DNA from: Isoptericola sp. | GTDB lineage: Bacteria > Actinomycetota > Actinomycetes > Actinomycetales > Cellulomonadaceae | Assembly: GCA_031180595.1 (NCBI GenBank) | Contig: JAPSLQ010000005.1 | Span: 1-47,114 of the forward strand | Reading direction: 5' to 3' | DNA length: 47,114 nt | In this document: one piece after another, positions 1 through 47,114 of the stretch | How the letters are laid out: every line of letters starts with the position of its first letter | Position numbering within the stretch: the stretch's first letter is position 1 | Translations under genes and position numbers: made by a program | Notes under the pieces: model-generated | Told to the model about the DNA's origin: nothing | Seen by the model: the letters and a program-made list of their open reading frames with translations, nothing else | Databases searched by the model: none

Positions 1-2
1 CG

Positions 3-785
3 CTACGACGTCGGCTGCCGCGGCCGGACGACCAGGCTCTGGGAGATCGTCCCGATCGGCCCGTGCTCGTCGTGGAGCACGGTGCTCGTCAGCCCGACAC
101 CGGCCGGCCCGAACGACACGCTCGTGTCGAACCCGAGCCACTCGCTCTCGGGGAGCCGGTACAGGTGCGCGCCGAGGTCGAGGTTGGGGAAGGTGACCTC
201 GCGCGGGTCCCGGCGCACGGTCAGCCCGTTGGCGACGTCGAACAACCCGGCCGCACGCGCGAGCGAGCTGACCTTCTCGTCCTCGACGAGCGGCATGTCG
301 GTGCGGAGCCACGCCGTCGCACGGCCGGGCTCGGCCTGGGCACGGCGCGCCTCCACCGTCGTGATGAAGCCGCCCGGCCAGTCCTTCGTGAGGTCCACCG
401 GCGGCGTCCGGTCGGGGGTCTGGATCCGGGGCAGCGGGTCGGCGGCGAGCGCCGCCGTGTCGCCCGGGCGCGCGAGCCAGGCGCGCAGCGTGACGGCGCG
501 GCGCCCGCCGCACGACACCGCCGCCTCGACCAGCTCCACGCCCTTGCCCGGGCGGACGAGCTGCACCTCGGTGTGCATGGTCTCCAGCCGGTACGTTCCC
601 CAGATGTCGTAGGACAACCGCGTCACGACGAGGTCGTCCCGGCCACGCTCGTCGCGGTCCGTCTCGACCAGGTGCGCGAGCAGGCCGAGCGTCGGTGCGA
701 CGTGCTGCTCGTCGGTCCTCCAGGCGCCCGAGACGTGCTCGGTGGGTTCGAACGTCGTCGGGCCGGTGCGGCGGAAGTAGGCCAT
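3..785 (-). CDS. thioesterase-like (acyl-CoA thioesterase fold) family protein
   Basis: About 260 residues with the two-half layout of TesB-like/4HBT_3 double-hotdog proteins; it opens MAYFRRTG and ends RPRQPTS. This family hydrolyses or binds acyl-CoA in the cytoplasm, but the substrate cannot be read from the sequence. I place the start at the ATG at 785 because GAGGAGA lies a few bases upstream; an in-frame ATG at 800 adds five residues but lacks such a site. The stop lies right at the window edge, so the gene is complete. It is the first coding sequence downstream of the leader-peptide/hairpin element at 911-1106 on the same strand and may be its target. Family call moderately sure, function unknown. 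Confidence 0.7.
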   Translation of the reverse strand: MAYFRRTGPTTFEPTEHVSGAWRTDEQHVAPTLGLLAHLVETDRDERGRDDLVVTRLSYDIWGTYRLETMHTEVQLVRPGKGVELVEAAVSCGGRRAVTLRAWLARPGDTAALAADPLPRIQTPDRTPPVDLTKDWPGGFITTVEARRAQAEPGRATAWLRTDMPLVEDEKVSSLARAAGLFDVANGLTVRRDPREVTFPNLDLGAHLYRLPESEWLGFDTSVSFGPAGVGLTSTVLHDEHGPIGTISQSLVVRPRQPTS

Positions 786-914
786 GGCTCTCCTCGTCAT
801 GTCCGTGGGTGGTGGACGCTCCGATGTCTACCAGGATCCACCGTCCGCCCGCGTGTGAGGCGGTGCGGGTCGCGGCCGGGATGCGGCGTTTTGGAGGGGG
901 ACGAGGGCATGAAA

Positions 915-979
915 GAGCCCGCGGGCTGCAGGGTGACTCCTGCTGCCGTGCTGGACGAGGGCACGGCACCCGCGGGCTC
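915..979 (-). terminator. long branched hairpin, candidate attenuator
   Basis: On the minus strand GAGCCCGCGGG (979-969) pairs perfectly with CCCGCGGGCTC (925-915), followed by TTTC. Inside the 11-bp stem lie two smaller hairpins, TGCCGTGC/GCACGGCA and GCAGG/CCTGC, giving a three-way-junction shape. It sits about 70 nt downstream of the 12-codon leader ORF and about 130 nt before the thioesterase-like gene, the position expected of an attenuation terminator. The U-run is short, as is usual in high-GC actinomycetes. Confidence 0.6.
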
Positions 980-1046
980 CGGTGGTCACGTGGGAATCGC
1001 AACCGGTCCACGCGCCTGGTGGCGCGAAGTCAGTCAGACGCGCGAC

Positions 1047-1085
1047 CTAGCGCGCGACCACCTCATGGGTCCGAAGAGTCTTCAC
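1047..1085 (-). CDS. 12-codon leader peptide ORF (MKTLRTHEVVAR)
   Basis: A GTG at 1085 opens a 12-codon frame that ends in TAG at 1047. Five bases upstream lies AGAAGGGAGGTGATCC (1106-1091), which complements the last 16 bases of actinobacterial 16S rRNA with a single departure. So strong a ribosome-binding site in front of so short a frame, followed by a branched hairpin at 979-915, is the usual anatomy of ribosome-mediated attenuation. The codons for HEVVAR could pair with downstream CGCGCCACC, an alternative fold that a stalled ribosome would change. The peptide shows no run of a single amino acid, so the sensed signal is not obvious; an antibiotic or general translation stress is possible. 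I do not recognise the peptide. Expression is inferred. Confidence 0.6.
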   Translation of the reverse strand: MKTLRTHEVVAR

Positions 1086-1156
1086 TGCTCGGATCACCTC
1101 CCTTCTCATGTGCGAACGACGGTACGCCCGCACGCCGGGGAGACGCCAGAGTATTT

Positions 1157-2077
1157 TCAGCCGACGTCGGCGGCGAGGAGGTGCGCCCACTCGGCCGGGT
1201 AGTCGTCGAGCCACTGGACGAGCGAGCGAGCCGGCCGGCCGACGAGCCGGGGGACGTCGTCGGACACCCGCTCGAGGACCCCGGCGGCGATCGCCTCGTA
1301 GGAGGTGACCCAGCCCTCGACCACGTCGTCCTCCGCCCCGAGCCCGGCGCGCGAGACGTACGCCTCCTCGACGGTCTCCGGCTCGTAGACGATGGTGCGC
1401 CCGGCCGCCTCGGACAGCACGTCCGCGACCTCGTGCAGGGTGAGCGCCTGCGGCCCCGTCACCTCGTACGTGACGCCGTCGTGGCGCCGCGGCTTCTCGT
1501 CGAGGATGACGGCGGTCGCGACGTCCGCGACGTCGTCGTGCGAGACGGACGCGACGCGCCCCTGGCCGGCCGGGCCACGGATGACGCCGTCCGGCCCGAC
1601 GAACGTGGTCAGGGCGTGGTGGTAGATGTTGTCGCGCAGCACCGTCCAGCGCAGACCCGAGGAACGCAGGTGCTCCTCGGTGTGCCAGTGGTCCTGGGAG
1701 AACGTGAACACGGCGTCCGGTGCCGCGCCGACGAACGACACGTACACGAGCCGTTCGACGCCGGCCGCGCGTGCCGCGTCGATCGCCGCGACGTGCTGCT
1801 CCACACGGTTCTCGGCCTCGGCCGCGCTCACGAGGAACACCGTCCGTACGCGGTCGAACGCGCGGCGCAGCCCCTCGGCGTCGTCGTAGCCCCCGATGCG
1901 GACCACCTGCGACTCCGGCAGCGGGCGGCCGTCGTCGAGCCGGGGCACCTGGTCGGGGTTGCGCGTCACGAGCTTCTGCCGCGCTCCCTCGGCGGCCAGG
2001 CGGAACGCGAGCCGCGAGCCGAGCCGCCCGGCGGCGCCCGTGACCGCGACCACGCCGTCGGCAGACCACCTCACCAT
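1157..2077 (-). CDS. NmrA-type NAD(P)-binding oxidoreductase (atypical SDR)
   Basis: 306 residues. The N-terminal Rossmann motif TGAAGRLGS (residues 14-22) and the layout match NmrA/HSCARG-like atypical short-chain dehydrogenases (NAD(P)-binding domain PF13460), which include quinone oxidoreductases and redox-sensing regulators. A run VYVSF in the middle and the C-terminal YPAEW segment also fit. The classical YxxxK catalytic pair is not evident, so it may sense rather than catalyse. The ATG at 2077 is preceded by TAGCGT and seven bases, with no Shine-Dalgarno, which suggests a leaderless transcript. It diverges from the phosphatase at 2138 across 60 bp. The leader-peptide locus follows on the same strand. 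Confidence 0.8.
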   Translation of the reverse strand: MVRWSADGVVAVTGAAGRLGSRLAFRLAAEGARQKLVTRNPDQVPRLDDGRPLPESQVVRIGGYDDAEGLRRAFDRVRTVFLVSAAEAENRVEQHVAAIDAARAAGVERLVYVSFVGAAPDAVFTFSQDHWHTEEHLRSSGLRWTVLRDNIYHHALTTFVGPDGVIRGPAGQGRVASVSHDDVADVATAVILDEKPRRHDGVTYEVTGPQALTLHEVADVLSEAAGRTIVYEPETVEEAYVSRAGLGAEDDVVEGWVTSYEAIAAGVLERVSDDVPRLVGRPARSLVQWLDDYPAEWAHLLAADVG

Positions 2078-2137
2078 GGGCTCTACGCTAGGGCGGCCCG
2101 CCGCTCCCGGCCCGCCGGGAGGGACCACAATGGGCGG

Positions 2138-2662
2138 GTGACCTCCGAGACGTACCGCGTGATGACCGTCTGCACCGGCAACATCTGCCGCTCCCCCATG
2201 GCCGAGATCGTGCTGCGAGACCGGCTCGAGGCCGCGGGCCTCGCCGACCGCGTCGTCGTCGACTCGACCGGCGTGAGCGACGAGGAGCACGGCAACCCCG
2301 TCGACCCGCGCGCGGTCCGGGTCCTGGCCGCCCACGGCTACCCGACCGGTGACGGGCACCGCGCCCGGCAGGCGCGCGCCGAGGAGCTGCGCGAGCGCGA
2401 CCTCGTCCTCGCGATGACCGCGCAGCACGCCCGCGTGCTGCGCCGCCTCGCTCCCGACGCCGACGTGCGCATGTACCGCTCGTTCGACCCCGCCGCGCCT
2501 CGGCTCGGGCCCGGCGAGAGCGAGCACGTGCTCGACGTCGACGACCCCTGGTACGGCGACCAGGCCGGCTTCGAGACGACGCTGTCGGAGATCGAGTCCG
2601 CCGCCGACGGCATCGTCGAGCACGTCCGCGCGCGCCTCGCCGGGCGCGAGGGCGCGGCATGA
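2138..2662 (+). CDS. low-molecular-weight protein tyrosine phosphatase family
   Basis: 174 residues. The P-loop CTGNICRS (Cys12 nucleophile, Arg18) lies near the N-terminus and the general-acid loop reads VDDPWYG, the arrangement of LMW-PTPs (Wzb/PtpA type). These cytoplasmic enzymes dephosphorylate phosphotyrosine on kinases or exopolysaccharide regulators. No partner tyrosine kinase lies nearby. Start: GTG at 2138, preceded by CACAAT and six bases, consistent with leaderless initiation; the next in-frame ATG is 2162, very close to the catalytic loop. The stop overlaps the next gene by ATGA, so the two are translationally coupled. Confidence 0.88.
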   Translation: MTSETYRVMTVCTGNICRSPMAEIVLRDRLEAAGLADRVVVDSTGVSDEEHGNPVDPRAVRVLAAHGYPTGDGHRARQARAEELRERDLVLAMTAQHARVLRRLAPDADVRMYRSFDPAAPRLGPGESEHVLDVDDPWYGDQAGFETTLSEIESAADGIVEHVRARLAGREGAA

Positions 2663-3255
2663 CCTCGCACCGGGTCGAGGGCGTGGCGCCGGCTGGAGCG
2701 GGCGACGCCGGTGACCGCCCGCAGGCCTACGACGTGCGTCGCGTCCGAGCCGAGGAATGGCCGCAGGCCCGGGCGCTGCGGCTCGAGGCGCTCGCCGACC
2801 CTGCCGCGCCCGTCGCCTTCCTCGAGACCCTGGCCGACGCGCAGGAGCGCCCCGACGAGTTCTGGCGGCTCCGCGCGCGCGACGCGGCCCGCGGTGACGC
2901 CGTCGTGCAGGTCGTCGCCGTCGCGCGCGAGAACGGGCACTGGGTGGGCACCGTGACCGGCCTGCTCGAGGAGCCCGGGAACCAGGACGTCGCGGGCCGG
3001 GTCGTCGAGCGGCGCCAGGTGCACCTCGTCGCGGTCTACGTCAACCCGGAGCACCGGGGCCGCGGCCTGCTCGGCCGGCTCGCCGACGAGGCGCTCGCCT
3101 GGGCGCGCGGACGCGGGGTGGAGCGCGCGCGTCTGTTCGTGCACGTCGACAACCCTCGCGCGCAGGCCGCCTACGGCCGGCTGGGGTTCGCCCCCACGGG
3201 GCAGAGCTTCACGGGCGAGGCAGGCGAGGAGCTGGAGATGGCTCGCGCCCTGTGA
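2659..3255 (+). CDS. GNAT-family N-acetyltransferase
   Basis: 198 residues. The acetyl-CoA binding motif is clear: VYVNPEHRGRGLLGRLADEA (R/Q-x-x-G-x-G/A), followed by the typical late strand and helix with DNPRAQAAYGRLGF. It transfers an acetyl group from acetyl-CoA to an amine; the substrate is unknown. Its ATG overlaps the phosphatase stop by four bases, making a two-gene operon. About 25 residues before the fold are poorly ordered-looking (GVAPAGAGDAGD). Its 3' end overlaps the convergent hydrolase gene by 47 bp. Confidence 0.88.
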   Translation: MTSHRVEGVAPAGAGDAGDRPQAYDVRRVRAEEWPQARALRLEALADPAAPVAFLETLADAQERPDEFWRLRARDAARGDAVVQVVAVARENGHWVGTVTGLLEEPGNQDVAGRVVERRQVHLVAVYVNPEHRGRGLLGRLADEALAWARGRGVERARLFVHVDNPRAQAAYGRLGFAPTGQSFTGEAGEELEMARAL

Positions 3256-4312
3256 GCCACGCGCGGAGCCGCACGAGCCACTCGGGCTCGCGATCCGGCT
3301 GCGGCTCCGGGGCGGGCCGGGCGCCCACGTAGCCGTGGAACCAGCGCGCGGTCTCGCGCCAGACCGTCTCGCGCACCTCGGGCGCCGAGAGCGTCACGTC
3401 GTGCAGCGCGCCGTCGACGCGCACGAGCGTCACGACGCCGCCCAGAGCGGGCACCCGGCGGGCGACCCCGACGACGTCGAGCACCGTGTCGGTCCGTCGC
3501 ATCACCTCGTTCCACCGCACGGGCGGCGTCGACGCGGCCGAGAGCAGCACCAGGACCGGCGCCTCGATCCCCAGCCCGCGCGCGACGCGTTCCTGGCCGC
3601 GGAAGATCGCGGCGAGCCAGGCCGGCGTGGCGCGCCAGCCGGCGTCGGGGCGGAAGGCCGGGTCGATGTCCCACTCCCCCTCGAAGCGCGACGAGATGGT
3701 GCGCACGTAGTAGCCCAGGTCGACGTTCACCAGGTGGCTGCGCGGCGCGAGCGCGGCCTGCGCGCGCACGCCCGGCTCGAGCATGCGGCGGCCCACCTGC
3801 CGGGTCTGGAACTCCAGCCAGGGGCTGTTGAGCACGAGCCCGGAGACCCGGCCCGGGTGGTACGCCGTCCACAGGCTCAGCACCAGTCCGCCGGTCGAGT
3901 GGCCCATGAGCACGAGCCGCCGGTCCGTCGTCGGCTCCGGGCCGTGGCCGAGGACGCCGAGCGCCGCCTCGACGTCCTCGTCGTACGTCCGGAGCGACAG
4001 CACGAAGCCCGGCGTCTGGTGCTCGCGCAGGCTGCGCCCGTACTTGCGCAGGTCGAGCGCGTAGAAGCGGACGCCGAGCGACTCCCAGAACTCAGCGAGG
4101 TGGGCCTGGAAGAAGTAGTCGGTCCACCCGTGCACGTAGAGCACGTCGACGCCGGCGTCGGGCACGTCGGTGCGGGCCGCCGCGGGCGCGCGCCGCACGA
4201 GCGTGGCGACGACCGGACCCTCGAAGTCCTCGGCGAGCTCGAGCGTGCGCCGCTCGAAGCCGGGCAGGAGGTCAGCAGCCCAGGCCGCCTCGGTCGGTGC
4301 ATGGTCACTCAC
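3209..4312 (-). CDS. alpha/beta hydrolase (serine aminopeptidase/lysophospholipase-like)
   Basis: 367 residues. The oxyanion-side motif YVHGWTDYF (about residue 59) and the nucleophile elbow GHSTGG (Ser139) are clear; the catalytic His is probably in GALHDV near residue 300. The shape matches the Hydrolase_4/S33 group that includes monoglyceride lipases. No signal peptide, so cytoplasmic. Start: GTG at 4312, preceded by TACGGT and six bases, a leaderless arrangement. It lies downstream of the DUF2231 gene on the same strand with a 51-bp gap. Its 3' end overlaps the GNAT gene tail-to-tail by 47 bp. Substrate unknown. Confidence 0.85.
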   Translation of the reverse strand: MSDHAPTEAAWAADLLPGFERRTLELAEDFEGPVVATLVRRAPAAARTDVPDAGVDVLYVHGWTDYFFQAHLAEFWESLGVRFYALDLRKYGRSLREHQTPGFVLSLRTYDEDVEAALGVLGHGPEPTTDRRLVLMGHSTGGLVLSLWTAYHPGRVSGLVLNSPWLEFQTRQVGRRMLEPGVRAQAALAPRSHLVNVDLGYYVRTISSRFEGEWDIDPAFRPDAGWRATPAWLAAIFRGQERVARGLGIEAPVLVLLSAASTPPVRWNEVMRRTDTVLDVVGVARRVPALGGVVTLVRVDGALHDVTLSAPEVRETVWRETARWFHGYVGARPAPEPQPDREPEWLVRLRAWLTGREPSPAPRLPRP

Positions 4313-4363
4313 GCCCCGACCGTATTTCGCCGACGACGCCGGTGCTCGCCCGGGTGGGCGGCG

Positions 4364-4924
4364 TCAGTCGAGGTCGATGGCGCTCGCGGAGGGTTCGTTG
4401 CGCCGCATCGTCAGGTGGCTGCCCAGGTAGCCGCTCATCATCACGACGACGTTGCCGAGCAGGCCTGCCGCGACGCCGGCCCCGAGGCGTCCGCGCCGGC
4501 GCAGCACCCAGGACGTGGCGAAGACGCTCCCGCCCACCACGTTGAGCGCGGCGTGCGCGACGCCGACGCGACGGGAGGCGGTGCTGCGCAGGCCGACCCA
4601 GTCCGCGAGGCCCGCCAGCGCGGTCGGCGCCACGAGCATGACCCCCGTGCCGACGAGCCGGCGCGACGCGTCCGCGTGCCGCTCGGCGCCCGAGAGGTCG
4701 AGCACCGCCGCGGCCGCCCAGCAGCCCAGGGGCAGGTCGGTCAGGACGGGGTGCAGCGCGTGCCCGAGCGAGCGCCCGCGCAGCTCCTCGAGCAGCCGCC
4801 CACCGGGCAGCACCTTCCCGGCGATGCTCTCGAGGCGGTCGGCGAGCCGGTCGAGGCCGTGCTCCTCCTCGATCGACTCCGCGGTGCGCTCGAGCATGGG
4901 CGTGGGCATGGGTTCGACGGTCAT
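4364..4924 (-). CDS. DUF2231 family membrane protein
   Basis: 186 residues. After a polar N-terminal third it contains GHALHPVLTDLPLGCW, the signature segment of DUF2231, then several hydrophobic stretches (about residues 65-85, 90-110, 120-140, 145-165), so probably four transmembrane helices. Members often sit beside oxidoreductases; the biochemical role is not known to me. Good ribosome site AAGGAGG before the ATG at 4924. A TAGCGT -10-like element lies about 95 nt upstream, implying an untranslated leader that contains the inverted repeat GGGGAC/GTCCCC. Confidence 0.8.
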   Translation of the reverse strand: MTVEPMPTPMLERTAESIEEEHGLDRLADRLESIAGKVLPGGRLLEELRGRSLGHALHPVLTDLPLGCWAAAAVLDLSGAERHADASRRLVGTGVMLVAPTALAGLADWVGLRSTASRRVGVAHAALNVVGGSVFATSWVLRRRGRLGAGVAAGLLGNVVVMMSGYLGSHLTMRRNEPSASAIDLD

Positions 4925-5051
4925 CGTGTCCTCCTTGGTTCGCCTCGTCGCGGGACGCGTGCGCTCGCGGTCGCGGGGACGTGTCCCCGTCCGGACGTCC
5001 GGGGTGTGCGCCTCACGCTAGGTCGGGCCGCGGCCACTCGCAGCGGTCCGG

Positions 5052-5897
5052 TCAGACGGCGGTGTAGGCGTCGGGCGTGGGGAGGAACGTGACCTCCACC
5101 CCGGGTGCGTGCCGGCCGACGACGTCGCGCAGCCAGTCCGCGAACAGGCGCATCCCTGCCTGCTCGGACGGCACGTGGCCCACGACGACCAGCCCGGTGC
5201 CGCCCAGGCGTGCGGCGTCGGTCGCGTAGGAGCCGGACTCCCACTCGTGCGCCTCGCCCACGAGGACCGCGTCGAGGTCGGCGCGGCGCAGCAGCCTCCG
5301 GTTGCGGGCGAAGCCCCGGAACCCCAGGTCGAGGCCGACGCGCCGCACGGGGAGCGCCGGGTCCCCGACGTAGCGCAGGGCACGGGCGCCCAGGGCCGCG
5401 GCGACCTGCGCGGCCAGCGCCGCGAGCGTCGTGGGCGGGACCGACGCCACGGACGTGCCGGCGGCCGCCTCGGCGGCGTCGAGCGTCCAGCCGAGCGTGC
5501 GGGCGGCACCCTCGTCGATCCCGTCCGGGCGACGGTCGTGCCAGGCGTCGTGCTGGCGCCAGACGACGAGGCCATGCTCGCGCACGAAGGCGCGCTTGGC
5601 GCGGAGGACCGGGTCGCCCTCGGCCTCGAGCTCCGCCTCGGCGGCGCCGAGGTGGTCGTAGTAGAGCGGCTCGTGCGTGACGACGACGTTCGCACCGGCA
5701 CGCGCGGCCTGCTCCAGGACCTCGAGGGTCGCCAGCGTCGTGACGGCGACGCCGCGCACGACGGCGGACGGGTCGCCCGCGACGATGCCGTCGACCGTCG
5801 CCGGGCGCGCGGGCACACCGAGGTGCGCGGTGACGAGGTCGACCAGGGCGCGCGCCGTCGGTGCGGCCCGGCCGGTCGCCGGCGCGGGCGCGCTCAC
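5052..5897 (-). CDS. Nif3-like dinuclear metal-centre protein (DUF34)
   Basis: 281 residues. The central THEPLYY corresponds to the metal-binding TH(H/E)P segment of Nif3/YbgI proteins, and the C-terminal half ends in VGHVPSEQAGMRLFADWL, matching the conserved late histidine/glutamate region. Family members form hexameric rings with two metal ions per subunit; a role in GTP cyclohydrolase-type metal chemistry or cofactor repair has been proposed but is not settled. Start: GTG at 5897, overlapping the stop of the DUF1992 gene (GTGA), so the two are translationally coupled. No long insert domain is present, so this is the short type. Confidence 0.8.
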   Translation of the reverse strand: MSAPAPATGRAAPTARALVDLVTAHLGVPARPATVDGIVAGDPSAVVRGVAVTTLATLEVLEQAARAGANVVVTHEPLYYDHLGAAEAELEAEGDPVLRAKRAFVREHGLVVWRQHDAWHDRRPDGIDEGAARTLGWTLDAAEAAAGTSVASVPPTTLAALAAQVAAALGARALRYVGDPALPVRRVGLDLGFRGFARNRRLLRRADLDAVLVGEAHEWESGSYATDAARLGGTGLVVVGHVPSEQAGMRLFADWLRDVVGRHAPGVEVTFLPTPDAYTAV

Positions 5898-6580
5898 CCG
5901 CGCCGCCACCAACGCCGCCGCCCCGACCGGTCGGAGCCGTCCGGGCCGCCCGGCGCGCGCCCCGGGCGGTCCGGTGCGACGCCGTCGGCCCGGTCCCGGG
6001 CGGCGCGGTCCCCCGTCCGGATACCCAGAGCGGCCCGGCGCGCGCGCCACCGCTCGACCTCGTGCTCGACCTCGCGCGTCGGCGTCACGACCGGCGGGCC
6101 GCCCAGGAGCTGGCGCCGCGCGTCGATCACGCGCGCGTTGAACTCCTCGAGGATCTGCCGCACGCGCTCCTCGGAGGCCTCGCGGTCGAGGGTCGCGTCG
6201 AGCTCGGCGTCGTCCCTGCGGAGCTGCGCCGACGGCAGCACACCCGTGATCTGCTCGCGCTCGACGAGTCTCTTGAGCCACCAGTCCGGGTCGTAGGTGC
6301 CGGTCAGCCCGGGGATCGGCTTGCCCTGCAGCGGGAGGTCGTCGAACTCGCCGCGACGGATCGCCTGGTCGACGACCGTGTCGACCCACAGCGCCCGGTC
6401 GTCCATGCGGCGGCGCTTCTCGTCGCGCTCGTCGCGCTCCGGCTCCGGCCCGACGTCGTCGCTCGGCCCGTCGCGGTCTGCGCGTCCACGCTGGTCGGTG
6501 CGCTCGCGCTCGACCTCCCGGTCGACGCGGTACTGCGCGGCCCGGCGCAGCGGGTCGTCGTCGTGGTCCTCGCCTGCCAT
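5894..6580 (-). CDS. DUF1992 / DnaJC28-like protein
   Basis: 228 residues. The core GEFDDLPLQGKPIPGL, then YDPDWWLKRL and a conserved helix LEEFNARVIDARR, is the DUF1992 domain found in DnaJ homologue C28; no J domain is visible. The N-terminal 55 residues are highly charged (many D, R and E) and the C-terminus is Arg/Gly-rich, both probably disordered. Function unknown. The ATG at 6580 is preceded by TAGCGT and six bases without a Shine-Dalgarno, indicating a leaderless mRNA. It heads a two-gene operon with the Nif3-like gene. Confidence 0.85.
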   Translation of the reverse strand: MAGEDHDDDPLRRAAQYRVDREVERERTDQRGRADRDGPSDDVGPEPERDERDEKRRRMDDRALWVDTVVDQAIRRGEFDDLPLQGKPIPGLTGTYDPDWWLKRLVEREQITGVLPSAQLRRDDAELDATLDREASEERVRQILEEFNARVIDARRQLLGGPPVVTPTREVEHEVERWRARRAALGIRTGDRAARDRADGVAPDRPGRAPGGPDGSDRSGRRRWWRRG

Positions 6581-6637
6581 GCCCCCACGCTAGCGAGCCG
6601 TCGTGGCACCGCGCACCGAGGACGCGACCGACCGGGG

Positions 6638-7930
6638 TCAGTGCCGGGGATCGCGGACGGCCGCGACGAACAGCGGCCACGAGGTGTCGGTGTGCTCGAT
6701 CGTGAGCAGGAACGGGCGGTCGAGGTGCAGCCGGACCTCGGGCGCGGCCGGCGCCAGTCCCGAGGCCTCCATGCCGAGCTCCGTGACGGCCGCGGCGCGC
6801 GTGCCCTCCTCGTCGACGAGGAGGACCGCCTGCTGGAACGCCTGGCCGACGTAGAGGTCCTCCGGTCCGATGCCGGTGAGGTCCGCGGTCCCGGGGTCGA
6901 GGACCGACGGCGCCCCGAGCGCCGCGATCGGTCCGAGCAGGTCGAGCGGCTCGCCGCGCACGTCGAGGGTCGGGAGGGTGAGCTCGACCGACGACGCCGC
7001 GCCGCCCCGGGCGTCGAGCGCCTCGTCGACTGCGGCGAGCAGCTCGGGCGTGGCGCTCACGGGGTCGGTGCCCTCGGGCGGCAGCAGGACGTCGGTGTGG
7101 AACGCATCGACGTACGGCAGGCGCGCGGCACGCCAGCCGTCGACCTCCGCGTACGCCACGTGCAGGAGCCCGGCCATGGTGTCGACGTCCACGACCTCGT
7201 CGCTCGCGAGCGTGAACGGCCGGTCGTGGGTGCCCGCCGGGCCGAACGGCTGCTGCCAGCGCGCGGCGAGCACGACGGCGTCCTGGAGCACGAGGCGCAG
7301 GTCCGGGTTCGGGTCGATGGCCGACTCCTCGACGAGCCCGCCCGAGTGGTGGCGCACCCACGCGTCGAGGAGGTCCTTGGAGTCCGGCGACGTCAGGTCC
7401 GTGCGCTGGATGCCGGCGTCGAACTGCTCGGCGAGGGCGGCCAGGTACTCCTCGGACACGTCGGCGTCGTCGTGGACCACCGCCTGGTCGGCGAGGTGGA
7501 GCAGCGGCGCGTCGGGGAGCTCCTCGTCCTGGACGACGGCCGGATCGCCGTCGTGCTCCCCCAGCGCGGTGCGCAGCGCGGCGAAGGCGTCCCGCCGCTC
7601 GTCGCCCTCGGCACCCAGGACCGCCTCGAGCTCGGTCAGGCTCTGCGACCGGGCGCCCTCGGTGAGCATCGCGAGCGCGACCGCGACGCTCGCGGGCGAC
7701 ACGACGACGTTGCCCTCCCGCGGGCCGTGCCCCAGCGTGACCGTGCCGATGCGCCGGGCCGCGGCGACGACGTCGGGCAGCGCGTCGGCGTCGTCGAGCG
7801 CGACGGTCCGGGCCCGGGCGCCCTCGGCGCGCTCCAGGCCCTCGTCGGCGGCCGGCGCCCCCGCGCACGCGGCGAGCGTCGCGACGCACAGGGCGGCGGC
7901 GAGAGCGGTGGCTGCGGTGCTGCGCCTCAT
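6638..7930 (-). CDS. lipoprotein serpin (serine protease inhibitor)
   Basis: 430 residues. An N-terminal signal ends in the lipobox LAAC (Cys22), so it is exported and probably lipid-anchored outside the membrane. The serpin fold is shown by VVVSPASVAVALAML early and by the C-terminal EVRLHLDRPFLLTIEH. The reactive-centre hinge is DEEGTRAAAVTE: E374 at P17, Gly376 at P15, Thr377 at P14 and small residues at P12-P9, as in inhibitory serpins. Counting from the hinge places P1 near Ser390 (sequence MEASGLAP), a small residue that would suit elastase- or subtilisin-like proteases. Serpins are uncommon in bacteria. The nearest same-strand neighbour, DUF1992 at 6580, is separate. Confidence 0.9.
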   Translation of the reverse strand: MRRSTAATALAAALCVATLAACAGAPAADEGLERAEGARARTVALDDADALPDVVAAARRIGTVTLGHGPREGNVVVSPASVAVALAMLTEGARSQSLTELEAVLGAEGDERRDAFAALRTALGEHDGDPAVVQDEELPDAPLLHLADQAVVHDDADVSEEYLAALAEQFDAGIQRTDLTSPDSKDLLDAWVRHHSGGLVEESAIDPNPDLRLVLQDAVVLAARWQQPFGPAGTHDRPFTLASDEVVDVDTMAGLLHVAYAEVDGWRAARLPYVDAFHTDVLLPPEGTDPVSATPELLAAVDEALDARGGAASSVELTLPTLDVRGEPLDLLGPIAALGAPSVLDPGTADLTGIGPEDLYVGQAFQQAVLLVDEEGTRAAAVTELGMEASGLAPAAPEVRLHLDRPFLLTIEHTDTSWPLFVAAVRDPRH

Positions 7931-8065
7931 GCCCCGTCTGTGTCGCGGCGCGTCCCGTCCTTGCGATCGCGCGAGCCGGCTCCTGCCTCGGACGGCCGGT
8001 CTGGGGGAAGGGCCGCTGGGGGAAGGGCCGGCACCGACGACGCGTCGCCCGGGCATGATGGGCGC

Positions 8066-9247
8066 ATGAAGGTGTCGCGCCGCAGCCACGTGCCCCCGTT
8101 CGCCGTCATGGAGATCCTCGCCGCGGCGAACGCGCGCCGCGCGGCCGGCAACGACGTGCTGAGCCTCTGCGCCGGCGAGCCCTCGACCGGGGCGTCCGAC
8201 GTCGTACGGTCGCGTGCGGCGGAGCTGCTGCGGACCGCGGACCTCGGCTACACCGAGGCGATGGGCGTGCCGGCGCTGCGCGCGGAGATCGCGGCGCACT
8301 ACGAGCGGTGGTACGGCCTCGGGGTCGATCCCGGCCGGATCGCGGTCACCACCGGGTCGAGCGGCGGGTTCGTCCTGGCGTTCCTCGCGGCGTTCGACGT
8401 CGGAGACCGGGTCGCGCTCGCACGCCCCGGCTACCCGGCGTACAAGAACATCCTCGCGGCGCTCGGCTGCGAGGTGGTCGAGCTCGACTGCGGGCCGGAG
8501 ACGCGCTACCAGCCGACCGTCTCGCAGCTCATGGAGGTGTACTACGGGGGCGGTCTCGACGGCGTGATCGTCGCCTCGCCGGCCAACCCCACCGGCACGA
8601 TGATCGCCCCCGCCGAGCTCGCGGCGGTCGCGACGTGGTGCGGCGAGCACGACGTCCGCCTGATCAGCGACGAGATCTACCACGGCATCTCGTACGGCGA
8701 CGACGTACAACAGGCCACCGCCGCGATGTACACGGACGTCGGCGCGGTCGTCGTGAACTCGTTCTCCAAGTACTGGGCGATGACCGGCTGGCGGCTCGGG
8801 TGGCTCGTGCTGCCCGAGGAGCTCGTCGGGCCCGTCGACGCGCTCGCCGGGAACGTCGCGCTGTCCCCGCCCGCGCTCGCCCAGCACGCGGGGATCGCCG
8901 CGTTCAGCCCCGAGGGCTACGCCGCGGCGGCCGACAACGTCGCGCGCTACGCGGTCTCGCGCCAGGCGCTGCTCGACCGCGCCCCCGAGCTGGGGTGGCG
9001 GCCCGTCGCGCCCGCCGACGGCGCCTTCTACCTGTACGGCAACGTCTCGTCGTACTGCGAGCGGATCGGGGGCGACTCGGTCGAGTACTGCGCCCGCCTC
9101 CTCGCCGAGGCCGACGTCGCGATCACGCCGGGCAGCGACTTCGACGGCGTGGGCGGGCGCGACTGGGTGCGGCTGTCGTTCGCGGCCGCGCCCGACGTCG
9201 TCGCGCGCGCCGTCGACCGCATCATCGCCTGGCAGCAGACGCTCTGA
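8066..9247 (+). CDS. class I/II pyridoxal-phosphate aminotransferase
   Basis: 393 residues. Conserved PLP elements in order: SSGGF loop, PGYPAYKN, SPANPTGTM (Asn binds PLP), SDEIYHGISY (Asp/Tyr) and NSFSKYWAMTGWRLG with the Schiff-base Lys235; a late Arg in WVRLSFA binds the substrate carboxylate. It fits the aspartate/aromatic aminotransferase fold type I, transferring an amino group to a 2-oxoacid; substrate not determined. Start: the ATG at 8066 is preceded by CATGAT and six bases, a possible leaderless start. Divergent from the serpin gene over 135 bp. Confidence 0.88.
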   Translation: MKVSRRSHVPPFAVMEILAAANARRAAGNDVLSLCAGEPSTGASDVVRSRAAELLRTADLGYTEAMGVPALRAEIAAHYERWYGLGVDPGRIAVTTGSSGGFVLAFLAAFDVGDRVALARPGYPAYKNILAALGCEVVELDCGPETRYQPTVSQLMEVYYGGGLDGVIVASPANPTGTMIAPAELAAVATWCGEHDVRLISDEIYHGISYGDDVQQATAAMYTDVGAVVVNSFSKYWAMTGWRLGWLVLPEELVGPVDALAGNVALSPPALAQHAGIAAFSPEGYAAAADNVARYAVSRQALLDRAPELGWRPVAPADGAFYLYGNVSSYCERIGGDSVEYCARLLAEADVAITPGSDFDGVGGRDWVRLSFAAAPDVVARAVDRIIAWQQTL

Positions 9248-9283
9248 CCGCCCGTCTTCTCGCGGTCAGCCGGCGGCTCGCGG

Positions 9284-9994
9284 TCAGCCGGCGGCGAGGA
9301 CGCCGGGGCCGGTGCCGGCGGCGTCCTCCGGCCCGGACGGCACGGGTGCGGCCAGGAACTCCTCGATCTCGTCCTTGGTCGGGAAGGCGGTGAGGCCCGG
9401 CCGGCTGAACCAGTGGACGAGCCACACGGCGAGCTCGCGCACGGGCACGTTGAGCCGGTTCGACGCGGTGCGGAGGCGGTCGAACGCCTCCTCGGCGTCG
9501 ACGGTGAACGCGACCATCAGGACGCCCTTGGCCTGCTCGATCGCGGCGCGCCGCTCCGCGGAGGCCCGGATGGACTCCGTCGCCTGGCGCTGCGCCGCCT
9601 CCCGGTTGGCCTCGGTCACGTCGATGAAGTAGCCGACGAGCTCGGTGACCTCGCCGTTCTCCGGGTCCTGCCGGCCCTGGCCGGTCACGGCCAGCGTGCG
9701 GACCTGGCCGCGGGCGTCGTAGATGCGGTGGACCGAGCTGAACGGCTCGCCCGTCACCGCCGCGCTGCGCAGCACGCCGTCGACGCGGGCGCGGTCCTCC
9801 GGGTGCTTGTGGGAGAGCATCATCTCCGTCGTCGGGACGATCTCGCCCGGCTCGAAGCCGTGCATCACGTACACCTCGTCCGACCAGGCCCAGCGGCCCG
9901 TCCTCAGATCGAGCCGGTAACGGCCGACGGGTGGCTTCGCGCCGGACGCGAGCGCGGCCTCCACGGCCTCGTCGAAGGGGGCACTCTCGTTCAC
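9284..9994 (-). CDS. PAS-ANTAR domain regulator
   Basis: 236 residues. A PAS domain (about residues 22-126; GRWAWSDEVYVMHGFEPG resembles the PAS_3 class) is followed by an ANTAR domain (about 138-195: AIEQAKGVLM, then AFDRLRTASNRLNVPVRELA). ANTAR domains bind paired RNA hairpins and prevent transcription termination; the PAS domain presumably senses a ligand or redox state. I choose the GTG at 9994 because GAGGGAG lies seven bases upstream; a longer frame to 10123 is open but has no ribosome site. A probable -10 (TTACTGT) lies near 10100 on this strand. It is divergent from the SDR gene. No histidine-kinase domain is present. Confidence 0.88.
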   Translation of the reverse strand: MNESAPFDEAVEAALASGAKPPVGRYRLDLRTGRWAWSDEVYVMHGFEPGEIVPTTEMMLSHKHPEDRARVDGVLRSAAVTGEPFSSVHRIYDARGQVRTLAVTGQGRQDPENGEVTELVGYFIDVTEANREAAQRQATESIRASAERRAAIEQAKGVLMVAFTVDAEEAFDRLRTASNRLNVPVRELAVWLVHWFSRPGLTAFPTKDEIEEFLAAPVPSGPEDAAGTGPGVLAAG

Positions 9995-10229
9995 AGTCGT
10001 CTCCCTCGGCGGGTCGCGAACAGGGAGCCGACGGCGCGGCTCCGTGCGGGGGGCAGGCAGCCGGGCTCGGCATGCCGGACCCGGTGGGGTGCCCGAACAG
10101 TAACCGATGCGTGCACAGCACACCTGAACAGGCGTCCAGAAGGTACATCGTGCGAGCAGGTGCCCGCCCTCCTAGCGTGAACCTGCGGCCGAGGAACGGC
10201 CACTCGACGTCCCGCTCTCGGAGGATGAG

Positions 10230-11102
10230 ATGTCAGCGCAGCCCGGCGACGACCAGGGATTCCCGGCCCAGCAGCAGGAGCCCCCGGGGCTCACCGAGCC
10301 CATGGAACCCCAGCCGGACCACGGCGAGTCGTCGTACCAGGGCTCCGGGAAGCTCACCGGGCGCCGTGCCCTCATCACGGGCGGCGACTCGGGCATCGGG
10401 CGCGCCGTCGCGATCGCGTTCGCGCGCGAGGGCGCCGACGTCGCGATCAGCTACCTGCCCGAGGAGCAGACCGACGCCGAGACGACCGCCCGCTGGGTCG
10501 AGGAGGCCGGGTGCCGGTGCGTCCTGCTCCCCGGTGACATCACCACCGAGCAGACCGCGCGCGAGACCGTGCGCAAGGCCGTGGGCGAGCTCGGCGGTCT
10601 CGACGTCCTGGTCAACAACGCCGGCTTCCAGATGGCGCGCCGCCAGTCGATCGCCGACATCACGACGGACGATCTCGACCGCGTGCTCAAGACCAACCTC
10701 TACGCGCTGTTCTGGATCACGCAGGAGGCGCTCGAGCACATGGGCGAGGGCGGCTCGATCGTGAACAACTCGTCGATCCAGGCGTACGAGCCGTCGAGCA
10801 CGCTGCTGGACTACGCCTCGACCAAGGCGGCGATCAACAACTTCACCGTCAACCTCGCAGCCGAGGTCGGGCAGCGGGGCATCCGCGTCAACGCCGTCGC
10901 GCCGGGGCCGATCTGGACGCCGCTGCAGCCGGCGACCCAGTACGAGGACAAGATCGAGAAGTTCGGCTCGGACACCCCCCTCGGCCGCGCGGGCCAGCCC
11001 GCCGAGCTGGCGCCGGCGTTCGTGTTCCTCGCCTCGAACGTCACGGCGTCGTACGTCTCGGCCACCGTGCTGGGCGTGACCGGCGGCAAGCCGGTCTTCT
11101 GA
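10230..11102 (+). CDS. SDR family oxidoreductase (stress-protein 39/YghA-like)
   Basis: 290 residues. A polar N-terminal extension of about 40 residues (QDHG/PEP-type) precedes the Rossmann motif TGGDSGIGRA, then NNAG, the catalytic YASTK (Tyr about 198, Lys about 202) and VAPGPIWTPL. The extension plus TGGDSGIGRA is typical of the YghA/YhdF/general stress protein 39 branch of classical short-chain dehydrogenases, NADP(H)-linked reductases of unclear substrate. Ribosome site GGAGGATGAG directly before the ATG. A TAGCGT -10-like hexamer at about 10173 gives a roughly 50-nt leader. The DUF6098 gene follows after 11 bases. Confidence 0.88.
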   Translation: MSAQPGDDQGFPAQQQEPPGLTEPMEPQPDHGESSYQGSGKLTGRRALITGGDSGIGRAVAIAFAREGADVAISYLPEEQTDAETTARWVEEAGCRCVLLPGDITTEQTARETVRKAVGELGGLDVLVNNAGFQMARRQSIADITTDDLDRVLKTNLYALFWITQEALEHMGEGGSIVNNSSIQAYEPSSTLLDYASTKAAINNFTVNLAAEVGQRGIRVNAVAPGPIWTPLQPATQYEDKIEKFGSDTPLGRAGQPAELAPAFVFLASNVTASYVSATVLGVTGGKPVF

Positions 11103-11113
11103 CGGACGGGGCC

Positions 11114-11518
11114 GTGGACACCGTAGGGGCGCTCAAGGAGGTGGCCGAGCTGGCCACCTCCCGGGCGCCGCTGTACGTGCGGTTCAGTGCCGGCCCGGAC
11201 GCCGACGCCTCGGAGGCGAGCCGCGACCACGAGTCCGGGTGCGAGCTGCCCGGCCTGTCGGTGAACCCGCTGAACCCCGAGCCGTGGTTCGACCGGCCCG
11301 TGCTGCACTGGGTCGCGCGGCAGCTCGTGCAGTACGCGCACCTCGGTGAGGAGGGCCGGTACGCCTGGGTCCTCACGGGGCGCGAGGTCGGCCGCGGCCC
11401 CGACTGCGAGCCGCTCCTGGCCGACGTCGAGGCCGTCGCCCGGATCCCCGACGACGTCGTCCGCGAGGCCCGAGACCTCTACGAGGACGTGTTCGACGCC
11501 GGCCAGGACGGCACGTAG
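11114..11518 (+). CDS. DUF6098-like small protein
   Basis: 134 residues, acidic, with LPGLSVNPLNPEPWFDRP and a later VGRGPDCEPLL that I recognise from the actinobacterial DUF6098 family. No membrane segment or known catalytic motif. It starts with GTG at 11114, 11 bases after the SDR stop, so probably in the same transcript. Family members often occur beside stress-response genes. Function unknown; family assignment moderately sure. Confidence 0.7.
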   Translation: MDTVGALKEVAELATSRAPLYVRFSAGPDADASEASRDHESGCELPGLSVNPLNPEPWFDRPVLHWVARQLVQYAHLGEEGRYAWVLTGREVGRGPDCEPLLADVEAVARIPDDVVREARDLYEDVFDAGQDGT

Positions 11519-11536
11519 GCCTCGTGCCGGCCGGCG

Positions 11537-12145
11537 TCAGCGCTGGCGTTCCGGCGGGACGGGCGTCCCCGGCTCGGGCACGGGCAGCGACGTCACGCCC
11601 AGACGGTCGGTGAGGTAGAGGAACGCCTCGGCGTACGGGTTGCCGTCGACCCGCCGCCGGACGTACTCCCAGTTCACCTGCTCGCGCAGGGCGCGCACGA
11701 TCGGAAGCAGGTGGCTGTAGTTGCAGTCGTGCTCCGCGAGGCACGCGATCTTGCTCGCGACCACGTCGGTGGCCTGCAGCACCGGCATGCGCACCGCGAG
11801 CACCTCGATCTGCTCGGCGGACGCCAGCATGTCAGCATCGACCGGCTCGCCCCCGAGCACGTAGATGATGTCGACGAGCGCCTCGTGGTGGTAGGCCTTG
11901 AACAGCCAGTCCTCCGCGGGCTCGCGCAGCTCGAGGCCCGCCTTGGACAGCGCCTCGCGGGCCTGGTCGGCGTCCTGCGCCTGGATCACGAAGTCGACGT
12001 CGTGGCTCGGCTCGGGACCGCCCCGGGCGAACGCCGCGTACCCGCCGCACAGGGCGTACGGGATCCCGGCCTCGCGCAGCGCGACGGCGCCCAGGCGTAC
12101 CGCGTCGCGCAGGTGCTCTCGCTCTTCCAGGCTCAGGTGGCCCAT
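11537..12145 (-). CDS. nucleotidyltransferase-fold protein
   Basis: About 202 residues. The segment CGGYAAFARGG followed by DVDFVIQ is the GG...D-x-D core of the nucleotidyltransferase (Pol-beta-like, DUF2204/NTP_transf_5/AbiEii-like) fold; a third acidic residue is probably the Asp in VDIIYVLGG. Such proteins transfer a nucleotide to RNA, a sugar or a partner toxin, but no HEPN partner or antitoxin is adjacent, so an MNT-HEPN system is not supported. The ATG at 12145 has GGGAG close by; an in-frame GTG at 12160 is an alternative. Convergent with the DUF6098 gene. Confidence 0.7.
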   Translation of the reverse strand: MGHLSLEEREHLRDAVRLGAVALREAGIPYALCGGYAAFARGGPEPSHDVDFVIQAQDADQAREALSKAGLELREPAEDWLFKAYHHEALVDIIYVLGGEPVDADMLASAEQIEVLAVRMPVLQATDVVASKIACLAEHDCNYSHLLPIVRALREQVNWEYVRRRVDGNPYAEAFLYLTDRLGVTSLPVPEPGTPVPPERQR

Positions 12146-12257
12146 GTGCTCCCTGGTCACCGATCCATGGTGCACAGGATCGCGTGTGCTCGCCGCGCGC
12201 GGCGCCGGGACCGCGAACAGGTGCGACGCCGTGCGGTCACACCCAGAATCGGCAGTG

Positions 12258-13040
12258 ATGACCAGGAGCCTGCGGATCGCGACCTTCAACATCCTCCACG
12301 GCAGGTCCCTGTCCGACGGCGAGGTCCACCTGCGCCGGTTCGGCAGGGCCGTCGCGGGACTCGACGCGGACGTGCTGGCCATGCAGGAGGTCGACCGGGA
12401 CCAGCCGCGCTCGACCGGGGCGGACCTGACGTCGATCGCCGCCGACGCGACCGGCGCCCCGTACCACCACTTCGCGGCCACGCTGCACGGCGAGCCCGGC
12501 GTGTGGTCCGCCGCCACGGGCGAGGCGCAGCCGGGGGTGTCCGAGTACGGCATCGCGATCGTGAGCCGGTACCCGGTCCTGCGCTGGCGTCGTCTGGCGC
12601 TGCCCGCGCTGCCGATCCGCTGGCCGCTCATGCTCAAGGACCGTCCGCCCGTCCTCGTCAAGGACGAGCCGCGCGCCGCGCTCGCCGCGACGATCGACGT
12701 GCCGGGCGGGCCGCTGACCGTCGTCTCGACCCACCTGACGTTCCTCCCGGGCTGGAACGCGGTCCAGGTCCGCCGTCTGCGGTGGGCGTGCCGCCACCTG
12801 CCGCGTCCGCTCGTCGTCGCGGGAGACCTCAACCTGCGCGGCGGCCTGCCCGCGCTCCTGACCGGCTGGACACCGCTCGCGGAGGACGCCACCTTCCCGC
12901 TCGAGGACCCGCGGCACCAGATCGACCACATCCTCGGCAGCGGCCCGGTGCACGCGGTGACGCCGGGCCGCGCGGTGCACACCGGCACGTCGGACCACCG
13001 GGCCCTCGTGGCGGACGTCGTGTGCGGGGACGGCGCATGA
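12258..13040 (+). CDS. endonuclease/exonuclease/phosphatase family protein (copy 1)
   Basis: 260 residues. EEP-fold motifs in order: RIATFNILHG, MQEVDRDQ (metal Glu), STHLT, GDLNLRG (Asp-x-Asn) and a terminal SDHRALVADV (Asp-His dyad). These are metal-dependent phosphodiesterases/phosphatases acting on nucleic acids, phospholipids or small phosphoesters; no signal peptide, so cytoplasmic. Start: ATG at 12258, or the adjacent GTG at 12255. Divergent from the nucleotidyltransferase-fold gene by about 110 bp. Its stop overlaps the ATG of the second EEP gene. Confidence 0.87.
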   Translation: MTRSLRIATFNILHGRSLSDGEVHLRRFGRAVAGLDADVLAMQEVDRDQPRSTGADLTSIAADATGAPYHHFAATLHGEPGVWSAATGEAQPGVSEYGIAIVSRYPVLRWRRLALPALPIRWPLMLKDRPPVLVKDEPRAALAATIDVPGGPLTVVSTHLTFLPGWNAVQVRRLRWACRHLPRPLVVAGDLNLRGGLPALLTGWTPLAEDATFPLEDPRHQIDHILGSGPVHAVTPGRAVHTGTSDHRALVADVVCGDGA

Positions 13041-13876
13041 TCCGGCTCGTCACGTTCAACGTCCGGCACGGCCTGAGGGACGACGGCCGGGTCGACGCCG
13101 AGCGCCTGGCGGACGCCGTCGCGGCGCTCGCCCCCGACGTCGTGGCGCTCCAGGAGGTGGACCGCGGACAGGACCGGTCCGCCGGCGTCGACCTGCTGCA
13201 GGCCGTCCAGAAGGCGCTCGGGGCCGACGAGGCGCGGTTCGTGCCCACCCTCACGGGCCAGGTGGGACTGCGCGCGGCGGAGGACGAGGCGGCGGAGGAC
13301 GAGCGGGACCGGCCGGCGGCGTCGCGCGTGCTCAGCACGTGGTCCGGACGCCGCCGTGCCCGCGGTGACGAGGTCGGGGTGCCCGGGTACGGCATCGCGC
13401 TCGTGTCGCGGCATCCCGTGAGCACGTGGCGGCGGCTGCGCCTGCCCGCCGGCTCCCCGTTCGTCGCCGGCCGGCAGCTCGGCCCCGACGAGCCCCGGGC
13501 GGCGCTCGCGGCCGTCGTCCGGACGCCGGAGGGACCGCTCACCGTGGTCGGCACGCACCTGTCGTCGTGGGGGAGCTGGAACCGGGTGCAGCTGTGGGAG
13601 CTGCGCCGCCGCCTGCGGGCGGCGCCGCGCCCGCTCGTCCTCCTCGGCGACCTCAACGTCCGTGGGCCGCTTCCAGCCCGGATCACCGGCTGGCGCGAGC
13701 TCGTGCACGTGCCGACCTACCCGCGGGCGCGCCCGTTCCTCCGGATCGACCACGTCCTCGTCGACGGCGAGGTCGACGCGGCGGCACCCGCGCGGGCGCT
13801 CGACCTCGGCCTGAGCGACCACCGCGCGGTGGTCGTCGACCTGGAGCTCAGGCCCAGGGGTCGAGCACGACCTTGA
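13037..13876 (+). CDS. endonuclease/exonuclease/phosphatase family protein (copy 2)
   Basis: 279 residues, with the same motif order as its neighbour: RLVTFNVRHG, LQEVDRGQDRS, GTHLSSWGSW, GDLNVRG and SDHRAVVVDLEL. An insert of charged residues (about 85-110) distinguishes it from copy 1. It starts inside the stop of copy 1 (ATGA), so the two are co-translated tandem paralogues. Its 3' end overlaps the convergent alcohol dehydrogenase gene by 29 bp. Substrate unknown. Confidence 0.87.
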   Translation: MIRLVTFNVRHGLRDDGRVDAERLADAVAALAPDVVALQEVDRGQDRSAGVDLLQAVQKALGADEARFVPTLTGQVGLRAAEDEAAEDERDRPAASRVLSTWSGRRRARGDEVGVPGYGIALVSRHPVSTWRRLRLPAGSPFVAGRQLGPDEPRAALAAVVRTPEGPLTVVGTHLSSWGSWNRVQLWELRRRLRAAPRPLVLLGDLNVRGPLPARITGWRELVHVPTYPRARPFLRIDHVLVDGEVDAAAPARALDLGLSDHRAVVVDLELRPRGRARP

Positions 13877-15047
13877 TGCAGCCGTCCTCCTTCTTCTGGA
13901 ACATGCGGTAGGCCTCAGGCGCCTGCTCGAGCGGCATGCGGTGGGTCCGCAGGTCCAGCACGCCCAGGGGGTCGGACGGGTCCTGCAGCAGCGGCAGGAC
14001 GTCGGGCAGCCAGCGGCGCACGTTCGCCTGGCCCATCCGCACCGTCACCTGCTTGTCGAACAGCTGCAGGAGCGGCAGCGGGTCCTTCGCTCCCCCGTAC
14101 ACCCCGCTGATCGACACCGTGCCGCCGCGACGCACGACGTCGATCGCGGTGTACAGCGCGGCGAGGCGGTCGCCGCCGGCCTTCCCGACGAACGGCGCCG
14201 CCACGGCGTCGGGCAGGAACCCGACGGCCTTCTGGGTCATCTCCGCGAGCGGCGACCCGTGCGCCTCCATGCCGACCGCGTCGATCACGCAGTCCGCGCC
14301 GCGCCCGTCGGTCACCGCGCGCACGGCCTCGAGCAGGTCGCCGTCCCCGGTGCGGTTGAGGTCGAGCACCTCGATGCCGTGGCGCGCCGCCATGGCGATG
14401 CGCTCGGGCACCTGGTCGACGCCGACGACGTGCCCGGCGCCGCGGTGCAGCGCGATCCGGGCGCACATCTGCCCGACCGGTCCGAGCCCGAGCACGACGA
14501 CGGTCGAGCCGGGCGTGACGTCGGCGTACTCGACGGCCTGCCACGCCGTCGGCACGACGTCGGACAGGTAGAGCCACTGCTCGTCCGGGCTGCCGTCGTC
14601 GGGCACGACCACGGGGCCGTAGTGGGCCTGCGGCACGCGCAGGTACTGCGCCTGCCCGCCCGGGACCGACCCGTAGAGGCGCGTGTAGCCGAACAGCGCG
14701 CCGCCCTTGTCGTGCTCGTGCACCTGGGTGGTCTCGCACTGGGACTGCAGGCCCCGGGAGCACATGAAGCACGAGCCGCACGAGATGTTGAACGGGACGA
14801 CGACGCGGTCGCCGACCTTGAGGTCGCCCGCCTCCGGCCCGACCTCCTCGACGACGCCCATGGCCTCGTGCCCGAGCACGTCCCCGGCGTCGAGGAACAT
14901 CCCGAGGATCCCGTAGAGGTGCAGGTCGGACCCGCAGATCGCCGTCGACGTCACGCGCACGACGGCGTCGTTCGGCTCGACGACCCGCGGGTCCGGCACG
15001 TCCTCGACCGAGACGTGCTCCCGGCCCTGCCACGTGAGTGCACGCAT
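13848..15047 (-). CDS. zinc-dependent alcohol dehydrogenase (formaldehyde-dehydrogenase-like)
   Basis: About 399 residues. Catalytic-zinc ligands in AICGSDLH and GHEAMGVVEEVG; the structural-zinc cysteines appear as CGSCFMCSRGLQSQC; nucleotide binding by VLGLGPVGQMCARIA. The insertion ending FLPDAVAAPFVGKAGG is typical of the glutathione-independent formaldehyde dehydrogenase branch of medium-chain dehydrogenases, oxidising an alcohol or polyol with NAD+. It is the last gene of the sugar-importer operon. I choose the ATG at 15047, six bases after GAAGGG; the ATG at 15053 overlaps the permease stop (ATGA) and is an alternative. The operon context suggests oxidation of an imported sugar or sugar alcohol (inference). 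Confidence 0.85.
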   Translation of the reverse strand: MRALTWQGREHVSVEDVPDPRVVEPNDAVVRVTSTAICGSDLHLYGILGMFLDAGDVLGHEAMGVVEEVGPEAGDLKVGDRVVVPFNISCGSCFMCSRGLQSQCETTQVHEHDKGGALFGYTRLYGSVPGGQAQYLRVPQAHYGPVVVPDDGSPDEQWLYLSDVVPTAWQAVEYADVTPGSTVVVLGLGPVGQMCARIALHRGAGHVVGVDQVPERIAMAARHGIEVLDLNRTGDGDLLEAVRAVTDGRGADCVIDAVGMEAHGSPLAEMTQKAVGFLPDAVAAPFVGKAGGDRLAALYTAIDVVRRGGTVSISGVYGGAKDPLPLLQLFDKQVTVRMGQANVRRWLPDVLPLLQDPSDPLGVLDLRTHRMPLEQAPEAYRMFQKKEDGCIKVVLDPWA

Positions 15048-15049
15048 GG

Positions 15050-15964
15050 TCATCCCTTCGATCCGGTGGTGGAGATGCCCTGGACGAAGTGCCGCTGCCC
15101 GAGGAAGAACAGGACGATCATCGGGACGGTCGTGATGACCGACGCCGTCACCACGATCTCCCACTGCGACTCGCCGCCCGGCCCGAACTGGTCGATCAGC
15201 GCCTTGAGGCCTCGCGGGATCGTGTACGTGGACGAGTCCTGGAGGTAGACCAGCGGCCGCATGAGGTCCGTCCAGGACGCCTGCGCCTCGAACAGGAACG
15301 TGAGCACGATCGCGGGCCGGCACAGCGGGACGGCGATCCGCCAGAACATCGCCCAGTTGTTCGCGCCGTCGAGCTTCGCGGCCTCGAACGGCTCGCGCGG
15401 CAGCCCCAGGAAGAACTGCCGCAGCAGGAAGATGTAGAACGCCGACCCGAACAGGTTGCCCGCCCACAGCGGCACGTTGGTCCCGACCAGGCCGAGCGCG
15501 TTCCAGATGAGGAACGTCGGGATGAGCGTGACCGCGCCGGGCAGCATCATCGTCGCGAGGACGAGGGTGAACAGCGCCCCCCGGCCGCGGAAGCGGAAGT
15601 AGGCGAAGCCCCACGCCACGAGCGCCGAGGAGAGCGTGACCGTCCCCGCCGCGAGGGCCGTGACGACGAGGGTGTTGACCAGCCAGAGCGCGAGCGGCGC
15701 CTCCTGCCACACGGTCACGTAGTTCTCGAGCGTCGGCGTCGCGGGGATCAGCCGGTTGTCGAACACCTCGCCGCGCGGCTTGAACGACGCCGAGAGCAGC
15801 CAGACCAGCGGGTAGATGAAGACGACCGTGAGCGCGGCCAGCGCCGTGACGACGGCCGCCCGCGCCCAGCGGCGGCGCGCGGGCTGCGTCCGGAGCCGAC
15901 CTTCCCCTTCGGCGGCACCCGGGACGACGGCGGCCTCCGGGGGCGCGGCCGGGACGGCGGTCAT
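15050..15964 (-). CDS. carbohydrate ABC transporter permease (MalG type)
   Basis: 304 residues with a proline/alanine-rich cytoplasmic N-terminus and six predicted membrane helices starting near residue 35. The EAA loop that docks the ATPase reads EAAKLDGANNWAMFWRIAVP; the C-terminal VQGISTTGSKG is typical of MalG/MsmG-type permeases. Together with the neighbouring MalF-type permease it forms the membrane channel of a CUT1 sugar importer. ATGA overlap with the upstream permease stop. The transporter lacks its own ATP-binding subunit here and probably uses a shared one (MsiK type) encoded elsewhere. Confidence 0.92.
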   Translation of the reverse strand: MTAVPAAPPEAAVVPGAAEGEGRLRTQPARRRWARAAVVTALAALTVVFIYPLVWLLSASFKPRGEVFDNRLIPATPTLENYVTVWQEAPLALWLVNTLVVTALAAGTVTLSSALVAWGFAYFRFRGRGALFTLVLATMMLPGAVTLIPTFLIWNALGLVGTNVPLWAGNLFGSAFYIFLLRQFFLGLPREPFEAAKLDGANNWAMFWRIAVPLCRPAIVLTFLFEAQASWTDLMRPLVYLQDSSTYTIPRGLKALIDQFGPGGESQWEIVVTASVITTVPMIVLFFLGQRHFVQGISTTGSKG

Positions 15965-16923
15965 CGCTGCTCCCCCTCGTAGTAGACCAGTCGCCGCGAC
16001 ACGAGCAGCTGCACGGCCGTGACCAGCATGATGACGACGAAGAGCAGCCATGCGAGCGCGGAGGCGTACCCCATGTGCAGCTGCTCGAAGCCCTCGCGGA
16101 ACAGGTAGATCACGTAGAACAGCGCGGCGTCGTTCGAGTACGTCGAGTTCCCGGCGCCGAAGTAGGCCGAGTACGCCTCGGTGAACATCTGGAAGGCCGC
16201 GATGGTGTTGACCACGGTGACGAAGAACAGCGCGCCGCTGATCATCGGCAGCGTGACGGTGCGCGTCCGACGCCACCAGCCGGCGCCGTCGACCCGCGCG
16301 GCGTCGTAGAGCTCGGTCGGCACGTCGCGCAGCGCGGCGAGCAGGATGATGACCGACGACCCGACGCTCCACAGGCTGATGAGAGCGAGGCCGGGCTTGA
16401 TCCACGCCGCGTCCGTCGTCCACGACGGGCCGTCGATGCCGAACACGCCCAGCACCTCGTTGACCAGCCCGTACTGGCCGTTGAACAGCAGGAGCAGCAG
16501 GACGCCGACCGCGACCGGGGGCGTCATCTTGGGGATGAAGAACGCGGTGCGGAAGAACCCGGCCGAGCGGCCCGCCTGGTTGAGCAGCAGCGCGAGCGCG
16601 AGCGCGACCACGACGTAGAGCGGCACCTGGATGATCGTGTACTGCAGCGTGTTCCACAGGGCGAGCCGCACCTTGGGGTCGGTCGCCATGCGCTCGTAGT
16701 TGTCCGTCCCGACGAAGGTCGGGTCCGTCAGCACGTCGTAGTCGGTGAGCGACAGGTACGCGCTGTAGAGGATCGGCCAGGCGGTGAACACGAGGAACCC
16801 GACGATCCACGGGCTGATGAACCGCAGCGCCGCGTTGCGCTCGCGTCGTGCGCTCACGGACGCACCGGGGCGGCGCGACGGCGGGGCGGGCGCCGCCGCA
16901 GGGGCCGCGGCGGCCGAGGTCAC
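15961..16923 (-). CDS. sugar ABC transporter permease (MalF type)
   Basis: 320 residues; an Ala/Pro-rich cytoplasmic start, then RFISPWIVGFLVFTAWPILY, the usual first helix of MalF/UgpA-type permeases, and about six helices. The EAA-like loop reads ELYDAARVDGAGWWRRTRTV. Partner of the MalG-type permease. Start: GTG at 16923 overlapping the stop of the binding-protein gene (GTGA). All four genes of this operon are joined by 4-base or near overlaps, implying strict co-translation. Confidence 0.92.
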   Translation of the reverse strand: MTSAAAAPAAAPAPPSRRPGASVSARRERNAALRFISPWIVGFLVFTAWPILYSAYLSLTDYDVLTDPTFVGTDNYERMATDPKVRLALWNTLQYTIIQVPLYVVVALALALLLNQAGRSAGFFRTAFFIPKMTPPVAVGVLLLLLFNGQYGLVNEVLGVFGIDGPSWTTDAAWIKPGLALISLWSVGSSVIILLAALRDVPTELYDAARVDGAGWWRRTRTVTLPMISGALFFVTVVNTIAAFQMFTEAYSAYFGAGNSTYSNDAALFYVIYLFREGFEQLHMGYASALAWLLFVVIMLVTAVQLLVSRRLVYYEGEQR

Positions 16924-18305
16924 GAGTTGTCCTCCTCCCACTTCGCCCAGGCGGCGTCGAGGGCGGACTGCGCCTCCTCCTGCGCCTGGGCGAGCGCGTC
17001 GGCGGGCTCCTGCTGGCCGTTGAGCACGCGGTTGACGGCGTCCTGCCAGGCGGTCTCGAACTCGGCGTCGGCCGGGTTCGCCGGCAGCGTGAACGCGGCG
17101 TCGTTGGCCTCGTACATCGCGTCGATCGCGTCGGCCCACGGCTGCGGCGCGTCGGACGGCACGAGCTCGTCGCGGATGCGCTCGTCGGCCTCCTCGTTCC
17201 CGGTCAGGACTCCCGTGAACACCAGGCCGTCCTGCTCGCGGGCGGTCGCGCGCGCCTCGGCGGCGGCCAGCCAGGTCTCGGTCTCGGTCATGGTCTTGGC
17301 GAAGGCGCACGCGGCCTGCGGGTTGGCGCTGCCGCGCGGGATCGCCCAGGCGGAGCCGGTCGCGTAGGCGATCGCCTCGCCGTCGGGCCCGCGGAACGCG
17401 TCGAACGCGAGCGGGGCGTCCGGCGAGACCTCGTTGAGCACGTTGATGTACCACTGCTCCATGGGCATCGCGCCGAGCGTGCCCGAGGCGAACTGGTTGC
17501 CGCCGCCGAAGAAGTCGGCCGAGTCGCGGTACGTCTTGACCGCCGGGAAGCCGCCCTGGGCGTCGTAGATGCCGACGGCGAACTCGAGCGCCTCGACGAC
17601 GTCGGGGTCGTCGAGCTGGGCCGTGCGGCCGTCCTCGGAGAGCAGGTCCTTGCCCGCCGTCTTGGCCCACAGGGGCAGGAACTCGGGAAGCTTGGAGTCG
17701 TAGCCGATCACGCTGAGCCTGCCGCCGTCGGCCTGGGCGATCGCCTCGCTCGCGACCTGGATCGCCTCCCGGTCGGAGCCGTTGACGTCCTCGACCGAGA
17801 ACCCCGCCGCGTCGAGCAGGTCGGCGTTGGCCATCGTGAGCTGGACCTGGTTGAACTCGGGGATGCCGAAGACCTGGTCGTCGAAGGTGACCTGCGCGAG
17901 CGCGGCGTCGCGGTAGGCGTCGACGTCGACGTCGCGCGCCTCGATGCACTCGTCGAGCGGGATGATCGCGCCGCGCGAGGCGAACGTGCCGATCTGGTCG
18001 CGGTTCGCGTAGACCAGGTCCGGGGGGTTGCCCGACGCCACCGCGGACAGGAAGGCCTGGATGTCCAGCTCCCCCTCGGCGAGCCGGACGTCCACGTCGC
18101 CGCCCAGGGCTTCCACCGCGCGGTCGTAGCGGACCTGCGCGATCTCGTCGCCGGTGCCGAACCCCATGATCGCCAGGCGGTCGGCCGGCTCTGCCCCGAA
18201 GTCGACGCCCTCGGCCTCGTCCTCGGTCTGGGTGCCCTGCGCGCACGCGGCCAGGGCGAGTGCCGCCGTGGCGGCGATGACGGTCGACGGCAGTGTTCTG
18301 CGCAC
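16920..18305 (-). CDS. extracellular sugar-binding lipoprotein
   Basis: 461 residues. A signal sequence ends in lipobox LAAC, so the mature protein is tethered outside the membrane. The body follows the family 1 solute-binding layout (early GNPPDLVYANRD, FGIPEF, and a late AWAIPRGSANPQAACAF). It delivers a sugar to the two permeases that follow. Start: GTG at 18305 with AAGGAG seven bases upstream. First gene of the operon. The upstream region carries a perfect 14-bp palindrome (18384-18397) of LacI-family type, so sugar-dependent repression is likely. The substrate cannot be read from the sequence. Confidence 0.92.
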   Translation of the reverse strand: MRRTLPSTVIAATAALALAACAQGTQTEDEAEGVDFGAEPADRLAIMGFGTGDEIAQVRYDRAVEALGGDVDVRLAEGELDIQAFLSAVASGNPPDLVYANRDQIGTFASRGAIIPLDECIEARDVDVDAYRDAALAQVTFDDQVFGIPEFNQVQLTMANADLLDAAGFSVEDVNGSDREAIQVASEAIAQADGGRLSVIGYDSKLPEFLPLWAKTAGKDLLSEDGRTAQLDDPDVVEALEFAVGIYDAQGGFPAVKTYRDSADFFGGGNQFASGTLGAMPMEQWYINVLNEVSPDAPLAFDAFRGPDGEAIAYATGSAWAIPRGSANPQAACAFAKTMTETETWLAAAEARATAREQDGLVFTGVLTGNEEADERIRDELVPSDAPQPWADAIDAMYEANDAAFTLPANPADAEFETAWQDAVNRVLNGQQEPADALAQAQEEAQSALDAAWAKWEEDNS

Positions 18306-18383
18306 GGTACCGCTCCTTCGGACGCTCGCCGACCGGATCTCGACCGGCAGGGTCACTCTCGGTCGGCTCCTTCCCACTCGCAC

Positions 18384-18397
18384 GAGAAGCGCTTCTC
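18384..18397. promoter_or_regulatory. LacI-family operator palindrome
   Basis: GAGAAGCGCTTCTC is a perfect 14-bp palindrome with the central CG flanked by AAG/CTT that LacI/CebR-type repressors favour. It lies 79 bp upstream of the binding-protein GTG and is the only such site I found here. No LacI-family gene is in the window, so the repressor must be encoded elsewhere. Confidence 0.75.
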
Positions 18398-18480
18398 CCG
18401 GCGAGCGTGCGGGACCGAGTGGGTGCACCATGCACTCTCGGACCGGCCGGACGGCCGACGGCGACGACGGAGGGAGCCCG

Positions 18481-18978
18481 ATGGCGGACGAAGTGGCAGG
18501 GACGGGCGGCCCGTCGCACCGGCAGGGCCGGCGCGAGACCGTCGAGGAGCGGTCGGACCGCAACTGGGTCGAGCTCCTGCAGGAGCTGCGCGTGATGCAG
18601 ACCGGCGTGCAGATCCTGACGGGCTTCCTGCTGACGCTGCCGTTCCAGCCCCGCTTCACGGACCTGGACTCCTACCAGCGCGCCGTCTACCTGGTGCTCG
18701 TGGTCCTGTCGGTCGCGACGACCGGGATGCTCGTCTCGCCCGTCGCGCTGCACCGGGCGCTGTTCCGCAAGCACCTCAAGCCCCAGACCGTCACGGGCGG
18801 CGACCGGATGACGCGCGTGGCCATCGTGCTGCTCGCGTTCGTGATGACCGGTGCCGTGCTGCTGATCTTCGACGTGGTGGTCGACCGGGCGGCGGGTCTG
18901 GCCGTCGGGGGGTCGGTGCTCGGCGTCCTGCTGTTCCTGTGGGCGGTCGTGCCGCTCCTGGTGCGGCGGCGCAGCTGA
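18481..18978 (+). CDS. DUF6328 family membrane protein
   Basis: 165 residues. The segment NWVELLQELRVMQTGVQILTGFLLTLPF is characteristic of the DUF6328 family, followed by three more hydrophobic helices, so probably four membrane spans with a charged cytoplasmic N-terminus. Function unknown. The ATG at 18481 is chosen for the ribosome site GGAGGGAG eight bases before it. Divergent from the sugar-importer operon, whose operator lies between them. The stop is followed at once by the 27-bp repeat. Confidence 0.85.
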   Translation: MADEVAGTGGPSHRQGRRETVEERSDRNWVELLQELRVMQTGVQILTGFLLTLPFQPRFTDLDSYQRAVYLVLVVLSVATTGMLVSPVALHRALFRKHLKPQTVTGGDRMTRVAIVLLAFVMTGAVLLIFDVVVDRAAGLAVGGSVLGVLLFLWAVVPLLVRRRS

Positions 18979-18981
18979 GCC

Positions 18982-19046
18982 GGGGCGGCGTCTGCGCCGC
19001 CGCAGGGCGGGGCGGCGTCTGCGCCGCCGCAGGGCGGGGCGGCGTC
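18982..19046. repeat. 27-bp tandem repeat, bidirectional terminator-like
   Basis: Two exact copies of a 27-bp unit (18982-19008 and 19009-19035) and a third partial copy of 11 bp. Each unit contains GGCGGCG-TCTG-CGCCGCC, a 7-bp stem with a 4-base loop. The array fills the space between two convergent genes, and its third copy touches the stop codon of the minus-strand gene. It probably serves as a terminator for both sides; the copy number could change by slippage. Confidence 0.8.
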
Positions 19047-19356
19047 AGGCCGCGAGGTCGACCGCGGGTGGCGCCGCGTCGTCGGCCTGCGCACGAGCCT
19101 CGCGCTGGGCGCGGGCGATGGCGACGAGCGCCTGCGTGCCGATGAGCATCCACGCCGCGTTCGCCGCCGCGGACGGCCACACGCCGTTGACCGCCGCGAC
19201 GAGGAACATCAGGGTCGCGCCGCACATGTTCGCGACCTGGAACGGAAGCGAGCTCGGTGACCACCGGCCCTTGGTGACCATGCCGTAGGCGACGAGTCCG
19301 GCGACCGCACCGAGCCATCCGAGAGCGGTGACCAGGGTCAGCATCGTGAACGACAT
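19045..19356 (-). CDS. CBU_0592-like small membrane protein
   Basis: 103 residues with three hydrophobic helices (about residues 5-25, 38-58 and 62-82) and a polar C-terminus ending PPAVDLAA. The pattern LGWLGAVAGLVAYGMVTKGR and then NAAWMLIG matches the CBU_0592 family of small inner-membrane proteins; function unknown. Start: ATG at 19356 with CAGGAGG six bases upstream. Divergent from the LysR gene across about 180 bp, so it is a likely target of that regulator. Confidence 0.75.
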   Translation of the reverse strand: MSFTMLTLVTALGWLGAVAGLVAYGMVTKGRWSPSSLPFQVANMCGATLMFLVAAVNGVWPSAAANAAWMLIGTQALVAIARAQREARAQADDAAPPAVDLAA

Positions 19357-19537
19357 GCAAGCCTCCTGGCAGCACGACGTCCGTGCCGCGCACGCGCGCG
19401 ACACGGGGAGGAAACGGGGATGAGGTGACGCCGGTCCCTGGAGGAGGTGACCTCGGCCGGCGCCACGACCATGGTGCGGCACAGTGTTGCTTCAGCGCAA
19501 TCGAATCCTCCTGCATCCAGGCAGTTAGCATCGCTAC

Positions 19538-20446
19538 ATGGCAACCGACCCACGCAGACTTGCCTTCCTCCTTGCCGTGCACCGCGCCGGAGGCGTGCTC
19601 GCGGCAGCAGATCTTCTGCACGTCACCCCGTCGGCCGTGTCGCAGCAGATCGCCCGCCTCGAGGCCGAGGAGGGGTTCGCGGTGCTCGACCGCGGGCCGC
19701 GCGGCGTGACCCTCACCGCCGCGGGTCGCGTGCTCGCCGACGCGGCCGAGCGCATCGAGGCCGAGCTGATCGAGGCGCGCCAGGCGATCGCGGCGCTCGG
19801 CGAGGGCGTCACGGGGCGGGTCAAGCTCGGCGCGTTCCAGACGGCGATCCGTGCGGTCGTCGCGCCCACGCTGATCGGGCTGGCCGACGAGCACCCCGGC
19901 GTCGAGGTCGACGTGCGCGAGCACGAGCCCGCGGAGGCGCAGCGCATGCTGCGCGCCGGGGACCTCGACGTCGTGCTGCTCGAGCGCGACGTCGACGTCG
20001 ACGCGCCGGCGCCGCGCGGGGCGCACGACGTGCCGCTGCTCGACGAGCCGTGGCGCCTGGTGATCCCGGCCTCGATGCCGACGCCCGAGCGCATCGACGA
20101 CCTGCGCGACGTGCCCTGGCTGGGGCCGGAGGCGGGAACGGCGGCCGACCGCGCGCTCCGCCGCCTGTCGCGCACGCTCGGCACCACGCTCACGACGCGC
20201 CACGCCTACTTCGACTTCGACACCGCGCTGGCCCTGGTCGCCGCGGGCCAGGGCGTGGCGATGCTGCCCGCGCTCGCGCTGCAGGGCGGTGAGGTCCTGG
20301 AGGGCGTCGAGGTCGTCGGGCTGGCGGGCCTCGGCTCGCGGCGGCTCGTCGTCCGGCACCGCGCCACCCGGCACGAGCCGAGCCGTGCGGTGCGGGCCGT
20401 GGTCGACGCGATGCTCGACGTCGCGCGCAACCTCGAGCTGGTCTAG
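19538..20446 (+). CDS. LysR-family transcriptional regulator
   Basis: 302 residues. N-terminal winged helix-turn-helix (about residues 5-62) with AADLLHVTPSAVSQQIARLE as recognition region, then a periplasmic-binding-protein-like effector domain (from about 92). It should activate or repress the divergent CBU_0592-type gene; effector unknown. TAGCAT lies six bases before the ATG and no Shine-Dalgarno is present, so the transcript is probably leaderless. About 45 bp upstream is the dyad TTGC-N6-GCAA (19491-19504), a possible LysR half-site pair. Confidence 0.9.
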   Translation: MATDPRRLAFLLAVHRAGGVLAAADLLHVTPSAVSQQIARLEAEEGFAVLDRGPRGVTLTAAGRVLADAAERIEAELIEARQAIAALGEGVTGRVKLGAFQTAIRAVVAPTLIGLADEHPGVEVDVREHEPAEAQRMLRAGDLDVVLLERDVDVDAPAPRGAHDVPLLDEPWRLVIPASMPTPERIDDLRDVPWLGPEAGTAADRALRRLSRTLGTTLTTRHAYFDFDTALALVAAGQGVAMLPALALQGGEVLEGVEVVGLAGLGSRRLVVRHRATRHEPSRAVRAVVDAMLDVARNLELV

Positions 20447-20452
20447 CCCGCA

Positions 20453-20484
20453 CGCGGGGTGAAGTTCCTCTCGCGCGGGGTGAA
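20453..20484. repeat. direct repeat pair (11 bp, 21-bp period)
   Basis: CGCGGGGTGAA occurs at 20453-20463 and again at 20474-20484. The 21-bp period is two helical turns, the spacing of a two-site activator. It lies just after the LysR stop and about 110 bp before the small secreted-protein gene, so it may be its control region. The binding protein is unknown. Confidence 0.5.
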
Positions 20485-20595
20485 AGGGTCCGTCGGCCGC
20501 CCCGCAGCGGCCCGCGCGGGCGTACGTTCACGGACGAGGGGCGGACCGGCTCGACCGTCCTGCCCGGCCGCCCCCGCAGACCAGGAGGTGGCACG

Positions 20596-20901
20596 ATGAA
20601 GCGCTCGATCCTCATCTGCGCGATGGCCCTGGGTCTCGGCCTCGGCGGAGCCGCGTCGGCTCAGGCGGGCGAGATCAACGGGAACGGGGACCCGATCCCG
20701 GGTGCCCACAACGCGCGCTCGGCCTGCGCGTTCTCGGGGCGGGACCTTCCCGACCACCTCGAGAACCAGCCGAACATCCCGGACGACCACGTCACGCGCG
20801 CTCACGTCCAGAGCTACGGCATGTACGTCAAGAACGGGCTCAAGCAGTTCCTGCCGAGCCCGGGCGACGCGTGCCGCGGGAACGTCGAGTTCGGGGAGTA
20901 G
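20596..20901 (+). CDS. small secreted protein, function unknown
   Basis: 101 residues. A clear signal peptide (MKRSI, hydrophobic core, cleavage probably after ASAQA) leaves a mature part of about 77 residues starting GEINGNGDPIPG. Two cysteines (in SACAF and DACRG) could form one disulphide. I recall similar short secreted actinobacterial proteins containing NGNG and CAFSG; their role is not known to me. Ribosome site CCAGGAGG upstream. A terminator-like hairpin follows at 20923-20947. Confidence 0.75.
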   Translation: MKRSILICAMALGLGLGGAASAQAGEINGNGDPIPGAHNARSACAFSGRDLPDHLENQPNIPDDHVTRAHVQSYGMYVKNGLKQFLPSPGDACRGNVEFGE

Positions 20902-20922
20902 CCCGTCGCTCGACCCAGGACG

Positions 20923-20947
20923 GCGGACCGGCCCCCGGTCGGTCCGC
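20923..20947 (+). terminator. hairpin after the small secreted-protein gene
   Basis: GCGGACCG (20923-20930) pairs with CGGTCCGC (20940-20947) around a 9-base loop, 21 bases after the stop. No U-run follows, which is usual for terminators in this base composition. Confidence 0.55.
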
Positions 20948-21069
20948 ACGGTGGGGGCACCCCGCGTGCCTGCCCCCGGTGCGCGGGGTGTACCCATGTC
21001 CGGACGGTCGTCGGCTCCCGCGCCGGCGGGCGGGTAGGATCCACCTCACAACGCAACACGCCGCTCGAA

Positions 21070-21285
21070 CCGCGACGGGAGAGTCCGGCGGACCTGGCAG
21101 CAGGGCCGTCGGCGCCGAAGGAGCAAGCCCCTCCCCGGGAATCTCTCAGGCCCCCGTACCGTCGTGGCGAGGCAACTCTGGAAAGTGGCCCGTCCGTCGT
21201 CGCCCGACGCCGGCCTGGCCCACCGACGGTGCAAGTCGGCGCGCCCCGTCCAGGCGGACCGACAAATCTCTCAGGTCGACGTGCG
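21070..21285 (+). ncRNA. tandem glycine riboswitch (gcvT motif)
   Basis: Two consecutive glycine aptamers. The first has GCGACGG (21072) closing with CCGTCGT (21159) and contains GGGAGAGTCC, GCCGAAGGAGCAAG and AATCTCTCAGG. A short linker follows, then the second with GAGGCAACTCTGGAAAGTGG, ACCGACGGTGCAAG and AAATCTCTCAGG. These are the conserved cores of the glycine riboswitch. A probable promoter with -10 TAGGAT lies at about 21034. The ~95-nt space before gcvP presumably forms the expression platform. Glycine binding usually switches the glycine cleavage operon on. Confidence 0.95.
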
Positions 21286-21379
21286 ACCCGGGCTCCGGCC
21301 CGGCGCGGTCCGATGACAGAGCGGGGAGGGACTGCTCGTCCCCGCCCGCCTGCCGGCCCGATCCCACGGAGCGCCCGAC

Positions 21380-24295
21380 GTGACCCACTCCCCCGCAGGA
21401 TCCTCCGCGTACGACCCCGACGTCTTCGCCGACCGGCACGTCGGCCCGCGCGGCCACGAGGTCCGCACGATGCTCGACCAGCTCGGCTACGACAGCCTCG
21501 ACGCGCTGGTCGACGCCGCGGTGCCGAAGGCGATCCGCACCGAGCGCCCGCTCGACCTGCCCGCCGCGCGCAGCGAGGCGGAGGTCCTCGACCACCTGCG
21601 CGAGATCGCCGCGAAGAACCAGGTCAAGCGCCAGATGATCGGCCTCGGCTACTACGGGACCATCACTCCCCCGGTCATCCGCCGCAACGTCCTCGAGTCC
21701 CCTGCCTGGTACACCGCGTACACGCCGTACCAGCCCGAGATCTCCCAGGGCCGGCTCGAGGCGCTCCTGAACTTCCAGCAGGCCGTCGAGGACCTGACGG
21801 GCCTCGAGATCGCCGGCGCCTCGCTCCTCGACGAGGCGACCGCGGTCGCCGAGGCGGTCGCGCTCATGTGGCGCGCCTCGCGCGCCAAGTCGGGCTACGT
21901 CGTGCTCGACGCCGAGCTCTTCGGGCAGAGCCTGGCGGTCACGCGCGGTCGCGCCGAGGCGATCGGGCTCCCCGTCGTCGTGACGTCGCTCGACGACGGC
22001 CTGGCAGCCGGCCTCGAGGCGTTCGTCTCCGGCGGCGGCACGCTCCCGGAGGGTGACCTCGTCGGCGTCGTGGTCCAGCAGACCGGCGCGTCGGGCCGCG
22101 TGCTCGACGCGCGGGGGGTCGTCGCGGAGGCCAAGGAGCGCGGTGCGCTGGTGACCATGGCGACCGACCTGCTCGCGCTGACGATGCTCGTGTCGCCGGG
22201 CGAGCTCGGGGCCGACGTCGCGGTGGGGTCCGCGCAGCGCTTCGGCGTCCCGCTGTTCTACGGCGGACCGCATGCCGCCTACATGGCGGTGCGCAAGGGT
22301 CTCGAGCGCCAGCTTCCCGGCCGCCTGGTGGGCGTCTCGGTCGACGCCGACGGCGCCCCGGGCTACCGCCTCGCGCTCGCGACGCGCGAGCAGCACATCC
22401 GGCGCGAGAAGGCGACGAGCAACATCTGCACCGCGCAGGCCCTGCTCGCGATCGTCGCGTCGATGTACGCGGTCTACCACGGGCCCGACGGTCTGCGCGC
22501 GATCGGCGAGCGCGTGCACGGACGCGCGGTGACGATCGCCGCGGGCCTGCGGGCCGCGGGGATCGACGTCGAGCACGACGTCTTCTTCGACACGGTCCGG
22601 GTCGCCGTCCCCGGACGGGCCGCCGCGATCGGTGCGGCGGCGGTCGAGGCCGGGTACAACCTGTACATCGCCGACGCCGACCATGTACAGATCGCGTGCG
22701 ACGAGACGACCACCGCGGCCGACGTGGAGACCGTCCTCGCGCTGTTCGGCGCGGCGGCCGGTGACGCCGCCGAGGACCTCGGCCTCCCCGAGGCTCTCCT
22801 GCGCACCACGGACTACCTGACGCACCCGGTCTTCCACGGGCACCGGTCCGAGACCTCGATGCTGCGCTACCTGCGCTCCCTCAGCGACAAGGACCTGGCG
22901 CTCGACCGCACCATGATCCCGCTCGGCTCGTGCACCATGAAGCTCAACGCGACCGCCGAGATGGAGCCCATCAGCTGGCCGGAGTTCGCGGACATCCACC
23001 CCTACGCGCCCGTCGAGCAGGCGCGGGGGTACACCGAGCTCATCGAGCGGCTCGAGGCCCAGCTCGCCGAGATCACGGGCTACGCCGCCGTCTCGGTCCA
23101 GCCCAACGCCGGCTCCCAGGGCGAGCTGGCGGGCCTGCTGGCGATCAAGGCCTACCACGCCTCGCGGGGCGAGTCGGCCCGCGACATCGTCCTCATCCCA
23201 GCCTCCGCGCACGGGACCAACGCCGCGTCGGCGGCGCTGGCCGGCCTGCGCGTCGAGGTCGTCGCCACGGCCGAGGACGGCGAGATCCTGCTCGACGACC
23301 TGCGCGCCAAGCTCGACCAGCACGGCGAGCTCGTGGCCGGGATCATGATCACCTACCCCTCGACCCACGGCGTCTACGAGGAGCACGTGCGCGAGGTCTG
23401 CGATCTTGTACACGAGGCGGGCGGCCAGGTGTACATCGACGGGGCGAACCTCAACGCGCTCGTGGGCCTCGCGCGGCCGGGGGAGTTCGGCGGCGACGTC
23501 TCGCACCTCAACCTGCACAAGACGTTCTGCATCCCGCACGGCGGCGGCGGGCCCGGCGTGGGGCCGGTCGCGGTGGCCGAGCACCTCGTGCCGTTCCTCC
23601 CCGGGGACCCGACGCCCGGCGCGGGCGCACCCGCGCCGGGCGAGGGCACCCCGCCGGTCTCCGCGGCGCCCCACGGGTCGGCGGGCATCCTGCCCATCTC
23701 CTACGCCTACCTCGCGCTCATGGGCCCGGACGGTCTCACGGAGGCGTCGAAGGCCGCCGTGCTCACCGCCAACTACGTCGCGTCGCGCCTCGACGGCCAC
23801 TTCCCGGTGCTCTACTCGGGCGCCGACGGCCTGGTGGCGCACGAGTGCATCCTGGACCTGCGCCAGATCACCGCCGAGACGGGCGTGACCGCCGAGGACG
23901 TCGCCAAGCGGCTCATCGACTACGGCTTCCACGCTCCGACGATGTCGTTCCCCGTCGCGGGCACGCTCATGGTCGAGCCGACGGAGAGCGAGGACCTCGC
24001 GGAGCTCGACCGCTTCGTCGAGGCCATGATCGCCATCCGGGGCGAGATCGACGCCGTCGGTGCCGGACGGTGGCCACTCGAGGACTCCCCCCTGCGCAAC
24101 GCCCCGCACACGGCCGCGTCGGTCATGGCGGACGAGTGGACCAGGCCGTACCCGCGCGAGCTCGCCGCGTTCCCCGTCGCGGGCCTGCGCCGGGCGAAGT
24201 ACTGGCCGCCGGTCCGGCGCGTCGACGGCGCGAAGGGCGACCGCAACCTGGTGTGCGCCTGCCCGCCGCCCGAGGCGTTCGCCGAGACCCACTGA
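21380..24295 (+). CDS. gcvP: glycine dehydrogenase (decarboxylating), P-protein
   Basis: 971 residues, the single-chain form. It decarboxylates glycine with PLP and passes the aminomethyl group to the lipoyl arm of GcvH, part of the glycine cleavage system feeding 5,10-methylene-THF. The N-terminal [14 protein letters not shown] is typical; the PLP lysine is Lys714 in [16 protein letters not shown], followed by the glycine-rich loop. Two homologous halves are evident, as expected. Start: GTG at 21380 after GGAG. Under the tandem glycine riboswitch and first of gcvP-gcvT-gcvH; gap to gcvT 25 bp. Confidence 0.97.
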
Positions 24296-24320
24296 TCCCG
24301 ACCCGAGCGAAGGAGCCGCG

Positions 24321-25493
24321 TTGACCGAGGACCAGCAGTTGACCGAGGACCAGCAGGAGAAGAAGACCCCGCTCCACGACGAGCACGTGGCGCTCGGCGC
24401 CACCCTGACGGGGTTCGGCGGCTGGCTCATGCCGCTGCGCTACACGTCCGACCTCGCCGAGCACCGCGCGGTGCGCCAGGCGGCCGGCCTGTTCGACCTG
24501 TCGCACATGGGGGAGATCCACCTGGTCGGCCCGCAGGCCGCGACGGCGCTCGACCACGCGATCGTCGGCAACGCGACGGCGATCGGCGTGGGACGCGCCC
24601 GGTACTCGATGCTGTGCGCCGAGGACGGGTCGGTGCTCGACGACCTCATCGTCTACCGGCTCGCCGACGAGCACTTCCTCGTCGTCGCGAACGCGGGCAA
24701 CACCCCGCTCGTCGCGCGCGAGCTCACCGAGCGCGCGGCGCCGTTCGACGTCGTCGTCGACGACCGCTCCGACGCGACCGCGCTGGTCGCGGTGCAGGGG
24801 CCGCGGGCCGAGGAGATCGTCGCCTCGCTCACCGACCCCGCCGACGTGGAGGCCGTCCGAGGGATGCGGTACTACGCGTCGGCCGCGGCCACCGTCGCGG
24901 GCGTCGAGGCGCTCGTCGCGCGCACGGGCTACACCGGCGAGGACGGCTTCGAGCTCTTCGTCCCCGCCGAGCGCGCGCCCGAGCTGTGGAAGGCGGCGCT
25001 GGCGGCGGGGGAGGGCCACGGCCTCGTGCCGGCCGGCCTGTCCGCGCGCGACTCGCTGCGCCTCGAGGCCGGCATGCCCCTGTACGGCCACGAGCTCGAC
25101 ACCACCACGACGCCGTACGAGGCGGGGCTCGGCCGCGTGGTCAAGCTCGACAAGGTGTCCGACGACGGCACCCCGATCGAGTTCGTCGGCCGTGCCGCGC
25201 TGAAGGCCCGGAGCGAGAGCCAGCCCGCCCGGGTCCTGGTCGGGCTCAAGGGCGAGGGCCGGCGCCCGGCCCGCGCGGGCTACGACGTGGTGTTCCGCCG
25301 CCCCGACGGCTCGGCCGGCGTCGAGGTCGGCACCGTGACGTCGGGCGTACCGTCGCCGACGCTCGGGTACCCGATCGCGATGGCCTACGTGACGCCCGAG
25401 GTGTCGGCCGAGGGGACGCAGCTCGCCGTGGACGTGCGCGGGCGCGCCGAGCCGTTCGTCGTCGTCCCCCTGCCTTTCTACACGCGTCCGTAG
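24321..25493 (+). CDS. gcvT: aminomethyltransferase, T-protein
   Basis: 390 residues. It transfers the methylene carbon from the GcvH-bound aminomethyl group to tetrahydrofolate and releases ammonia. Family features: [10 protein letters not shown] near the N-terminus, [22 protein letters not shown], and the late [17 protein letters not shown] take the TTG at 24321 as start because AAGGAG lies five bases upstream. The first 18 bases are duplicated exactly (24321-24338 and 24339-24356), so the protein begins with the repeat [12 protein letters not shown] and a second TTG is also in frame. Co-transcribed with gcvP and gcvH. Confidence 0.95.
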
Positions 25494-25584
25494 GACGATT
25501 GCCCCGAACCACCGCTCGCACCGCGACCCGTCCCGCGCGCGGCGACCGATTCCCGAAGCCACGACCTCACGAAGGAGAACCCCC

Positions 25585-25953
25585 ATGCCGGACTTCCCCG
25601 CCACCCTGCGCTACTCCGTCGAGCACGAGTGGGTCGACGACGCGACCCCGGCGACCGTCGGCGTCACGTCCGTCGCGGCCGACGCGCTGGGCGACGTCGT
25701 CTACCTCGAGCTGCCCGAGGTCGGCTCGACGATCGAGGCGGGCGCCGTCGTCGGGGAGATCGAGTCCACGAAGTCCGTCTCCGAGCTGTACTCGCCGGTG
25801 AGCGGGACGGTCGTCGAGGTCAACCAGGCCGCGGTCGACGACCCGGCGCTGGTGAACTCCGACCCCTTCGGTGCCGGGTGGCTGTTCAAGGTCGAGGTGA
25901 CCGCCACGGGCGACCTCCTCACCGCCGAGGAGTACGCGGCGCACGCTGGCTGA
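25585..25953 (+). CDS. gcvH: glycine cleavage system H protein
   Basis: 122 residues. The lipoyl-accepting lysine is Lys63 in [18 protein letters not shown], the conserved H-protein motif; it shuttles the aminomethyl group between P, T and L proteins. Start: ATG at 25585 with GAAGGAG upstream. Third and last gene of the operon. The L-protein (dihydrolipoyl dehydrogenase) is not in the window and is presumably shared with other complexes. Confidence 0.97.
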
Positions 25954-25974
25954 GCGCCGCCCCGCCGCACCGTT

Positions 25975-25987
25975 ATCACATTGTGAT
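25975..25987. promoter_or_regulatory. palindrome ATCACA-T-TGTGAT
   Basis: A perfect 6+1+6 dyad in a locally AT-rich patch 22 bp after the gcvH stop. It could be an operator for the downstream LuxR-type gene (26211) or part of a transcript end. A separate hairpin, GGTGCC-gattga-GGCACC (about 26000-26017), follows at once and may terminate the gcv transcript. The rest of the 257-bp gap to 26211 shows no gene. Confidence 0.5.
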
Positions 25988-26210
25988 CTTCGGTGGAGAC
26001 GGTGCCGATTGAGGCACCGGCAACGCCCTGACCTGCACAGACGTCGCCCGGGGCGCGTCGTGGTAGGGCTCGCGCCGGGTGATTGTGCCTCGACCTCCTG
26101 AGAGATCTCTGTGACGGGCGTCATGAACCCGCCACCTCGGCCTCCCCACTCGTAGCGGCAGTCCCCAGTCCGACCACGTCACGGTCGGCGGCCGCGAGGA
26201 GGAACGAGAC

Positions 26211-26453
26211 ATGAGCATCATGGAGCTGGACACTCTGCCGCCCGTCCACCCGGGCATGATCCTGACCAGGCGGGAGCAGGTCGTCCTGTCGAACCTGTCC
26301 GAGGACGTCACCCTCGAGCAGATCGCCACCAAGCTGTTCGTCACGCGCAACACCGTCAAGTCGCAGGTGCGCAGCGTCTACCGGAAGCTCGGGGTTTCGA
26401 ACCGCGCCGAAGCGGTCGCCTGGGCACGCCGGGCCGGTCTCTACGTCGGCTGA
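26211..26453 (+). CDS. stand-alone LuxR/GerE-type HTH protein
   Basis: 80 residues, consisting almost entirely of one GerE helix-turn-helix: LTRREQVVLSNLSEDVTLEQ, then IATKLFVTRNTVKSQVRSVY and the conserved RKLGVSNRAEAV. No receiver or ligand-binding domain, so it acts as a bare DNA-binding unit, or with an unknown partner. Start: ATG at 26211 after CGAGGAGG. It is flanked by gcvH and a Nudix gene and shares no obvious operon with either. The local base composition is slightly less GC-rich than its neighbours. Confidence 0.88.
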   Translation: MSIMELDTLPPVHPGMILTRREQVVLSNLSEDVTLEQIATKLFVTRNTVKSQVRSVYRKLGVSNRAEAVAWARRAGLYVG

Positions 26454-26613
26454 CGCACCAGAAGCGCAGGTCGAGGCCTCGTCGGCCGGCAGGGGGGCTG
26501 TCGGCGGCGGGGCCTCGCCATGTCCACCGCCTTCGCCGCACGCGCCCGCCGGTGCATCCGCGGGACATGCTCCCGACACGGGCAGGACACGCCTGGATGG
26601 CAGACTCGCAGGC

Positions 26614-27042
26614 ATGACCGACCGCCGCCTCGTGGTCGCAGCCGCGATCGTCGACGACCTCGCCCGCCCCACGGTGCTGCTCGCCGCCCGCCGCAGCCGG
26701 CCGGCCGCGCTGGCGGGGCGTTGGGAGTTCCCCGGGGGCAAGGTGGACCCGGGGGAGGGGCCGCTCGAGGCGCTCCACCGCGAGCTCGACGAGGAGCTCG
26801 GGGTCGGGGTCGAGCTCGGGGGCGAGCTGGTCGGACCTGACGACGGCGGGTGGAACATCACCGAGCGTCACGTGCTGCGCCTGTGGTTCGCGCGCGTCAC
26901 CCGGGGCCAGCCGCGGCCGCTCGTGGAGCACGACAGGCTCCGGTGGCTGCCGGTCGCCTCGGCGCGCGATCTCGACTGGCTGGAGGGCGACGTCCGCATC
27001 GTCGAGGCCGTGGTCGAGCAGCTCGTGACGTCGGCACCCTGA
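26614..27042 (+). CDS. Nudix hydrolase (MutT-like)
   Basis: 142 residues. The Nudix box GGKVDPGEGPLEALHRELDE-ELG (residues about 40-62) has all catalytic positions (G-x5-E-x7-R-E-x2-E-E-x-G). WEFPGG before it and LRWLP in the C-terminal half point to the MutT/8-oxo-dGTP diphosphatase subgroup, which cleans oxidised dGTP from the nucleotide pool. CAGACT with seven bases to the ATG suggests a leaderless start. Substrate specificity is inferred from the family. Confidence 0.9.
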   Translation: MTDRRLVVAAAIVDDLARPTVLLAARRSRPAALAGRWEFPGGKVDPGEGPLEALHRELDEELGVGVELGGELVGPDDGGWNITERHVLRLWFARVTRGQPRPLVEHDRLRWLPVASARDLDWLEGDVRIVEAVVEQLVTSAP

Positions 27043-27068
27043 ACCGCCGGGCGGGCTGCAACTTTTGA

Positions 27069-27096
27069 TTGACAGCCGTCAGAAGTGACGTAGGAT
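27069..27096 (+). promoter_or_regulatory. consensus-like promoter for the sugar-dehydrogenase gene
   Basis: TTGACA (27069-27074), a 16-bp spacer and TAGGAT (27091-27096). The -35 sits inside the dyad TTGAC-N4-GTCAG. A second similar dyad, CTGAC-N5-GTCAA, lies at 27322-27336 just before the start codon. The 5' leader would be about 255 nt, and I see no gene in it. Confidence 0.65.
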
Positions 27097-27356
27097 GCCG
27101 AACGACGGCTCAACGGCACCGGCGCCGACGACGGCGAGGGTGCCCGCGGGCCCGTCGCACCATGACTGCACCAGAAGCACCGCGCGATGCGCCGCGCCCC
27201 GCGGCGACGCCGGCTCGACGACGAGCGAGGAGGTGGGCGCGCGCCCGAGCGCGCGAAAGGCGACCGGGCCACCGTGTGCCGTCGTTGCCGCGACGGTGGG
27301 TGACCCGGTCCGTGATGAACCCTGACAGGCGGTCAACCGGACAGGAGCACCACAGA

Positions 27357-29909
27357 ATGAAGCGTACCCAGAGGTATTCGCGAGGGGGCAGACCGCTCGC
27401 GGGCGCGATCGCGGCTCTCACCCTCGTCGGGTCGGGACTGGCGGCGGTCGCCGGACCCGCCCAGGCGGCCGAGGAGCCCGCGCTCGACTGGTCGAACTAC
27501 GAGCGCACCACGATCACCAAGGACGTCGGCGAGCCGATCGGCATGACGATCCTCCCCGACAACCGCATCATCCACACCGCCCGCAACGGCGAGGTCCGGC
27601 TCACGGACCCGGCCACGGGCATCACCAAGATCGTCAACAAGCTCGACGTGTACGTGAACTCCGAGGACGGCCTCCAGGGGATCGCGATCGACCCGGACTT
27701 CGAGGAGAACGGCTGGGTCTACCTCGTCTACTCGCCGCGCGACGCGGACGGCGACGGCGTCGCCGACACGCCCACCGGCAGCGCGCCCAACACGCTCCCC
27801 GCCGGCGAGGACGAGAGCTACTGGGACCGCTGGCTCGGCGTCAACCGGCTCGCGCGCTTCAAGTGGACCGGCGAGGCCCTCGACCTCTCCACCGAGCAGG
27901 CGATCCTCGACGTGGAGGTCCAGCGCGGCCAGTGCTGCCACGTCGGTGCCGACATCGACTTCGACGGCGAGGGCAACCTCTACCTGTCGACGGGCGACAA
28001 CACGCCGGCCGGTACGCCGGGTGCCAGCGGCTACGCGCCGAACAACGACGCCCCCGGCATGAACCCCGGCTTCGACGCGCGCCGTGGCGCCGGCAACACC
28101 AACGACCTGCGCGGCAAGATCCTGCGGATCCACGTCGAGGAGGACGGCAGCTACACCATCCCCGAGGGGAACCTCTTCGAGCCCGGGACGCCGAACACCC
28201 GCCCCGAGATCTTCATCATGGGCGTGCGCAACCCGTTCCGCATCGACGTCGACGCCGAGACCAACACCATCTCCTACGGTGACTACGGCCCCGACGCGCC
28301 GGCCGCCAACCCCGACCGTGGCCCGATGGGCTACGTCGAGTGGAACATCTCCAGCCTGGACGACCCGCACAACGCGGGCTGGCCGTACTGCCACGGCCCC
28401 AACGCCGCGTACAACGAGTGGGACTTCGCCACGGCCACGCCGGGTGAGTTCTTCGACTGCGAGGCCCCGGTCAACAACTCCCGGTGGAACACCGGCCTGA
28501 CCGAGCTGCCGCCGTCGCGCTCCGCGACCCTCTGGTACGGCGACGACCCGGGCCACCAGCCGTGGGACGAGCTGGTGAACTTCGGGTCCGGCCGCGGCCA
28601 GGGCCCCATGGGCGGTCCGGCCTACCACTACGACGCCGCCAACCCGTCGACGGACAAGCTGCCCGAGTACTGGGACGGCAAGTGGTTCTTCGGCGAGTTC
28701 TCCCAGGACTACATCGCCGCGTTCACGGTGAACGACGCCCTCGAGGTCACCGCCATCGAGGACTTCATGCCCAACGCCGTGATCGAGCCGGCCGGCCTGC
28801 CGCGCATCGACAACCCGATCGACCTCGAGTTCGGCCCGGACGGCGCGCTGTACGTCCTCGAGTACGGTGACGGCTTCTTCCGGCCGAACCCGGACGCGGG
28901 CCTGCACCGCATCGCGTACGCGCAGGACAACCGTTCGCCGCAGGCCGTGATCGGCGCGACGCCGCACTCGTCGTCGTCCGCCCCGCTGACGGTCCAGTTC
29001 GACGCCTCCGGCTCGAGCGACCCGGAGGGTCAGACGCTGACCTACGAGTGGGACTTCGACGGCGACGGCACGTTCGACGCCACCGGGGTGCGGGTCGAGC
29101 ACACCTACACCGAGCTCGGCACCTACACGGCGCGCCTGCGCGTGACCGACACGGGCGGCAAGCGCGGCCTCGCGTCGCGCACCATCAGCGTGGGCAACAC
29201 GGCGCCCGAGGTGACCATCGAGTTCCCGGCGGACGGCGGGTTCTTCCAGTGGGGCGACCGCGTGCCGTTCGAGATCACCACGCACGACGCCGAGGACGGC
29301 GACGAGACCGTGTGCTCGCGCGTCCGGTGGACCTACGGCCTCGGCCACGACGAGCACGCCCACCCCGAGGTCTCCGGCACGGGCTGCTCGGGCGTCTTCC
29401 CGACCGACCCGAACTCGCCGCAGCACGGCGACGGCGCCGACCTGTACGGCGCGATCGTCGTGACCTACACCGACGAGGGTGCCAACGGCCTGCCCCCGGC
29501 GACGGGCGAGGCCACGGCGCGCCTCAACCCGTTCCTCCAGGAGGCGGAGTACGCGACCGACCTCGGTGGCGGCGAGGTCGTCGAGGACGCGGAGGCGAGC
29601 GCGGGCCGCGTGGTCGAGCTCGGCTCGGGCGACACCCTGCGGTGGGACCCGGTGAGCTTCGAGAACATCGACGACGTCGTGGTCCGGGCCTCCGGCAAGG
29701 GCCGTCTCGAGCTGCGGTTCGGCTCGCCGACGGCCAAGCCGTTCGCCGCGGTGACGCTCAAGCCGAACCAGGGCTGGCAGGACGTCGTGGCGCAGATCGC
29801 CGGCGCCGCACCGACCGAGACCGGGGCGCTCTACGTCACGTCTCGTGGCGGCGCGACGGTCGACACCCTCACCTTCCGGGGTGCGGGCGTCGGCCAGGCC
29901 CCGCAGTGA
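27357..29909 (+). CDS. secreted PQQ-type sugar dehydrogenase with PKD domain
   Basis: 850 residues. A signal peptide (about residues 1-36, ending PAQAA) exports it. Residues about 45-525 form a glucose/sorbosone dehydrogenase-like beta-propeller: GEPIGMTILPDNR, EDGLQGIAIDPDF, NNDLRGKILRI-type segments and MGVRNPFRIDVD are the recurring family motifs. Then a PKD domain (about 540-615: VQFDASGSSDPEG, YEWDFDGDG, VEHTYTELGTYTARL) and a C-terminal region resembling a family-6-like carbohydrate-binding or ThuA-associated domain. It probably oxidises sugars or polysaccharide ends outside the cell with PQQ; PQQ use is inferred from the family. Start at 27357 after CAGGAG. Strong hairpin downstream at 29940. 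Confidence 0.88.
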   Translation: MKRTQRYSRGGRPLAGAIAALTLVGSGLAAVAGPAQAAEEPALDWSNYERTTITKDVGEPIGMTILPDNRIIHTARNGEVRLTDPATGITKIVNKLDVYVNSEDGLQGIAIDPDFEENGWVYLVYSPRDADGDGVADTPTGSAPNTLPAGEDESYWDRWLGVNRLARFKWTGEALDLSTEQAILDVEVQRGQCCHVGADIDFDGEGNLYLSTGDNTPAGTPGASGYAPNNDAPGMNPGFDARRGAGNTNDLRGKILRIHVEEDGSYTIPEGNLFEPGTPNTRPEIFIMGVRNPFRIDVDAETNTISYGDYGPDAPAANPDRGPMGYVEWNISSLDDPHNAGWPYCHGPNAAYNEWDFATATPGEFFDCEAPVNNSRWNTGLTELPPSRSATLWYGDDPGHQPWDELVNFGSGRGQGPMGGPAYHYDAANPSTDKLPEYWDGKWFFGEFSQDYIAAFTVNDALEVTAIEDFMPNAVIEPAGLPRIDNPIDLEFGPDGALYVLEYGDGFFRPNPDAGLHRIAYAQDNRSPQAVIGATPHSSSSAPLTVQFDASGSSDPEGQTLTYEWDFDGDGTFDATGVRVEHTYTELGTYTARLRVTDTGGKRGLASRTISVGNTAPEVTIEFPADGGFFQWGDRVPFEITTHDAEDGDETVCSRVRWTYGLGHDEHAHPEVSGTGCSGVFPTDPNSPQHGDGADLYGAIVVTYTDEGANGLPPATGEATARLNPFLQEAEYATDLGGGEVVEDAEASAGRVVELGSGDTLRWDPVSFENIDDVVVRASGKGRLELRFGSPTAKPFAAVTLKPNQGWQDVVAQIAGAAPTETGALYVTSRGGATVDTLTFRGAGVGQAPQ

Positions 29910-29939
29910 TCAGCTGACGATCGGCTGACGCCGCACGGG

Positions 29940-29983
29940 ACGACGACGGCGGTACGCACCTCGGTGCGTACCGCCGTCGTCGT
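29940..29983. terminator. perfect 19-20-bp bidirectional terminator hairpin
   Basis: CGACGACGGCGGTACGCAC (29941-29959) pairs without mismatch with GTGCGTACCGCCGTCGTCG (29964-29982) around the loop CTCG. It lies between the convergent sugar dehydrogenase and gamma-glutamyltransferase genes. TTCTC follows on the plus strand. Confidence 0.9.
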
Positions 29984-29999
29984 TCTCGGGACCGAGCCG

Positions 30000-31868
30000 T
30001 CAGGGTGCGACCGGCTCCAGGACCATGGCGGCGCCGCCGCCGCGACGCCGCGGCTCCGAGACCGCGGTGAGGAGGCCGTCGGGGCCGATCTCGATCGCCG
30101 TCGCGGCACCGATCTCGGCCGCGCTCGTGAACTGGTCGCCGGCGGGGACGAGCCGGTGCCCGTAGGCCGCGAGCTCGTCGCCGTAGAGCTCGATGAACTC
30201 CGGCTCGGCGAGCACCGTGGCGGTGTTGCGCTGGGTCGCCCGCGGTGCCGACAGGGCCTCGGCGATGTCCATGCCGCGGTCGAGCCGGTTGGTGAGCGTC
30301 TGCAGGACGGTCGTGATGATCGTGGACCCGCCGGGGGAGCCCAGCGCGAGGACGGGCTCGCCGTCGCGCACCACGAGCGTGGGCGCCATCGACGAGCGCG
30401 GGCGCTTGCCGGGCTCGATCCGGTTCGGGTCGTCCGCGTCCCACACGAGCGTGAAGTCCGTGAGCTCGTTGTTCAGCAGGAACCCGCGCCCCGGCACGAC
30501 GATGCCGGAGCCGCCCGTCTGCTCGATGGTGAGCGTGTACTCGACGACGTTCCCCTCCCCGTCGACGACGGTGAGGTTGGTGGTCGAGATGTTCTCGGTG
30601 TCGGCCTCGACGAGCGGGACGGTCTCGCCGCACGCGCTCGAGCCGGCGTCGACGTCGCCGGGCGCGACCGGCTTGGGGAGGGCCGTCGTCGGGTCGACGA
30701 GGCAGGCGCGCTCGGCGGCGAAGTCGTCCGAGAGCAGGGTCTCGAGCGGGACGTCGACGTACGCGGCGTCGCCCAGGTACGCGCCCCGGTCGGCGAAGGA
30801 CAGCGCGCTCGCCTCGAGGTAGTGGTGCAGGTAGTCGGCGTCGGACATGCCGGGCAGGTCGAAGGTCTCGAGGATGTTGAGCGCCTCGCCCACCGTGGAG
30901 CCGCCGCTCGACGACGGCGCCATGCCGTACACGTCGTAGCCGCGGTACCGCACGTGCGTCGGGTCCTGGAGGAGCGCGTCGTAGCCGGCGAGGTCCTCGA
31001 GCGCGAGGAAGCCGGGCGGGACGGGCAGGTCGGTCTCCGGGTCGGTGACCGGGTCCGCGACCGCGCTGACGATCTCGGCGGCCAGGTCGCCCGTGTAGAA
31101 GGCGTCGGTGCCGTGCTTGGCGAGCAGGTCGTAGGTCGCGGCCAGGTCGCGGTTCCGGAAGATCGTCCCGACGGCGGGCGCGTCGCCGCCGGGCAGGAAC
31201 AGCTCGGCCGTCGCCGGGAACGCGGAGAAGCGCTCGGCGTTGTCGAGGGTCTGGCTCCGGAAGGTCTGGTCGACGACGAAGCCCCGGCGCGCGAGCTGCG
31301 TCGCGGGCTTGAGCGCCTCCTTGAGGGACAGCGTGCCCCACTCCTCGAGCGCGAGCTCCCACGTCGCGGGCGTGCCAGGCGTGCCGACCGAGACCCCGCT
31401 CGTGACGAGGTCGGGGGAGAAGCGGTAGGGCGCGCCGGTGGCCGGGTCGATGAACGCGTCGGTCGGCATCGCCGCGGGCGCGGTCTCGCGGCCGTCGATC
31501 GTCGTGACCTCGCCCGTGGCGGCGTCGTAGTGCACGAGGAACCCGCCCCCGCCGATCCCGGCGCTGTAGGGCTCCGTGACGCCGAGCGCCGCGGCGGCGG
31601 CGATCGCGGCGTCGACGGCGTTGCCACCCTTGCGCAGCACCTCGAGCCCGATGCGGCTCGCCTCGGGGTCGACGGTGCTGATCGCGCCCCCGTAGCCGAC
31701 CGCCATGGGGATCTTGTCCTCGTGGCGTGGCGCCGCGGCCGCCGGACCGGTGGCCGGTGCGAGGCCCGGCGCGACGGCGGTCGTGACGGCGAGGCCGGCG
31801 GTCAGCGTGGCCGCGAGGGCCGCCGCGAGCGGCCTGCGGGCGGAGCGGGTGGAGCTGCGGTGATCCAT
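30000..31868 (-). CDS. ggt: gamma-glutamyltransferase
   Basis: 622 residues with an N-terminal signal peptide (cleavage probably near APAAAAP), so secreted. It hydrolyses or transfers the gamma-glutamyl group of glutathione and related compounds. The precursor is cut before the catalytic threonine, here Thr429 in ISTTNLTVVDGEG; Arg127 in DGRETAP and the oxyanion loop GSPGGSTI are conserved, and GIGGGGFLVHY is the typical N-terminal motif. GAGGAGAAGG precedes the ATG. The lid region after the catalytic Thr is present. Actinomycetes mostly use mycothiol rather than glutathione, so its natural substrate may be another gamma-glutamyl compound (inference). Confidence 0.95.
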   Translation of the reverse strand: MDHRSSTRSARRPLAAALAATLTAGLAVTTAVAPGLAPATGPAAAAPRHEDKIPMAVGYGGAISTVDPEASRIGLEVLRKGGNAVDAAIAAAAALGVTEPYSAGIGGGGFLVHYDAATGEVTTIDGRETAPAAMPTDAFIDPATGAPYRFSPDLVTSGVSVGTPGTPATWELALEEWGTLSLKEALKPATQLARRGFVVDQTFRSQTLDNAERFSAFPATAELFLPGGDAPAVGTIFRNRDLAATYDLLAKHGTDAFYTGDLAAEIVSAVADPVTDPETDLPVPPGFLALEDLAGYDALLQDPTHVRYRGYDVYGMAPSSSGGSTVGEALNILETFDLPGMSDADYLHHYLEASALSFADRGAYLGDAAYVDVPLETLLSDDFAAERACLVDPTTALPKPVAPGDVDAGSSACGETVPLVEADTENISTTNLTVVDGEGNVVEYTLTIEQTGGSGIVVPGRGFLLNNELTDFTLVWDADDPNRIEPGKRPRSSMAPTLVVRDGEPVLALGSPGGSTIITTVLQTLTNRLDRGMDIAEALSAPRATQRNTATVLAEPEFIELYGDELAAYGHRLVPAGDQFTSAAEIGAATAIEIGPDGLLTAVSEPRRRGGGAAMVLEPVAP

Positions 31869-31961
31869 AGCCTTCTCCTCGGACCGGGATGTCGGTGTAC
31901 ACCACGGTCACCCGGAGCGACGGATTTGGCTAGGGGGATCTTTCCGCCCGGGCGCGCGGCT

Positions 31962-32537
31962 TCAGCTCGCCACCTGCGCCGCGAGCCAGCGCTCGACGTC
32001 GCGCCGGGTGCGCAGGCGTACGACGACGAGGTGCGGCGCGACGTCGGCGAGCCACCGGTCGAGCCCGTCGAGCTTGTGCCTGGTCCGCCACGCCCACCGC
32101 ACGATGTGGTCGTGCTCGCTGAAGACCGACCGCAGCGGCGGCTCGACGTTGCCGTTCCACAGCTCGATCCTGCCCAGGCGACGGCGCAGGGTGCGCGCGA
32201 CGACCTGCCGCATCACGACGTCGGTCGGCAGGTCGAGCCACACGAGCACCTCCGCTCGTTCGAGCAGGAGGGGGCGCACCACGCGGTACTGCCACTCGGT
32301 GACCCACGCGTCGGTCGCGACGAGCGCGCGGACGTCGTCGACGAAGTCCGGGCGCGACGTCCAGCCCGGCCCCCAGTGCAGCCCGTCGAGCTCGGTGTGC
32401 GGCAGGCCCCAGAGCACCCCGACGCGACCCGCGAGCGTCGTCTTGCCCGACCCGGACGTCCCCGCGACGAGCACGCGGCGCGGCCGCCGGCCGAGAGCCT
32501 GCGCGACGTCGTCGTGGGGACCGAGGAGCGTGCGCAC
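31962..32537 (-). CDS. small P-loop kinase-like ATPase (topology-modulation/adenylate-kinase-like)
   Basis: 191 residues. Walker A is GTSGSGKTT (about residue 26), followed by ELDGLHWGPGW and WQYRVVRPLLLERAEVLVWLDLP (Walker B-like aspartate), the pattern of the FlaR/DNA topology-modulation and AAA_17-type small kinases. A late lid-like segment carries several arginines. It probably phosphorylates a nucleotide or small molecule; substrate unknown. Start: GTG at 32537, preceded by TACGCT and six bases, with no ribosome site: leaderless. It precedes ggt on the same strand with a 93-bp gap. Confidence 0.8.
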   Translation of the reverse strand: MRTLLGPHDDVAQALGRRPRRVLVAGTSGSGKTTLAGRVGVLWGLPHTELDGLHWGPGWTSRPDFVDDVRALVATDAWVTEWQYRVVRPLLLERAEVLVWLDLPTDVVMRQVVARTLRRRLGRIELWNGNVEPPLRSVFSEHDHIVRWAWRTRHKLDGLDRWLADVAPHLVVVRLRTRRDVERWLAAQVAS

Positions 32538-32670
32538 CCCTGGAGCGTAGCCCTCGCATCCGCTGGTGTAGAGAAGTTTCCCTGGAGGTTGACATCTGGA
32601 AAGTTCCTGGCAACCTGACGACGGAAGGCTGACGACGGCGTCCGCCCCATCCTGCCTCTGGAGGAACCCC

Positions 32671-35600
32671 ATGCGCCGAGCAGTGCCGCCCGTCCGCAGA
32701 CTCGCCGTCGCGCTCCCCGCGGGCGTGCTGGCCCTGGCGCTCGCGGCACCCACCGCGCCCGCCGCCGCGGCCCCGAGCACCGTCGCGGCGTCGTCGAGCG
32801 CGCTCGCGCTGTCCGACGACGTCGCCGACCTCCCGCTGGACGACGCCGGCGCGGCGATCGTCACGCGTCACGAGGAGCGGCTGATCGCGCCCGGGCTCGA
32901 GCACACGTCGTTCGCACGGGTGTCGGCCGACGGCTGGCTCAGCGGCGAGGTGCTCGTCGTCGACCTGGACGACGGCGCCGCCCGGTTCGGCTACGTCGGT
33001 GCCCCGGACGTCGCGAGCAACGCCACGGTGACCGAGATGGCAGAGGCACGCGGCGCCGTCGCGGCCGTCAACGGCGACTTCTTCGACATCAACAACTCGG
33101 GCGCCGCACTGGGCACCGCCGTCGACGACGGGAAGCTGCTCAAGTCCGCCGCGCCCGGCCGGAACAAGGCGGTCGTGTTCGGCTCGGACGGCATGGGGAG
33201 GCTGGCGCAGCTCTTCCTCAGCGGGTCCATCACGATCCCGTCCGGCGGCACGACGCGCGAGCTCACGGTGGACGGCCTCAACGTCACGGGCGTGCCGGCG
33301 GGTGGCGTCGCGGTCTTCGACCCGGCCTGGGGCGACGCCGCGCGCTCGCGCCCGCTCGGCGCGGGCGAGCAGGGCGTCGAGGTGCGGGTCGAGATGGCCG
33401 ACGACGGCACGTCCGGCACGGTCGTCGCCGTCGGCGCGCCGGGGGAGGGGCGCCTGCCCGACGGCGTGCGGGCCGTCGTCGCCCGTCCCGGTGCGGCCGC
33501 CGACGCGCTCGCCGCCCTGACGCCCGGCGACGAGGTCACGCTCGCGTACGGGCTGCGCGAGGACGCGGGCGACGTCGCGGTCGCGATCGGCGGCGACCCC
33601 GCCGACTGGCTGCTCGAGGACGGTGACGTCACCACCGCGACCGGTGACTTCGCGCGCCTGCGCCACCCGCGCACGGCGATCGGCTTCGACGAGTCGGGGA
33701 CCACGGCGTACCTCGTCGTCGTCGACGGACGCCAGGCGCAGAGCATCGGGATGAGCCTGCCCGAGCTCGGCCGGTTCATGGCCCAGATCGGGGCCGACGA
33801 CGCGCTCAACCTCGACGGCGGCGGCTCGTCCCAGATGAACGCCCGTCTGCCCGGCGACGCCGCGACGTCGGTGCTCAACAGCCCGTCCGACGGCGTCGAG
33901 CGGCGTGACGCCAACGGGCTCGGGCTCTTCGTGGACGCGGGATCCGGTCAGGTGCACGCCTACGACGTGCGGACCGCCGCGGCCTCCGGCGACGCGCTCC
34001 GCGTCTTCCCCGGCCTGCACCGCACGCTCGTGGCCAAGGGCTACGACGAGACGATGGCGCCGGTCGGCACCCCCGCGGCGGACTGGACGTCGTCCGACGC
34101 CGCCGCCGCGACCGTCGCGTCCGGGGACTCGGGGACCGGCGTCGTGACCGGCGTCGCGCCCGGCACCACCACGGTTCGCGCCGCGACGCCCACACCCGAG
34201 GGCGTCGCGACCGGCTCCGTCGAGCTCACCGTCCTCGGTGAGCCCGTGCGCCTCACCACGTCCGAGCCGGTCGTGACCCTGCCGGACCAGGAGTCGACCG
34301 CGAGCCTCTCGGTGCTCGGCCACGACGCCCGCGGTTACGTCGCGCCGGTCGAGGCCCGCGACGTCGTCGTCACCGGTGGCCAGGGCGTCGCCGCGCTCGA
34401 GCCGGCCGCCGACGGCACGCTCACCGTGCGCGCCCTGCGGCCGTCGGGTGCCGCGAGCTTCACGCTCACGGTGGGCGGGCTGACGACCGAGGTCGCGGTG
34501 GCCGTGTCGCTCGACGAGGTCTCGGTGGCCGACTTCTCCGACGCCGCGCGCTGGACCTCGGCGAACGACCGCGCGCCCGGCGGCTCGGTCGCGCCCGCCG
34601 ACGGGCACGACGGCGCCGCCGGGCTCCGGCTCACCTACGACTTCACGCGGTCGACCGCGACGCGGGGGCAGTACGCCGTCTTCCCTGACGGCGGACGGGA
34701 GGTGCCGGGCCAGCCGCGCAAGCTCACGATGTGGGTCCACGGCGACGGCAACGGGGCCTGGCTGCGCATGCAGGTGCGGCAGGGCAACGGGGTCGTGACC
34801 AACCTCGACGGCCCGACCGTGTCGTGGGAGGGCTGGCGGCAGGCCGAGCTCACCGTCCCGGAGGGCGCGCACTACCCGCTGCTGCTCCAGCGCGTCCGGC
34901 TGCTCGAGACCCGGGCGTCGGCGCAGTACACCGGCCAGGTGACGATCTCCGACCTGCGCGCGCACGTGCCGCCGGACGTCGACGTGCCCGACGTGCCGGT
35001 GGTCGAGGACCCGGTCGTGGCCGACGCGGGCGCCACGGACGACGCCCCTCTGCGCATCGCCGTGATGTCCGACGCGCAGTTCGTGGCGCGCAACCCGGAC
35101 TCCGGGGCGGTCCAGGGTGCGCGCGAGGCGCTCCGTGAGATCGTCGCGGCCGACCCCGACCTGCTCGTCGTCAACGGCGACCTCGTCGACGAGGCGTCTC
35201 CGGCGGACTTCGACCTGGCGCGCGAGATCCTCGAGTCCGAGCTCGCCGGGTCCGACCTCCCCTGGTACTACCTGCCGGGGAACCACGAGGTCATGGGCGG
35301 CTCCATCGCCAACTTCGAGGCCGAGTTCGGCGAGCGGTGGCGCGTGCTCGACGTGCCCGACCCCTCCGGGACGGGCGGCACCACGCGGCTGGTCATGCTC
35401 GACACCTCGACCGGCCGGCTCGGGTCCGACTTCGAGCAGCTCCGCGCCCTGCGCGAGGCGCTCGACGGGGCGGCCGCCGACGACGCCATCACCGGCGTCG
35501 TGACGTTCTTCCACCACCCGGTCGACGACCCGCTGCCGGCCAAGGCGAGCCAGCTCGTCGACCGGGTCGAGGCGGAGACCGTGCGCGGCTGGTTCGAGGA

Positions 35601-36699
35601 CTTCCGCGGGTCCACCGGCAAGCCCGTCGCGAGCGTCGGCGCGCACGCCGGCGTGTTCCACGCGAGCACGGCCGACGGCGTGGCCTACCTGGTCAACGGG
35701 AACTCGGGCAAGGGCCCGGCGAGCACCCCTGAGGACGGCGGGTTCACGGGCTGGTCGATGGTCGGCGTCGACCCGTCGGCGGCGTCGCTCGACGACGGCT
35801 GGCTGGGCTGGGAGGTCAACACCCGCGCCGAGGCCGTCGAGGTGTCGGGGCCGGCCGAGCTCGCGGTCGGCACCTCGGGCGCGGTCAGCGCGCTGGTGAC
35901 GCAGGACGGCACGCGGCTCGTGCCCGTGGCGTGGCCGGTCTCGTCCCGCTGGGGCGGCGACCGGGTGTTCGTCGGCGCGGCCCAGGACGCGCCGTCGGGC
36001 ACGGTCCTCGCGCTCGACCCGGACACGCACGAGGTGACGGCCGTCGCGCCCGGACGGGCGACGGTCGAGGTCGAGGTGAACGACGTCGTCGGGACCCTCG
36101 AGGTGCTCGTGCCCGCCGGCGCGCCGGGCGAGGCACGCATCCGGGACGACAACGGCTGGGACACCGGGCTGCGCGACGGCGACTACACCGTCCTCGTCGA
36201 CCTGTGGCACGGCGAGAACGCGACGAGCCTGCGGCTGTACGAGGACGGCGAGCTGATCCACACCGAGCCGCTGACGTACGGCGGCGTCGAGGCCCAGCAC
36301 GTGGCCGTGCCCGTGACCGGCAAGGTGAACGGCGAGTACACGTACACGTGCGAGCTCGTGAACGCGGCCGGCGCGACGCCGTGCAAGAAGGCGCACACCG
36401 TCGTCGTGAAGGACGCGAACCCGGGCAAGCCCGCGCTGAGCCACGACAACACCGACCGCGACGGCGACTACACCGTGACCATGAACAAGTGGTGGGGCAC
36501 GCAGGCCACGGGGTACGTGCTGTACGAGGACGGCGTCGAGATCGACCGGCAGGAGCTCGAGCCGGGCACGGGCGGCGAGGCGCAGGCCACCTCGACGTTC
36601 GTGACGGGGCGCGAGCCCGGGACGTACACGTACGTGGCGGTGCTGACCAACGACGCGGGCGAGACGCGCAGCCGCGAGCTCACGGTCCGCGTCCGGTGA
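32671..36699 (+). CDS. secreted phosphodiester glycosidase/metallophosphoesterase fusion with C-terminal repeats
   Basis: 1342 residues, with a signal peptide (residues 1-34). (i) About 45-420: a NAGPA-type phosphodiester glycosidase (PF09992): VNGDFFDIN, NLDGGGSSQMNARL and RDANGLGLF are typical; it removes GlcNAc-1-phosphate-type caps or cleaves related phosphodiesters. (ii) About 430-780: Ig-like and carbohydrate-binding-like modules. (iii) About 795-1020: a calcineurin-like phosphoesterase with VVNGDLVDE (D837), PGNHE (N871, H872), FFHHP (H948) and GAHAGVFH (H992, H997); the first metal motif reads SDAQF (801) instead of D-x-H. (iv) 1150-1342: two copies of an FN3/CBM-like module, DNGWDTGL and TDRDGDYTVT, as in bacterial chitinases. 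Likely acts on cell-wall or teichoic-acid glycophosphates. Ribosome site GGAGGAA. Confidence 0.85.
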   Translation: MRRAVPPVRRLAVALPAGVLALALAAPTAPAAAAPSTVAASSSALALSDDVADLPLDDAGAAIVTRHEERLIAPGLEHTSFARVSADGWLSGEVLVVDLDDGAARFGYVGAPDVASNATVTEMAEARGAVAAVNGDFFDINNSGAALGTAVDDGKLLKSAAPGRNKAVVFGSDGMGRLAQLFLSGSITIPSGGTTRELTVDGLNVTGVPAGGVAVFDPAWGDAARSRPLGAGEQGVEVRVEMADDGTSGTVVAVGAPGEGRLPDGVRAVVARPGAAADALAALTPGDEVTLAYGLREDAGDVAVAIGGDPADWLLEDGDVTTATGDFARLRHPRTAIGFDESGTTAYLVVVDGRQAQSIGMSLPELGRFMAQIGADDALNLDGGGSSQMNARLPGDAATSVLNSPSDGVERRDANGLGLFVDAGSGQVHAYDVRTAAASGDALRVFPGLHRTLVAKGYDETMAPVGTPAADWTSSDAAAATVASGDSGTGVVTGVAPGTTTVRAATPTPEGVATGSVELTVLGEPVRLTTSEPVVTLPDQESTASLSVLGHDARGYVAPVEARDVVVTGGQGVAALEPAADGTLTVRALRPSGAASFTLTVGGLTTEVAVAVSLDEVSVADFSDAARWTSANDRAPGGSVAPADGHDGAAGLRLTYDFTRSTATRGQYAVFPDGGREVPGQPRKLTMWVHGDGNGAWLRMQVRQGNGVVTNLDGPTVSWEGWRQAELTVPEGAHYPLLLQRVRLLETRASAQYTGQVTISDLRAHVPPDVDVPDVPVVEDPVVADAGATDDAPLRIAVMSDAQFVARNPDSGAVQGAREALREIVAADPDLLVVNGDLVDEASPADFDLAREILESELAGSDLPWYYLPGNHEVMGGSIANFEAEFGERWRVLDVPDPSGTGGTTRLVMLDTSTGRLGSDFEQLRALREALDGAAADDAITGVVTFFHHPVDDPLPAKASQLVDRVEAETVRGWFEDFRGSTGKPVASVGAHAGVFHASTADGVAYLVNGNSGKGPASTPEDGGFTGWSMVGVDPSAASLDDGWLGWEVNTRAEAVEVSGPAELAVGTSGAVSALVTQDGTRLVPVAWPVSSRWGGDRVFVGAAQDAPSGTVLALDPDTHEVTAVAPGRATVEVEVNDVVGTLEVLVPAGAPGEARIRDDNGWDTGLRDGDYTVLVDLWHGENATSLRLYEDGELIHTEPLTYGGVEAQHVAVPVTGKVNGEYTYTCELVNAAGATPCKKAHTVVVKDANPGKPALSHDNTDRDGDYTVTMNKWWGTQATGYVLYEDGVEIDRQELEPGTGGEAQATSTFVTGREPGTYTYVAVLTNDAGETRSRELTVRVR

Positions 36700-36747
36700 G
36701 CCCGCTGTCGTGGTGAGCGGGCTCGGATCCGGCGTACGGTTGGCCCC

Positions 36748-36984
36748 ATGAGTGACTTCCAGGTCAACCGCCGCAACCGGCAGGAGCCGTCAGGCACGCT
36801 GTTCGGCCGCGTGATCGTCGCGTTCCTGCTCTTCGCGGGCGGGCTCGTCCTCATCGGGATCGGGTCCGCGGCGGAGGAGCCGATGGGCCCGTTCCTGTTC
36901 GTCGGCGGGATCCTCGCCGTCGCGCTCGGGTTCGGCCTGCCGATGATCGGCGGCTACGAGCGGCTCGGCAGCAACCAGCACTAG
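36748..36984 (+). CDS. small two-helix membrane protein
   Basis: 78 residues: a polar N-terminus (MSDFQVNRRNRQEP), two hydrophobic segments (about 24-42 and 50-68) and a short tail. No family recognised. TACGGT lies seven bases before the ATG and there is no ribosome site, so it is likely leaderless. It lies 48 bp after the large secreted enzyme and is followed by a long convergent hairpin. Confidence 0.7.
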   Translation: MSDFQVNRRNRQEPSGTLFGRVIVAFLLFAGGLVLIGIGSAAEEPMGPFLFVGGILAVALGFGLPMIGGYERLGSNQH

Positions 36985-36994
36985 CGCCCGGCGG

Positions 36995-37048
36995 CACGAC
37001 GAGAGGCAGGGCCCCGGCGGTGCGCGCCGGGGGCCCTGCCTCGTCGTG
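36995..37048. terminator. long imperfect hairpin between convergent genes
   Basis: CACGACGAG (36995) with a GGCAGGGCCCC core pairs with CGCCGGGGGCCCTGCC and CTCGTCGTG up to 37048. A few unpaired bases interrupt the stem. It ends transcription of the small membrane gene (+) and of hsp20 (-). Confidence 0.8.
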
Positions 37049-37052
37049 TGCG

Positions 37053-37484
37053 TCAGCTCGCGGCCTCGATGGTGTTCTGCTGCCGCTGCGCCGAGTGCTC
37101 GACCTCGATGCGGCGCGGCTTCGCCTCGTCGGCCACGGGGATGGTGAGGGTCAGCACGCCGTCGGCGTACGAGGCCGTGATCTTGTCCAGGGCCAGGCCG
37201 CGGCCCACCGTGAGCTGGCGGGCGAAGGTGCCCGCCGGGCGCTCCCGCACCAGCCACTGACCCTCGCCCGAGCGCGCCGTCCGCTCGGCGCGGATCGTCA
37301 GGGTCCGGTCCTCGCACGACACGTCGATCGTGCCGGGGTCGACGCCGGGCAGGTCGACGGCCATGACGTAGTGGTCACCCTCGCGGAAGAGGTCCATCGG
37401 CATCGCCGGGGCGTTCCGCTGGTTGAGGGCGAGCGAGCCGAAGAGCCGGTCCATCTCCTGGAACGGGTCCCAGAGCGTAGCCAT
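37053..37484 (-). CDS. Hsp20/alpha-crystallin small heat-shock protein
   Basis: 143 residues. Alpha-crystallin domain from about residue 40 (YVMAVDLPGVDPGTIDVS, LTIRAER, ARQLTVGRGL, ASYADGVLTLTIPV), with an N-terminal DPFQEMDRLFG. It forms oligomeric holdases that prevent aggregation of unfolding proteins. Start: ATG at 37484 behind GAGGAGGTGATG, a very strong ribosome site. A CIRCE element lies about 92 bp upstream, so HrcA repression is expected. Confidence 0.94.
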   Translation of the reverse strand: MATLWDPFQEMDRLFGSLALNQRNAPAMPMDLFREGDHYVMAVDLPGVDPGTIDVSCEDRTLTIRAERTARSGEGQWLVRERPAGTFARQLTVGRGLALDKITASYADGVLTLTIPVADEAKPRRIEVEHSAQRQQNTIEAAS

Positions 37485-37575
37485 CGCGCATCACCTCCTC
37501 GTCACGGGGCCGCGCCCTGCGGCCTCGTCGCGTCCGGCGTCGCACCGTCGGCGCCGGGTGGCTACATCTCTGGAT

Positions 37576-37602
37576 TTAGCACTCTCGGGGTGCGAGTGCC
37601 AG
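37576..37602. promoter_or_regulatory. CIRCE element (HrcA operator)
   Basis: TTAGCACTC-N9-GAGTGCCAG: the left arm is a perfect CIRCE half and the right arm matches GAGTGCTAA at six of nine positions. It lies 92 bp before the hsp20 start codon and is probably where HrcA binds; hsp20 would then be de-repressed by heat or proteotoxic stress. HrcA is not in the window. Confidence 0.8.
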
Positions 37603-37661
37603 TACCCGGCTGTTCGCCCACGGCGAACATGCGGCGCCGTCGCGCGGTCGGTGATCCGTGC

Positions 37662-37723
37662 CGAGGTCGGCGGTCCGGACCACCGACCTCGCGACGGACC
37701 ACCGACCTCGCGAAGGACCACCG
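37662..37723. repeat. palindrome plus 19-bp tandem repeat downstream of metE
   Basis: CGAGGTCGGCGGTCC and GGACCACCGACCTCG (37662-37691) form a 15-bp inverted repeat with one mismatch. The right arm then recurs: GGACCACCGACCTCGCGA at 37677-37694 and 37696-37713, with a partial third copy at 37715. The same left arm can therefore pair with either of two right arms. It lies after the metE stop on the metE transcript and probably terminates it. Confidence 0.75.
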
Positions 37724-37755
37724 TCCGCGTCACCCGGGCCGGCGGAGGACGCCGC

Positions 37756-40215
37756 CTAGCGGGCGGTCGCGACGAGCGACTCGCGCGCGCTGCGAGCGGC
37801 CTCGACGAGGTTGCGCAGGGCGGGCGTGACCTCCTCGTACCGGCGGGTCTTGAGCCCGCAGTCGGGGTTGACCCACACCAGGCCCGGGTCGATCGACCGC
37901 ACCGCCAGCCCGAGCAGCTCGGTGACCTCGTCGACCGAGGGGACGCGCGGCGAGTGGATGTCGTACACGCCCGGGCCGATCCCGCGGGCGTACCCGGCCG
38001 CACGCAGCTCCGGGACGATCTCCATGCGCGAGCGCGCCGCCTCGAGCGACGTCACGTCGGCGTCGAGCCCGTCGATCGCGCCGATGACGTCGCCGAACTC
38101 CGAGTAGCACAGGTGCGTGTGCACCTGCGTGGCCGGCCGCGCGCCGGCCGTCGCGAGGCGGAAGGAACCGACCGACCACCGCAGGTACTCGCCCTGGTCG
38201 GCGCGGCGCAGCGGGAGCAGCTCGCGCAGCGCGGGCTCGTCCACCTGCACGACGGCGATGCCTGCGTCCTCGAGGTCGCTCACCTCGTCGCGCAGCGCGA
38301 GCGCGACCTGGTTCGCGGTGTCGCCGAGCGGCTGGTCGTCGCGCACGAACGACCACGCCAGGATCGTCACCGGCCCGGTGAGCATGCCCTTGACCGGCTT
38401 GGACGTCAGCGACTGCGCGTAGCTCGCCCACTCGACCGTCATGGGCGCCGGCCGCGAGACGTCGCCCCACAGGATCGGCGGGCGCACGCACCGCGAGCCG
38501 TACGACTGCACCCAGCCGAGCTGCGTGGTCGCGAAGCCGTCGAGCTGCTCCGCGAAGTACTGCACCATGTCGTTGCGCTCGGGCTCGCCGTGCACCAGCA
38601 CGTCGAGTCCCAGCTCCTCCTGCAGCGCCACGACGCGCTCGACCTCGGCGCGCATCGCCGCGGCGTACGCGTCGTCGTCGAGCTCGCCCTTGGTCCACGC
38701 CGCGCGCGCCGCGCGGATCTCGGTGGTCTGCGGGAAGGACCCGATGGTCGTCGTGGGCAGGGGCGGGAGGTCGAGCCGCGCGCGCTGCTCGGCCACGCGC
38801 TCGGCGTGCGCCCCGCGCGTGAAGGACGAGTCGTCCAGGGCGGCGAGGCGCGCGCGGACGTCCGGCACGACGACGCCGGGTGCGACCGCGCGCGACGCCA
38901 GCGCCTCGGTCGCCTCCGCCAGCTCACGGGCCACGGTGTCCCGGCCGAGCGCGAGCCCTCGCGCGAGCGCGGAGACCTCGCGGACCTTCTGGTCGGCGAA
39001 CGCGAGCCAGGTCCGCAGCGCGGGAGAGCGGCCGGCCCGGGCGGCGGCCGGTCCGTCCCACTCCTCGTCGTCGACGTCGTGCGGCACGTGCAGCAGCGAC
39101 GTGGACGTGCCGACGACGACGGCGCCCGCGCCCGTGCGCTCGGCCAGCCCCTCGAGCAGGTCCAGCTTCGAGGTCAGGTCCGCCCGCCACACCCCGTGCC
39201 CGTCCACGACGCCCGCCACGAGCGTCTTCCGGTCGAGCCCCGGGACCGGGCCGGCCGGGACGGAACCGCGGACGAGGTCGAGCGCGACCGCCTCCACGTC
39301 GGTCCGGGCGAGCGCGCCGAGGACGTCGGCCTCGTCGTCCGGACGGGAGAGGTCGCCGTACGGGGCGGCGACGAGGAGCTTCGGCCGGCCTTCGCCGGAG
39401 GCCGTGCTCCCCGCGAGCGCGGTGTAGGCGCGGGTCACGGCCTGCGCGACCTCGGCGCGGGTCGCACCCGCCGCCGCGACGAGCGTGTCGGACACGAGCC
39501 CCGGCTCGTCGAGCTGGACCCAGGGCGCCCCGGCCGTGGCGAGCGCCTGCAACAGCGCGGCGTACGCGCCGAGCAGGTCGTCGAGCCGGTCGAGCGGACG
39601 GAACCCCGCGGGTGCGCCCGCCTCCGCCTTGGAGAGCAGGAGGAACGTCACGGGCCCGACGACGACCGGCCGCGTGACCACGCCCTCGGCGCGCGCCTCG
39701 GCGTGCTCGCGCACGACGCGGTCGTCGGTCAGCCGGAAGGTGGTGGCGGGCCCGATCTCGGGCACGAGGTAGTGGTAGTTCGTGTCGAACCACTTGGTCA
39801 TCTCGAGCGGCGGTGCGTCCTGCGTGCCGCGCGCGAGCGCGAAGTACGTCGACGACGGCACGCCCGTGCCGCCGTCGCGCAGGGCGGCGACGTCGGAGGA
39901 GAGCGCGCCGAAGCGCGCGGGCAGCGCCCCGAGCGTCACCGCGGCGTCGAGCACGTGGTCGTACGACGAGAACGAGCCCGGTACGGACCCGTCGGCCGGG
40001 TCGAGCCCGAGCGCGACGAGGCGCCGCAGCGTCGCGAGCCGCAGCTCGCGCGCCGCGGCCTCGAGCTCGTCAGCGGACGTGCGCCCGGCCCAGTGGGCCT
40101 CGAGCGCACGCTTGAGCTCGCGACGCCGGCCGATGCGGGGGTAGCCGAGGATCGTCCCACCCGCGAACGGCGTGCCGGCGGGGGTGGAGGTGGTGGTGGA
40201 CGGTTGCGTGGACAT
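37756..40215 (-). CDS. metE: cobalamin-independent methionine synthase
   Basis: 819 residues. It transfers the methyl group of 5-methyl-tetrahydropteroyltri-glutamate to homocysteine. The two barrel halves are visible; zinc ligands include HTHLCYSEF (His-x-Cys) and the late NPDCGLKTR (Cys), with [11 protein letters not shown] and [18 protein letters not shown] as conserved landmarks. Start: ATG at 40215, preceded by CTCAGGAG. Second gene of the metF-metE operon, 50 bp after metF and probably under the same SAM riboswitch. The tail hairpin at 37662-37723 follows. Confidence 0.96.
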
Positions 40216-40265
40216 GAGCACTCCTGAGCAGATGGTGCTCCCGGGTGTCACGCGTCAGGTGGTTG

Positions 40266-41285
40266 TCACGTGACCAGGGGAGCGTCCGACGGGATGCCCG
40301 GCACCCACGGCCTTCTGGCCAGGTCGGCGCCGTCGTCGGAACGCGACGACGCCGTGCCGCCGAGGTTCACACCCTCGAGCAGGTCCAGAGCGGGACGGTA
40401 CTTGTTGAACGTGTACACGTGCAGGCCGGGCGCACCCGCGTCGAGCACGCGCTGGGCGAGCTCGGCGGAGTACGCGGTCCCGTAGGCGTGCTGGGCCTCC
40501 GGGTCCGGCAGGGCGTCGAGCGCGTCCAGCAGGTGCCGGGGCGGAGCGACGCCGGTGAGCTCCTCGACGCGACGGAGCCGGCGCGGCTCGGTCGTGGGCA
40601 GCAGCCCGGCGAGGATGGGGATCGTCACGCCGGCCGCGCGGGCCTCGGCGACGAAGTCGGTGTACGAGTCGGCCTCGTAGAACAGCTGCGTGATGGCGAA
40701 GCTGGCACCGGCCTGCTGCTTCTCGAGCAGGCGGTGGACCTCCTGGGTGCGCGTGGTGCCGGCGGCCGGGTTGCCGTTGGTGAAGGTCGCGACGGCGATC
40801 GTCAGCGGCCGTGCGGCGCCCCGCAGGGCCGCGCTCGGGTCCTCGGCGCAGCGCCGGTTCTCGACCTCGCGCAGCAGGTGCACGAGCTCGATGCTCGAGT
40901 GCACGCCCTCCGGCGGCGGGAACCAGTCGGGCTGGTCCTTGGGCGGGTCGCCGCGCAGCGCGAGGAAGGACCGGACCCCCGCCTCGAGGAAGTCGTCGAT
41001 GACCTCGGTGACGTCCTCGCGCGAAGCCCCCACGCAGGTCAGGTGGGCGATGGGCAGCACGGGAGTGCCCTCGAGGAGGGTCGCGACGACGCGGCGCGCC
41101 GTGGCCCGGTCGCCACCGCCCGCTCCGTAGGTCACCGACACGAAGTCCGGGTGCGTCTCGACCAGCCGGCGGGCGGTCTCCCAGAACTTGGGTGCCGCCT
41201 CGGGCCGGCGCGGCGGCATCAGCTCGAACGAGACCGTCGGCCGGTGCCGGTGTGCCGGGTGGTGCGGGGGTGCCTCTGCGACCAT
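40266..41285 (-). CDS. metF: methylenetetrahydrofolate reductase
   Basis: 339 residues. It reduces 5,10-methylene-THF to 5-methyl-THF with FAD, supplying the methyl donor for MetE. Family landmarks: VSFELMPPR, FVSVTYGAGG, HLTCVG, LALRGDPP, TIAVATF, FAITQLFYEADSY and LPTTEPRRL. First gene of the operon; the SAM riboswitch (41291-41400) covers its leader. The ATG at 41285 follows ATGGAGTGACG. Confidence 0.95.
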   Translation of the reverse strand: MVAEAPPHHPAHRHRPTVSFELMPPRRPEAAPKFWETARRLVETHPDFVSVTYGAGGGDRATARRVVATLLEGTPVLPIAHLTCVGASREDVTEVIDDFLEAGVRSFLALRGDPPKDQPDWFPPPEGVHSSIELVHLLREVENRRCAEDPSAALRGAARPLTIAVATFTNGNPAAGTTRTQEVHRLLEKQQAGASFAITQLFYEADSYTDFVAEARAAGVTIPILAGLLPTTEPRRLRRVEELTGVAPPRHLLDALDALPDPEAQHAYGTAYSAELAQRVLDAGAPGLHVYTFNKYRPALDLLEGVNLGGTASSRSDDGADLARRPWVPGIPSDAPLVT

Positions 41286-41290
41286 GCGTC

Positions 41291-41400
41291 ACTCCATCGG
41301 ACCTGGCGTGAGCACCTTCGTCCTCGGGAGGCTTCCGTCGGAGAACGGGTTGCTGCGGCGTCGTCGAGCCAGGACTCTCGGCCGCTCTGGATGGCTTGGG
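41291..41400 (-). ncRNA. SAM riboswitch (S-box/SAM-IV-like) before metF
   Basis: On the minus strand: CCATC (394-390) closes with GATGG near the end (P1); GCGGC (385-381) with GCCGC (359-355) form P2; then GCAACC pairs with GGTGC (the P3 core) followed by CACGCCAGG. The order GCGGCCGAGAG, CGACGACGCCGCAGCAACC, GGTGCTCAC is the conserved core of S-box-type SAM aptamers; actinobacteria often carry the SAM-IV variant. A -10-like TACGAT lies just upstream (41410-41405). SAM binding should switch metF-metE off. Confidence 0.85.
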
Positions 41401-41480
41401 CTCGATCGTAGGCACGTCCGGGCCCCGGACGCGATCCGGCTCAGTGCGTGAGACGGGTGTCCACGGCAGAGGGGGGCCGG

Positions 41481-42386
41481 TCAGGGCACGAGGACGACCT
41501 TGCCGCCCGGGTGGCCGCTCTCCACGAGCTCGTGCGCACGCGCGGCGTCGTCGAGCGGCAGCACCCGGCCGATCGTCGTCGTCATCTCGCCGCGCGCGAG
41601 CGCGTCCAGGACCTCGGCGAGCTCGCCCGCGTCGCGGCGCGAGGCCGAGGTCGACGCGACCCCCAGCGCGGCGGCCGCCGGGTCAGCGATGGTGAGGACA
41701 CGGTCCGTCCCGCCGCGGAGGGTGATCGAGTCGCGGAGCGCGCCCCGTCCCGCCGCGTCGAGGACGGCGTCGACACCGGTGGGAGCCAGTGCACGGACGC
41801 GGTCGACGAGGCCGGGGCCGTACGTCGTCGCCGTCGCGCCCGCCGCCGTCACGCGGTCCTGACCCGCGGGGGAGGCGGTGCCGACGACCCGGGCGCCGCG
41901 GCGCACGGCGAGCTGGACGGCGAGGGCCCCGACGGCGCCCGTCGCCCCGTGGACCAGGAGGGTCTCGCCGGCCCGCACGTCGAGCCGGCGCAGCGCCCGC
42001 ATCGCCGTCTCGGCAGCGACGGGCACGCTCGCCGCCTCGGCGCTCCCCAGCGCGTCGGGGACCCGGGCGAAGACCGACGTGAGGGCCAGCTCCGCGTACC
42101 CGCCCGTGTCCGCGAACCCGGCGACCCGGTCGCCCACGGCGACGCCGTCGGCTCCGGGGCCGAGCGCGTCGACCACCCCGGCCACCTCGAGGCCCGGTAC
42201 GTGGGGCAGGCGCAGGCGCACGACCGGCGCCGAGCGGATCTTGGTGTCCCACACGTTGACCGCGGCGGCCTGCACGCGGACGCGGAGCTGCCCCGCCGCG
42301 GGCTCCGGCACCTCGACGGCGGCCGGGTGCAGCACGTCGGGACCGCCGTGCTCGTCGAACACGATCGCGCGCATGGTGGTGGTCAT
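41481..42386 (-). CDS. zinc-independent quinone/NADP oxidoreductase (MDR)
   Basis: 301 residues. It has the medium-chain fold without the zinc cysteines: MRAIVFDEHGGPDVL at the start, PHVPGLEVAGVVDALG, and the nucleotide-binding LVHGATGAVGALAVQLA. These mark the quinone oxidoreductase (Qor/CrtN2) branch, which uses NADPH. The ATG at 42386 follows GGGAGGACAG; an ATG 12 bases later is an alternative. Divergent from the NYN-LOTUS gene by about 100 bp. Confidence 0.88.
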   Translation of the reverse strand: MTTTMRAIVFDEHGGPDVLHPAAVEVPEPAAGQLRVRVQAAAVNVWDTKIRSAPVVRLRLPHVPGLEVAGVVDALGPGADGVAVGDRVAGFADTGGYAELALTSVFARVPDALGSAEAASVPVAAETAMRALRRLDVRAGETLLVHGATGAVGALAVQLAVRRGARVVGTASPAGQDRVTAAGATATTYGPGLVDRVRALAPTGVDAVLDAAGRGALRDSITLRGGTDRVLTIADPAAAALGVASTSASRRDAGELAEVLDALARGEMTTTIGRVLPLDDAARAHELVESGHPGGKVVLVP

Positions 42387-42485
42387 CTGTCCTCCCGGAG
42401 GATTGTCGTCGGCGGGTCGGCGGTGTGCACCTCGTCGGCGCACGCCGTCCGACCGGACGGGCCGTCCCCCCGTAGGGTGGCAGCC

Positions 42486-43799
42486 ATGGACACCGAAGAA
42501 CGTCTCGCCGTCTTCCTCGACTACGAGAACCTGGCGCTCGGCGCGCGCGAGCACCTGGGCGGCATGCAGTTCGACTTCGGCCCGATCGCCGACGCGCTCG
42601 CGGTCCGCGGGCGCGTGGTGGTGCGACGCGCGTACGCCGACTGGTCCTACTTCGACGAGGACCGGCGGGCGCTGACGCGCCACCAGGTCGAGCTCATCGA
42701 GATGCCGCAGCGCATGGGCGCGTCGCGCAAGAACGCGGCCGACATCAAGATGGTCGTCGACGCGATCGAGATGGCGTTCGAGCGCGAGTACATCTCGACC
42801 TTCGTCATGTGCACGGGAGACTCCGACTTCTCCCCGCTCGTCCACAAGCTGCGCGAGCTCAACAAGCGCGTCATCGGCGTCGGCGTCGAGAACTCCACGT
42901 CCCGCCTGCTGCCCGCCGCGTGCGACGAGTTCCTCTTCTACGACCGCCTCGAGGGCGTCGACGTGCCCGACGAGGGCGACGTGCCGCCCCGGCGCGGCAG
43001 GTCCGCGGCCTCCGGACGCACGTCGCGGTCCCGCTCGAAGGCCGCCGCGGCGCCCGCAACGGCGCCGGCGTCCGCCACGCCGGAGCCCGGGGCCGAGCCA
43101 GGGCCGGAGGCCGCGGCCGCCGCACCGGCGACCGGCGCCGAGCCGCAGTCGGAGGCGCCTGCGGCCGCTCCGTCGTCGGGCCGGGGCCGGCGCAAGAAGG
43201 CCGCGGCGCCGGAGCAGGCGCCCGCCGCCGTCGAGCCGGTCGACGCGCTCGGGGTCGACGCGGTCGAGGAGGACGTGCTCGCGGACGACGGGCTCGCGGA
43301 CGACGGTGACGAGACGCGGTCGGGCGAGGAGGCGACGATGGAGGTCCGGGTCGCGCAGACGCTCGCGGACCTGCAGGCCTCCACGAGCGGCACGGTGACC
43401 GCCTCGATGCTCAAGCGCACGCTCGTGCGCAAGGACCCCACGTTCAGCGAGTCGGACTACGGCTTCCGCACGTTCGGCGAGTTCCTGCGCTTCCTCGCGG
43501 ACCGCGGGTTCGTCGAGCTCACGCCGGGCCCGGCGACCGGCGACCCGGAGGTCGCGCTGCCGGAGCAGCCCGACACCGAGCACGCGTTCGGGCTGCTGCG
43601 CTCGGTGGTCGAGGAGTCCGGCGGGAGCGCCCAGCTCTCGGGCCTCAAGAACGCGCTGCGCAAGCGCCGCCCGGACTTCTCCGAGAAGGCGCTCGGGTAC
43701 CGCGGGTTCCTGCAGTTCTGCAAGGCCGCGTCGGCGTCCGGGGCGGTCGTCATGGCGTGGGACGACGACGCGGACGACTACCTCGTCACGGTCGCCTAG
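42486..43799 (+). CDS. NYN-domain protein with two LOTUS/OST-HTH domains
   Basis: 437 residues. NYN (PIN-like RNase) domain, residues 5-155: FLDYENL (Asp12), AADIKMVVDAI (Asp86) and CTGDSDFSPL (Asp112, Asp114) give the acidic metal site. A long Ala/Pro/Glu-rich low-complexity linker (about 162-280, with a basic RGRRKKAA patch) leads to two OST-HTH/LOTUS domains (about 286-350 and 366-434), RNA-binding winged helices. It probably is an RNA nuclease whose specificity comes from the LOTUS pair. TAGGGT lies seven bases before the ATG: leaderless. Function of the bacterial family is poorly known. Confidence 0.88.
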   Translation: MDTEERLAVFLDYENLALGAREHLGGMQFDFGPIADALAVRGRVVVRRAYADWSYFDEDRRALTRHQVELIEMPQRMGASRKNAADIKMVVDAIEMAFEREYISTFVMCTGDSDFSPLVHKLRELNKRVIGVGVENSTSRLLPAACDEFLFYDRLEGVDVPDEGDVPPRRGRSAASGRTSRSRSKAAAAPATAPASATPEPGAEPGPEAAAAAPATGAEPQSEAPAAAPSSGRGRRKKAAAPEQAPAAVEPVDALGVDAVEEDVLADDGLADDGDETRSGEEATMEVRVAQTLADLQASTSGTVTASMLKRTLVRKDPTFSESDYGFRTFGEFLRFLADRGFVELTPGPATGDPEVALPEQPDTEHAFGLLRSVVEESGGSAQLSGLKNALRKRRPDFSEKALGYRGFLQFCKAASASGAVVMAWDDDADDYLVTVA

Positions 43800-43833
43800 A
43801 GGCGGTCGAGCGCCTGCCGAGGGCGCCTTCTCG

Positions 43834-44145
43834 CTACAGCACGACTGCCGCGAGGAAGGCCAGGTAGGCCGCCAGAGCGGTCCAGGCGCTCGCCGCGACG
43901 GCCGGTCGGGGCGCACGCACGGCGTACAGGAGCGCGGCCAGGGCGAGCAGGGCCCAGCAGGCGGTGTGACCGTAGCGGATCGCGACCTCCTGGAGGCCGC
44001 CTACCTCGTCCGCACGGCCGGGGACGACGACGAGCCACAGCCCGGCCAGCGCTCCCGACGCGACCGCGCCGACGAGTCCTGCGGTGGTGCGGTGTCGTTC
44101 CAGCCAGTGCCGGATATTGGCCCCTCGCGGCGTCGTCGTGCTCAT
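43834..44145 (-). CDS. small membrane protein, partner of PadR regulator
   Basis: 103 residues with about three hydrophobic segments (residues 22-40, 58-75 and 82-102) and a basic start. No family recognised. Its ATG overlaps the PadR stop by ATGA, so it is co-translated with the regulator. PadR repressors often sit beside small membrane or transporter proteins they control; this one is a plausible target. Confidence 0.7.
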   Translation of the reverse strand: MSTTTPRGANIRHWLERHRTTAGLVGAVASGALAGLWLVVVPGRADEVGGLQEVAIRYGHTACWALLALAALLYAVRAPRPAVAASAWTALAAYLAFLAAVVL

Positions 44146-44681
44146 CGGTCCTCCAGCTGTTCGAGGGTGTGCAGCGCCTCGTCGCACCAGTCCCGCAGCG
44201 CACGGGTCATCGCGATGCCGTGCCTCACGGTGAGCCGCCAGTAGGGGGCGTCCGGCGAGGGGTCGGCGGCGATCTCGGCCTCGCTGCGCTCGAAGGACGT
44301 CAGCAGGTCGTCCAGGACGCGGCGCCGCTCCGCGACGTGGGCCGCCGTGATCCGGGGCCCCGCGTGCCGGCCCAGGAACACCTTGAGAAGCAGCTCGTCG
44401 CGGGTCGGCTCGTGGCCGGTGACGGGTCGCGCGAGCCAGGCCCGCAGCTCGTCCCAGCCCGCGTCGGTGAGCCGGTGCACCCGCGCCCGTCCCCGGCCCT
44501 CGGTCGCGACGAGCCCGTCGGCCTCGAGCCGACGCAGCGTCGGGTACAGCTGGCCGTAGCTCTCGCGCCAGAAGTGGCCCACGCTCTGCTCGAGCACCGC
44601 CCTCAGCCGGTAGCCGCTCATGGGCTCGAGGGTGAGGGCGCCGAGGACGGCGTAGCCGGTGCGTGACTCGCGGGCGGGCAC
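44142..44681 (-). CDS. PadR-family transcriptional regulator
   Basis: 179 residues. N-terminal winged helix (YAVLGALTLEPMSGYRLRAV, then GQLYPTLRRLEADGLVATEG, the PadR signature) and a C-terminal helical region for dimerisation (PadR_C type: subfamily 2). It should repress its own operon; the effector is unknown. Start: GTG at 44681, preceded by TACAGT and six bases, indicating a leaderless transcript. The -10 hexamer lies inside a 17-bp palindrome at 44690-44706. Overlaps the next gene by four bases. Confidence 0.9.
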   Translation of the reverse strand: MPARESRTGYAVLGALTLEPMSGYRLRAVLEQSVGHFWRESYGQLYPTLRRLEADGLVATEGRGRARVHRLTDAGWDELRAWLARPVTGHEPTRDELLLKVFLGRHAGPRITAAHVAERRRVLDDLLTSFERSEAEIAADPSPDAPYWRLTVRHGIAMTRALRDWCDEALHTLEQLEDR

Positions 44682-44689
44682 GGGAACAC

Positions 44690-44706
44690 TGTATCTGCCA
44701 GATACA
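44690..44706. promoter_or_regulatory. PadR operator palindrome
   Basis: TGTATCTG-C-CAGATACA: perfect 8-bp arms around one base, matching the AT-rich PadR operator pattern. It overlaps the -10 (TACAGT) of the padR-membrane protein operon, so binding would block it: autoregulation. It is an AT-rich island in very GC-rich DNA. Confidence 0.85.
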
Positions 44707-44815
44707 TTCAGGACCAGGGGTCGGTCGCGCCCGGGACGTCGCGACGGCTCGTCGGCGAGGTCTCGGAGCGATGGCGCCGGTGCCGTACGCGCAGGGCACG
44801 GGGCACAATGTCTGG

Positions 44816-45463
44816 GTGACGTACCGGTTCCTGCGCCTCATCCTCTCGCTCGTGGCGTTCGTCGTGCTGCGGCCGAAGGTGACGGGTCTGCACAACATCC
44901 CGCGGCGCGGTCCGGTGATCCTCGCGAGCAACCACCTGTCGTTCATCGACTCTGTGATCATCCCGCTCGTCGTGCCGCGGCACGTCACGTTCATCGCCAA
45001 GGCGGAGTACTGGACCGGCCGCGGGATCAAGGGCCGCGTCTCGCGCTGGTTCTTCACCACGATGGGCCACATCCCCGTCGACCGCGACGACCCCCGGGCC
45101 GGCCAGCGCTCGCTGCAGGACGCGCTGCAGGTGCTCCAGCGGGGTGGCGCGTTCGGCATCTACCCGGAGGGCACGCGCTCGCGCGACGGCAAGCTGCACC
45201 CCGGCCACACGGGCGTGGCGTGGCTGGCGCTCGCCGGCTCCGCGCCCGTGGTCCCCGTCGCGCTCGTCGGGACGGACAGGGTCCAGCCGGTCGGCAGGCG
45301 GCTGCCGCGCCCGGTGCGCGGCATCCACGTGCAGTTTGGTGCGCCGATCGACCCGTCCCGCCAGATCACGGTCGGCGCCCGGCCGGCACAGGTGCGCCGC
45401 GAGCTGACCGACCAGGTCATGGCGTCGATCCACCGGATGAGCGGCCAGGAGCTCGCCGCCTGA
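44816..45463 (+). CDS. 1-acyl-sn-glycerol-3-phosphate acyltransferase family (PlsC-like)
   Basis: 215 residues. NHLSFID (the H-x4-D catalytic motif, near residue 43), then GHIPVDRDD and YPEGTRSRDGKL (substrate-binding motif III) define the PlsC-type acyltransferase, which adds the second acyl chain in phospholipid synthesis at the membrane. N-terminal hydrophobic segment LRLILSLVAFVVL. Start: GTG at 44816, preceded by CACAAT and six bases (leaderless); an in-frame ATG at 44771 is an alternative. Confidence 0.88.
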   Translation: MTYRFLRLILSLVAFVVLRPKVTGLHNIPRRGPVILASNHLSFIDSVIIPLVVPRHVTFIAKAEYWTGRGIKGRVSRWFFTTMGHIPVDRDDPRAGQRSLQDALQVLQRGGAFGIYPEGTRSRDGKLHPGHTGVAWLALAGSAPVVPVALVGTDRVQPVGRRLPRPVRGIHVQFGAPIDPSRQITVGARPAQVRRELTDQVMASIHRMSGQELAA

Positions 45464-45532
45464 CGCGGCGCCGCCGGCGGTCCGTCCTCGTCGGCGTGCC
45501 CGGGTACCCCCGCTCGGCACCGGCCCGAGGTG

Positions 45533-46103
45533 CTATGCCGCGGCCATCCCGTGCTCGCTCCTGACGATGTGCGACCCGCCGCACCGCCTCGTGCAGCCGG
45601 TCCGGAGTGTTGGCGGCGTACCCGATCACCAGTCCTGGCGGGCCGTCGCCCACCCGGTGCGCCGACAGGGGGTGCACCCGGACCCCGGCCTCGGCGGCGC
45701 GTCGGGCCACGACGGCGTCGTCGATCCCGGGGAGCGTCACCAGCAGGTGGAGGCCGGCGGCAACACCATGGGCGGTGCCGCCGGGCAGGTGGGTCGCGAG
45801 CGCTGCCAGCAGCGCGTCTCGCCGGGCGCGGTGGCGGCGGCGGACCTGGCGCAGGTGTCGTTCGAACCCGCCGGACGTGATGAAGTGCGCGAGCGCGAGC
45901 TGGGGCAGGGCGGGGCCGGCGAGGTCGGTCCAGTACCGCTCCTCGACCAGCTCGGGCTGCAGAGCGGCCGGCGCGAGCAGCCAACCGATCCGGATCGCCG
46001 CGGCCAGGCTCTTGGACACGCTGCCCAGGTGCACCACGTGGTCGGCTGCGAGGGCGCGGAGCGCGGGCACGGGCGGGCGGTCGTAGCGGTGCTCGGCGTC
46101 GTG
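45533..46103 (-). pseudogene. remnant of a MocR-type (GntR/aminotransferase) regulator
   Basis: Reading down the minus strand from 46103, the frame matches the C-terminal aminotransferase half of MocR/PdxR proteins: DAEHRYDRPPVPALRALA, then HLGSVSKSLAAAIRIGWLL with the PLP lysine, and a late GLVIGYAANTP. All of the GntR helix-turn-helix and the first part of the aminotransferase domain are missing; homology stops at about 46103. It has no start. The 3' end is uncertain: one frame stops at 45533, while the frame carrying the homology runs on to 45417. On the far side of the break the plus strand carries a truncated transporter. Non-functional. Confidence 0.8.
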
Positions 46104-46791
46104 CAGGCCGTCCGGTACACGCTGGCCGCCGTGGTGCTGATGGTGGTCCTGCAGGCCACCGGACGGGCGGTTCCCCGACCGCGCGGCCGCGAGTGGGCGT
46201 GGGTCTCGGGCGTCGCGCTCAGCGGGCTCGTGCTGTTCAACGTGGGCGTGGTGCGCGGCGTCGCGCACGCCGAGCCGGCCGTGATCGGCGTCGCCGTCGC
46301 CGTCGCCGCCGTGCCCGTGCTCCTCGCGCTGGTGGGGCCGCTGCTCGGGCGGACCCCGTCCAGCCCCTCGGTGGTGGTCGCCGCGATGGTCGTGACCCTG
46401 GGTGCCGTGATGGTGACCGGCGGCGGCCGCACGGACGCCGCCGGTCTGGGCTATGCGCTGCTCACGCTGGTCAGCGAGGCGGGGTTCACGCTGCTGGCGG
46501 TGCCCGTGCTCCGCCGGCTCGGGCCGCACGGCGTGTCGCTCCATGCGGTCTGGATGGCTGCGATCGCGCTCTGGGCACTCAGCCTGGCGACCGACGGGCC
46601 GGGCGCGGCACTGACCTTGCGGACCGCCTCCGAGCCCGGTCGTGTGGCTCGGCGTCGCGGTCGTCGTCGTGGGCGTCGTCCTCGGGGTGCGCGCACCCTC
46701 GGCCGGTGCTCGCAGCCCCCGTCCTGCACGACGGGGCCGCCAGGGCCCCGGCACCGGTCCGGAGGGTCCTGACGACGTCACGGTCGAGTGA
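46101..46791 (+). pseudogene. remnant of an EamA-type (DMT) transporter
   Basis: From about 46101 the plus strand reads VQAVRYTLAAVVLMVVLQAT and continues through further helices of an EamA drug/metabolite transporter. The first one or two helices and the start are gone. Near 46615-46650 a second lesion occurs: the frame passes into nonsense (TLRTASEP), while the last helix, PVVWLGVAVVVVGVVLGVRA, is found in another frame and ends at TGA 46789-46791. About 50 residues appear to be missing there. Next to the MocR remnant, this looks like a divergent pair that lost both 5' ends. Confidence 0.8.
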
Positions 46792-46806
46792 GGTCACACT
46801 GGACCC

Positions 46807-47114
46807 ATGGCGCGGGTGCACGAGGACGGACGGGTGCGGCGTGTGCTCGACGTCGCGACGCTGCCCCTGAGGCAGGCCTCGACGGTGCTGGTGGGGACCT
46901 ACCTGGTGCTCGGCGGCGTCGTCGCCGGTGCGTACGGGGTGCTCGCGGCCGGATTTGTGCAGATGTTCGCCGACCAGGCGCTCCTGCGGCCGGCGGTCGT
47001 CGTCCTGGCCGTCGTCGCGGCCGCGGTCGCGCTCACGCCGCCGTTCCTCGGGGCGGTGCGCACGCTCGAGATCCTCGCGGTCCGCACGTTCCTCGGCGTG
47101 GACCTGCCCGTGCC
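46807..47114 (+). CDS. membrane protein, probably sensor histidine kinase N-terminus (partial)
   Basis: The gene begins at the ATG at 46807 and runs off the window; 102 residues are visible. Two hydrophobic helices (about 22-44 and 58-78) follow a polar start, and the visible end reads LEILAVRTFLGVDLP, which resembles the first part of actinobacterial sensor kinases with a putative-sensor domain. CACACT lies six bases before the ATG, a leaderless-type start. The kinase domain is outside the window, so the call is tentative. Confidence 0.55.
   Translation, partial: MARVHEDGRVRRVLDVATLPLRQASTVLVGTYLVLGGVVAGAYGVLAAGFVQMFADQALLRPAVVVLAVVAAAVALTPPFLGAVRTLEILAVRTFLGVDLPV

Follow-up and report, generated by a model that had tools for sequence, protein, structure and literature searches.

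The locus at the start of the window, the 47,114-nucleotide stretch of Isoptericola sp. DNA analyzed here (assembly GCA_031180595.1, contig JAPSLQ010000005.1), raises the question of why a cell should place an exceptional ribosome site in front of a frame of only 12 codons. The original prediction regarded the arrangement as a leader peptide with a branched attenuator that controls the thioesterase-like gene behind it. The individual parts are all present: the ORF with its GTG start, the ribosome site, the stem with two inner hairpins and the acyl-CoA thioesterase gene, which was identified by Pfam (4HBT_3C, plus 4HBT_3 barely over the cut-off). The whole, on the other hand, belongs to something already named. 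A search with cmscan matched the minus strand at 909-1111 to Rfam RF02471 (Ms_IGR-5), an actinobacterial RNA and an sRNA gene by Rfam type, over the full length of the model (1-184 of 184), with 68.8 bits against a curated gathering cut-off of 45 and an E value of 3e-13. The window element is a small free-standing RNA, already catalogued as an sRNA but without explanation. Its minimum-energy fold (-104.8 kcal/mol, z -4.3) was equalled by none of 200 shuffles, and a chance origin of the arrangement is excluded because RF02471 is conserved in relatives. The features are collected in Table 1.

Table 1. Features of the Ms_IGR-5 locus and of its neighbour in the window (positions are those of the whole stretch).
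Feature	Position	Strand	Sequence or detail	Basis
Whole RNA	909..1111	minus	RF02471 Ms_IGR-5 member	cmscan
-10 element	1119..1124	minus	TACCGT; predicted RNA start ACA at 1111	promoter conservation
Extended Shine-Dalgarno (SD)	1091..1106	minus	AGAAGGGAGGTGATCC	15/16 bases complementary to 16S 3' tail
P1 hairpin	1070..1093	minus	SD 3' part UCCGA (1093-1089) with UCGGA (1074-1070) of codons 4-6; start codon inside	minimum-energy fold
12-codon ORF	1047..1085	minus	MKTLRTHEVVAR, then stop	frame conservation
GGAC, codons 5-6	1069..1072	minus	can pair with SD end (P1) or GUCC loop 956-953 (kissing)	flanking-base covariation in two sets
GAGGTG inside ORF	1059..1064	minus	SD-like, nine bases ahead of stop	spacing kept in 56/57 Rfam-found loci
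P2a 5' arm	1053..1062	minus	GGTGGTCGCG, codons 8-11	covariation
P2a 3' arm	981..990	minus	CGTGACCACC, directly ahead of terminator stem	covariation; ten pairs in window
Terminator stem, 5' side	969..979	minus	GAGCCCGCGGG	fold
Inner hairpin 1	945..967	minus	loop CCUCGUCCA, GUCC at 956-953	GUCC in 168/173 aligned loci
Inner hairpin 2	928..943	minus		fold
Terminator stem, 3' side	915..925	minus	CCCGCGGGCTC, then UUUC	fold
Acyl-CoA thioesterase gene	6..785	minus	neighbour outside the system	Pfam PF20789, PF13622

The comparison was based on 177 loci, 57 of which were found with the Rfam model and 120 fetched with a pattern (at least 120 such stretches exist). This pattern demanded GGAGGTG, GGAC, GAGGTG and a TAG nine bases on. 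GGAGGTG and GAGGTG also served to orient the Rfam-found loci, and both were present in 57 of 57. At the -10 place, TANNNT occurred in 172 of 175 loci, 143 of which also had TTG at a spacer of 17-19, while four shifted control positions yielded 0-6 occurrences of TANNNT and none with TTG. The window itself has a -35-like CTGGCG at 1149-1144 with a spacer of 19, which is weaker. The RNA ends in a branched hairpin, whose 11-bp stem closes at 915 and is followed by a short U run. Such a conserved promoter together with an own terminator indicates, at the level of sequence comparison, an autonomous RNA of about 200 nt. Two further RNA elements lie elsewhere in the window, a glycine riboswitch aptamer (21066-21171, plus strand, 61.8 bits against 32) and a SAM riboswitch aptamer (41291-41397, minus strand, 53.7 bits against 44.4).

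At E <= 0.001, RF02471 was detected in 45 of 58 relatives, representing 27 of 40 genera, and 40 of these matches exceed the cut-off. Of 298 genomes sampled across the phylum, 65 carry it, 42 of them with scores beyond the cut-off. Each positive genome has one match. A pattern consisting of the ribosome site, GGAC, GAGGTG, nine bases and a stop was found in 92 of 396 phylum genomes, including 52 outside the class; the reversed pattern gave none among the matches listed. A scan of named genomes yielded at least 120 pattern stretches. Among the 120 matches listed, judged by their record titles, 106 come from Actinomycetes, 5 from Acidimicrobiia, 2 from Thermoleophilia, 5 from unplaced Actinomycetota, and one each from an Acidobacteriota and a Spirochaetota metagenome-assembled genome (MAG). 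The last two may be binning errors. Against RF02471, the Spirochaetia MAG copy (L138) scores 29.4 bits, and the Acidobacteria MAG copy (L067), which adjoins two tRNA genes, 47.7 bits. The RF02471 cut-off was reached by 4 of 13 loci chosen from outside the class. The best reading is that the RNA is present in at least three actinobacterial classes. Its distribution is patchy: all eight listed genomes of one family (f19) of the same order gave no pattern match, possibly through loss. An origin of the element from a phage or plasmid was considered and ruled out, since viral contigs gave no pattern match and phages and plasmids gave no match covering 80% of the window element, only short pieces with E values of 0.02 or worse.

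The ribosome site is the most conspicuous part of the RNA. As predicted, the bases at 1106-1091 on the minus strand are identical to the 16S-tail complement AGAAAGGAGGTGATCC in 15 of 16 places. In the 3.25-Mb assembly this is the sole place with at most one mismatch, and only one further place has two. No match came from the organism's own 16S gene, which is therefore apparently missing from this assembly. In the relatives, purines precede GGAGGTG, a motif that was itself demanded when the loci were picked. A scan of eight relatives with GRARGGAGGTGRTYC pointed in the same direction: outside 16S genes, the leader was the sole match in five (G001, G036, G090, G179, G255) and was joined by one more site in G207, and it was missed in G019 and G085, where both leaders deviate from the pattern. 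Of the other 16 sites in these genomes, 15 were 16S genes. The reversed control matched once, in G255.

The short frame behind this site reads GTG AAG ACT CTT CGG ACC CAT GAG GTG GTC GCG CGC TAG in the window (1085-1047, minus strand), and its conservation in relatives, a point that the original prediction had put forward as a check, was borne out. The frame is exactly 12 codons long in 55 of the 57 Rfam-found loci; of the other two, one has 13 codons and one lacks a standard start. The start codon is GTG in 27, ATG in 15 and TTG in 14, and the stop, TAG in 51, TGA in 4 and TAA in 2, keeps its place. Between the ribosome site and GAG, 175 loci contain 2 in-frame stops in 1452 codons, vs 127 in 1551 and 249 in 1593 in the other frames. 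The same holds outside the class, where 49 of the 52 pattern matches were used (three duplicates or near-duplicates were left out): 1 in 528 codons, vs 24 in 503 and 50 in 520, and this single stop precedes the start. These outside-class frames are 13-17 codons long. Many begin with TTG or ATG, and some offer no start-like codon except ATC, ATT, CTG, ATA or ACG; one sequence of the 49 (G414) has no start-like codon in place. Near-cognate start codons behind an extended SD recall the AUU start of E. coli infC.

Whether the peptide itself is the product is a separate matter. It could be proposed that the locus is a gene for a functional micropeptide, because T6, E8 and V9 never change across 132 distinct 12-codon frames. 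The bases of these three residues are, however, also under RNA constraint. GAG GTG shows no synonymous change in any of these frames, so E and V never switch codon, and codon 6 varies at its third base alone, as is expected from a conserved threonine and equally from an RNA contact. Codon 5 may encode R, W or G, codons 2-4 are free, the first positions of codons 2-5 are as variable as the third, and the length changes outside the class. A functional micropeptide is therefore very improbable. The frame is almost free of stops while its residues vary wherever the RNA contacts allow, and it can therefore be concluded from sequence comparison that the reading frame is under selection and its translation kept, while the peptide residues seem to follow from the constraints on the RNA. 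The best reading of this pattern is that the act of translation, rather than the peptide product, would be selected.

What constrains the codons becomes apparent from the fold, which was studied in an alignment of 173 loci; two MAG copies from other phyla (L138, L067) and two loci with short 3' ends (L064, L171) were left out. The original prediction had the HEVVAR codons pairing with a downstream sequence. Pairing was supported for codons 8-11, and their conserved partner is CGTGACCACC at 990-981, not CGCGCCACC near 1020, which lies in a variable stretch. In this helix, P2a, within-family covariation is seen at every one of the six variable pairs (p <= 0.0015), and helices slid one place from it show no covariation in the same alignment. 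Its extension over codon 12 and the stop, P2b, has three outer pairs that covary within families; the core pairs of P2b either show no covariation or are unable to show any. In the predicted P1 hairpin, the core GUCC:GGAC is nearly invariant and one flanking pair covaries (stratified p 0.0015). Directly before the 3' arm of P2a lies GCGAAUNCC, a highly conserved internal-loop motif with no partner found in the aligned loci and possibly a protein site. In five loci outside the class (L184, L186, L190, L192, L194), a possible helix of GCUGGA in the P2 region with UCCAGC after the GUCC hairpin was seen by eye, as was a separate strong hairpin downstream.

The GGAC of codons 5-6 has a second candidate partner. 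In all but five of the aligned loci, the loop of the terminator's inner hairpin carries GUCC, with which GGAC could form a kissing contact. The base 3' of GGAC and the base 5' of GUCC form a Watson-Crick pair in 92 of 168 loci, where 79.9 +- 3.5 are expected after stratification by family (p 0.0008); with G-U allowed, the signal is weaker (104 of 168, p 0.011). In Streptomycetaceae and a further family (f21), 28 of 31 loci pair at this flank, by G:C, A:T or T:A. Within families, the aligned loci show no significant covariation at the other flank (p 0.17). Outside the class the roles are exchanged: the base before GGAC and the base after GUCC pair in 45 of 54 loci, with 40.0 +- 1.7 expected (p 0.0044), and no significant signal is left at the first flank (p 0.29). 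This test came after a bulk test and used a chosen GUCC, the first one 58-125 nt past the stop, which left 3 of 57 loci without a GUCC in range. The bulk test asked whether outside-class sequences can form a kissing contact of six perfect pairs; 20 of 46 could, which was not convincing, as the swapped control had a mean of 13.2, an sd of 2.1 and a maximum of 20. In the window the contact would comprise no more than four pairs, and among the 18 loci of the window's family, 5 form a Watson-Crick pair where the covariation lies. Each flank covaries in one of two separate sets, and the two sets together therefore support the proposed GGAC-GUCC kissing contact. Along with the codon helix, it counts among the features that sequence comparison, as opposed to experiment, shows.

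With these contacts in hand, the idea of ribosome-mediated attenuation of the downstream thioesterase can be weighed. A same-strand thioesterase does follow the RNA in the window (L016) and in one more locus of the same genus (L018). In the other five of the seven loci from this genus (L019, L022, L024, L028, L029) the next gene is convergent, so the identity of the downstream gene changes even within the genus, and the prediction that leader and hairpin would be conserved upstream of the same gene failed. Neighbours were called in all 177 oriented loci by a purpose-written simple codon-position gene caller. The nearest downstream gene runs convergently in 100 of them and in the same direction in 64, and in 13 none was found; for the 57 Rfam-found loci alone, the counts were 29, 26 and 2. 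A conserved same-strand downstream gene, which membership among the attenuators would imply, is thus lacking. Neither control codons nor an arrest peptide are conserved, the residues being free where RNA contacts leave the bases free. The partner of the codon helix (981-990) lies beside, not within, the terminator stem (969-979), which it abuts without overlap, and therefore no antiterminator is visible in the folds examined. The actinobacterial attenuators trpL, leuL and ilvL, as treated in the consulted sections of PMC8079986, likewise have a short frame, and its translation is in competition with RNA helices. In contrast to them, Ms_IGR-5 has no conserved downstream gene, no control codons and no terminator-antiterminator overlap. 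Attenuation of the thioesterase is hardly credible on this evidence, and the RNA is very probably not a switch for its neighbour. From the proposed attenuation anatomy, the selected short frame, the exceptional ribosome site and the competition between ribosome and fold survive.

These surviving parts suggest that the RNA is a ribosome-responsive, two-state mini-mRNA or sRNA, which would most likely report on or buffer free 30S subunits or initiation capacity; a probability of roughly 0.55 is given to this reading. A 30S subunit would bind the RNA by pairing its 16S tail with up to 16 bases, and the bound RNA would be translated for 12 codons, from a start codon that is frequently weak in relatives. 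The closed fold would use the same codons: codons 8-11 would pair with the arm just ahead of the terminator, and GGAC would have two options, covering the ribosome site at its 3' end or kissing the GUCC loop in the terminator hairpin. A ribosome that occupies the frame would open these contacts, and their closing would exclude the ribosome, so that ribosome loading would set the two states of the RNA and may switch them in the cell. At the end of the frame, GAGGTG stands at SD distance while the stop codon is in the A site, and it may hold the ending ribosome. The output can be guessed to be RNA stability, action in trans or the holding of 30S subunits.

The last of these outputs could also be the entire function. 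As a 30S decoy, the RNA would exist to hold ribosomes by means of a maximal SD, a weak start, RNA structure that blocks the entry side and re-pairing of GAGGTG at the stop. The start codons agree with this, as TTG is used in 71 of 177 loci and the near-cognate codons stand alone in part of the outside-class sequences. So do the kept distance of nine bases between GAGGTG and the stop (56 of 57) and the leader itself, which is the best or near-sole 16S-complementary site outside rRNA genes where tested. A decoy would, however, require an abundance close to that of ribosomes, and by itself it leaves the covarying helix and the kissing contact unexplained. It is the main rival, but an unlikely one. 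Less likely still is a trans-acting base-pairing sRNA that carries the ORF incidentally, a dual-function RNA. The RNA does appear as an sRNA transcript in the S. avermitilis and S. lividans lists (in the pertinent sections of PMC8780764 and PMC8079986), and no partner was found for the conserved internal-loop motif; a translated ORF, as a dual-function RNA has, is indicated by frame conservation only. Against this stands the fact that 16S pairing or internal contacts explain much of the remaining conserved sequence.

In the sections consulted, Ms_IGR-5 is an RNA-seq-validated sRNA in S. lividans (PMC8079986), an sRNA unit in S. avermitilis (PMC8780764) and overlaps an annotated sRNA in M. smegmatis (PMC10454040). 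Ribosomal reads lie on its homologues in M. abscessus and M. smegmatis, according to the relevant part of PMC4974804; the same part states that a ribosome footprint is seen on most characterized ncRNAs of the species under discussion, and the footprint on Ms_IGR-5 is therefore not specific. The accounts of the RNA, in their consulted sections, do not mention the 16S complementarity, the 12-codon frame or the GGAC-GUCC contact. A search of the open-access literature by name, function and 16S complementarity, with most subscription journals outside its scope, found no functional account. For the S. coelicolor copy, the guessed name scr4389 found no support. Extended SDs are linked with non-canonical starts in infC, cvfC1 and ccpN of S. 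aureus, as described in the excerpted part of PMC13009471. Ms_IGR-5 shares this combination of an extended SD with a weak or non-canonical start; the S. aureus sites precede protein genes, whereas the frame behind the site in Ms_IGR-5 has 12-17 codons and lies on an RNA that stands alone.

A closer likeness is found in CC2171 (RF01867), an alphaproteobacterial sRNA. Its consensus carries GAAAGGAGGUGAUCCA within the first 25 bases, with an exact 16S-tail complement GAAAGGAGGUGAUCC near the start, followed by GUG and a short frame. Four plasmid-borne alphaproteobacterial copies (L266-L269) have the 16S complement exactly in one case and with one or two deviating bases in the other three, and their frames, counted from GTG, have 24, 26, 24 and 25 codons. 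By eye, the start of the ORF can pair with bases just before the terminator in these copies. These copies lie from position 1201 of their stretches, and the one in L268 follows hflX on the same strand. CC2171 differs in its middle, which does not align with Ms_IGR-5; it gave no match in the window at the gathering cut-off and none in 60 Actinomycetota genomes at E <= 0.001, and the outside-class locus L190 reached 28.5 bits against a cut-off of 75. In the sections consulted, CC2171 appears as a table row in the Rfam 15 paper (PMC11701678) and in a Mesorhizobium list (PMC5596092), while the Caulobacter Ribo-seq study describes intergenic ncRNAs as untranslated bar two exceptions and does not name CC2171 there (PMC4117421). 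To judge from the sequences, the two RNAs appear similar in plan, as kin or in parallel.

The ribosome-responsive reading may be carried one step further, to an RNA class with the ribosome as its ligand. One and the same GUCC in the ribosome site would be contested by the 16S tail and by GGAC, and therefore 30S binding would free GGAC for the terminator loop. In such a class, the 16S tail would displace GGAC from the ribosome site, GGAC would then kiss the terminator loop, and the RNA would read free 30S subunits or, through its weak and near-cognate starts, initiation fidelity; the same plan would have arisen or survived in CC2171. This extension is tentative and rather doubtful at present.

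Ms_IGR-5 occurs in Mycobacterium, Streptomyces, Cellulomonas and many further genera, bacteria of medical and industrial weight, and stands in the databases as an unexplained sRNA. With a selected frame behind the best 16S-complementary site of the window's assembly, and with ribosome and fold in apparent competition for the same bases, it becomes a testable candidate for an RNA that may sense or hold ribosomes in these organisms.
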